Source: Coriobacteriia bacterium (GTDB lineage: Bacteria; Actinomycetota; Coriobacteriia; Anaerosomatales; Anaerosomataceae). Taken from it: a DNA stretch of 38,009 nucleotides. The DNA is taken from NCBI GenBank assembly GCA_016933785.1, contig JAFGAG010000017.1, forward strand, positions 1 through 38,009, in the 5' to 3' direction. Positions within the stretch are counted from its first letter, which is position 1, and each line of letters opens with the position of its first letter. Shown here one piece after another: positions 1 through 38,009 of this stretch. The notes beneath the pieces were generated by a model, which saw only the letters and a program-made list of their open reading frames with translations, was not told the DNA's origin and did no database searches. Made by a program: the position numbers and the translations under genes.

Positions 1-270
<270 letters not shown>

Positions 271-321
271 TCGGTAGCGACCTTTCGTGGTTGGCGCGAG
301 TGTGTTTCGCTGCAAATCCCC

Positions 322-327
322 ATTGTA
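322..327 (-). promoter_or_regulatory. uvrA: Candidate -10 box for uvrA
   Basis: On the minus strand TACAAT lies about 50 bases before the uvrA start. At 17-base spacing the upstream hexamer is TGGAGT, a poor -35. The call rests on the good -10 alone. Confidence 0.35.
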
Positions 328-352
328 CGCCCCGGCAGAGACCGACTCCAGG

Positions 353-385
353 CCGACCCGACGCCCTGCCATTGGGTCGGCAGGG
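353..385 (+). promoter_or_regulatory. Two mutually exclusive stems upstream of amt
   Basis: CCGACCC (353-359) can pair with GGGTCGG (374-380). Alternatively CCCTGCC (364-370) can pair with GGCAGGG (379-385). The two 7-bp stems share bases 379-380 and interleave, so they cannot coexist. No U-run follows, so this is not a standard attenuator. It could be an operator, an RNA switch or chance in GC-rich DNA. Confidence 0.3.
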
Positions 386-422
386 ACGCACGGAACACCT
401 GCATCGCAACCTTCATGCCATC

Positions 423-438
423 GACACACCCCCGAAAC
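423..438 (+). promoter_or_regulatory. GlnR-like half site upstream of amt
   Basis: GACAC-n6-GAAAC lies about 92 bases before the amt start. It matches the known actinobacterial GlnR pattern (GTnAC or GAAAC elements at 11-bp pitch) in all but one base of the first element. The same type of repeat occurs in exact form before glnA and before the glutamate synthase operon in this window. Confidence 0.4.
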
Positions 439-530
439 ACAGCACCCTCACGCTCAGTCTGTCAGTGGGATCGACTCCGGCGCCGGGACACACGGCACGC
501 GCCGGGATGAAGACGGAAGTGAGGGAGCGT

Positions 531-2197
<1,667 letters not shown>

Positions 2198-2207
2198 GCG
2201 ACGCACC

Positions 2208-4475
2208 GTGGTGGCAGCGAACCCCCTGGGATGGTTCGTCGAGCGGCGCGGTGCGCTCATCGAGCGAGTGACCCCGGGGACCGCTGCCGCCGTCGAACTC
2301 GCACGGCTCAGCGATGAAGCCGTCCTCGTTCAGACGAGGGCGGCTTCATCGCGCGTGGGCGTACCGTTCGCGGTGCTCGCCCTCGGAGGCTACGGAGCTG
2401 GCCGCCTGCTACCGGGCTCGGACATCGACCTGCTTATCGTGTCGGCGGGCTCCTCCCGAGACCTCGACCCGCTGGTGCGCTCGGTGCTGTATCCCCTCTG
2501 GGACGCGGGGCTCGCGGTGGGACACCAGATCAGAACGCCGAAGGACCAAGTCCGGGCCGTGCGTGAGGATCTCACGGTAGCGACGTCCTTCCTCACCGCC
2601 CGCTTCCTCGCCGGAGACGCGCAGCTTGCGCACCGCGTGATCGGCTCCGTGTTCACCCGCCTCGCACGAGACAGACGCTCGCTCCTCGAGCGCATCACCG
2701 CACGCGAGAGACCCGGCTCACCGTACCTGCTCGAACCCGATCTCAAGGACGGCGCGGGCGGCCAGCGCGACATCGACGAGCTCGTCTGGCGTGCAGCGCT
2801 CGCGCTCGGGAAGCCGGCACACTCCCCCGCCCTGCTGGTAGAGGCAGGACTCCTCGCCGGACAGGAGGCGGAGCTGCTGGCATCCGCCCAGGATGCGGTC
2901 ACCGCGGCCCGGTGGGCCATCCATCGCGGCGGCGGCCGCGCCCGCAACACCCTCTTCGTGACGGATGAGAGCGACCTGCCGCTTGACGCCAGCGCCACAC
3001 AACGGGCGCTCGAGGCAGTCAACCACACGCTGCTGGACGTGCGCGACCGTGCAGCCGGGCGGCGGGCGATGCCGGAGACCCCGCTCACGTTCGATGATCT
3101 CGTCGGGCTGGCGCGAGCGGAGACGTCCGGCCTCGACACTCTGGAGCGCGCGGTGTATGCGGGGCGTCTCGAGCACGCCGTCCCCCGGTTCCGGGAGACG
3201 ATGACGCTCCGCCGCCCGGCCCTCTCACACCGCTTCACGGTGGGGGCCCACAGCCTCCGCGTGCTTACGGCGCTTTCCGACGGCCCTACCGTGGCAAGAG
3301 ACATGCTGCCAGCTCTCGTGATCGCCGCACTGACGCACGACCTCGGCAAGCGCGAGCCCGGACCCGGTCACGCCCCTCGTGGGAGTGGGTCCGCCGCGGC
3401 GGCGGCCATGCGGTTCGGGCTTCCCGGGCGTGCGGGAGCGGATGCGGCGAAGCTGGTGCGTGAGCACTTGCTGCTTTCCGAGGTGGCAACCACCAGGGAT
3501 CTTGCCGATGAGAACGTCGTGCTGGCCGCGGCGGCCCGCATCGGTTCGGTATCGCTCATCGAACCCCTCTTCGCACTCACTGCGGCTGACATGCGCGCGA
3601 CTGGCCCTGATGTCTGGACGCCGTGGCGCGCGACGCTTGTGGCCGAGCTCGCCGACAAGCTCTCGGTCGCACTGTCACCCGACGTGGACGGGGCAGGCAT
3701 CGTCAGGGCGGCCAAGGCCACCCGGGAGGGTGCACGCACGGCTGCCCTGTCACGAGGTGCATCCCGCGCCGTCCTTGCGTTCATCGAGCAGGCGCCGCTC
3801 CGCTATCTCGCGCGCCGCGATGCCGGCCAGGTGTTGCGCGATGCGTTGCTCGTGCAGTCGATCGCGGGTCCGGGCGCTCCGGGCCGCTTCGCACTCGGCA
3901 TCACATCCGGCCCGGCCGAGGGCACCTGGGTCATCGACGTCATCACCCGCGACCGCCCCGGCCTCTTCGCGACGATCAGCGGCGCACTCACGCTGTCGGG
4001 GCTCGACACTCTGGCGGCCGAGGCGCAGACGGGTGCCGCGGGGATCGCTCTCGACACCTTCACGGTCGGCTCCGCCACGCGCGCGCCCGCAAGCACAGAG
4101 ACCTGGCGCACGGTCGAGCGTATCCTCGCTGCCGCACTGACCAGCCGCTACGACATCGACACACGCCTCGCCGAGCGCCGGAAGCACTATCCCGGGCCCA
4201 CCCGCGTGGAGCAACCGGTGATACGGGTCGGGGCTACTGGACGATTCACCACGACAGTCCGCGTGGAGGCCTCCGACAGGATGGGACTCCTGCACGACCT
4301 TGCGCGCGCCTGTCAGGCCGCCGGACTGGACATCCAGCGTGCCGTCATCACCACCCGTGGCGAGAGAGCCGACGACGTCTTCGAGCTGACCGATCGCGAC
4401 GGTGCCCCGCCCACGGCCGCGATCCTCACCGAGACGCTCGTCCCACTCCTCGAACAGGCCGCTACAGCCCGCTGA
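2208..4475 (+). CDS. glnD: PII uridylyl/adenylyltransferase and deuridylylase (GlnD)
   Basis: The 755-residue bifunctional enzyme modifies and demodifies PII according to glutamine. Domains in order: nucleotidyltransferase with GGYGAGRLLPGSDIDLL at about residues 59-76; the GlnD-specific EPDLKDGAGGQRDI segment near 175; an HD hydrolase with the HD pair in LTHDLGK near 375; and two ACT domains at about 572-650 and 682-750 that would sense glutamine. It is shorter than the roughly 890-residue enterobacterial enzyme, as is usual in actinobacteria. The GTG start is ten bases after the glnB stop, with no strong ribosome site, so translation is probably coupled; GTG at 2211 is an alternative. The 3' end overlaps acs by 14 bases, tail to tail. 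Confidence 0.93.
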   Translation: MVAANPLGWFVERRGALIERVTPGTAAAVELARLSDEAVLVQTRAASSRVGVPFAVLALGGYGAGRLLPGSDIDLLIVSAGSSRDLDPLVRSVLYPLWDAGLAVGHQIRTPKDQVRAVREDLTVATSFLTARFLAGDAQLAHRVIGSVFTRLARDRRSLLERITARERPGSPYLLEPDLKDGAGGQRDIDELVWRAALALGKPAHSPALLVEAGLLAGQEAELLASAQDAVTAARWAIHRGGGRARNTLFVTDESDLPLDASATQRALEAVNHTLLDVRDRAAGRRAMPETPLTFDDLVGLARAETSGLDTLERAVYAGRLEHAVPRFRETMTLRRPALSHRFTVGAHSLRVLTALSDGPTVARDMLPALVIAALTHDLGKREPGPGHAPRGSGSAAAAAMRFGLPGRAGADAAKLVREHLLLSEVATTRDLADENVVLAAAARIGSVSLIEPLFALTAADMRATGPDVWTPWRATLVAELADKLSVALSPDVDGAGIVRAAKATREGARTAALSRGASRAVLAFIEQAPLRYLARRDAGQVLRDALLVQSIAGPGAPGRFALGITSGPAEGTWVIDVITRDRPGLFATISGALTLSGLDTLAAEAQTGAAGIALDTFTVGSATRAPASTETWRTVERILAAALTSRYDIDTRLAERRKHYPGPTRVEQPVIRVGATGRFTTTVRVEASDRMGLLHDLARACQAAGLDIQRAVITTRGERADDVFELTDRDGAPPTAAILTETLVPLLEQAATAR

Positions 4476-6447
4476 TCAGATCCTTCACGACCTTGGGATC
4501 CGACAGCGTGGACAGGTCGCCGAACGCCTCGGTCTCGCGCTCGCCTGCCGCGATCTTGCGCAGGATGCGCCGCATGATCTTGCCGCTCCGCGTCTTGGGC
4601 AGGTCGTGCGCGAACTGGATGCGGTCGGGCTGCGCGATCGGACCGATCATCTTGCGGACATGCCCCTTGAGGATCATCGCAAGATCGTCGGAGGCCACCT
4701 GTCCGTCGCGGAGGATGACGTACGCGTGCACGCCCTCGCCCTTGACCGGATGCGGGAACCCCACGACCGCCGCCTCGCTCACAGCGTCGTGACTCACGAG
4801 CGCGCTCTCGATCTCGGCGGTGCCGAGCCGGTGCCCGCTCACGTTGATGACGTCGTCCACGCGGCCGAGCAGCCAGTAGTCACCCTCGGCATCCACCCGC
4901 GCGCCGTCACCGGTGAAGTACCGCCCGGGGAAGCGTTCGAAGTAGACCTCGTGCAACCGCTTCTTGTCGGCATCGTTCCATGTGCCCCGCAGCATGCCCG
5001 GCCACGGCTGTTTGACGGTGAGGTAGCCGCCATCGCCCGGGTCGGCCCGTGAGCCGTCCTCCCGGACGACCTCGGGGAGCACGCCGTAGAACGGCCACGA
5101 CGCGGAGCCCGGCTTGAGCGGCGTGGCTCCCGGGAACGGCGTGATGAGGAAGCCGCCGGTCTCCGTCTGCCAGTACGTGTCCACGATCGGGAGCTCGCCC
5201 CGGCCGATGGTATCGCGATACCACTCCCACACCTCGGGATTGATGGGCTCCCCCACAGTGCCAAGCAGCCGGAGCGAGGTGAGGTCGTAGCGCTGCGGCC
5301 AGCCTGCGCCGTGGCGCATGAGCGCGCGGATGACCGTGGGCGCCGTGTAAAGCGTGTTCACGCGGTACTTCTCGACGACCGCCCAGAAGCGGCCCGGATC
5401 GGGATACGTGGGCACGCCCTCGAACATGAGCGTCGTGGCGCCCGCGGCAAGTGGGCCGTACACGATGTAGCTGTGCCCGGTGACCCAACCGATGTCGGCG
5501 GTGCACCAGTAGACGTCCTCGTCGCGGTAGTCCATCACGGTCTTGAAGCTCATGAGCGTGTAGAGCAGATAGCCCGCGGTGGTGTGCAGGATACCCTTGG
5601 GCTTGCCGGTGGAGCCCGACGTGTAGAGGATGAACATCGGGTCCTCGCCGCCCATCGGCTCCGGTCGGCATGGCTTGCGCACCTCGGGAGCCGTGACCTC
5701 CTGGTGCCACCAGGTGTCGCGTCCCGGCTCCATGTCCACGTCTCCGGCGCCACGCTTCACGACGATGCACGCCTCAACGCTCGGGCACTCGAAGAGCGCC
5801 TCATCGGCAGCGACCTTGAGCGCCACCTTGCGGCCGCCACGGATGCCCTCATCGGCGGTGATGAGGAGCTTGGCGCCGCAGTCCTGGATGCGCTCGCGGA
5901 GCGCACTCGCCGAGAAGCCGCCAAAGACGACCGAGTGTATGGCGCCGATGCGCGTGCACGCCAGCATGGCCATCGCGAGCTCGGGAATCATCGGCAGGTA
6001 GATCGCCACACGGTCGCCGCGCTCGATGCCCTTCTTCTTGAGGACGTTGGCGAAGCGGCTGACGATGTGGTGCAACTGCTGGTAAGTGAACGTGGCGGTG
6101 GTGCCGTCGTCACCCTCCCAGATCAGCGCCGCCTTGTTGCGCCGCCAGGTATCGAGATGCCGGTCGAGGCAGTTGGCCGAGACGTTGAGCGTCCCGTCTT
6201 CGAACCACCGGTAGTCCAGATGCTCGAATCCACCCGTACGTACCGTCTGGAACGGCGTGATCCACTCGAGCTCCTCGCGAGCCGCATCGCCCCAGAATCC
6301 CTCCGGATCCTCGATCGACCGCCGGTACGCGTCTGCGTACGCATCGCGACCTGGCACGACCGCCCGCTCGGTGAACGATTCGGGTGGCGGGTAGATGCGC
6401 TCCGCCGAGGACACATGCTCGATGCTCCCGCGCTCTTCGCTCGTCAT
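4462..6447 (-). CDS. acs: Acetyl-CoA synthetase (AMP-forming)
   Basis: The 661-residue enzyme converts acetate, ATP and CoA to acetyl-CoA, AMP and PPi. Length matches the family (about 650). Motifs visible are the AMP-binding loop YTSGSTGKPKG near residue 275, YWQTETGG, YFTGDGARVD and the C-terminal PKTRSGKIMRR near 620, whose lysine is the catalytic residue controlled by acetylation in characterised Acs enzymes. A GGAGGGAG ribosome site precedes the ATG at 6447. The gene is transcribed alone and is divergent from larE. A GNAT acetyltransferase is encoded elsewhere in the window (27448-28017), but nothing links it to this lysine. Confidence 0.95.
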   Translation of the reverse strand: MTSEERGSIEHVSSAERIYPPPESFTERAVVPGRDAYADAYRRSIEDPEGFWGDAAREELEWITPFQTVRTGGFEHLDYRWFEDGTLNVSANCLDRHLDTWRRNKAALIWEGDDGTTATFTYQQLHHIVSRFANVLKKKGIERGDRVAIYLPMIPELAMAMLACTRIGAIHSVVFGGFSASALRERIQDCGAKLLITADEGIRGGRKVALKVAADEALFECPSVEACIVVKRGAGDVDMEPGRDTWWHQEVTAPEVRKPCRPEPMGGEDPMFILYTSGSTGKPKGILHTTAGYLLYTLMSFKTVMDYRDEDVYWCTADIGWVTGHSYIVYGPLAAGATTLMFEGVPTYPDPGRFWAVVEKYRVNTLYTAPTVIRALMRHGAGWPQRYDLTSLRLLGTVGEPINPEVWEWYRDTIGRGELPIVDTYWQTETGGFLITPFPGATPLKPGSASWPFYGVLPEVVREDGSRADPGDGGYLTVKQPWPGMLRGTWNDADKKRLHEVYFERFPGRYFTGDGARVDAEGDYWLLGRVDDVINVSGHRLGTAEIESALVSHDAVSEAAVVGFPHPVKGEGVHAYVILRDGQVASDDLAMILKGHVRKMIGPIAQPDRIQFAHDLPKTRSGKIMRRILRKIAAGERETEAFGDLSTLSDPKVVKDLISGL

Positions 6448-6485
6448 ACGGCGCTCCCTCCGGTCGTATGGTCAGCATATTCCCT

Positions 6486-6512
6486 TTGACCGACGCTCGT
6501 GTCGTGTACGAT
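6486..6512 (+). promoter_or_regulatory. Possible promoter of larE
   Basis: TTGACC (6486-6491) and TACGAT (6507-6512) lie before the TTG start of larE. The 15-base spacer is shorter than ideal and the -10 matches only four of six bases, so this is a weak call. Confidence 0.35.
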
Positions 6513-6538
6513 ACGCTTACCCGCGACAAGGAGTGCTC

Positions 6539-7360
6539 TTGCCCGCACTGACCCGAAAGTACGACGACCTTCGCAACCGCCTGTCCAATCTGGGCAGCGC
6601 TCTGGTGGCGTATTCTGGTGGCGTCGACTCCACACTACTCGCATTCACCGGCCACGTGGTCCTCGGAGCCAAGTGCCTTGCGGTGATCGCCGTCTCAGAC
6701 GTGCATCCGGCGGCCGAGATCGATGAGGCGCGTGCGACCGCTCGTTCGCTCGGCCTCAACGTGTACGAGGTTGAGACCTACGAACTCACCGACCCGCGGT
6801 TCCAGGCCAACCCCGCGGACCGCTGCTACTACTGCAAGTCCGAGATGTTCTCGCTCTTCCGCACGATCGCCAAGACCCGCGGCATCTCGTGGGTGCTCGA
6901 TGGCACCAACGCCGACGATCCCGCGCAGCGCCGGCCCGGCCGTCGTGCCGCCGAGGAGTTCGGTATCGTGAGTCCGCTCCTGGAGGTCGGCCTGCACAAG
7001 GACGAGATCCGCGCGCTCTCCGAGCAGCTCGGACTGCCGACGTGGGACAAGCCGTCAGGGAGCTGTCTGGCCACGCGCTTCCCCTACGGCACCGCCATCA
7101 CCGACGAGGGTCTGGAGCGTGTCGCGATCGCCGAGGCGGGCGCCCGCGCCCTCGGCCTCAAGCAAGTACGTATCCGCTCGCATGGCGACATCGCCCGCAT
7201 CGAGGTGGACCCCGCCGAGATGGAGCGCGCGTTCGCGCTCCGCGACCAACTCGCCGCCGCCGTCCGCAACGCCGGGTTCGGCTACGTCACGCAGGACCTC
7301 GAAGGCTATCGGTCGGGATCGCTGGACGACGGGATCGAAGACGCGCCTGCCGAGAGCTGA
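6539..7360 (+). CDS. larE: LarE-type ATP-dependent sulfur transferase
   Basis: The 273-residue PP-loop protein belongs to the LarE family, which AMPylates pyridinium-dicarboxylate mononucleotide and inserts sulfur to make the nickel-pincer nucleotide cofactor. The pyrophosphatase loop AYSGGVDST is at residues 24-32. RCYYCK supplies Cys96 and Cys99, and SGSCLATR supplies Cys176, the same number as the sulfur-donating Cys of Lactobacillus plantarum LarE. The three-cysteine set is the form that binds a [4Fe-4S] cluster in the Thermotoga enzyme, so a catalytic rather than sacrificial mechanism is likely. The TTG start follows AAGGAG by five bases; no in-frame ATG lies nearby. No larA, larB or larC is in the window, so its client enzyme is unknown. 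Confidence 0.85.
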   Translation: MPALTRKYDDLRNRLSNLGSALVAYSGGVDSTLLAFTGHVVLGAKCLAVIAVSDVHPAAEIDEARATARSLGLNVYEVETYELTDPRFQANPADRCYYCKSEMFSLFRTIAKTRGISWVLDGTNADDPAQRRPGRRAAEEFGIVSPLLEVGLHKDEIRALSEQLGLPTWDKPSGSCLATRFPYGTAITDEGLERVAIAEAGARALGLKQVRIRSHGDIARIEVDPAEMERAFALRDQLAAAVRNAGFGYVTQDLEGYRSGSLDDGIEDAPAES

Positions 7361-7370
7361 GCCTCTCCGC

Positions 7371-7811
7371 TCAGGCGGGGCGACCCCAGCGATGCTTGCC
7401 GAGAGTGACGAATGCGATGGCGATGCCGATCACCGCAGGAGCCACAGTGGGGTTCGCCAGGACATCCCGAGGGTCGGTGATCGGCGATGCGAGGACAAGA
7501 CCGACGAGTGGCGCCACCATCAGCGCGGGCCAGATGAGCCACGGCACCTTGGCACGGAACCCGAACACCCGGATCACCCCGTAGATCATGCCCGCGTACA
7601 CAAGAGCGGCCAACGCCATCAGTACCAGGTAGGTCGGGACCCCCCAGGTCTCACCGAACCCCAGCGTCGCCACCACGAACATACCTGCGCCGATTGCGAG
7701 CAGCACCAGCACCCACGGAACGAAGCCGCCCGCTACGACCGCTCCAAGACACCATGCGAGCTTGCGCCCCCAACCCGCCGGCACATCCTGAATGACCGCG
7801 ATCTCACTCAT
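7371..7811 (-). CDS. Small integral membrane protein, unknown function
   Basis: The 146-residue protein has about four hydrophobic helices (roughly residues 18-48, 57-80, 84-105 and 112-140) and little else. I do not recognise a family. The ATG at 7811 has a GGAGGGGGAG ribosome site; an upstream in-frame start would add a short glycine-rich stretch and is less likely. It lies 44 bases downstream of the UbiB-like gene on the same strand and could be co-transcribed with it. It converges with larE, leaving ten bases between the stop codons. Confidence 0.7.
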   Translation of the reverse strand: MSEIAVIQDVPAGWGRKLAWCLGAVVAGGFVPWVLVLLAIGAGMFVVATLGFGETWGVPTYLVLMALAALVYAGMIYGVIRVFGFRAKVPWLIWPALMVAPLVGLVLASPITDPRDVLANPTVAPAVIGIAIAFVTLGKHRWGRPA

Positions 7812-7855
7812 GACTCCCCCTCCCCGGACGCCGACTCCCACCGGCGTCTCGCCCC

Positions 7856-9214
7856 CTACACCACCAGCTCACGCAGCGCCGCTCGCACCGCCGCCGGCAT
7901 GCGCTCCCGCAGCCGCACCGGATCGCCCATCGCACGCGCAAGGATGCGCGTGGTGAACGGCTGCGCGGTCTCAACGATGTCGATCTCGGGATACAGCGCC
8001 CGGGCGACACCCTCCACCGTGGCCAGCGACTTGATGAGCAACCCGTACCCGCTCGGAATCGCGACGCCATGCTCGCCGAGCAGCTTCAGGAAGCCCAGCC
8101 CGAAGTGCGCGAAGTCCCGCGTCCCATCGGGACGGACATCGCCGTCGAGCAGGGCGCCAAGGCCCCGGCGCACCGGCTCCACATGCTCCGGCGGCACATG
8201 CACGCCGAGTTTCTCCGAGTATCGCAGCGCGCGATCTGGATCGCGGTAGATGAGCGCCGCCATCACCTGTGTGATGTTCATGCGCTCCTCCGGCGTCAGA
8301 TACCCGACGATGCCGAAGTCGAGATACGCGATCGTGTTATCGGGTGTGACGAATATGTTGGCCGGGTGCAGGTCGGCGTGGTAGCGCCCGTAGACGAACA
8401 CCTGCCGCATGAACGCGGTAGCCCCATGGATCGCGAGACCCTTGCAGTCCACACCCGCCTCGCGCGCGATCTCCAGGTCGCTCAACCGCCAACCCGTGAT
8501 GAACTCCATCGTGAGCACCTTGCCGGTGCTCCTCGTCCAGACGATCCGCGGTGCTTGCACCCTGGCGTCATCGCGGAAGTCGAACGCGAAACGGTCCGCG
8601 AAGCGGCCTTCCTGACGAAGATCGAGCTCGCGGTCGACCGTGGATGAGAACTCGTCGACCAGCCCGACCGGATCGAACCGCCGGGCGAGTCGAGTGCCGG
8701 CCATGCGTTCGGCGAGCCTTCGCACGATGGCGACATCCCCGAGTATGGACTCGGCCGCGCCAGGGCGGACGACCTTCACGACCACCTCGGCGCCTGCGGG
8801 GAGCACCTCTCCCCACACAGGTCGGTACGGGCTCGCGAGCGTCGCCCGGTGGACCTGTGCTATCGAAGCGGCGGCAAGGGGCTTGTTGTCGAAAGTCTCG
8901 AAGAGATCCTCCGGCTCGGCCGCGAACTCCGAGCGGATGACGGCGCGGATCGCCTCGGCAGGCAGTGGCGGAACCGCGTCTTGCATGCGCTGCATCTCGG
9001 CGACCAACTCGGCGGAGAACTCGTCCGGGCGCACGGAGATGAGCTGCCCGAGCTTGATGAACGCCGGCCCGAGCCGCTCGAAGGAGCGTCGCAGACCGCG
9101 CGCCCAGGCGGCACGACGTACGTGAGCCGGTGCGAGCCCGAAGCGCGCGGCGGGAAGCTGGCCTACGAGCTGGCCAACGATGACGCCGGTGATGACAACG
9201 CTGCGGGAGGCCAC
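7856..9214 (-). CDS. UbiB/AarF (ABC1) family atypical kinase-like protein
   Basis: The 452-residue protein has the hallmarks of the ABC1/UbiB family: the KxGQ motif in FIKLGQLISVRPD, the alanine-rich loop AAASIAQVHRA replacing the glycine-rich loop, the lysine in VVVKVVRPG, the ExD-type VDRELDL, HADLHPANI and the metal-binding DFG in LDFGIVG. Family members are ATPases linked to isoprenoid-quinone biosynthesis or lipid homeostasis. It ends without the two C-terminal membrane helices found in many bacterial members. The GTG at 9214 is chosen because it starts eight bases after the stop of the preceding small gene and leaves the whole ABC1 domain; no strong ribosome site is present, suggesting coupling. 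Confidence 0.85.
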   Translation of the reverse strand: MASRSVVITGVIVGQLVGQLPAARFGLAPAHVRRAAWARGLRRSFERLGPAFIKLGQLISVRPDEFSAELVAEMQRMQDAVPPLPAEAIRAVIRSEFAAEPEDLFETFDNKPLAAASIAQVHRATLASPYRPVWGEVLPAGAEVVVKVVRPGAAESILGDVAIVRRLAERMAGTRLARRFDPVGLVDEFSSTVDRELDLRQEGRFADRFAFDFRDDARVQAPRIVWTRSTGKVLTMEFITGWRLSDLEIAREAGVDCKGLAIHGATAFMRQVFVYGRYHADLHPANIFVTPDNTIAYLDFGIVGYLTPEERMNITQVMAALIYRDPDRALRYSEKLGVHVPPEHVEPVRRGLGALLDGDVRPDGTRDFAHFGLGFLKLLGEHGVAIPSGYGLLIKSLATVEGVARALYPEIDIVETAQPFTTRILARAMGDPVRLRERMPAAVRAALRELVV

Positions 9215-9222
9215 GGGGCGCC

Positions 9223-9564
9223 CTAACCGCCGACCTTGCGCAGGATCGTCTCCAGGAGCGACTCCATGGTGTCGAGGCGTCCGCGGAGTTCGGCCACCTC
9301 GAAGCGGATCTCGTCGAGCGCGGGATCGGCCGACTCCTCGCTCGCGACCTCCTCGCCACGAGCGCGAGCGGCAAGATCGGCCTTCAGCTTCTCTTTCTCC
9401 TCCTCGACCATCGCCGCCAGACCGTCGACGAACGCGTCGGGGCCTCCGCTCATCCCCTCGGGACCGCCGCTCATCCCCCGCCGGATGGCAGCTTTGATCT
9501 CCTCGTCGGCAGCCTCGTGCGTGAACAGCCATGTGGCGAAGAACCGCATGACATCGTCGGTCAT
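9223..9564 (-). CDS. Small charged coiled-coil protein upstream of the UbiB homologue
   Basis: The 113-residue protein has an N-terminal segment with aromatic residues (FFATWLFTH), a glycine-rich linker with a duplicated MSGGP element near residues 31-42, a highly charged helix rich in Glu and Lys, and a C-terminal heptad-like segment (residues 83-110) that should form a coiled coil. The layout resembles small phasin-like or regulatory proteins encoded beside ABC1 kinases, but that is a resemblance of architecture only. A GAGGGG site precedes the ATG. It is tightly coupled to the kinase gene, with eight bases between stop and start, so a joint function is likely. Confidence 0.7.
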   Translation of the reverse strand: MTDDVMRFFATWLFTHEAADEEIKAAIRRGMSGGPEGMSGGPDAFVDGLAAMVEEEKEKLKADLAARARGEEVASEESADPALDEIRFEVAELRGRLDTMESLLETILRKVGG

Positions 9565-9640
9565 GGTGCGCCCCCTCTGCTCGTTATTCCGTATCGAATA
9601 CTCCCGCTACCACCCCGACGGCGCAACCCAGACCGCCAAA

Positions 9641-9659
9641 CTCCCTGCAATAGTGGGAG
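9641..9659 (-). terminator. Weak intrinsic terminator after the metal ATPase
   Basis: On the minus strand CTCCC pairs with GGGAG around a nine-base loop and is followed by TTT. It starts 10 bases after the ATPase stop. The short stem and T-run make it weak. Confidence 0.35.
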
Positions 9660-9669
9660 ATTCTGCCCG

Positions 9670-12057
9670 TCATCGCTCCGGCGTGCGCCCCAGAAGCCGC
9701 AGCCCGTTTGCGATCACGAGCAGCGCGATCCCGGTGTCAGCGAAGACCGCCATCCACAGCGTCGCCTTACCCACGACCGCGAGTGCGATGAACACGACCT
9801 TCACGGCAATGGACGCAGCCACGTTCTGCCGGATGACACGCATCGTCCGCCTGCCGAGGGCGAGGAAGCGCGGCACGCCCGCGAGGTCGTCACCCATGAG
9901 CGCCACATCGGCGGTCTCGATCGCCGTGTGGCTGCCGGCCGCGCCCATTGCCACGCCGATGTCTGCCGTGGCGAGGGCAGGCGCATCGTTCACGCCATCC
10001 CCCACGAGCAGCACGGAACCGTAGCCCGCCCGCAACTCCTCCACGGCCCCGGTCTTGTCCTGCGGCAGCAGCCTCGACCGTACCTCTGTGATACCGGTCA
10101 TCTCCGCCACCCGGGCCGCGGCCTGCGGACTGTCGCCCGTCAACATCACCACGTGCTCGATGCCGCCCGCACGCAGCCCTTCCACAGCCGAGGCCGCTCT
10201 GGTGCGCACCGCATCGGCCACGCCGATCACGCCCAGTACGCGTGGAGGGACCGTGTCGTGCGCGAGCACGACGAGTGTCGTGAGGCCCTGAGCTTCGAGT
10301 TCGCCGATCGTCGTCTCCGCGCCGCCGGGTCCTGCCCCCTGCTCTGCAGCGCTCCGTGCGCTGACCACCGACACCTCGAGCCCATCCACCACGCCGCTCA
10401 CGCCGCGGCCGGGCTCCTCGCGCACGTCTCTCACTCCTGGAAGCGGACCCCCGACCGCCGCAGCCACCGCGGCGGCCAGCGGATGGTTGGAGTGCGCCTC
10501 GACCGCGGCCGCGAGACGCAGTACGCGGTCGGAGGGTTCATCGCCCAGTGCGACCACTTCGGCCACCACCGGCCGACCCTCCGTGAGCGTCCCCGTCTTG
10601 TCGAACGCCACGACCCGAATGCCCGCCGCCCGCTCGAGGAACGCGCCACCTTTCACGAGGATACCGTCGCGCGTGGCACGGGTGATGCCCGAGACGACCG
10701 CTACCGGCGTCGAGACGACGAGCGCACAGGGGCACGAGATCACGAGCAGCGTGAGGGAGCGATACACCCACTCCCGCCACCCTTCGAAGCCTGAGATGCC
10801 GGTCGCGAACTCGCCGAGCAGCGGACCGCCGACCGCAAGGGCGATCGCCGCGACGACTACGATGGGCGTGTACACGCGACTGAACCGGTCGACGAAACGC
10901 TGCACCGGTGCCCGGGTGGCCTGAGCGGATTCCACGAGCTCCACGATCCGAGCGATGGTCGTGTCAGTCGCCCCGGCGGTTGTGACGATCACGACGAGAC
11001 CCGATGTATTGAGCGTGCCCGCATAGACGAGGTCCCCGGGCCCCCGGTCGGCGGGTAGTGACTCGCCGGTGATGGGAGACTCGTCGAAAGCCGACCGCCC
11101 CTCGGTGATGCGTCCATCGAGCGGCACGCGCTCCCCAGGGCGCACCACCACGGACTCCCCGACGGCGACATCCTCTGGCCCCACCTCGAGTTCGACGCCG
11201 TCCCTGCGAACACGTGCCCGGGCAGGGGCCAGTGACATCAGCTCGCCGATCTCGCGCCTCGTGCGGGCCACGGAGCGTGACTCCAGCATGCCGCCGAGCG
11301 CGAACAGCACGATCACGGTGGCGCCCTCGCCCCACTCGCCAAGCGCAGCCGCACCCGAGACAGCCAGCGTCATGAGCACGTTCATATCGAGCGACCGCGC
11401 CATGAGAGAGACGACAGCACGGCGCCAGACGAGCGAGCCGCCGACGATGATCGCAAGCGCGTGAGCCGCCATCCCGGCGGTCTCGGCACCCGTCCACGAG
11501 AGCAACCATCCCACGATGAGCAGCGCCGCCGAGGCGGCCACGCTGACCTCGGTGCGGTTACGGGTCCACCACGAGACCGGCGGGAGCCCCGTGTCATCGG
11601 CAACAGCCAGCGCCTCGATGCCGTGTCCGGCGCCTACAACGATCGCCACCGCGCGCGCACGAGGGTCGTTCGCACGGTCGTACTCGATCCGAAGCAGGCC
11701 GGTCGCGAAGTTCACGTCGGCCGAGAGCACACCCGGAAGCTGCTGTACGGACTTTGCCACGGTCCGCGCGCAGTCGGGTCAATCAAGCCCTTCGAGGCGG
11801 TACACGGCGTGACCGAACGCATCGGCTTCCTCAAGTGCGCGCCGCTCGATCACGAGGTTCAGTTCTTCGAACGAGACCACCGACGGGTCGAAGGTGACCT
11901 CGAGCTCTCCCGCCTCGCTATCGCAGCGTGCGGTCAGAACACCTTCGAGTCCGCGAACGCCGGCGCAGATCCGCTCGGCGCACGCCACACAGTGCTGCGG
12001 ACCGGGAAGCACCGCGGCCAGGTCGAACCGGTGGGTCTCCGGCGCGGGATCGGCCAT
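9670..12057 (-). CDS. P1B heavy-metal ATPase, candidate selenoprotein (in-frame UGA as residue 93)
   Basis: Read through one UGA (11781-11779), this frame gives a 795-residue metal-exporting P-type ATPase. Order: metal-binding domain 1 with HCVAC (residues about 30-90), domain 2 starting LEGLD-UGA-PDCARTV, membrane helices, the TGES actuator loop, the SCPCAL metal site near 440, DKTGTLT near 485, HSNHPLA, and GDGVNDAPAL near 685. SCPCAL, and the K and D of the last helices (KVVF, ADTG), fit the Zn/Cd/Pb class. UGA stands exactly where the first Cys of the second CxxC motif belongs. Restart at GTG 11760 would have no ribosome site and would lose the motif. The ATG at 12057 is two bases after the permease stop. 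If UGA is a true stop, the gene is a pseudogene or two pieces. Confidence 0.75.
11748..11766 (-). promoter_or_regulatory. Candidate bacterial SECIS stem-loop
   Basis: Directly after the in-frame UGA of the metal ATPase the mRNA can form CGGAC/GUCCG, a perfect 5-bp stem with a nine-base loop CGUGGCAAA. The loop begins 18 bases after the UGA, the same distance as in E. coli fdhF, and has G as its second base, as usual for bacterial SECIS elements. The outer stem is interrupted and could extend by a G-U pair. Folding was done by eye. Confidence 0.5.
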
Positions 12058-12059
12058 CG

Positions 12060-12854
12060 TCACGCGACGTCCCGCCGCGAGAAGACGACCACCGCCGCGA
12101 TCAGGCTGACAAGCGCGATGCCCCCGTAGAGCCACCAGGCCTCGGAGGCGACCTGCTCGCCGTTGATGAGGAGTCCCGGCTGCCAGTAGGCGATGACGTT
12201 GACGGGGCCGAGCGCCTCAGCGGCCTCCGAGGCGCCAGACAGCAGATCGGCGACCCACAGCGTGCCGAGCAGTCCGGCCGCTATCGCACCCGGCTTGCCG
12301 CCGCCCCGGAAAATGGCCGATAGCAGCATCGCGAATCCGCCCACCGCGAGAACGAACAGTGTGCCGAAGGCGATCAGCATCCCGGTCACGTCCCAGCCGA
12401 GGTTGATGTCGTAGGTCGGCCCGAAGACCTCGAGCGGCACGAAGCTCGCCATGGCGAGCACGACCGCGTACACCACAAGCACGATCACACGCGTCAGCGC
12501 GACTTTCACCCGCGAGACCGGCTGCGAGAGCACGAACTCCATCGTGCCGGCAGCGATCTCACCGGCGAACGCACGCGAGGCGTAGATGATGACCGCCGAA
12601 CTCACGATGAGGATCCACATGATGCCGAGATACTCGGTCTGGAAGTAGCCACCGAGCGATGAGAACGGCACCTCCGAGCCGCCGAACACAGCGAGCAACT
12701 CCGGTGGGAACGTCTCGATGATGTTCGCGTACTCCTCACCGATGGTCGGGTAGAACCACGTCATCATCCAGGCATACGAGACCAAGCCGATCGCGAACCA
12801 GAACATGGAGGTGCGGTGCTGATGCAGTGTGGCCTTGAAAAGTGTCCAGCTCAT
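12060..12854 (-). CDS. ABC-2 type transporter permease
   Basis: The 264-residue protein has six likely membrane segments, beginning with TSMFWFAIGLVSYAWMM, and a cytoplasmic stretch GEIAAGTMEFVLSQPVSRVKVALTR, the typical coupling segment of ABC-2 family permeases. It should form a pump with the ATPase encoded just upstream. Substrate is not readable from sequence. The ATG at 12854 overlaps the ATPase stop by one base (TGATG), with GGAGG nine bases upstream; a GTG one codon earlier is possible. The downstream metal ATPase starts two bases after this gene stops, so the three genes form one coupled operon. Confidence 0.85.
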   Translation of the reverse strand: MSWTLFKATLHQHRTSMFWFAIGLVSYAWMMTWFYPTIGEEYANIIETFPPELLAVFGGSEVPFSSLGGYFQTEYLGIMWILIVSSAVIIYASRAFAGEIAAGTMEFVLSQPVSRVKVALTRVIVLVVYAVVLAMASFVPLEVFGPTYDINLGWDVTGMLIAFGTLFVLAVGGFAMLLSAIFRGGGKPGAIAAGLLGTLWVADLLSGASEAAEALGPVNVIAYWQPGLLINGEQVASEAWWLYGGIALVSLIAAVVVFSRRDVA

Positions 12855-13774
12855 CACTCCTCCCCTCCTTCGGCAGCGACAGGTTCGGCAGTGTCCCGGT
12901 AGTACTCGAGGAAGACGTCCTCGAGACTCGCCTGTTGGATATGCAGATCCAGGACCTGCCGCTCTGCGACACGCTTGATGAGGGCGTCCACCGCGTCACC
13001 CCGAGCGCGGGCGGTCAACGACGTGGCGCTGATGGCTGTCACGTTGTCCACACCGGGCACCTGGGCGAGCAACGCGGGATCGACCGGCTCGGCGAACTCG
13101 ACGCCCACCTGCCGCAGCCGCTTGCCGAGGAGCGCCTTGACGCCCTCCTCGGCTACGAGTTGTCCGCCGCGGATGATACCGACGGTGTCGCACACCCGCT
13201 CGACCTCGGAGAGGACGTGGCTCGAGAGGAAGACCGTGCGGCCCTCGGCCACCCGCTCCTCGATGACCGAGTAGACGGTCTCCTGGTTGAGCGGGTCCAG
13301 CCCGCTCGTCGGTTCGTCGAGAATCAACAGCTCGGGGTCGTGTGCGAGCGCGAGGATGAGCGCGAGCTTCTGCTTGTTGCCCTTGGAGAGTTCGCGGACA
13401 CGTCGCGACGGGTCGAACTCGAACCGCTCCAGCAGCTCATCGGCAAGTCTCCCCTTGCCACCGCGGAAGCCCGCCGCGTACTGCATGTGCCAGCGGCCGG
13501 TCTCCTTCTCGTACAGCCGCACCTCACCGGCCACATAGCCGATATGGTGCCGCAGGTCCGCGCCGTCGAGAGAGACCGCTTCACCGAGCAGAGTCGCACT
13601 GCCAGACGTCGGCTTGAGCATGCCGAGCAGGCAGCGGATCGTCGTCGTCTTCCCGGCCCCGTTCGGTCCCAGGAACCCGTAGACCGCCCCCTGCGGGACG
13701 CTCATGGTGAGATCGGCCACGCCTTTGGTCTTGCCGTAGTACTTGGTCAGCGATCGGGTGCTGATTACATCCAT
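12854..13774 (-). CDS. ABC transporter ATP-binding protein (ABC-2 exporter type)
   Basis: The 306-residue ATPase has Walker A GPNGAGKTTT near residue 38, the signature LSKGNKQKLAL, Walker B LLILDEPTSGLDP and the switch histidine in SSHVLSE. After the nucleotide-binding domain (about residues 1-220) comes a C-terminal extension of about 85 residues typical of this exporter class. It would energise the permease encoded one base downstream. The ATG at 13774 is the natural family start (MDVISTRSLTKYYGK). A possible minus-strand promoter, TTGGCG and TAGTCT with a 16-base gap, lies in the 179-base region before it. Its association with a heavy-metal ATPase suggests a membrane stress or export function, but this is inference. 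Confidence 0.9.
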   Translation of the reverse strand: MDVISTRSLTKYYGKTKGVADLTMSVPQGAVYGFLGPNGAGKTTTIRCLLGMLKPTSGSATLLGEAVSLDGADLRHHIGYVAGEVRLYEKETGRWHMQYAAGFRGGKGRLADELLERFEFDPSRRVRELSKGNKQKLALILALAHDPELLILDEPTSGLDPLNQETVYSVIEERVAEGRTVFLSSHVLSEVERVCDTVGIIRGGQLVAEEGVKALLGKRLRQVGVEFAEPVDPALLAQVPGVDNVTAISATSLTARARGDAVDALIKRVAERQVLDLHIQQASLEDVFLEYYRDTAEPVAAEGGEE

Positions 13775-13893
13775 GCTCCGGCCCCTTCAAGCCACGCGCG
13801 ACAAGCGGCCGCGCAACGCACACCGTTCAAGACTACCCGAAACCAACGCTTCGCCAACCTCTTCTGTGGGCCACTGATGGGTATGGACTGTCC

Positions 13894-13922
13894 GTGACAC
13901 GGCGCGGATGGGCAGATACTAC
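13894..13922 (+). promoter_or_regulatory. Possible promoter of the anchored exported protein
   Basis: GTGACA (13894-13899) and TACTAC (13917-13922) are spaced by 17 bases, about 30 bases before the GTG start at 13954. The -35 matches five of six bases; the -10 is poor. Confidence 0.35.
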
Positions 13923-13953
13923 ACAGTCCGGCTGACACTAGGGAGCGCAAAGC

Positions 13954-14610
13954 GTGACTGACTCGGATCACACCCGGCGGATGTTGATCGTGATCGCGGT
14001 CGTTTCGGCCGCGCTCGTGGTGCTCGCCATCGTATGGATGCTGCGACCCGGAAGCATGACCGAGTCCGGGACCACAGAGACTGCAGATACCGGGGAGAGC
14101 ACCGTGGCCGCCTCCGCCGCGGACGTGGAGACGATGCCGGACACGGCCGCCGCGGAGAGCACCGCGCCCGAGACCGAGACGGCTCCTGCTGCCGACGCTC
14201 CCACGACCGCCGAGACACCCGCCCCCTCCGAGCGCGTCCCCGCACTCGTCGTGTCCGTACGGATCGAGGACGGCGCGACCATACTCACCGTCGATTACAT
14301 CCAGTTCCTGACCGGTGATGAGGCCTCTGCCGCCGCCGCCGACCGCGGCGACGAGTCACCGCCGCCGAACGACTACTACATCGTGAATGACAACACCCGG
14401 CTTCGGGAGTTCACGGTGCAGGACGGTATCTCGGTGTTGACGGTCGTGCAAGATGACGGCACCTCGGACCCGGGCGGTCACCTGCTCCCGCTCAACGACT
14501 GGGTGACCCGGCTCTCCGGCCCTGCGGGGGACGCATTCAGGTCGAGTTTCTACTGGCTCACCGTGAGCGGTGAGACGATCACGACGGTCGAGCAGCAGTA
14601 TCTGCCGTAG
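13954..14610 (+). CDS. Membrane-anchored extracytoplasmic protein with Thr/Ala/Glu-rich linker, unknown function
   Basis: The 218-residue protein has a short basic N-terminus, one membrane helix (about residues 10-29) without a cleavage or lipobox motif, then about 60 residues of low-complexity Thr/Ala/Glu/Pro linker (35-95), and a small C-terminal domain (about 96-218) with alternating hydrophobic residues suggesting beta structure. I do not recognise the domain. The linker should carry the domain through the cell wall. The GTG at 13954 follows AGGGAG by eight bases. It is a single-gene unit, divergent from the ABC operon and converging with uvrB, with eight bases between the two stop codons. 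Confidence 0.8.
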   Translation: MTDSDHTRRMLIVIAVVSAALVVLAIVWMLRPGSMTESGTTETADTGESTVAASAADVETMPDTAAAESTAPETETAPAADAPTTAETPAPSERVPALVVSVRIEDGATILTVDYIQFLTGDEASAAAADRGDESPPPNDYYIVNDNTRLREFTVQDGISVLTVVQDDGTSDPGGHLLPLNDWVTRLSGPAGDAFRSSFYWLTVSGETITTVEQQYLP

Positions 14611-14618
14611 ACCAGCCG

Positions 14619-16685
14619 TTACCGCTTGCGCCTGCGGGTGGCGTGCTCCGAGCCTTTGCGCGCGCCCTTCTTGAGCCGTGAAAGCACCTCGTCAGTGGTC
14701 GTCGATTCGATCTCGGCCTTGAGCTTCACGACCTGGTCGCGCAACCGCGCGGCGTTCTCAAAATCGAGCGCCTCAGCGGCGGAATGCATGTCCTCCTCCA
14801 TCGCGGCCAGGATCCGGGCGCGCTCCTCGGATGGAAGGCGGCCAAGCTCGGACGCCACATCCACACTCGGCTCGAGCCCGACCCCGGTCTCGCGCACGTA
14901 CTGCGCGATATCGTGGATGGCTTTCCGGATGGTCTGCGGCTCGATGCCGTGTTCCGCGTTGAACGCGAGCTGCCGGTCGCGGCGTCGCTCGGTCTCATCC
15001 ATCGCGGTGCGCATGGAGTCCGTGACCTTGTCGGCGTAGAGGATGACCTCGCCGGAGACGTTGCGTGCGGCACGGCCGATCGTCTGGATGAGCGAGCGGT
15101 GGTTGCGCAGGAAGCCTTCCTTGTCGGCATCGAGGATCGCCACGAGCGAGACCTCCGGGAGGTCGAGGCCTTCACGGAGCAGGTTGATGCCCACGAGGCA
15201 GTCGATCACACCGGCGCGGAGGTCACGCAGGATCTCCACGCGCTCGAGCGTACCGATGTCGCTGTGCATGTAGCGCACCTTGATGCCGTGCTCGAAGAGG
15301 TAGTCAGCGAGGTCCTCGGCCATCTTCTTGGTGAGGGTGGTGACGAGCGTGCGTTCGTTGCGCTCGGCCCGCTCGCGCACCTCGGCCATGAGGTCGTCGA
15401 TCTGACCGTGCGTGGGCCGTACCTCGATCGCCGGGTCCACCAGGCCCGTGGGACGGATGATCTGCTCGACGACGCGCTTGCTCGTGCGCAGCTCGTAGTC
15501 GCCGGGCGTGGCCGAGACGAAGATCGTCTGCGGGATGCGCGCGCGGAACTCGTCGAACTTGAGCGGGCGGTTGTCCAGTGCGCTCGGCAGGCGGAACCCG
15601 TGCTCCACAAGCGTGAGCTTGCGCGATCGGTCGCCCTCGTACATGCCGTGAAGCTGCGGCACCGTCACGTGGCTCTCATCGATGATGCACAGGAAGTCCG
15701 TGCCAAAGTAGTCGATGAGTGTATGCGGCGGCTCGCCGGGACTGCGGCCATCGAGGTGACGCGAGTAGTTCTCGATGCCGTTGCAGTAGCCCATCTCCTC
15801 GAGCATCTCGAGGTCGTAGGAGGTGCGCATCTCGAGCCGCTGCGCAGCCAGGAGCTTCCCGTCGGCGTTCAGCTGCACGAGCCGCTCGTGGAGCTCTTCG
15901 CGGATCGCACCGATGGCGCCGGTCATCTTGTCCTTGGGCGTCACGTAGTGCGTGGCGGGCCAGATCGGCGTCGCTTCGAAGCGGTTCACCACCTCGCCGG
16001 TGACGTTGTCCACCTCGGTGATCGACTCGATCTCATCGCCGAAGAACTCGACGCGGATGGGCAGATCGGCGTAGGGCGGGAAGATATCGAGCACGTCGCC
16101 GCGCACGCGAAAGGTGCCACGGGAGAGGTCGTAATCGTTGCGGTCGTACTGGATGTCGATGAGATCGTAGATGAGCTTGTCGCGATCGTACGGCGCCGCC
16201 TCGGCGAGGAAGACCGCCATCCCGGCGTAGTCCTCCGGTGAGCCGATACCGTAGATGCAGCTCACGCTCGCGACCACCACGACATCCTTGCGTGAGAGCA
16301 GGGCTGCGGTGGCCGCGTGCCGGAGCTTCTCGACCTCGGCGTTGATCGACGCGTCCTTCTCGATGAAGGTGTCCGTGCTCGGGACGTATGCCTCGGGCTG
16401 GTAGTAGTCGTAGTACGAGACGAAGTACATGACCGCGTTGTCGGGCATGACGTCGCGGATCTCACTGGCGAGCTGCGCGGCGAGCGTCTTGTTGGGCGCC
16501 AAGATCAGCGTCGGCTTCTGAACAGCCTCTATGAGCTTGGTCATCGTGAAGGTCTTGCCCGAGCCGGTCACGCCGAGAAGCGTCTGGTCGGTCAGCCCCG
16601 CGCGTACTCCCTCGGCGAGACCCTCGATAGCTACCGGCTGATCACCTGCCGGCTCGAACTCCGAGACGACCTTCAGCTCCCGCAT
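14619..16685 (-). CDS. uvrB: UvrABC excinuclease subunit B
   Basis: The 688-residue DNA-repair helicase-like subunit receives damage from UvrA and recruits UvrC. Features: Walker A GVTGSGKT at residues 38-45; the beta-hairpin region [20 protein letters not shown] near residue 95; [21 protein letters not shown]; the helicase motif QTIGRAARN; and the C-terminal UVR domain (about 635-670) that binds UvrC, followed by a basic tail. Length is typical. The ATG at 16685 starts six bases after coaE, with GAGAGGTG before it, so the two are one transcript. Confidence 0.97.
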
Positions 16686-16691
16686 GATCCG

Positions 16692-17303
16692 TTACACCTC
16701 TCTCGGCGCGATCTCCGTGTCCCAGAACGCCGCGATCGCGGCCCGGAACTCGTCCAAGTCGCCATCGTTCTCGATCACGTAGTCGGCGATCTCGCGGCGC
16801 TCTCCGTCGCCGGCCTGGCGTGCGATGCGGTTCTCGGTGTCCTCGCGCGACATCCCACGGGCGATCGCACGCTCGATACGCGTCTCCTCGTGCGCCGAGA
16901 TCGTGAGCACCGCGTCGACCGGCTCGAGGAAGAGTGGGGACTCCACCAGCAGCGGGATGACGAGCACGACCGCCTGGGGCTGCTCGCCCTGGAGAGCGAG
17001 CGTGTCGAGCGCGCCCGCCACGGTCGCGAGGATGGCCGGGTGCATGATCGCGTTGAGTTGCTGGGTGGCCTCCTCCGAAGCGAACGCGGCTGCAGCGAGT
17101 GCCGTACGGTCGATCCGGCCGTCGGCGCCGACGATCTGCTCACCGAACGCCGCCACGACCCTGTCCTGCACCACGGCAGCCTGCTCGAGCAGCACGTGGC
17201 CGATCGTGTCCAGATCGATCACAACAGCGCCACGATCGGCGAAGACCTCGGCAGCGGTCGACTTGCCGGAGCCGATACCACCGGTGAGTGCCAGTACGTA
17301 CAT
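16692..17303 (-). CDS. coaE: Dephospho-CoA kinase
   Basis: The 203-residue enzyme phosphorylates dephospho-CoA in the last step of CoA synthesis. The P-loop GGIGSGKS is at residues 8-15, followed by VIDLDTIGH, the DxD-like substrate region of the family, and by HPAI and VLVIPLLVES, all typical of CoaE. Length is normal. The ATG at 17303 has GGAGG upstream. It lies between rpsA (86 bases upstream) and uvrB (six bases downstream) on the same strand. A coaE gene near uvrB and polA is a common gene order in Gram-positive bacteria. Confidence 0.95.
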   Translation of the reverse strand: MYVLALTGGIGSGKSTAAEVFADRGAVVIDLDTIGHVLLEQAAVVQDRVVAAFGEQIVGADGRIDRTALAAAAFASEEATQQLNAIMHPAILATVAGALDTLALQGEQPQAVVLVIPLLVESPLFLEPVDAVLTISAHEETRIERAIARGMSREDTENRIARQAGDGERREIADYVIENDGDLDEFRAAIAAFWDTEIAPREV

Positions 17304-17322
17304 CGTGTGCCTCCAGACGGTT

Positions 17323-17359
17323 CGGGGCCGGGCCGCGCTCTCGCGTCAGCCCAGCCCCG
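17323..17359 (-). terminator. Strong hairpin between rpsA and coaE
   Basis: A GC-rich stem of about 12 bp (arms starting at 17359 and ending at 17323, with two G-U pairs) lies in the 86-base gap after rpsA. No U-run follows, so it may reduce read-through or mark a processing site rather than terminate fully. Confidence 0.4.
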
Positions 17360-17389
17360 GATTGTTCTCCTACGTGTGGTGCGGAGAGG

Positions 17390-18724
17390 TTACTCCTCGT
17401 CGCTCTCGGCGTCGGCGGCATCTTCGACTGCCTCGGCCTCGACAACCTCGACGACTTCCTCGGCTTCGACGACTTCCTCAGCCTCGGTGTCCGCAACCTC
17501 GACGACTTCCTCGGCTTCGACGGTCTCGACAGTCTCGACGGCTTCGGCCTCGACACCCTCAACGGCCTCCTCGGCCCCATCCTCGTCCTCGGACGGCGCG
17601 GGGATCGCGTCCGGAAGGCCGAGCTCCTCGTTGGCCGCACGGATCGAGAGCGAGATGCGACGGCGGTCCAGGTCGACATCCATGACCTTGACTTTGATCT
17701 CGTCGGCTACGCGCACGACATCCTCGGGCTTCTCCACGTGGCCGCGGGCCATCTCGGAGATGTGGACGAGGCCCTCGACGTTGTCACCGATCTCGACGAA
17801 GGCGCCGAACGGGACGATCTTCGTGACCTTACCGTCCACGATCACGCCGACGGTGAAGTCCTTGACGAGCTGCTTCCACGGATCTTCCTGGGTCTGCTTG
17901 AGGCCGAGGGAGATGCGCTCGCGGCTCATGTCCACGTCCAGGACCTGCACCTCGACCTTATCGCCCACCGCGACGACCTCGGACGGGTGGTTCACGTGGC
18001 TCCAGCTGAGCTCGGAGATGTGGACCAGACCATCGATGCCGCCGAGGTCGACGAATGCGCCGAAGTCGACGATCGAGGACACGGTACCCGGCAGGATCAT
18101 GCCCTTGACCAGCTTGTTGAGCACGTCCTGACGCTCCTGCTTGCGGTCCTCCTCGAGCACCACGCGGCGCGAAAGGACGACGTTGTTGCGGTTGCGGTCC
18201 ATCTCGATGACACGCGCCTCGAGGCGATCGCCAAGGAACATGTGGAGGTCCTTCACGCGGCGAAGGTCCACGAGCGAGGCAGGCAGGAAGCCGCGAAGGC
18301 CGATGTCCAGGATGAGACCGCCCTTGACGACCTCGATGACCTCGCCCTCGACGTTCTCGCCACCTTCGAACTTCTTCTCGATATCGTTCCACGCGCGCTC
18401 GTAAGCGGCGCGCTTCTTGGAAAGGATGAGTCGGCCGTCCTTGTCCTCCTTCTGGAGAACGAGCGCCTCGATCTCGTCGCCGAGCTGCACGATGTCAGCC
18501 GGATTGGCATCCTTGCGGATTGAGAGTTCGCGCGCCGGGATGACGCCCTCGGACTTGTAGCCGATGTCGAGCAGGACTTCGTCCCGCTCCACCTGGACCA
18601 CGGTACCGGTCACCAGATCACCGTCATCGAAGTCGGTGATGGTGCCATCGATGAGAGCATGCATCTCCTCATCGGTGTACTCGTGATCGTCCTGCTCGAT
18701 GTAGCTGCCGTACTCTTCTACCAT
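17390..18724 (-). CDS. rpsA: 30S ribosomal protein S1
   Basis: The 444-residue protein has four S1 RNA-binding domains at about residues 35-105, 122-187, 208-276 and 292-362, with the typical GFLPASLVDLR, GAFVDLGGIDGLVHISELSW and GAFVEIGDNVEGLVHISEMA motifs. Four domains are usual for actinobacterial S1 rather than the six of E. coli. It binds mRNA near the start codon and helps initiation. Residues about 375-444 form a Glu/Val/Ala-rich acidic tail with internal repeats. The ATG at 18724 has AAAGGGG ten bases upstream. A 168-base spacer with its own promoter separates it from polA. Confidence 0.95.
   Translation of the reverse strand: MVEEYGSYIEQDDHEYTDEEMHALIDGTITDFDDGDLVTGTVVQVERDEVLLDIGYKSEGVIPARELSIRKDANPADIVQLGDEIEALVLQKEDKDGRLILSKKRAAYERAWNDIEKKFEGGENVEGEVIEVVKGGLILDIGLRGFLPASLVDLRRVKDLHMFLGDRLEARVIEMDRNRNNVVLSRRVVLEEDRKQERQDVLNKLVKGMILPGTVSSIVDFGAFVDLGGIDGLVHISELSWSHVNHPSEVVAVGDKVEVQVLDVDMSRERISLGLKQTQEDPWKQLVKDFTVGVIVDGKVTKIVPFGAFVEIGDNVEGLVHISEMARGHVEKPEDVVRVADEIKVKVMDVDLDRRRISLSIRAANEELGLPDAIPAPSEDEDGAEEAVEGVEAEAVETVETVEAEEVVEVADTEAEEVVEAEEVVEVVEAEAVEDAADAESDEE
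17443..17521. repeat. 28-bp direct repeat inside the acidic tail of rpsA
   Basis: The same 28 bases occur at 17443-17470 and 17494-17521, exactly 51 bases (17 codons) apart and therefore in phase. They encode an EEVVEVA-like acidic unit on the minus strand. Recombination or slippage between copies would change tail length by 17 residues without shifting the frame. Confidence 0.85.
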
Positions 18725-18799
18725 TGCGGGTGGCCCCTTTCGTGCTTTCGGGGCCCCGGTCCCATGTCGTCTCGGTCGCTTATCTTCCGGTCAGCCATG

Positions 18800-18856
18800 C
18801 TCTCGGGGGCCAATAGGACTGCTCACTACACGCGCACGCGTAGCCGAGAGAGTATA
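18800..18856 (-). promoter_or_regulatory. rpsA promoter and structured 5' leader
   Basis: TATACT (18856-18851, minus strand) is a good -10; no clear -35 lies 17 bases before it. The predicted leader is about 120 bases. It begins with CTCTCGG (18850-18844), which can pair with CCGAGAG (18806-18800), enclosing a GC-rich loop. S1 autoregulates through its leader in E. coli, but any such role here is inference. Confidence 0.45.
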
Positions 18857-18892
18857 GCACCGTGATGCAATGGATGCGACACCCCCGGAGCT

Positions 18893-21532
18893 CTACTTCG
18901 CGCGGGACCAGTCGGGCCCAGAGCCCACCCCCACCTCGAGCGGCACCGCGAGCTCCGCCACCCCCGCCATCGCTGCGCTGACCATCGCGGAGAGACGCTC
19001 GAGCTCCGTGGCGGGGGCTTCGAAGACGAGTTCGTCGTGCACCTGCAGCACCATGCGCGACTCGAAACCCTCGGCACGCAGACGGCGGTCGACCTCGATC
19101 ATCGCGAGCTTCATGAGGTCTGCCGCCGTGCCCTGCATGGGGTGGTTCATCGCGGTACGCTCGCCGAACGACCGCATGTTGAAGTTGCTGTTCCGTAGCT
19201 CGGGGATCGGGCGGCGGCGGCCGAACATCGTCTCGGCGTAGCCCGTCTTGTGCGCCTCGGCGATCGTCTCGTCGAGGTATCCCCTCACCCGCGGGTAGGC
19301 GGCGAAGTATCGGTCGATCGTGGCCTGCGCCTCCGCGTATCCGATGCCGAGCGAGTCGCCCAGCCCGTGCGCCGAGATACCGTACACGATGCCGAAGTTG
19401 ACCGCCTTCGCCTTGCGGCGCATCTCCGGATCGACGTCACCGGACTCCACACCGAAGACCCTGGCCGCGGTCGCGGCGTGGAAGTCGGCGCCTGAGGTGA
19501 AGGCCTCGATGAGTCCTTCATCACCGGAGAGGTGTGCGAGGATGCGGAGCTCGATCTGCGAGTAGTCGGCGCTCACCATGAGATCGCCCTCGCGGGCCGG
19601 TACGAACGCTGCACGGATACGTCGTCCGAGTTCGGTACGCACCGGGATGTTCTGCAGGTTGGGACTGCTGCTCGAGAGTCGGCCGGTGGCTGCGACCGTC
19701 TGGTTGAACGTGGTGTGCAGCCGCCCGTCCTCGCCGAGCAAGCGCGGGAGCGTGTCGATGTACGTGCTCGTGAGTTTCGTGAGCTCGCGATACGCGACGA
19801 TCTTGTCGGCTATGGGGTGCAGCAGGGAGAGTGCGGCGAGAACACCCGCGTCCGTGGAGTAGCCGGTCTTCGTCTTCCGCTGTGTGGGCAGCTGGAGCTT
19901 GTCGAACAGGACCTCGCCAAGCTGCTTGGGCGAGTCGATGGTGAACTCCGTGCCCGCAAGCTCGTAGATCTCAGCCGCAAGCGACTCGATCTGAGCGTGC
20001 GTCTCGGTAGAGAGCGCATCGAGCACGCCACGGTCCAGCCCCACGCCGGTCTCCTCCATACGCACGAGGACGGGCACCAGCGGCATCTCGATCTGCTCGA
20101 AGCACCGGGTCGCACCCCACTCCTCGAGCCTGGGAGCCAGTGCCAGTGCCAGCTCTGCGGCGGCGCGTGCCTCAGCGGGGACATCACCCGGTTCGATCGT
20201 GCGGCCAAGGTACTCGGCCGCGAGCGAAACCAGATCGTAGTTGGACCGGTTGGACGCAAGCAGGTAACCCGCCAGTCCACAGTCGAAGAGCCGCGCGGGA
20301 TCGACGTCGCCAGTGGCGCCGGGCACGGTCCCGACGCTCGAGCCCGGGGGGCAGACGCTCTCGACGAGCTCCTTGGTATCCCCTGCGCTCACCCGGCATG
20401 TCCTCATGACCGCGGCAAGCGAGTGAGTGGCATCGGCGCCGACGAGGCTCGCCACAGTGCCCTCGTGCGCGAACGCTATCGAGCGCTCGTCCTCGAAGAG
20501 GCACTCCCCGCCCGCGGCCCCCGCCGCCACCCCGATGGTGCCTCCGGGTGCATCAGCGACGCACGCTGCGACCCACTTGGCCGCCGCGTCACCCTCGAGC
20601 ACGCGCCACTCATCCGCAGGGCACTCCCCAGCGGATCGCTCCTCACACCCCGCTCCGTCGGCACGCATCGATCGCACGCGCGGGATCAGCGACGTGAACG
20701 CGAGATCCGTGAGCGCCTCAAGCGCGGTCGGCTCGTCCCAGACGCCCCACGTCACGGTGCCGAGGTCGACTTCCACCGGCACGTCGCAGCGGATCGTCGC
20801 CACCACCCGGCTCGCGAGCGCGGAGTCCACGTTCTCGCGTACGTTCTCACCGAGCTTGCCTTTGATCTCATCGGCGTGCTCGAGAACCGCGTCGAGCGTG
20901 CCGTACTGCTGCAGCAGCTTGGCTGCGGTCTTCTCGCCCACACCCGGGATGCCCGGGATGTTGTCCGAGGGGTCCCCCTTGAGGCCCAGGAAATCCGCCA
21001 CCTGCCCCGGGGCCACGCCATAGCGCTCGACGACCGCGTCGTGGTCGTAGACGAAGATGTCTGTGATGCCCTTCTTCGTGCTCACGACCCGCACGTTCTC
21101 GTCCACGAGCTGTAGCGCGTCTTTATCGCCCGTGATGAGCAGCACCCGCATGCCCTCGGCGGAACCGCGCGCCGCGAGCGTACCGAGGATGTCGTCCCCC
21201 TCCCAGCCGTCCACCTCGACGATCGGCACCGCAAGCGCGCCGAGCAGCTCCTTGATCATCGGGAACTGCGTCTTCAGATCGGGATCCGTAGGCGGACGTT
21301 GGATCTTGTACTGCGCGAGCGCATCGGTGCGGAACGCCGGCTTCCCGCGGTCGAACGCGACGACCACGCCGTCCGGCCCGAGGTCCGCCACCATCTTGAA
21401 CAGCATCGACATGAAGCCGAAGACGGCGTTGGTGGGCCGCCCGTCGGGAGCGGTCATGGACGGCGGTAGCCCGTGAAACGCGCGGTGAAGCAGGCTGTTT
21501 CCGTCGACGACAGCGATGGTGCGCTCGGGCAT
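18893..21532 (-). CDS. polA: DNA polymerase I
   Basis: The 879-residue enzyme has an N-terminal 5'-3' exonuclease (about residues 1-290, starting RTIAVVDGNSLLHRAFHG, with GDKDALQL and GVGEKTA), a middle region (about 300-480) that keeps the fold segment FDCGLAGYLL but lacks the acidic DxE motif of a working 3'-5' proofreading site, and a C-terminal polymerase with SADYSQIELRILAHLS, RRKAKAVNFGIVYG and QVHDELVFEAP. Loss of proofreading is usual for many bacterial PolA proteins outside the enterics. The ATG at 21532 follows AAAGG by seven bases and matches the family start; in-frame codons upstream lack a ribosome site. Confidence 0.95.
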   Translation of the reverse strand: MPERTIAVVDGNSLLHRAFHGLPPSMTAPDGRPTNAVFGFMSMLFKMVADLGPDGVVVAFDRGKPAFRTDALAQYKIQRPPTDPDLKTQFPMIKELLGALAVPIVEVDGWEGDDILGTLAARGSAEGMRVLLITGDKDALQLVDENVRVVSTKKGITDIFVYDHDAVVERYGVAPGQVADFLGLKGDPSDNIPGIPGVGEKTAAKLLQQYGTLDAVLEHADEIKGKLGENVRENVDSALASRVVATIRCDVPVEVDLGTVTWGVWDEPTALEALTDLAFTSLIPRVRSMRADGAGCEERSAGECPADEWRVLEGDAAAKWVAACVADAPGGTIGVAAGAAGGECLFEDERSIAFAHEGTVASLVGADATHSLAAVMRTCRVSAGDTKELVESVCPPGSSVGTVPGATGDVDPARLFDCGLAGYLLASNRSNYDLVSLAAEYLGRTIEPGDVPAEARAAAELALALAPRLEEWGATRCFEQIEMPLVPVLVRMEETGVGLDRGVLDALSTETHAQIESLAAEIYELAGTEFTIDSPKQLGEVLFDKLQLPTQRKTKTGYSTDAGVLAALSLLHPIADKIVAYRELTKLTSTYIDTLPRLLGEDGRLHTTFNQTVAATGRLSSSSPNLQNIPVRTELGRRIRAAFVPAREGDLMVSADYSQIELRILAHLSGDEGLIEAFTSGADFHAATAARVFGVESGDVDPEMRRKAKAVNFGIVYGISAHGLGDSLGIGYAEAQATIDRYFAAYPRVRGYLDETIAEAHKTGYAETMFGRRRPIPELRNSNFNMRSFGERTAMNHPMQGTAADLMKLAMIEVDRRLRAEGFESRMVLQVHDELVFEAPATELERLSAMVSAAMAGVAELAVPLEVGVGSGPDWSRAK

Positions 21533-21614
21533 GAGGTACCTTTCGGGTACGAACTCGGCAAGCGCGCTCCCGTGTGGCCGCGCGCGTGTGATGATTCTAC
21601 CCGAGGTGGCTGAC

Positions 21615-22208
21615 ATGGGTTTCTTCAACTGGGCTGCACCGCTCGTGCGCCGCTACGGCGATCGCTTCACCGCAGAGGACGCGGGAACGATCGCCGAATG
21701 GCTACGCCCGGCGGTGACGCCTGGTGGCCATATGCTCGACGTAGGCGGTGGTGCCGGACAGCTTGCAGCGCTTCTCGCTGCAGCGCTGGATGCCCACGTG
21801 ACGGTGCTCGACCCGACCGCCGAGATGGTGGCGCATGTGCCCACGAGCGAACGCGTCATAGGGGTTCAGGGCACCGCCGAGGCGATGCCGCTTCCCGACA
21901 ACGACTTCGACGCCATCGTCGTGACCGACGCCTTCCATCACTTCCGCGATCAGGGCGCCGCGGTGGCCGAGTTCGCGCGTGTCGTCCGCGACGGCGGCCT
22001 CGTGCTGGTGCTCGACCTCGACCCGCGCCCACTGTCGATGCGTCTCATCCGGCTCGGCGAGATGCTGCTTGGCGAGCCGGGCACGTTCATGACTCCCGAG
22101 CAGATGTGCGCGTTCATGAGCGAGCACGGGGTCGACGGTGAGTGCGAGCCACTCCGCAAGGCCGACTATCGGTTCCTGGGCACGGTCAGGAAGACCGACT
22201 CCCGCTGA
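21615..22208 (+). CDS. SAM-dependent methyltransferase (UbiE-like class I)
   Basis: The 197-residue protein is a class I methyltransferase. The SAM-binding motif I is LDVGGGAGQLAALLAA near residue 40, the acidic residue ending beta-2 is in VTVLDPT, and motif post-I is EAMPLPDNDFDAIVVTDAFHHF, as in the UbiE/Methyltransf_11 group. Substrate is unknown; small molecules such as quinones or lipids are plausible. The ATG at 21615 has GAGGTGG just upstream. It is divergent from polA (82 bases) and converges with the CWB2 gene. It stands alone, so neighbours do not reveal the substrate. Confidence 0.85.
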   Translation: MGFFNWAAPLVRRYGDRFTAEDAGTIAEWLRPAVTPGGHMLDVGGGAGQLAALLAAALDAHVTVLDPTAEMVAHVPTSERVIGVQGTAEAMPLPDNDFDAIVVTDAFHHFRDQGAAVAEFARVVRDGGLVLVLDLDPRPLSMRLIRLGEMLLGEPGTFMTPEQMCAFMSEHGVDGECEPLRKADYRFLGTVRKTDSR

Positions 22209-22230
22209 ACGCCCGCAGCCGAACAAGAAA

Positions 22231-22265
22231 CGGAGGCCCGCCCCCGCAAGGGAGACGGGCCTCCG
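22231..22265 (-). terminator. Intrinsic terminator of the first CWB2 gene
   Basis: A perfect 10-bp stem (22231-22240 with 22256-22265) is followed on the minus strand by TTTCTTGTT. It ends the CWB2 transcript. On the plus strand it lies 22 bases after the methyltransferase stop and could also act for that gene, though no T-run follows in that direction. Confidence 0.8.
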
Positions 22266-22301
22266 CGTACGTTCCACGCTGTGTTGCTGCGTCCTTGATC
22301 G

Positions 22302-24941
22302 CTACTTCACGACGCCGGCGACAGCGTCACGGACCAGCTGTGAGATCGCCCCGGTACCGCCGTAGAAGCGAACGGTGACGATGTCATCGCTGTTGGCGAG
22401 AAGCGCGGCGCGCGTGGCAGCGGTGAGTTCGGTCGAGCGCGTGAGCAGCATGACCGATCCAGCCCTGCCCTGCACAACCCCACCGGCAAGCGCATCGGGG
22501 AAGTCCTCACCCGTGGCGATTCCGACGCCGTCCCACACATGCCCGGCCTCGTCGACCGCATAGGTGGCGATGACCACGGCAGTCGCGTAGCGATCCGCTC
22601 CACCGAGGCGGACGACCGCACCCTCGCCGAGCTCACCTTCGAGATAGTCGGAGACGGGCTTGGAGACGGCGCCGTCACCACCGAGGACGAGGACCTCGGT
22701 CATCTCAGCAAGAGCAGTCTTGGACGCAGCCGTCAGGCCGCTCACCGGTTGCGCGAGGTACAGTGGCCAGCCCTGCGCGGCCGCGAGAGGAGCCGCAGCA
22801 AGCGCGTCAGCGAAGTCGGCTCCAGTCGCGACGAGTGCGGTACCGGCGAATCCGGCACCCTGCTCCTCGATCACGCGAGCAGCCACGGCCTCGGCGGTCT
22901 TGTAGCGGTCATCCCCGGCGATCCGCTCGACGGTGATCGCGTTGTCGATCGCGTTCTCGACGTTCGCCGAGACGGCACCCAGGCCACCGATGATGACGAC
23001 CTTGGTAGCGCCGAGGCGCTCGATCTCATCGGCCACCGACTGGGGCAGTGTTTCGGTACCGGTCAGCAGCACCGGCGCATCCAGCACGCCAGCGAGCGCG
23101 GCACCGCCGAGGGCGTCAGGCCAGTTCATGGCCGTGGCGAGAATGACCACATCCGAGCCCCCGGGGAACGCCATGACGGAGGCAGCGATCGCCGTATCGA
23201 CGCGCGTCGAGCCGACGACCTCGACCACCGGCGGTAGGGCAGCGGCCACCCTGATGGTGACGGTGGCGACATCCGACTGCACCGTGCCGTCGAATGCCCT
23301 GTAGGTGAAGGTGTCCTCACCGGAAAAATCGGCTGCGGAGATATACACGAGACTGCCATCGGCATCGAGCGCGAGCGTGCCATTGGCAGGTCCGGTCACC
23401 TTGATCGCGGTAAGTGGGTCCCCGTCAGCGTCAGTGTCGTTCGTGAGCACGCCTGCGGCCCCGACATACAACGGCTGACCGGATCCGACCTCGTAGGCGT
23501 CATCGGTGGCGACCGGCACGGTGTTGGAAACCGCGATACTCACCGTTCCGAGTGACGAGTACATGCTGTTACTCACGAGATAGGTGAAGCTGTCGACGCC
23601 GGTGAAGCCGGCGCTGGGTGTGTACGTGAAGCTGCCATCGGCCGCAAGTACGGCCGTGCCGTTGGCCGCGTCGCTCTCAAGCGACACAGTCAGCGTCTCG
23701 GCAGCGGCGTCGCTGTCGTTGGCAAGGACACCCTCACTCGCAGCGACCGTGAGCGGCGCACCCTTGGTGGTGGCGTACGCGTCATCGGCAGCTACCGGCG
23801 GTGCGCCGAAGACGAACATCGCGTACAGGTCGTCGCTGTCACTGATACCGTCACGATTGACCGGCTTGCCGAACTCATCGAGCTCCTCGCGATGATCGTG
23901 CCATGCCACGATGCCGTCGGCGGTCGTGGTGCGGCCGGCGTACTGGATCCACTGGCCCGCATCATCGTCGTAGACGGCGGGAACGAGGCATGTCTCTTCT
24001 TCTGAGGCCAGGTCGAAACCGTAGACCTCGTAGACGCCGACGCGGTTATCGTGCCAGGTCACCAAACCGTCGTTGATGACGGGATGGGTGCGATAACTAG
24101 TGTCATCGGCTGTGGAGAGTGTGGTCGTGGTCCGCGTGGCGGTATCGTACATGTGGATCGAGTAGGAGGACCGGCTCCAGTCGTACGTGTACTCCTGGTA
24201 CACGACCTTGCCGCCGTCGGTGGAAGGACCTTCATAGCTCCTGTACTCGACACCGCTGATGTACGAACCCTCGGCGACCAGTGTCGCCTCGCCGGACTCG
24301 AGTTCGTACGCCCAGATGTTGTTGTAGTACCAGCCAGTCGGGACTTCCTCACGGTAGACGACCCAACCATCCCCGATCTCGGCCGCTCGTTGATTTCTCT
24401 GACCTGCAGCGATCGGCATCGATGTATCGGCGGCGGAGAGGTCGTACGACCAGATATCGTAGGTCCATCCAAATTCGGAGTTCCAATACCGGTTGTTGAC
24501 GACGATATCGCCCTCGATGGCGGGGTTGCCTTCGTTCGCCTCCAGGCTCTCGTCCGAGAGCCTCCGCTCTTCTCCGGTGGCGAGGTTGTAGGCGTAGATG
24601 GCGCAGTAGCCTCCGTCTTCTGGATTATGCGAGTACACGACCCAGTCGCCTGAGATGCTGGGGTTGGACTCGGAGCCACGGTGATCGGAGACCTGGACCT
24701 CTTCGCCGGTGATGAAGCTGTAGGCGTAGATGTCCGACTCTTCGTCATTGGTGCAGAAGCGGTTGTCCTTCCACACGATCCATGGATAGTCGATATCCGG
24801 CTGGACCTGTCCCTGGTTGGCGAGCGAGACTGGGAACTCCTCCCCCACTTCGCACACCGGCGCTGCCATCGCCAGGTTCATCGGCATGAGGCCGACCACC
24901 AGGACGATGGCGAGCACTAACGAGAGCGAACGCTTCCGCAT
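22302..24941 (-). CDS. Secreted surface protein: TolB-like propeller, two cadherin-like domains, three CWB2 repeats
   Basis: The 879-residue protein has a signal peptide (residues 1-28, basic start, hydrophobic core, cut after AMA), then a region of about 350 residues with repeated units such as DIYAYSFITGEE and IWAYELESGEA, each strand pair ending in WVVY or similar, like a TolB-type beta-propeller. Two tandem cadherin-like domains with ADDAYATTKG and LANDSDA follow at about 381-475 and 476-569. Three cell-wall-binding type 2 repeats (each with a DRY- or RVDT-type element and ATGxDFADALA) fill 570-879 and should anchor it non-covalently to a wall polymer. AAGGGGGG precedes the ATG at 24941. 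Ligand unknown. Confidence 0.88.
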   Translation of the reverse strand: MRKRSLSLVLAIVLVVGLMPMNLAMAAPVCEVGEEFPVSLANQGQVQPDIDYPWIVWKDNRFCTNDEESDIYAYSFITGEEVQVSDHRGSESNPSISGDWVVYSHNPEDGGYCAIYAYNLATGEERRLSDESLEANEGNPAIEGDIVVNNRYWNSEFGWTYDIWSYDLSAADTSMPIAAGQRNQRAAEIGDGWVVYREEVPTGWYYNNIWAYELESGEATLVAEGSYISGVEYRSYEGPSTDGGKVVYQEYTYDWSRSSYSIHMYDTATRTTTTLSTADDTSYRTHPVINDGLVTWHDNRVGVYEVYGFDLASEEETCLVPAVYDDDAGQWIQYAGRTTTADGIVAWHDHREELDEFGKPVNRDGISDSDDLYAMFVFGAPPVAADDAYATTKGAPLTVAASEGVLANDSDAAAETLTVSLESDAANGTAVLAADGSFTYTPSAGFTGVDSFTYLVSNSMYSSLGTVSIAVSNTVPVATDDAYEVGSGQPLYVGAAGVLTNDTDADGDPLTAIKVTGPANGTLALDADGSLVYISAADFSGEDTFTYRAFDGTVQSDVATVTIRVAAALPPVVEVVGSTRVDTAIAASVMAFPGGSDVVILATAMNWPDALGGAALAGVLDAPVLLTGTETLPQSVADEIERLGATKVVIIGGLGAVSANVENAIDNAITVERIAGDDRYKTAEAVAARVIEEQGAGFAGTALVATGADFADALAAAPLAAAQGWPLYLAQPVSGLTAASKTALAEMTEVLVLGGDGAVSKPVSDYLEGELGEGAVVRLGGADRYATAVVIATYAVDEAGHVWDGVGIATGEDFPDALAGGVVQGRAGSVMLLTRSTELTAATRAALLANSDDIVTVRFYGGTGAISQLVRDAVAGVVK

Positions 24942-24962
24942 AGGTACCCCCCTTGTATCGCA

Positions 24963-24980
24963 CGCCGGCAGATTCCGGCG
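24963..24980 (-). promoter_or_regulatory. 5' leader hairpin of the first CWB2 gene
   Basis: CGCCGG pairs with CCGGCG around the six-base loop AATCTG, about 20 bases before the start codon. The fourth loop base is C, so it does not match the ANTAR hexaloop pattern. It probably stabilises the leader or limits access to the ribosome site. Confidence 0.4.
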
Positions 24981-25135
24981 CACTCCTACGATTTTGGCAC
25001 GCCTCAGAGTGTACCTTGAGCGACCCCGCGAATCGGTGACTGTTGACGCAGACGCACCGTGGCCGGGCGATTTCCGACGGATGGCAGCCCGCAGTGGACG
25101 AACGTACGGAACGGGGGGCCGAACGGTCGCCTCTT

Positions 25136-25807
25136 TCAGCTCCGCCAGAGGTACCCTACGCTCCGCACGGTCTCCAGCCGACGGGAGTACTCGGGCCCGA
25201 GCTTGGCGCGCACGCGACGCACGTGCACGTCCACGGTGCGCGCACCGCCGAAGTAGTCTGTCCCCCACACCTTCTTGAGCAGCAGCTCACGGCTGTACAC
25301 GCGGTTCGGGTGTGTCACGAGGAACGCGAAGAGCGCGTACTCGAGATACGTGAACTCCACCGGCCTGTCATCCACGTGCGCCTGGTAGGTCGCTAGGTTG
25401 AGCGTAAGCCCGTCGATGCGCAGGACATCCTGAGCATCCGACTCCTCTCCCGGCCACAGCAGCCCCCGCACCCGCGCCGCAACCTCCTGCGACGACGAAC
25501 CTCGGGTCACGAAATCGGCAGCCAAACGCACCGGCATCCGCAGACGCCCGAGCGCGTCGGGCTCGAGGATGAGCAGTAGCCGCACATCGGAGCCGAGGGC
25601 GGCAGCGGCCTCCGCGAGTTCGATCGCCGCATCAGGCGTGCGCCCTGCATCGACGATGACGAGGTCGGCCGGCTCGGCAGACATGCGCGTGGTGAGATCG
25701 ATCATCGGGCAGTACAGGATGGCCACGTCGAGCGCGCCGATGCCCGCCTGCACCCACGCGCGGGTGTGGACGTCGTCTGCGGCGATGAGCACGCGCTTCA
25801 CATGCAT
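25136..25807 (-). CDS. glnR: GlnR-like OmpR-family nitrogen regulator with atypical receiver
   Basis: The 223-residue protein has a receiver-like N-terminus (about 1-115) and a winged-helix DNA-binding domain (about 130-223). The C-terminal stretch VWGTDYFGGARTVDVHVRR is nearly that of Streptomyces and Mycobacterium GlnR (VWGYDYFGGTRTVDVHVRR), followed by AKLGPE. The receiver keeps Asp53 in IVDAG, but the conserved Thr and Lys of a phosphorylatable receiver are missing (LILEP and FVTRG at those places), which fits GlnR, an orphan regulator working without phosphorylation. It lies 142 bases after glnA on the same strand. I prefer ATG 25807, with GGGGG 11 bases upstream, over GTG 25819. PhoP- or MtrA-like identity is less likely. 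Confidence 0.78.
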   Translation of the reverse strand: MHVKRVLIAADDVHTRAWVQAGIGALDVAILYCPMIDLTTRMSAEPADLVIVDAGRTPDAAIELAEAAAALGSDVRLLLILEPDALGRLRMPVRLAADFVTRGSSSQEVAARVRGLLWPGEESDAQDVLRIDGLTLNLATYQAHVDDRPVEFTYLEYALFAFLVTHPNRVYSRELLLKKVWGTDYFGGARTVDVHVRRVRAKLGPEYSRRLETVRSVGYLWRS

Positions 25808-25863
25808 CCGGCCAGTCACCCCCTCTGCGTCCTGTGGGTCAGCATAACTCTACGGATACGTGC

Positions 25864-25935
25864 AGCGCCGGACAGGACCGAAGTCCCGCCCGGCGCCATT
25901 GCCGTCATGCGATCCGCCGGACCGGCACCCGGCGG
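25864..25935 (-). terminator. Two GC-rich hairpins between glnA and glnR
   Basis: CCGCCGG/CCGGCGG (25914-25935) lies just after the glnA stop. A second stem, GCGCCGG/CCGGCGC, with inner GGAC-CGAA-GTCC, covers about 25864-25896. Neither has a U-run. They may attenuate read-through from glnA into glnR or be Rho-dependent endings. Confidence 0.4.
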
Positions 25936-25949
25936 CAGTGCGTGATCCC

Positions 25950-27296
25950 CTAGAGGATCGAGAGGTACTTGTCCTGCTCCCAGGCCGTGACCGTGGCCAC
26001 GTACTCGCTCCACTCGGCTTTCTTGTTCGCCACGAAGAAGCTGTGGATGTGCTCGCCGAGGACGTCCCGCATGAGCTCCGAGGACTCGAAGCACGCGATC
26101 GCTTCGCCGAGGTCCTTGGGCAGCGTCTGGATGCCTGCCGCCTCGAGCTCCGCCTCGGTCATGTCGAAGATGTTGTTGGTCGCCTCGGGCATGAGGGTCA
26201 GGCCCTCTTCGATGCCTTTGAGACCGGCGCCCAGCATGACCGCGAAAGCCAGGTACGGGTTGGCCGAGGGATCCGGCGAGCGCAGCTCGACGCGGGTCGC
26301 GACTTCCTTGCCGGGCTTGTACATCGGCACACGGACCATGGCAGAGCGGTTGCGGCGCGCCCACGTGACGTACACCGGAGCCTCGTAGCCCGGAACCAGA
26401 CGCTTGTACGAGTTCACGAACTGATTGGTGACCGCGCAGAACTCAGGCGCGTACTTGAGCAGACCGGCGATGTAGCTCTTGCCGACCGCGGAGAGGTTGT
26501 AGCCTTCGGGATCATCGGCATCGAACATCGCATTGCCCTCAGCGGTGAAGAGGCTCTGGTGCACGTGCATCCCCGAACCGTTCTCACCCTGGATCGGCTT
26601 GGGCATGAAGGTCGCGTACACGCCGTTCTTGTGCGCGATCTCCTTCACGGTAAGGCGGTAGGTCATGACGTTGTCGGCCATGGTGAGCGCGTCGGCGTAG
26701 CGCAGGTCGATCTCGTGCTGGGACGGCGCCACCTCGTGATGCGAGTACTCCACCGGGATGCCAAGCTTCTCGAGTGTGAGCACCGTCTCACGGCGAAGGT
26801 CGCTCGCCACGTCGAGCGGCGTGAGGTCGAAGTAGCCGCCGCGGTCGAGCGTCTCCGTGCCTTTGCAGTCGGAGAAGTAGAAGAACTCGAGCTCGGGGCC
26901 CACGTACATCGTGTAGCCCATGTCGGCAGCCTTCGCGAGCACGCGCTTGAGTGCGTAGCGGGGGTCGCCCTCGAAGGGGGTGCCGTCCGGGTTCATGACA
27001 TCGCAGAACATCCGGCCGGTGCCACCGTTGTCCCCACCGTTGGTGCGCCACGGCAGCATGGTGAAGGTGGAGGGGTCCGGGTACGCGACCATGTCCGACT
27101 CCTCGATGCGGGTGAAACCGTCGATCGAGGAGCCGTCGAAGCCCATGCCCTCCTCGAAAGCGCCTTCGAGCTCGCTGTCGGTCACCGCGAAGCTCTTGAG
27201 GAATCCGAGCACGTCTGTGAACCAGAAGCGGATAAAGCGGGTTCCCCGCTCCTCAACGGTCTTGAGTACGTAGTCCTTGTCCAGCGTGGTAGCCAT
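25950..27296 (-). CDS. glnA: Glutamine synthetase type I (alpha subtype)
   Basis: The 448-residue enzyme makes glutamine from glutamate, ammonium and ATP. Signatures: GFDGSSIDGFTRIEESDM near residue 55, the catalytic GPELEFFYF, HHEVAPSQHEIDLRY, KPIQGENGSGMHVHQSL and RVELRSPDPSANPYLAFA. The length and the arginine in GFTRIEESDM fit the GSI-alpha group, which is feedback inhibited. Where adenylylated enzymes have Tyr in an NLY/NIY context this one reads NNIFDM, so adenylylation control is unlikely. AAAGGA lies eight bases before the ATG at 27296. A GlnR-type box lies 52 bases upstream. Confidence 0.96.
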   Translation of the reverse strand: MATTLDKDYVLKTVEERGTRFIRFWFTDVLGFLKSFAVTDSELEGAFEEGMGFDGSSIDGFTRIEESDMVAYPDPSTFTMLPWRTNGGDNGGTGRMFCDVMNPDGTPFEGDPRYALKRVLAKAADMGYTMYVGPELEFFYFSDCKGTETLDRGGYFDLTPLDVASDLRRETVLTLEKLGIPVEYSHHEVAPSQHEIDLRYADALTMADNVMTYRLTVKEIAHKNGVYATFMPKPIQGENGSGMHVHQSLFTAEGNAMFDADDPEGYNLSAVGKSYIAGLLKYAPEFCAVTNQFVNSYKRLVPGYEAPVYVTWARRNRSAMVRVPMYKPGKEVATRVELRSPDPSANPYLAFAVMLGAGLKGIEEGLTLMPEATNNIFDMTEAELEAAGIQTLPKDLGEAIACFESSELMRDVLGEHIHSFFVANKKAEWSEYVATVTAWEQDKYLSIL

Positions 27297-27347
27297 CGTG
27301 GTGTCCTTTCGATGAGTCACGGTTCTAGTGCAGCGTATGGTCGGTGT

Positions 27348-27363
27348 GTTTCGTGAGTGTTTC
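27348..27363 (-). promoter_or_regulatory. GlnR-type box at the glnA promoter
   Basis: GAAAC-ACTCAC-GAAAC reads on the minus strand, two exact elements at 11-bp pitch, one DNA turn apart. About 20 bases downstream lies TAGAAC, a possible glnA -10. This arrangement fits an activator or repressor bound over the -35 region, and glnR is the next gene downstream of glnA. Confidence 0.6.
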
Positions 27364-27412
27364 GAGCGCGAGAACGGGGCGAGAAACCTGTTCAACCCCG
27401 GTGGTGCTGTGC

Positions 27413-27428
27413 GAAAGTGTCGGGAAAC
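27413..27428 (+). promoter_or_regulatory. Second GAAAC-type repeat in the glnA/GNAT region
   Basis: GAAAG-TGTCGG-GAAAC lies 19 bases before the GNAT start on the plus strand and about 130 bases upstream of glnA. It matches the glnA box except for one base. It could be a distal GlnR site or control the acetyltransferase. Confidence 0.35.
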
Positions 27429-27447
27429 CCCCGGGGAGGGAGCGCAC

Positions 27448-28017
27448 ATGATCCGCGGCACCGCCGTCCACCTGACACGTTTCGACGAAGCTAACGCCGA
27501 GCAGGCCCGTGCGTGGCTGAACGACCCCGATGTGAACGAGTGGATGCTCTCCGGACAGCTGCCGATCTCCCGCGCCCAGGAAGCGGGCTTCTACGAGCTC
27601 ACCGAGCGCCAATGGAACGAGGGCTCCGCCTATCGCTTCGAGATCCACGCCGCCGATGACGGCCGCTTCATCGGCATCTGCGGACTGGACTCCACGGACC
27701 TCGTGCACCGCACCGGCGAGGTGGGCATCTTCATCGGGTCGCTCGCCGACCAGAACCGGGGCTACGGGCGCGACGCGATCGTCACGCTGCTGCGCTTCGG
27801 GTTCGATGCCCTCGGCCTGCACCGTATCGCGATCAAAGCCAACGCCGAGAACGAGCGCGCCGTGCATCTCTATTCGTCGATCGGCTTCGTGGAAACCGGC
27901 CGCGAACGCGACGTCGTGTTCATGCGCGGCCGCTTCCGCGACCACGTCTGCTTCGACATGCTCGAGGACGAGTTCCGCGCGCGCTATGGAGGGTCGGCCG
28001 CTCACAGCGAGGCGTAG
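27448..28017 (+). CDS. GNAT-family N-acetyltransferase (RimJ/RimL type)
   Basis: The 189-residue protein has the GNAT fold seen in RimJ/RimL-like N-terminal or small-molecule acetyltransferases. The acetyl-CoA pyrophosphate loop QNRGYGRDA is near residue 107, followed by the HRIAIKANAENERAVHLYSSIGF segment that ends the domain. The acceptor is unknown. The ATG at 27448 has a GGGGAGGGAG ribosome site. It is divergent from glnA and shares a regulatory region with GAAAC repeats, so nitrogen-dependent expression is possible. Its 3' end overlaps the glutamate synthase domain-3 gene by 16 bases, tail to tail. Confidence 0.85.
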   Translation: MIRGTAVHLTRFDEANAEQARAWLNDPDVNEWMLSGQLPISRAQEAGFYELTERQWNEGSAYRFEIHAADDGRFIGICGLDSTDLVHRTGEVGIFIGSLADQNRGYGRDAIVTLLRFGFDALGLHRIAIKANAENERAVHLYSSIGFVETGRERDVVFMRGRFRDHVCFDMLEDEFRARYGGSAAHSEA

Positions 28018-28835
28018 AGCTTCGCGTAGGGACGGTGGCTCATCGGCGCGATCCGCGTGAACGGTGCCGAGAGGATCTCGTCGGCATCCATCCCCATCGC
28101 CTCGGCGTACTCCTCGACGATCGGCCTCAGCTGCGCGACATCGGCCTCTGTGGCCTCCGTGAGGCCCACCTCGGCACCGCACTGCCACGACTCCACCGTG
28201 CCGCGCACGTAGATGACGCCGCCGTGCATGCCCGCGCCGAGGAACGAACCCGCGATCGGCTGTGCCTCGTCGCGGCCGTTCATACCGAGGAGCACCAGCA
28301 CGCCACCGGCCATGTACTCGCCGAAGAAGTCGCGTGCCTTGCCGCCGCACACGAGCACGGGGACATGCTTCTCGAACGCCTTCATGTGAATGCCGATGCG
28401 ATACCCCACATCGCCGCGCACGAAGACGCGCCCGCCGCGCATGCCGTAGCCGAGCACGTCACCGGCGTCACCGTGCACGATGACGCGGCCCGAGCTCATG
28501 GTGTTGCCGACGCCATCCTGCGCGTTGCCGAAGACCTCGATCTCGGCGCCGTCCATGAACATCGCCGTGTCGTTCCCGACCGTGCCGTGGGCCTCGATGC
28601 GAACGCCCGAGTCGCGGAGCCCGGCGCCGATGTAGCGCTGACCGTTCACGCCGGTGACCCGTACGTCACACACACCGGCATCCATGAGTCGCCTGATCGT
28701 GTCGTTGAGTTGCTGGAAGTACACGCCTGTGCTGTCCACGACCGCGGCCTCGCCGTCCCGTTCCACCATCGGCGCGACCTGCCGGTACCCCTCGATCACG
28801 CCCTGTGGCGGGATGCTCGTCGCTGCTTTCACCAT
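28002..28835 (-). CDS. Glutamate synthase, GXGXG (domain 3) subunit
   Basis: The 277-residue protein is the stand-alone C-terminal domain of glutamate synthase, a right-handed beta-helix. Repeated turns GAEIEVFGNAQDGVGNTM, GRVIVHGDAGDVLGYGM, GRVFVRGDVGYRIGIHM and GGVIYVRGTVESWQ show the GXGXG repeat pattern. In the fused enzyme this part is structural and holds the amidotransferase and FMN domains in place. Separate coding of the three parts is the archaeal arrangement, also found in some anaerobic bacteria. AAAGGGG lies before the ATG at 28835, and the gene starts 16 bases after the FMN subunit. It is the last gene of the operon. Confidence 0.9.
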   Translation of the reverse strand: MVKAATSIPPQGVIEGYRQVAPMVERDGEAAVVDSTGVYFQQLNDTIRRLMDAGVCDVRVTGVNGQRYIGAGLRDSGVRIEAHGTVGNDTAMFMDGAEIEVFGNAQDGVGNTMSSGRVIVHGDAGDVLGYGMRGGRVFVRGDVGYRIGIHMKAFEKHVPVLVCGGKARDFFGEYMAGGVLVLLGMNGRDEAQPIAGSFLGAGMHGGVIYVRGTVESWQCGAEVGLTEATEADVAQLRPIVEEYAEAMGMDADEILSAPFTRIAPMSHRPYAKLYASL

Positions 28836-28851
28836 CTCCGGCACCCCTTTC

Positions 28852-30363
28852 CTAGAGTCCGGCCGGCTTGACGCCGAGGATCCGGCACGTCTGTTCATCG
28901 AGCCCGATCGCGCGCAGCCGCTCGCGGCTCCCGCGCAGGCTCTCGACTGCGTTCACACCGAGCGCGCCGAGGATCTCCTGCAACTCGTGGCTCCATGCGT
29001 GCACGAGGTTGGTGAGCCGCTCGGCCCCCCACTCGGGATCGATACGTCGCGTCAGTTCGGGCTTCTGCGTGGTGATGCCCCACGAGCACTTACCGGTGTG
29101 GCAGCTCTGGCAGAGATGACATCCGAGCGCGAGCAGCGTTGCCGTTCCGATCGCCACCACATCGGCGCCGAGCGCGATGGCCTTGGCGGCATCAGCCGAG
29201 GATCGGATTGAGCCTGCCGCGACGATCGATGTCTGGTTGCGGATGCCTTCGTCGCGCAGACGCTGGTCAACGGCCGCAAGCGCGATCTCGATCGGGATGC
29301 CGATGTGGTCGCGCACCACCTGCGGGGCCGCGCCGGTGCCGCCGCGGAAGCCGTCCAGGTAGATGTAGTCAGCGCCTGCGCGCACGATGCCCGAGGCGAT
29401 TGCGGCCACGTTGTGCACCGCGGCGATCTTCACGCCCACCGGCTTGTAGCCGCTCGCCTCCTTGAGCGCATAGATGAGTTGCCGCAGGTCCTCGATCGAG
29501 TAGATGTCGTGATGGGGCGCGGGCGAGATCGCATCGCTCCCCTGCGGGATCATGCGTGTGGCCGACACGTCACGATCGATCTTCTCGCCCGGCAGATGGC
29601 CGCCGATGCCCGGCTTGGCGCCCTGTCCGATCTTGATCTCGAGCGCAGCGGCGCGGTCGAGCACCTCGGGGCTCAGCCCGAAGCGCCCGGAGGCGACCTG
29701 CACGATGATGTTGTCCTGGTAGGGGTAGAGGTCTTCGTGCATGCCGCCCTCACCCGTGTTCATCAACGTCCCGAGCCGTGTGGCAGCCATCGCGATCGAC
29801 CGGTGCACGTTCAGTGACACCGAGCCGTAGCTCATGGGCGAGAACATGATGGGGGTGTCGAGCTTGAGCGCCCGCGCAAGGCCGGCGTCCTCGGCCAGGC
29901 GGAACCCGCCGTTGCCGTCAGGCTCGACCTTCACGCTGTCCGCCTTGCGGCCGAGGTAGGTGCGTAGCTCCATCGGCTCGCGCAGCGGATCGATGGACGG
30001 GTTGGTCACCTGGCATGCGTCGAGCACGAGCTTGTCGAAGATGCGCTCGTAGGGCTTGGGATTGCCCATCGAGGTGAGCAGCACGCCACCGGTCTCGGCC
30101 TGGGTCCACACGCCCTTGCGCGCTTCAGCCGACCAGTTGTCGTTGTCGCGGAATGCAAGCGTGTTCTTCTCGATGGTGATGCAGTGCGCCGGGCAATACG
30201 TCACGCACCGGTGGCACGCGCGGCACTTCTCATCGTGCGGGATCGGACGCTCGTTGAAGTCGTAGACGCCCCACCCGCACTGCTGCACGCAGCGTCCGCA
30301 CTTGTGACACTTGTCGTAGTCGATCTTCACCCGGAATTCGGGCTGTACGAGAGTCTGCTGCAT
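28852..30363 (-). CDS. Glutamate synthase, ferredoxin plus FMN-binding (domain 2) subunit, archaeal type
   Basis: The 503-residue catalytic subunit forms glutamate from 2-oxoglutarate and ammonia. The N-terminus is a 2[4Fe-4S] ferredoxin with Cys19, 22, 25, 29 and Cys47, 50, 53, 57. The central and C-terminal part is the FMN barrel, with PMSYGSVS, GEGGMHEDLYPY, KIGQGAKPGIGGHLPGEK, LDGFRGGTGAAP and, near the end, CHLCQSCHTGKC, the Cys set for the Fe-S cluster next to FMN. This ferredoxin-fused form is the archaeal type and needs no NADPH subunit on the same chain. No gltD is in the window. The gene starts one base after the amidotransferase stop, so translation is coupled. Confidence 0.93.
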   Translation of the reverse strand: MQQTLVQPEFRVKIDYDKCHKCGRCVQQCGWGVYDFNERPIPHDEKCRACHRCVTYCPAHCITIEKNTLAFRDNDNWSAEARKGVWTQAETGGVLLTSMGNPKPYERIFDKLVLDACQVTNPSIDPLREPMELRTYLGRKADSVKVEPDGNGGFRLAEDAGLARALKLDTPIMFSPMSYGSVSLNVHRSIAMAATRLGTLMNTGEGGMHEDLYPYQDNIIVQVASGRFGLSPEVLDRAAALEIKIGQGAKPGIGGHLPGEKIDRDVSATRMIPQGSDAISPAPHHDIYSIEDLRQLIYALKEASGYKPVGVKIAAVHNVAAIASGIVRAGADYIYLDGFRGGTGAAPQVVRDHIGIPIEIALAAVDQRLRDEGIRNQTSIVAAGSIRSSADAAKAIALGADVVAIGTATLLALGCHLCQSCHTGKCSWGITTQKPELTRRIDPEWGAERLTNLVHAWSHELQEILGALGVNAVESLRGSRERLRAIGLDEQTCRILGVKPAGL

Positions 30364-30364
30364 G

Positions 30365-31594
30365 CTATACCGCCACTTCCATGAGTTCGTCGCAGGCCTC
30401 GGCCGCTGTCACGGCACACGAGATCTCTCCGGCCGTCGCATGCAGCTGGTTGTGGAACGGCAGATCCATCCCCTTCACGCGCGCGACGACCGGCTCGCCA
30501 GCCCGTGGGGTCCACAAGACGTCGGGTGCTTCCATGACGGTGCGGATGGCGCTCTCCTCCGAGGCGACCATCAGCGTGCTACCCGTGCGCGCAGCCACGA
30601 GCGGGCGGAGTTTGATGCGGTCGTTCAAGGCGACCATGCCGCCGTTGAAGCCGAGCACGATCGCGAAGGGGCCGTTGAGCATCCCTGGGCCGTAGACGGC
30701 CCGGAGCGACCGCATGAGCGATGCCTGCTCGGCGTCCATACGCTCGATATCGGTCCACAGTGGTGGCGCGAGCACCTTACACGCGAGCTCCACGGGCAAC
30801 TGATGGCGACGGAGCAGGAGGTCGAAGAGGTACGCGGCGACCTCGGTGTCGGTCCCAAGCGAGCACGTGTAGCCGAACTGCTCGAGATAGCGGGAGTTGA
30901 TGCCGTAGCTCGAGATCTCACCGTTGTGCACGATCGACCAGTCCAGGAGCGTGAAGGGGTGCGCGCCTCCCCACCAGCCGGGAGTGTTGGTCGGGAACCG
31001 GTTGTGCCCCACCCACGTGTGGCCCGCGTATTCCTCCAGGCGGAAGTAATGACCGATCTCCTCGGGATACCCCACTCCCTTGAACGCACCCATGTTCTTG
31101 CCCGATGAAGCGACGAACGCGCCATCGACGCCTGCGTTGATCGCCATGACCACACCTACGACGAGGTCCTCAGGAGTGAGCTCCTGCTCCTCGAGGATCT
31201 CCTCGCGCGGCATCATGAAGTAGCGCCACAACAGCGGTGCGTCGTGGATGCCCTTGACCGCGCGCGTGGGCATCGGCTCGGCGTGCTCGATCAAGAAGCG
31301 GCCGGCCAGGATCTCCTCGGCCTCGGTCTTGGCCCGCAGGTCGTGGTACATCATGTGGAAGCAGAAGTGGTCCGGGTAGTCGGGGTAGATCCCGTAACCG
31401 GCAAAGCCGCCACCGAGGCCGTTGCCGCGATCACGCTGGACGGCCATCGCGCGGATCGGCTCCTCGCCGCTCATGAGCGCGCCGCTCTCGTCGCAGATGC
31501 CCATGAGACCGCAGCCGCCGTGGATCTTGAACGGCGACTCCTCGCGGTAGTTCGCGGGCGCGAATCCGTCGTACCGGCTGAGGTCGTATGCCAT
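30365..31594 (-). CDS. Glutamate synthase, glutamine amidotransferase (domain 1) subunit
   Basis: The 409-residue class II amidotransferase releases ammonia from glutamine for the FMN subunit. The likely nucleophile is Cys28 in HGGCGLMGICDE, so about 27 residues would be removed as a propeptide. Other family residues are HNRFPTNTPGWWGGAHPF, the NGE in IVHNGEISSYG and GTDTEVAAYLFD. The ATG at 31594 is chosen because AAGGAG lies eight bases upstream, inside the end of hdrBC; a GTG at 31603 that overlaps the hdrBC stop is the alternative. The gene is coupled on both sides. Confidence 0.92.
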   Translation of the reverse strand: MAYDLSRYDGFAPANYREESPFKIHGGCGLMGICDESGALMSGEEPIRAMAVQRDRGNGLGGGFAGYGIYPDYPDHFCFHMMYHDLRAKTEAEEILAGRFLIEHAEPMPTRAVKGIHDAPLLWRYFMMPREEILEEQELTPEDLVVGVVMAINAGVDGAFVASSGKNMGAFKGVGYPEEIGHYFRLEEYAGHTWVGHNRFPTNTPGWWGGAHPFTLLDWSIVHNGEISSYGINSRYLEQFGYTCSLGTDTEVAAYLFDLLLRRHQLPVELACKVLAPPLWTDIERMDAEQASLMRSLRAVYGPGMLNGPFAIVLGFNGGMVALNDRIKLRPLVAARTGSTLMVASEESAIRTVMEAPDVLWTPRAGEPVVARVKGMDLPFHNQLHATAGEISCAVTAAEACDELMEVAV

Positions 31595-31599
31595 CTTCC

Positions 31600-32973
31600 T
31601 CACTCCTTTTCCGCTGTGGCCGTGAGTCGACCGGGCGCGTCGCTGGTTCCGGACGCGTCCGAGCCGAGCAACCGGCCGATGACGTCGCCGCCGCCCGTGG
31701 GAAGCGGGGCGAGACCGAGTTTCTTGCGTGCGCCCTCCTTAGGCCGTCCGAGTGCGCCCGTCGAGAGGAACTCGGCGTATGCCGCAGTCACGCTCTCCGG
31801 GCCGCATCCGCGACCCATCGCGAGCTCCTTGAGCTGCCTGAAGACGCCCGCCATACCGATGCGGCTATGGCACATCTCCTGGCACGTGTAGCACTCAAGG
31901 CACTTCCAGAGATCGCCTTCGGCGAGCACCTCATCGAGGCGACCCTCGAGTAACGCCGCGATGATGTCGTTGGGCTGGAAGGAGGGGTCGACCTTGCAGA
32001 CCGGGCAGTCGTCCTTGCACGCCTGGCATGAGTCGCACTTCACGAGAAGCGAGACATCGAAGTGCTCGGCGAGTCGACGCCTGTCTTCGGTGCGCGTCTC
32101 CCACGCCGCGAGGAACGAGTCCACCGGTACGCGGTGCATGCCGAGGCCGATCTCGTCCGGCGCGTGTCCCATCGCGAGCGCGATCAGCTCCGAGAGGTAG
32201 AAGACCGGGACGTGGACGTCTTCGTTGCCCCGCTGGAGCGCGGCCTGGTTGAGATCGAACTGCTGGAAGCAGCTCGGACAGACCACGACGAGTGCGTCGG
32301 CGCCCTCGGCTTGCACGTCGTAGAGCTTGCGACGGCAGAACGCGAGTGAGCCCTCTCGCTCGCCCACGCGGTCGAGCGCGCCCCCGCAGCACTGCATCTT
32401 GGTGGTGTAGTCCACGACCTTCGCGCCGAGCGCCGAGACGAGCTCCTCGACCTTCGTCGGATTGAGCGGATCGTCCCAGCGCACCGCGGGCTGGGGACGC
32501 AACAGGTGACAGCCGTAATGGACGGCCACGCGCATGCCGGAGAGCGGCTTCGTGACCCGGGCTGCGAGCGCCCCGGCGCCCACGGTATCGGCAAGCCACT
32601 CGGCAAAGTGCATGATGTCCAGCGCGCCCTCGTAGCGCAGACCCTCGGCAGCAAGGCGCTGGTTGATGCGCTCCCTGCTCCGCCAGTCGCTGGCGAGGTG
32701 GCTCGCGGCCTCCTTGAACGTGGAATAGCAGCCGTTGCACGGAGTCACGACGCCGAGCGATGCCCGCTCCACGATCGCGAGGTTGCGCGCCGCCGCGGTG
32801 TGAAACGCGTCCTCGTCGTTCGCCTTCACGAGCGTGCCCTCAGGGCAGCACGTGTGGCCGGCGAGCTCGTGGACGGTCGCGCCGAGGTCTTCGAAGACCA
32901 CGCGCGTCGCCTTCTCGATGAAGGGGAACCTCGCGGGGATGGTGCATCCCCAGAAGACCGCGAACTCCCGCAT
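31600..32973 (-). CDS. HdrB-HdrC fusion (heterodisulfide-reductase-like Fe-S protein)
   Basis: The 457-residue protein joins an HdrB part to an HdrC part. Residues 1-285 hold two complete CCG motifs: Cys10-x31-CC(42,43)-x35-CNGC, and YGC-x39-CC-x35-CPSC. Both match the consensus for non-cubane [4Fe-4S] clusters that handle disulfides in HdrB. The C-terminal part has CDSCQACKDDCPVC and CLECYTCQEMC, two [4Fe-4S] sites as in HdrC. It has no HdrA or flavin domain. It is the first gene of the glutamate synthase operon; the next start is five bases away. GGAGGTGA stands seven bases before the ATG at 32973. Likely role: electron supply to glutamate synthase, an inference. Confidence 0.85.
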   Translation of the reverse strand: MREFAVFWGCTIPARFPFIEKATRVVFEDLGATVHELAGHTCCPEGTLVKANDEDAFHTAAARNLAIVERASLGVVTPCNGCYSTFKEAASHLASDWRSRERINQRLAAEGLRYEGALDIMHFAEWLADTVGAGALAARVTKPLSGMRVAVHYGCHLLRPQPAVRWDDPLNPTKVEELVSALGAKVVDYTTKMQCCGGALDRVGEREGSLAFCRRKLYDVQAEGADALVVVCPSCFQQFDLNQAALQRGNEDVHVPVFYLSELIALAMGHAPDEIGLGMHRVPVDSFLAAWETRTEDRRRLAEHFDVSLLVKCDSCQACKDDCPVCKVDPSFQPNDIIAALLEGRLDEVLAEGDLWKCLECYTCQEMCHSRIGMAGVFRQLKELAMGRGCGPESVTAAYAEFLSTGALGRPKEGARKKLGLAPLPTGGGDVIGRLLGSDASGTSDAPGRLTATAEKE

Positions 32974-33008
32974 CGTCCACTCACCTCCACTGCCCGGAAA
33001 ACGAAAAA

Positions 33009-33043
33009 CGCCCACCCGGACCGTCTATTGGTCCGTGTGAGCG
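33009..33043 (-). terminator. Leader intrinsic terminator (attenuator) of the hdrBC-gltB operon
   Basis: On the minus strand a 13-bp stem with one A-G mismatch (arms 33043-33030 and 33022-33009, loop AAUAGAC) is followed at once by UUUUU and then a second U-run. It ends 35 bases before the hdrBC start codon and after the promoter, so it should stop transcription inside the leader unless prevented. Its 5' arm contains the 3' arm of the second ANTAR hairpin. Confidence 0.85.
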
Positions 33044-33082
33044 TCGTTGCTCGTCTCTTCTATTCGGCTCGCCATTGAGCCG
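33039..33082 (-). ncRNA. ANTAR-target RNA (dual hexaloop antiterminator) in the hdrBC-gltB leader
   Basis: Hairpin P1 (33082-33065) is CGGCUC-AAUGGC-GAGCCG, a 6-bp stem with a six-base loop. After a 12-base linker, hairpin P2 (33052-33039) is GAGC-AACGAC-GCUC. Both loops have A at position 1 and G at position 4, the defining features of ANTAR-target RNAs bound by EutV, NasR and AmiR-type proteins. P2 and the terminator share 33042-33039, so only one can form. Binding of a phosphorylated ANTAR dimer to P1-P2 would free the operon for transcription. An ANTAR regulator is encoded at 35186-35755. P2 has only four base pairs, the weakest point. Confidence 0.8.
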
Positions 33083-33089
33083 TGCAGCG

Positions 33090-33095
33090 ATTCTA
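33090..33095 (-). promoter_or_regulatory. -10 box of the hdrBC-gltB operon
   Basis: TAGAAT (five of six consensus bases) on the minus strand would start transcription at about 33083, one base before hairpin P1. At 17-base spacing the -35 is TTCCCA, poor, which fits a promoter that needs an activator. Confidence 0.6.
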
Positions 33096-33126
33096 GCAGG
33101 CGCGCGCCCTCATGGGAAGTGGCGCC

Positions 33127-33142
33127 GAAACGCGCGTGAAAC
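33127..33142 (+). promoter_or_regulatory. GlnR-type box upstream of the hdrBC-gltB promoter
   Basis: GAAAC-GCGCGT-GAAAC, the same 10 fixed bases and spacing as at glnA, in inverted orientation relative to transcription. Its centre is about 51 bases upstream of the predicted start site, a usual position for an activator. Confidence 0.6.
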
Positions 33143-33174
33143 GAAGCGCGCTCCCATCGCTCCCGGGTCGGGCT

Positions 33175-35130
33175 CTACCAGAGTGCTTCTATCGCGCAGC
33201 GTACGTCCGTGCTGATCGCTCCGGTTCCGCCGAAGACCGTGACCTGTGGGGGCCGTCCGCCGGTGAGATAGCTGGCGACTCCCGCGTGCAGCGCCGTTGG
33301 AGGCGTGATGAGGAGCGGGCCGTTGTGATCCGCGCACAGTACCGCCCCGGTGAGAGCATCCGGAAACGTCGCGCCGGTCGCCACGCCGGCCGATATGCTC
33401 GGCGTCGGCCAGAACTCCCCTGCGATGGCAAGCGATGTCTCGTACCTCGTCGGACCGGCCAGACGCTTCACCGTGCCCGATACGTACGGATCGATCGCCG
33501 CAGCGACCGCAGCGTTCACGACTGACTCGCCCCCGGCGATGTATGCCCTCAAGAACGGTGCATGGCCGGACAGGTAGTCGCGGACCGTGACAGGAAGCTG
33601 ATCGGTGCCCGTGAGCAACACCGGCATCTGGAGATGCGCTGCCGGCGCCGACGCGCTGAGCGCATCGGGGAAGTCGCCGCCGTACGCGAGGAAGAACCGG
33701 TCTGCTCCCGGCAGCTTCTGCGCGACGAGCACCGAGGTCTCGTAACGGTCGGCGCCCCCGAGACGGGTGACCGCGTAGCCCCGCGAGCCGAGCACGGTGT
33801 CGACCGACCCCGGCACGGCGCCCGTTCCGCCCACGACATGGACCCTACCGCCAGGCCGGAGCACTCGATCGAGCTCCGCGAGCGTCGCAGCGGAAAGGCC
33901 AGCCGCATCGCTCAATAGGATGGGCCCACGCTCCTCCGCCGCAAGCGGCCCCGCGACCATCGCGTCGGCGTAGTTCGTGCCGGTGCATACCACCAGCGAG
34001 TCCACCGAGTCCGGCAGAGGATAGAGCGCCTTGCTCACCTCGATAGCGGTCCCGTACCGGTCAGCGCCGTACAGTTCCTCGGCCGAGAGGACCCACCACC
34101 GGGCGACGCCTTCGAACCCGGCGGTGTGCAGGTAGCTGCCGGTGGGGTCGAGCTCCATGAGCGACACACCCTGCCCCGGAGCCTCACCAGGCTGGATCGC
34201 GATGTAGCCTCCGAGACCGCTCGTGGATTGGAAGACGCCACCGGTGTGATCGGTCCCCAGGTCCGTGCCAAGGAACACTCGACCCTTGGAGTCGGTGGTG
34301 ATCGCACGGATCCGGCCGTCACAGGATGTAGTGACCCCGGCCCAGCTGTCGCCGTAGGTGTCGCTGTACCGGAGATAACCGTTGACCGCAGCGTAGACGC
34401 GGCCGAGATGGGCACGGTCGACGCGCACGTCCTTGACCGGGATGTCCGCGAATGCACGGGCCCAGGTGACGCCGTAGTCGCTGCTGTAGTAGAGACCGCC
34501 CCCGGTGCCCCCCGTCCCGTCGTTCGCGGCCACGAACACCCGCCCGGTGGCCGCAACGTCGATGGCGTTGACCGATCCCGGCGTCGCGGTCGGTGTCTTG
34601 ACCTCGCGAGACGTCCAGCTGAGCGCGTTGTTGGTCGTGAAGTCCAGCCACGCACGGGGCGTGGGTACGTTGTTGGCCGCTATGAAGATGCGGTCACTGT
34701 CGCCCGGGTCGACACGGATGTCGATGATGTCGTGCCCAGGGAACGCGCCGAGCGATGTCCACGTCGTCCCCGCGTTCGTCCCGCTCCAGAGAGTGCTGCC
34801 ACCTGCCAGCAGCGCCGCGCCGCGCATCGCGAGCGCCACGTCGCCGATGTCGACCAGTGCGTTGTCACTCCCCGAGATCGGCGCCCAGTTCGCGCCACGA
34901 TCGAGGGACTTGTACACAGCCCCCGGTGGGTCGGTCAGGTATGCGGTGGAAGCGTACAGGCGCGTCGGTAGCGTGGGGTCGACCGCGAGTCCCGTCACCC
35001 AGTTGTTCTCCCACGAGCTGGTATCGAGCTTCTGCGGCGCCAGTTCCCGGACCGAGTCCGCGTGGGCGATGGCCGGCAGCGCCAGCAGGAGCGTGAAGCA
35101 GAGAACGACGGCCGTGATCCCTGACTTCAT
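33175..35130 (-). CDS. Secreted surface protein: BNR/sortilin-like propeller with three CWB2 repeats
   Basis: The 651-residue protein has a signal peptide (residues about 1-24, cut near AHA), a region of about 310 residues with Asp-box/BNR-like units such as YKSLDRGANWAPIS, LWSGTNAGTTWTSL and YYSSDYGVTWARAF, typical of beta-propellers, and three cell-wall-binding type 2 repeats from about residue 352 to the end (each with a DRY-type element and a DFPDAL or NYADAM core). It should be held on the cell wall. The ligand or substrate is unknown. GGGGAG lies seven bases before the ATG. It starts 55 bases after pdtaR on the same strand and may be co-transcribed with it. Confidence 0.87.
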   Translation of the reverse strand: MKSGITAVVLCFTLLLALPAIAHADSVRELAPQKLDTSSWENNWVTGLAVDPTLPTRLYASTAYLTDPPGAVYKSLDRGANWAPISGSDNALVDIGDVALAMRGAALLAGGSTLWSGTNAGTTWTSLGAFPGHDIIDIRVDPGDSDRIFIAANNVPTPRAWLDFTTNNALSWTSREVKTPTATPGSVNAIDVAATGRVFVAANDGTGGTGGGLYYSSDYGVTWARAFADIPVKDVRVDRAHLGRVYAAVNGYLRYSDTYGDSWAGVTTSCDGRIRAITTDSKGRVFLGTDLGTDHTGGVFQSTSGLGGYIAIQPGEAPGQGVSLMELDPTGSYLHTAGFEGVARWWVLSAEELYGADRYGTAIEVSKALYPLPDSVDSLVVCTGTNYADAMVAGPLAAEERGPILLSDAAGLSAATLAELDRVLRPGGRVHVVGGTGAVPGSVDTVLGSRGYAVTRLGGADRYETSVLVAQKLPGADRFFLAYGGDFPDALSASAPAAHLQMPVLLTGTDQLPVTVRDYLSGHAPFLRAYIAGGESVVNAAVAAAIDPYVSGTVKRLAGPTRYETSLAIAGEFWPTPSISAGVATGATFPDALTGAVLCADHNGPLLITPPTALHAGVASYLTGGRPPQVTVFGGTGAISTDVRCAIEALW

Positions 35131-35185
35131 AATGGGTCTCCCCTCCCCGATGGTAGCTACTTCCTACCCAGGCGGAGGGCTGATG

Positions 35186-35755
35186 TCACGCCTCGGCTTC
35201 TGCCGCGAGCACGACCGCGTCTGCAACCTGCCTGAGCGTCATGCGCCGGTCCATCGCGAGCTTCTGCAGCCTCCTGAACGCCTCGGGCTCGGTGAGCCCT
35301 TTGGCCATCAGTACGCCCTTGGCGCGGTCGAGCGCTTTGCGTGTCTCGAGCCTGTCGGAGAGGTCGTCCACCTCAGTCTCGAGCGCCCTGGCCTCGGCGA
35401 ACCGTGTCGCGGCGATCGTCATCGCCGGCACGACGTCGGCGCGGGTGAACGGCTTGACCACGTACGCCATCGCGCCCGCCGCAGTCGCATCCTCCACGTA
35501 AGCCTGCTGGGAGAACGCGGTCACCATCACCACCGGAGCGATCCGCTCCTCGCCGATGACGCGCGCCGCCTCCAGACCGTCGGTGCCCGGCATCTTCACA
35601 TCCATGAAGACGATATCGGGCCGGAGCTCACGCGCCTTGGAGATCGCCTCGGCGCCATCCCGCGCCTCACCCACGACCTCGTGCCCCTCCTCGGAAAGCA
35701 TCTCTCTGAGGTCCATGCGGATGAGCGCTTCATCCTCGGCGATCAGTACGCGCAT
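35186..35755 (-). CDS. pdtaR: ANTAR-domain response regulator (PdtaR-like)
   Basis: The 189-residue protein has a receiver (about residues 1-118) with the acidic pair E7-D8, the phosphoacceptor Asp52 in FMDVKMPG, Thr79 and Lys101 (VVKPFT), all intact. A short coiled coil leads to a C-terminal ANTAR RNA-binding domain (about 130-180) with the LETRKALDRAKGVLMAKGLTEPEAFRRL signature split here as ALDRAKGVLM and EPEAFRRLQK. ANTAR proteins dimerise on phosphorylation and bind paired hexaloop RNA hairpins to block terminators. It is encoded nine bases after its probable kinase. A matching target RNA lies 2 kb away, before the glutamate synthase operon. Confidence 0.93.
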   Translation of the reverse strand: MRVLIAEDEALIRMDLREMLSEEGHEVVGEARDGAEAISKARELRPDIVFMDVKMPGTDGLEAARVIGEERIAPVVMVTAFSQQAYVEDATAAGAMAYVVKPFTRADVVPAMTIAATRFAEARALETEVDDLSDRLETRKALDRAKGVLMAKGLTEPEAFRRLQKLAMDRRMTLRQVADAVVLAAEAEA

Positions 35756-35764
35756 GCTCTCTCC

Positions 35765-37177
35765 TCACCCCGCCGCGGAAAGCGGCACGACCACGGTCAC
35801 ACGGGTCTCATCGCCCGCATGGAACGCGAGCGTCCCGCGCAGATCGTCTTCCACGACCGTCTTGACGATAGCGAGGCCGAGATGCGATGACGAACCGGCC
35901 TCGAAGCCCGGCTCGAGCGCTCCCGCGCTGTCGCGGACCTCGAGCGTGACGTCGGTCACCCGGCGCTGCAAGGACACGGCGACCGATCCGCTGCCGAGCG
36001 GGCCGACACCGTGCTCGATCGCATTATGCACGAGCTCGGCCACCACCAATGCGAGCGAGGTCGCCACCTGTGCGGGAACGAGCCCGGTGTCACCCTCGAC
36101 CGTGATCTCGATCGCGCTGTCCTGACCCGTCAGCCCACGCCTCACCATGTCCACCACCGTGGACATGGCAGCGGCGAGATCAACCGACTCGTCGGCCGAA
36201 GACGCGAGCATCTCGTGCACGACCGCCATCGAGGAGACACGCTCCACCGCTTCTTCCAACGCGCGGGCCGCCTCCTCGCTCGTCGAGCGGCGTGCCTGGA
36301 TGCGCAGGAGTGACGCGATCGTCTGCAGGTTGTTCTTCACCCGGTGGTGCACCTCGCGGATGGCCATCTCCTTGACGTGCAGCTCCTGGTCGCGGCGGAC
36401 CGCGTCTGTCACGTCTTCCACGAGCACCAGGGCGCCGCCCGCGAGACCGATCGTGCGATACCGTAGGCTCCGGCCACTGACGGCGACGGTGACGCCGCGC
36501 GCGCTGTCACTGCCGAGCACCGGCGCCACCGCCGTGGCGCCTCCGGGGATCGTCGCCGAGGCGCTGCCCTCGAGCGAGCCCTCGAGACCGGCGAGCCGCA
36601 GGATGTTGACCGCGTTAGGGCTTGCATACGCCACGACCCCATCGGTGGCGACCTCCATGACCCCGTCTCCCGCGAGCCGGGACGTCGCGTACAGCCCGCC
36701 GGTGTCCAGGTCGGTCAGAGGTCCTTGCTGCATCCGCTCGAGCACGCTCGCAGCGAGCCGCATGAACGCGACCTCCATCTTGCCCGGCGCTTCGGCGACG
36801 GGTTGCGCCACGTGGCGAACGGCTACCGCATACGGCCGATCGGGTGGACCGATCGGGTAACCGGTGGCGGTGAACGCGATCCCCTTGCGGACCCGCCGCT
36901 TCACACTGCACGCCGGTGCGCCGGTCTCGAGCGCGTCGTAGGCCTCGGGCTCCTCAGTCCGGTCCACGGACTGCCCGAGCCTAGTGACGGGTACTGCCGA
37001 CATCGCGGTCATCGGACGGGCATCGGCCACCACGAGCAGTCGGCCGTCGAGCGGGACGAGCAGCGTGACATCGCCGTAGCCGAGGTCAGCGGTCAGCTGG
37101 AGGTTGGCTGCCACGTTCTCCACGTGAGCGCGCGAAACCGGATCCAGCGTGTCGGGCAGTGTGATGGGATCGTCCAT
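35765..37177 (-). CDS. pdtaS: Sensor histidine kinase, PdtaS-like (HisKA_2 type)
   Basis: The 470-residue protein lacks membrane helices. Residues about 1-150 resemble the H_kinase_N sensory domain of PdtaS, followed by a PAS-like region (about 160-260), a HisKA_2 dimerisation domain with EVHHRVKNNLQTIASLL at 276-292 (phospho-accepting His277 or 278), and a HATPase domain with VVAELVHNAIEHG and HLGLAIV. It should phosphorylate the ANTAR regulator encoded next. The ATG at 37177 has no ribosome site; a TATACT promoter box ends six bases before it, so the mRNA is probably leaderless. An in-frame upstream start would place that box inside the gene. Confidence 0.92.
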   Translation of the reverse strand: MDDPITLPDTLDPVSRAHVENVAANLQLTADLGYGDVTLLVPLDGRLLVVADARPMTAMSAVPVTRLGQSVDRTEEPEAYDALETGAPACSVKRRVRKGIAFTATGYPIGPPDRPYAVAVRHVAQPVAEAPGKMEVAFMRLAASVLERMQQGPLTDLDTGGLYATSRLAGDGVMEVATDGVVAYASPNAVNILRLAGLEGSLEGSASATIPGGATAVAPVLGSDSARGVTVAVSGRSLRYRTIGLAGGALVLVEDVTDAVRRDQELHVKEMAIREVHHRVKNNLQTIASLLRIQARRSTSEEAARALEEAVERVSSMAVVHEMLASSADESVDLAAAMSTVVDMVRRGLTGQDSAIEITVEGDTGLVPAQVATSLALVVAELVHNAIEHGVGPLGSGSVAVSLQRRVTDVTLEVRDSAGALEPGFEAGSSSHLGLAIVKTVVEDDLRGTLAFHAGDETRVTVVVPLSAAG

Positions 37178-37183
37178 GCGAGG

Positions 37184-37189
37184 AGTATA
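37184..37189 (-). promoter_or_regulatory. -10 box giving a leaderless pdtaS transcript
   Basis: TATACT on the minus strand is followed by exactly six bases and then the pdtaS ATG, putting the predicted start site on the A of the ATG. The upstream hexamer TTCTCC at about 18 bases is a weak -35. Leaderless mRNAs are common in actinobacteria. Confidence 0.55.
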
Positions 37190-37319
37190 CGCGCGCCAGG
37201 TCGCGCAGGAGAATCGGCGTTCGGGCTCTGTTGACACCAGGCCGATACCAACTGGAGCGCATGACCGGTTCGTGTTCGCGTATCATGTCCTCGTAAGCAC
37301 CGGGGGCGCGGAGGGGAAT

Positions 37320-37877
37320 ATGTCGTTCGGTTCGACCACCATGTACATCTATGCGTACATCGCATTCGCGCTCGTGTACCTCATCGGGAGTGCGATTTCG
37401 GCGACCAGCGCCCTGCGGATCTCGCTGCTGCTATCCCGTTCCCACTCCACTGACAGCGGAAACGTCACTCCGGCGCCGCTGGGCCCGGTCCTTGGCTACG
37501 GACGCCGCCTCGTGGACTGCACACAGGCAGCCACCGTGTTGCCGCTCGTCTACATCGTTGGCAGCATGTTCCTCGGCTCGCTGATCGCCCGCGACCCCGA
37601 TGCCGCCCGCGCCATCAACGTCGCGTGGGTCGTCTTCACGCTGGTGTGTGCCGCCGCGAGCATCGTGCTCGCAGCCCTGGCGCTCAAGGCCTACCGCCAG
37701 ATGGGACCGGCGTACCGCCAAACATCGGGTGCCGCGCCTGACGCGCTCCAGCGGGTCGGCGTCAGACTCGGCGTGAGCGCTGCGCTGTTGCTCGTGGTCG
37801 CCGCCTTCACCCTCCTCAACGCGTGGTCGGTGGTCGGCGATCTCGGGGCGCTCCAAGCGGTGGACTTCCTCCTGTAG
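37320..37877 (+). CDS. Small membrane protein with four helices, unknown function
   Basis: The 185-residue protein has about four membrane helices (roughly residues 8-32, 72-92, 98-125 and 150-175) and no recognised domain. The central stretch has a possible cytosolic loop rich in Ser and Pro. The ATG at 37320 follows GGAGG by five bases; upstream in-frame codons lie in the pdtaS promoter region and lack a ribosome site. It is divergent from pdtaS, with 142 bases between, and is followed by tRNA-Leu on the same strand. A TTGACA at 37231-37236 lies before it, but no -10 is at the right distance. Confidence 0.75.
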   Translation: MSFGSTTMYIYAYIAFALVYLIGSAISATSALRISLLLSRSHSTDSGNVTPAPLGPVLGYGRRLVDCTQAATVLPLVYIVGSMFLGSLIARDPDAARAINVAWVVFTLVCAAASIVLAALALKAYRQMGPAYRQTSGAAPDALQRVGVRLGVSAALLLVVAAFTLLNAWSVVGDLGALQAVDFLL

Positions 37878-37889
37878 GGGTCCCACGGG

Positions 37890-37895
37890 TACTAT
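37890..37895 (+). promoter_or_regulatory. Possible -10 box of tRNA-Leu
   Basis: TACTAT lies 26 bases before the mature tRNA. No convincing -35 precedes it, because that position falls in the end of the upstream gene. Confidence 0.3.
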
Positions 37896-37921
37896 CTCTT
37901 AGGTGATTCACGCGCCCCCAT

Positions 37922-38007
37922 GCCCGGGTGGCGGAATGGCAGACGCGGAGGTCTCAAAAACCTCTGTCCGAAAGGGCGTGTGGGTTCGACTCCCACCCCG
38001 GGCACCA
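37922..38007 (+). tRNA. tRNA-Leu(CAA)
   Basis: The 86-base tRNA folds fully: a 7-bp acceptor stem (GCCCGGG with CCCGGGC), discriminator A and an encoded CCA end; an anticodon stem GAGGT/ACCTC with loop CTCAAAA, giving anticodon CAA at 37975-20 to -18, that is 37955-37957; a variable arm of 15 bases, as in class II leucine tRNAs; and a T arm GTGGG/CCCAC with loop TTCGACT. It reads UUG codons. Confidence 0.97.
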
Positions 38008-38009
38008 TA

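Follow-up and report, generated by a model that had tools for sequence, protein, structure and literature searches.

We propose that one gene of the window (the whole 38,009-nucleotide stretch of DNA analysed, positions 1 to 38,009 of contig JAFGAG010000017.1 from the Coriobacteriia assembly GCA_016933785.1, order Anaerosomatales) encodes a heavy-metal ATPase whose in-frame UGA codon 93 is read as selenocysteine (Sec), a reading to which we assign a probability of about 0.95 from the sequence comparisons. That the product as a whole is a selenoprotein pump of the P1B-2 type appears almost as certain. An earlier note had put the gene forward as a candidate selenoprotein. This proposal is strengthened by a UGA codon conserved among relatives, by Cys as the alternative residue, by a hairpin that accompanies the UGA forms and is missing from the Cys forms, by selA, selB and selD genes in the assembly and in the lineage, and by the P1B-2 signatures of the encoded protein.

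The gene lies on the minus strand (positions 9670 to 12057) and specifies 795 amino acids, from the ATG at 12057 to its own terminal TGA at 9672-9670. Its frame contains a single internal TGA, at 11781-11779, which is codon 93 and stands between LEGLD and PDCARTV; all the details that the earlier note had given of this frame held on re-reading. UGA is also the ordinary stop of two genes here, namely the ATPase gene itself and the permease gene upstream of it. The two N-terminal metal-binding domains that had been described, one before and one around the TGA, were both recovered. The first, HMA-like domain (11845 to 12003, minus strand, limits approximate), with CVAC at residues 23-26, lies within codons 1-92 and is indicated by one of two Pfam HMA stretches and by a weak TIGR00003 match (residues 21-68). 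The second (11674 to 11805, minus strand) is a normal HMA domain (PF00403, residues 85-128, whole-protein E-value 1.9e-18) containing the UxxC motif in the form GLD-U-PDC (residues 90-96).

The remainder of the protein is that of a complete P1B ATPase, as had been claimed. Pfam recognised E1-E2_ATPase and Hydrolase domains after the two HMA stretches; the score with the heavy-metal P-type ATPase profile TIGR01525 was 568.8 bits (cut-off 346.25) and that with the Cd subfamily profile TIGR01512 was 498.3 (cut-off 313.5), whereas the score with the Cu subfamily profile TIGR01511 fell below its cut-off. The top PDB match was ZntA of Shigella/E. coli, a P1B-2 Zn/Cd/Pb ATPase (4umv, also 4umw), aligned over residues 86-791 with an E-value of 3.9e-123. 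In the 4umv alignment, the CPC and DKTGT motifs are conserved, as are a Lys and an Asp-Thr-Gly in the last helices. The membrane CPC, together with this Lys and Asp, is the mark of P1B-2 ATPases. Sec93 is aligned with the leading Cys of DCxxC in ZntA, and the protein of the window differs from ZntA by this residue and by one extra N-terminal metal-binding domain. Judged from these signatures, the ATPase would be a P1B-2 exporter of metals of the Zn/Cd/Pb type, the specificity being predicted.

We propose the following mechanism for this ZntA/CadA-like pump with two N-terminal metal-binding domains. SelA, SelB, SelD and tRNA-Sec would decode UGA 93 as Sec, guided by a SECIS hairpin with its loop beginning 17 nt past the codon. 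In the membrane-proximal domain, Sec would thereby take the place of the initial Cys of GxDCxxC. Together with Cys96 and Asp92, Sec93 would form a soft-metal site (selenolate/thiolate plus Asp), which probably takes up Cd, Pb, Hg and Zn, all soft divalent metals, with higher affinity or at a higher rate than a Cys-Cys pair would, and the captured metal would then be handed to the intramembrane CPC site and exported. We infer the actual insertion of Sec in the living cell, the identity of the metal and the role as ligand, and we somewhat favour the view that Sec93 is a metal ligand within a Sec93-Cys96 selenolate/thiolate site. Nothing was found that points to selenide, which had also been suggested as a ligand of the Sec-Cys pair. 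The same motif lends itself to another selenoprotein reading, in which a selenenylsulfide between the Sec and the Cys closes or opens the site under oxidants, thereby gating metal export. UxxC is a classical redox motif, known Sec sites are mostly redox sites (PMC13188914, PMC9312934), and both behaviours are possible for thiol metal sites; however, this motif corresponds to the DCxxC by which an HMA domain binds its metal, the Asp is conserved, and we consider redox control rather unlikely.

To follow codon 93 among relatives, we searched the home genome and 60 related genomes for orthologues. A close orthologue of the ATPase was found in 43 genomes, with 52-72% identity (the window's own copy set aside). 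There was one internal TGA in 30 of these 43 orthologues, no internal stop in 12, and an internal TAA in one. In the first 29 relatives read out, the codon corresponding to the U of GLD-U-PDC was TGA in 25 and TGC or TGT in four; more orthologues, of both the Sec and the Cys forms, were added afterwards. The position of the TGA was identical in every orthologue read out, and the UGA is thus conserved over much of the order Anaerosomatales (Coriobacteriia). Other, more distant orthologues have Cys (TGC/TGT) at this codon. The best ATPase matches in five genomes of the class outside the order (46-48% identical) contained no internal stop. An in-frame TAG, considered in some relatives as a second recoded codon, was rejected, for in those read out (L019, L022, L033, L039) it is the end stop of the gene. 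In one Cys-form orthologue (L096, G049:C48:6745-8946), the frame contains a TAA close to its end, following IAMGAAGSDAAL, possibly through decay or an assembly error.

The 5-bp stem with a nine-base loop that the earlier note had placed at 11766-11748 (minus strand), with a G at loop position 2, is indeed present (stem CGGAC/GTCCG, loop CGTGGCAAA), and one additional G-U pair extends it to 11767-11747 (5' arm 11767-11762, loop 11761-11753, CGUGGCAAA, 3' arm 11752-11747). The bacterial SECIS model comprises a loop of 3-9 nt and a stem of 4-16 bp, at a distance of 16-37 nt from the UGA, with a G at one of the first two loop positions, mostly in the form N1-G-[G/U]-N-N2 with N1 and N2 paired (PMC13188914). 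The hairpin of the window lies within all these limits, with a loop of 9 nt, a stem of 5-6 bp, a CGUGG sequence and 17 nt from the UGA to the loop, so that the comparison with a bacterial SECIS model, which had been recommended, came out in favour of the candidate.

For the comparison across the family, a hairpin was counted when positions 14-19 formed at least five of six pairs with positions 29-34 or 25-30, the T of the TGA being position 0. Such a hairpin, at +14 to +34, occurs in all 29 distinct UGA sequences of the subfamily and in none of 55 Cys homologues. It exists in two registers, pairing positions 14-19 either with 29-34 around a nine-base loop (register A, 18 sequences) or with 25-30 around a five-base loop (register B, 11 sequences). 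The loops of both registers start with CGUG in nearly all UGA sequences; one of them, L023, has CUUGG in its loop, which breaks the G rule. Register B shows a compensatory change, in that one inner pair is G-C in six sequences and A-U in five. One outer pair is likewise altered on both sides, and this signal was lost when the partner was slid. When synonymous codons were shuffled, the stem arose in 30% of the draws per sequence, which means that GC-rich coding sequence by itself favours it and that a hairpin in a single sequence is therefore weak evidence. Nevertheless, 8.6 stems were expected in the 29 sequences against 29 observed, which is more than GC-rich coding sequence accounts for. The weight of this evidence lies in the contrast between UGA and Cys forms across the family, the members of which are related, not independent. 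The observation exceeds chance: a single in-frame TGA was seen in 30 of 43 orthologues, always at this codon where it was read out, and the stem in 29 of 29 sequences.

These comparisons also bear on the possibility that the UGA is a true stop followed by a restart just downstream, for instance at GTG 11760, which would yield an N-terminal metal-binding peptide and an ATPase devoid of the second domain. Such a GTG, 18 nt past the UGA, is common in relatives; however, several lines of evidence make this possibility very improbable. First, the GTG codon is replaced by GTC in L035 and by TTG in L023. Second, it sits in the loop of the hairpin. Third, the residues flanking the UGA belong to one HMA domain, which is continuous in the Cys forms. 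Fourth, residues both before and after the UGA are conserved, the N-terminal 92 being up to 55% identical. In several orthologues the stretch from the previous stop to the UGA spans only about 20-50 codons, too short there for a useful N-terminal peptide; the UGA is thus not the end of such a peptide.

That the TGA reflects a sequencing error or a recent nonsense mutation, the gene being a pseudogene, had been named in the earlier note as the alternative to Sec. The home bin is an incomplete, slightly contaminated metagenome-assembled genome (77% complete, 5% contamination), yet 30 genomes of the order have one TGA, at the same codon in all those read out, the rest of the frame stays open at 52-72% identity and the hairpin is conserved. 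We retain only a minimal probability for this explanation, which is refuted by the recurrence of the TGA across families of the order. The comparison with homologues that had been recommended thus showed close relatives keeping both the TGA and the stem-loop, and distant Cys orthologues without the stem.

The machinery for Sec synthesis and insertion, the presence of which had been left to be checked, was found in the assembly except for tRNA-Sec. The bin contains selA (E-value 1e-155), with selB (encoding SelB winged-helix domains) and selD on the same contig. This selD reads MSTKAG-U-AAKWGPG, with a TGA close to its start, at a position that we take to be the site of the catalytic Cys/Sec of SelD. 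The bin holds two selD genes in all, each with an in-frame UGA (L014:5699-6733, minus strand, and G000:C84:5570-6595, plus strand, L207). A 153-amino-acid reading frame between selA and selB (L014:3395-3856, minus strand), 71% identical in G003, is without a Pfam match. Across the genomes, selA was detected in 48 of 61. No tRNA-Sec was found in the home bin (77% complete), even with the sequence of a congener as the query; the selA contig ends in a partial match, which was discarded because its sequence has a TAA-type anticodon loop and resembles a Leu-type tRNA. In the congeners G001 and G003, a tRNA-Sec with the anticodon TCA adjoins selB. Several relatives (G004, G017, G039) have two tRNA-Sec genes per genome, and the anticodons read out are TCA. 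General reassignment of UGA as a sense codon in this organism, for which we found no support, has next to no probability, since UGA terminates the ATPase and upstream permease genes, homologues hold Cys at the UGA positions, and selA, selB and a Sec-type selD are present.

It is worth noting that the home bin is a mixture of two related species, since contig C32 (selA, selB and selD) and contig C84 (the second selD) are homologous stretches of about 75% identity. The GC content is 0.667 in the window, 0.664 in C84 and 0.693 in C32, and C84 continues for about 1.9 kb beyond its selD before it ends; the selA/selB contig C32 may belong to the co-binned relative rather than to the organism of the window. 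The selenoprotein conclusion does not depend on the home bin, because G001 and G003 each carry the UGA-ATPase, selA, selB and tRNA-Sec together. In two genomes that are at least 96% complete (G012 and G016), the UGA ATPase and a UGA-selD are present, and neither selA nor a close selB was found. Missing contigs are the likely reason, since the selD contigs of G012 and G016 break off after about 2 kb and 4 kb on the side where relatives carry selA (compare G020 and G003). In G040 (99% complete), the ATPase is of the Cys form and selA, a close selB and selD were not found, as expected.

With regard to evolution, a tree of 100 ATPases (from a short search under one model, with some long branches) requires nine changes between Sec and Cys, at least six of which are forced by well-supported branches, and two families (f12 and f15) contain both forms. 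The most widely conserved neighbour in the order is the downstream gene of a UbiB/ABC1-type kinase (7856 to 9532, minus strand), which adjoins the Sec and Cys forms of the ATPase alike; therefore, Sec and Cys were probably exchanged at one orthologous locus. Directly upstream are the gene of an ABC-2 permease (12060 to 12857, minus strand), which stops 2 bases before the ATPase start and is kept as a neighbour in part of the home family, and that of its partner, an ABC transporter ATP-binding subunit (12854 to 13774, minus strand). The order has a second subfamily of Sec-ATPases (L079-L086, L099-L102, L107), about 44-50% identical to that of the window, with the motif GIT-U-LDC and a different but conserved hairpin (GTTC-GAGAA-GAAC inside a longer stem). 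In L097 and L098 (genomes G013 and G011), an ATPase frame without a CPC or HMA motif comes directly after a small HMA-like frame that ends with TAG, which looks like a separate chaperone-pump pair.

In the literature, UxxC "cation-transporting ATPase E1-E2" selenoproteins are already catalogued (PMC5029168, table entries 25 and 32; PMC9312934, COG2217 ZntA, example ABB15669.1; PMC13188914, TIGR01525) and the Sec-ATPase kind is also listed (PMC2398784). A Sec-ATPase is thus not new as a kind, and the ATPase of the window, which shares with the catalogued ones the family (TIGR01525 above cut-off) and the UxxC motif, is a member of a little-studied selenoprotein family, the precise roles of which in metal detoxification need study according to a review (PMC13188914). 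Sec occupies the same place in the motif of Sec-ATPases from Bacillota (Natronincola L143, Alkaliphilus L164, Thermincola L169/L170), which are about 40-45% identical to the Anaerosomatales clade (ABB15669.1 itself being outside this comparison); unlike them, the clade has its own hairpin sequence and often an extra N-terminal CxxC domain. The small HMA-type (seleno)proteins of NF041115 (UxxU_metal_bind) also have Sec in the metal-binding motif of an HMA-type domain, but they stand alone and have UxxU, whereas the protein of the window is an ATPase with UxxC, and their match to its residues 85-129 is weak (E-value 1e-9, below cut-off). Our literature searches combining selenoproteins with Anaerosomatales or "heavy metal-associated domain" returned nothing. 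To judge from the papers searched, the wide presence in Anaerosomatales, the two-domain CxxC plus UxxC layout, the two-register hairpin and the second subfamily are new.

Gene callers that treat UGA as a stop would split the gene into a piece of 92 residues and an ATPase that lacks the second metal-binding domain, and the gene is therefore probably misannotated in many genomes. More tentatively, we suggest that Sec acts as a non-redox ligand in an order-wide ion pump, that it has been repeatedly exchanged with Cys at a conserved locus, and that from one orthologue to another the 3' arm of the SECIS element has shifted by four nucleotides while its 5' arm and the start of its loop stayed fixed. 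If true, this would provide a natural series for testing why metal transport keeps Sec. Most known selenoproteins are redox enzymes, whereas here a metal pump would retain Sec throughout an order in the motif that binds the metal. The Sec and Cys orthologues with the same UbiB neighbour would allow a clean comparison of what Sec contributes to the capture of soft metals.
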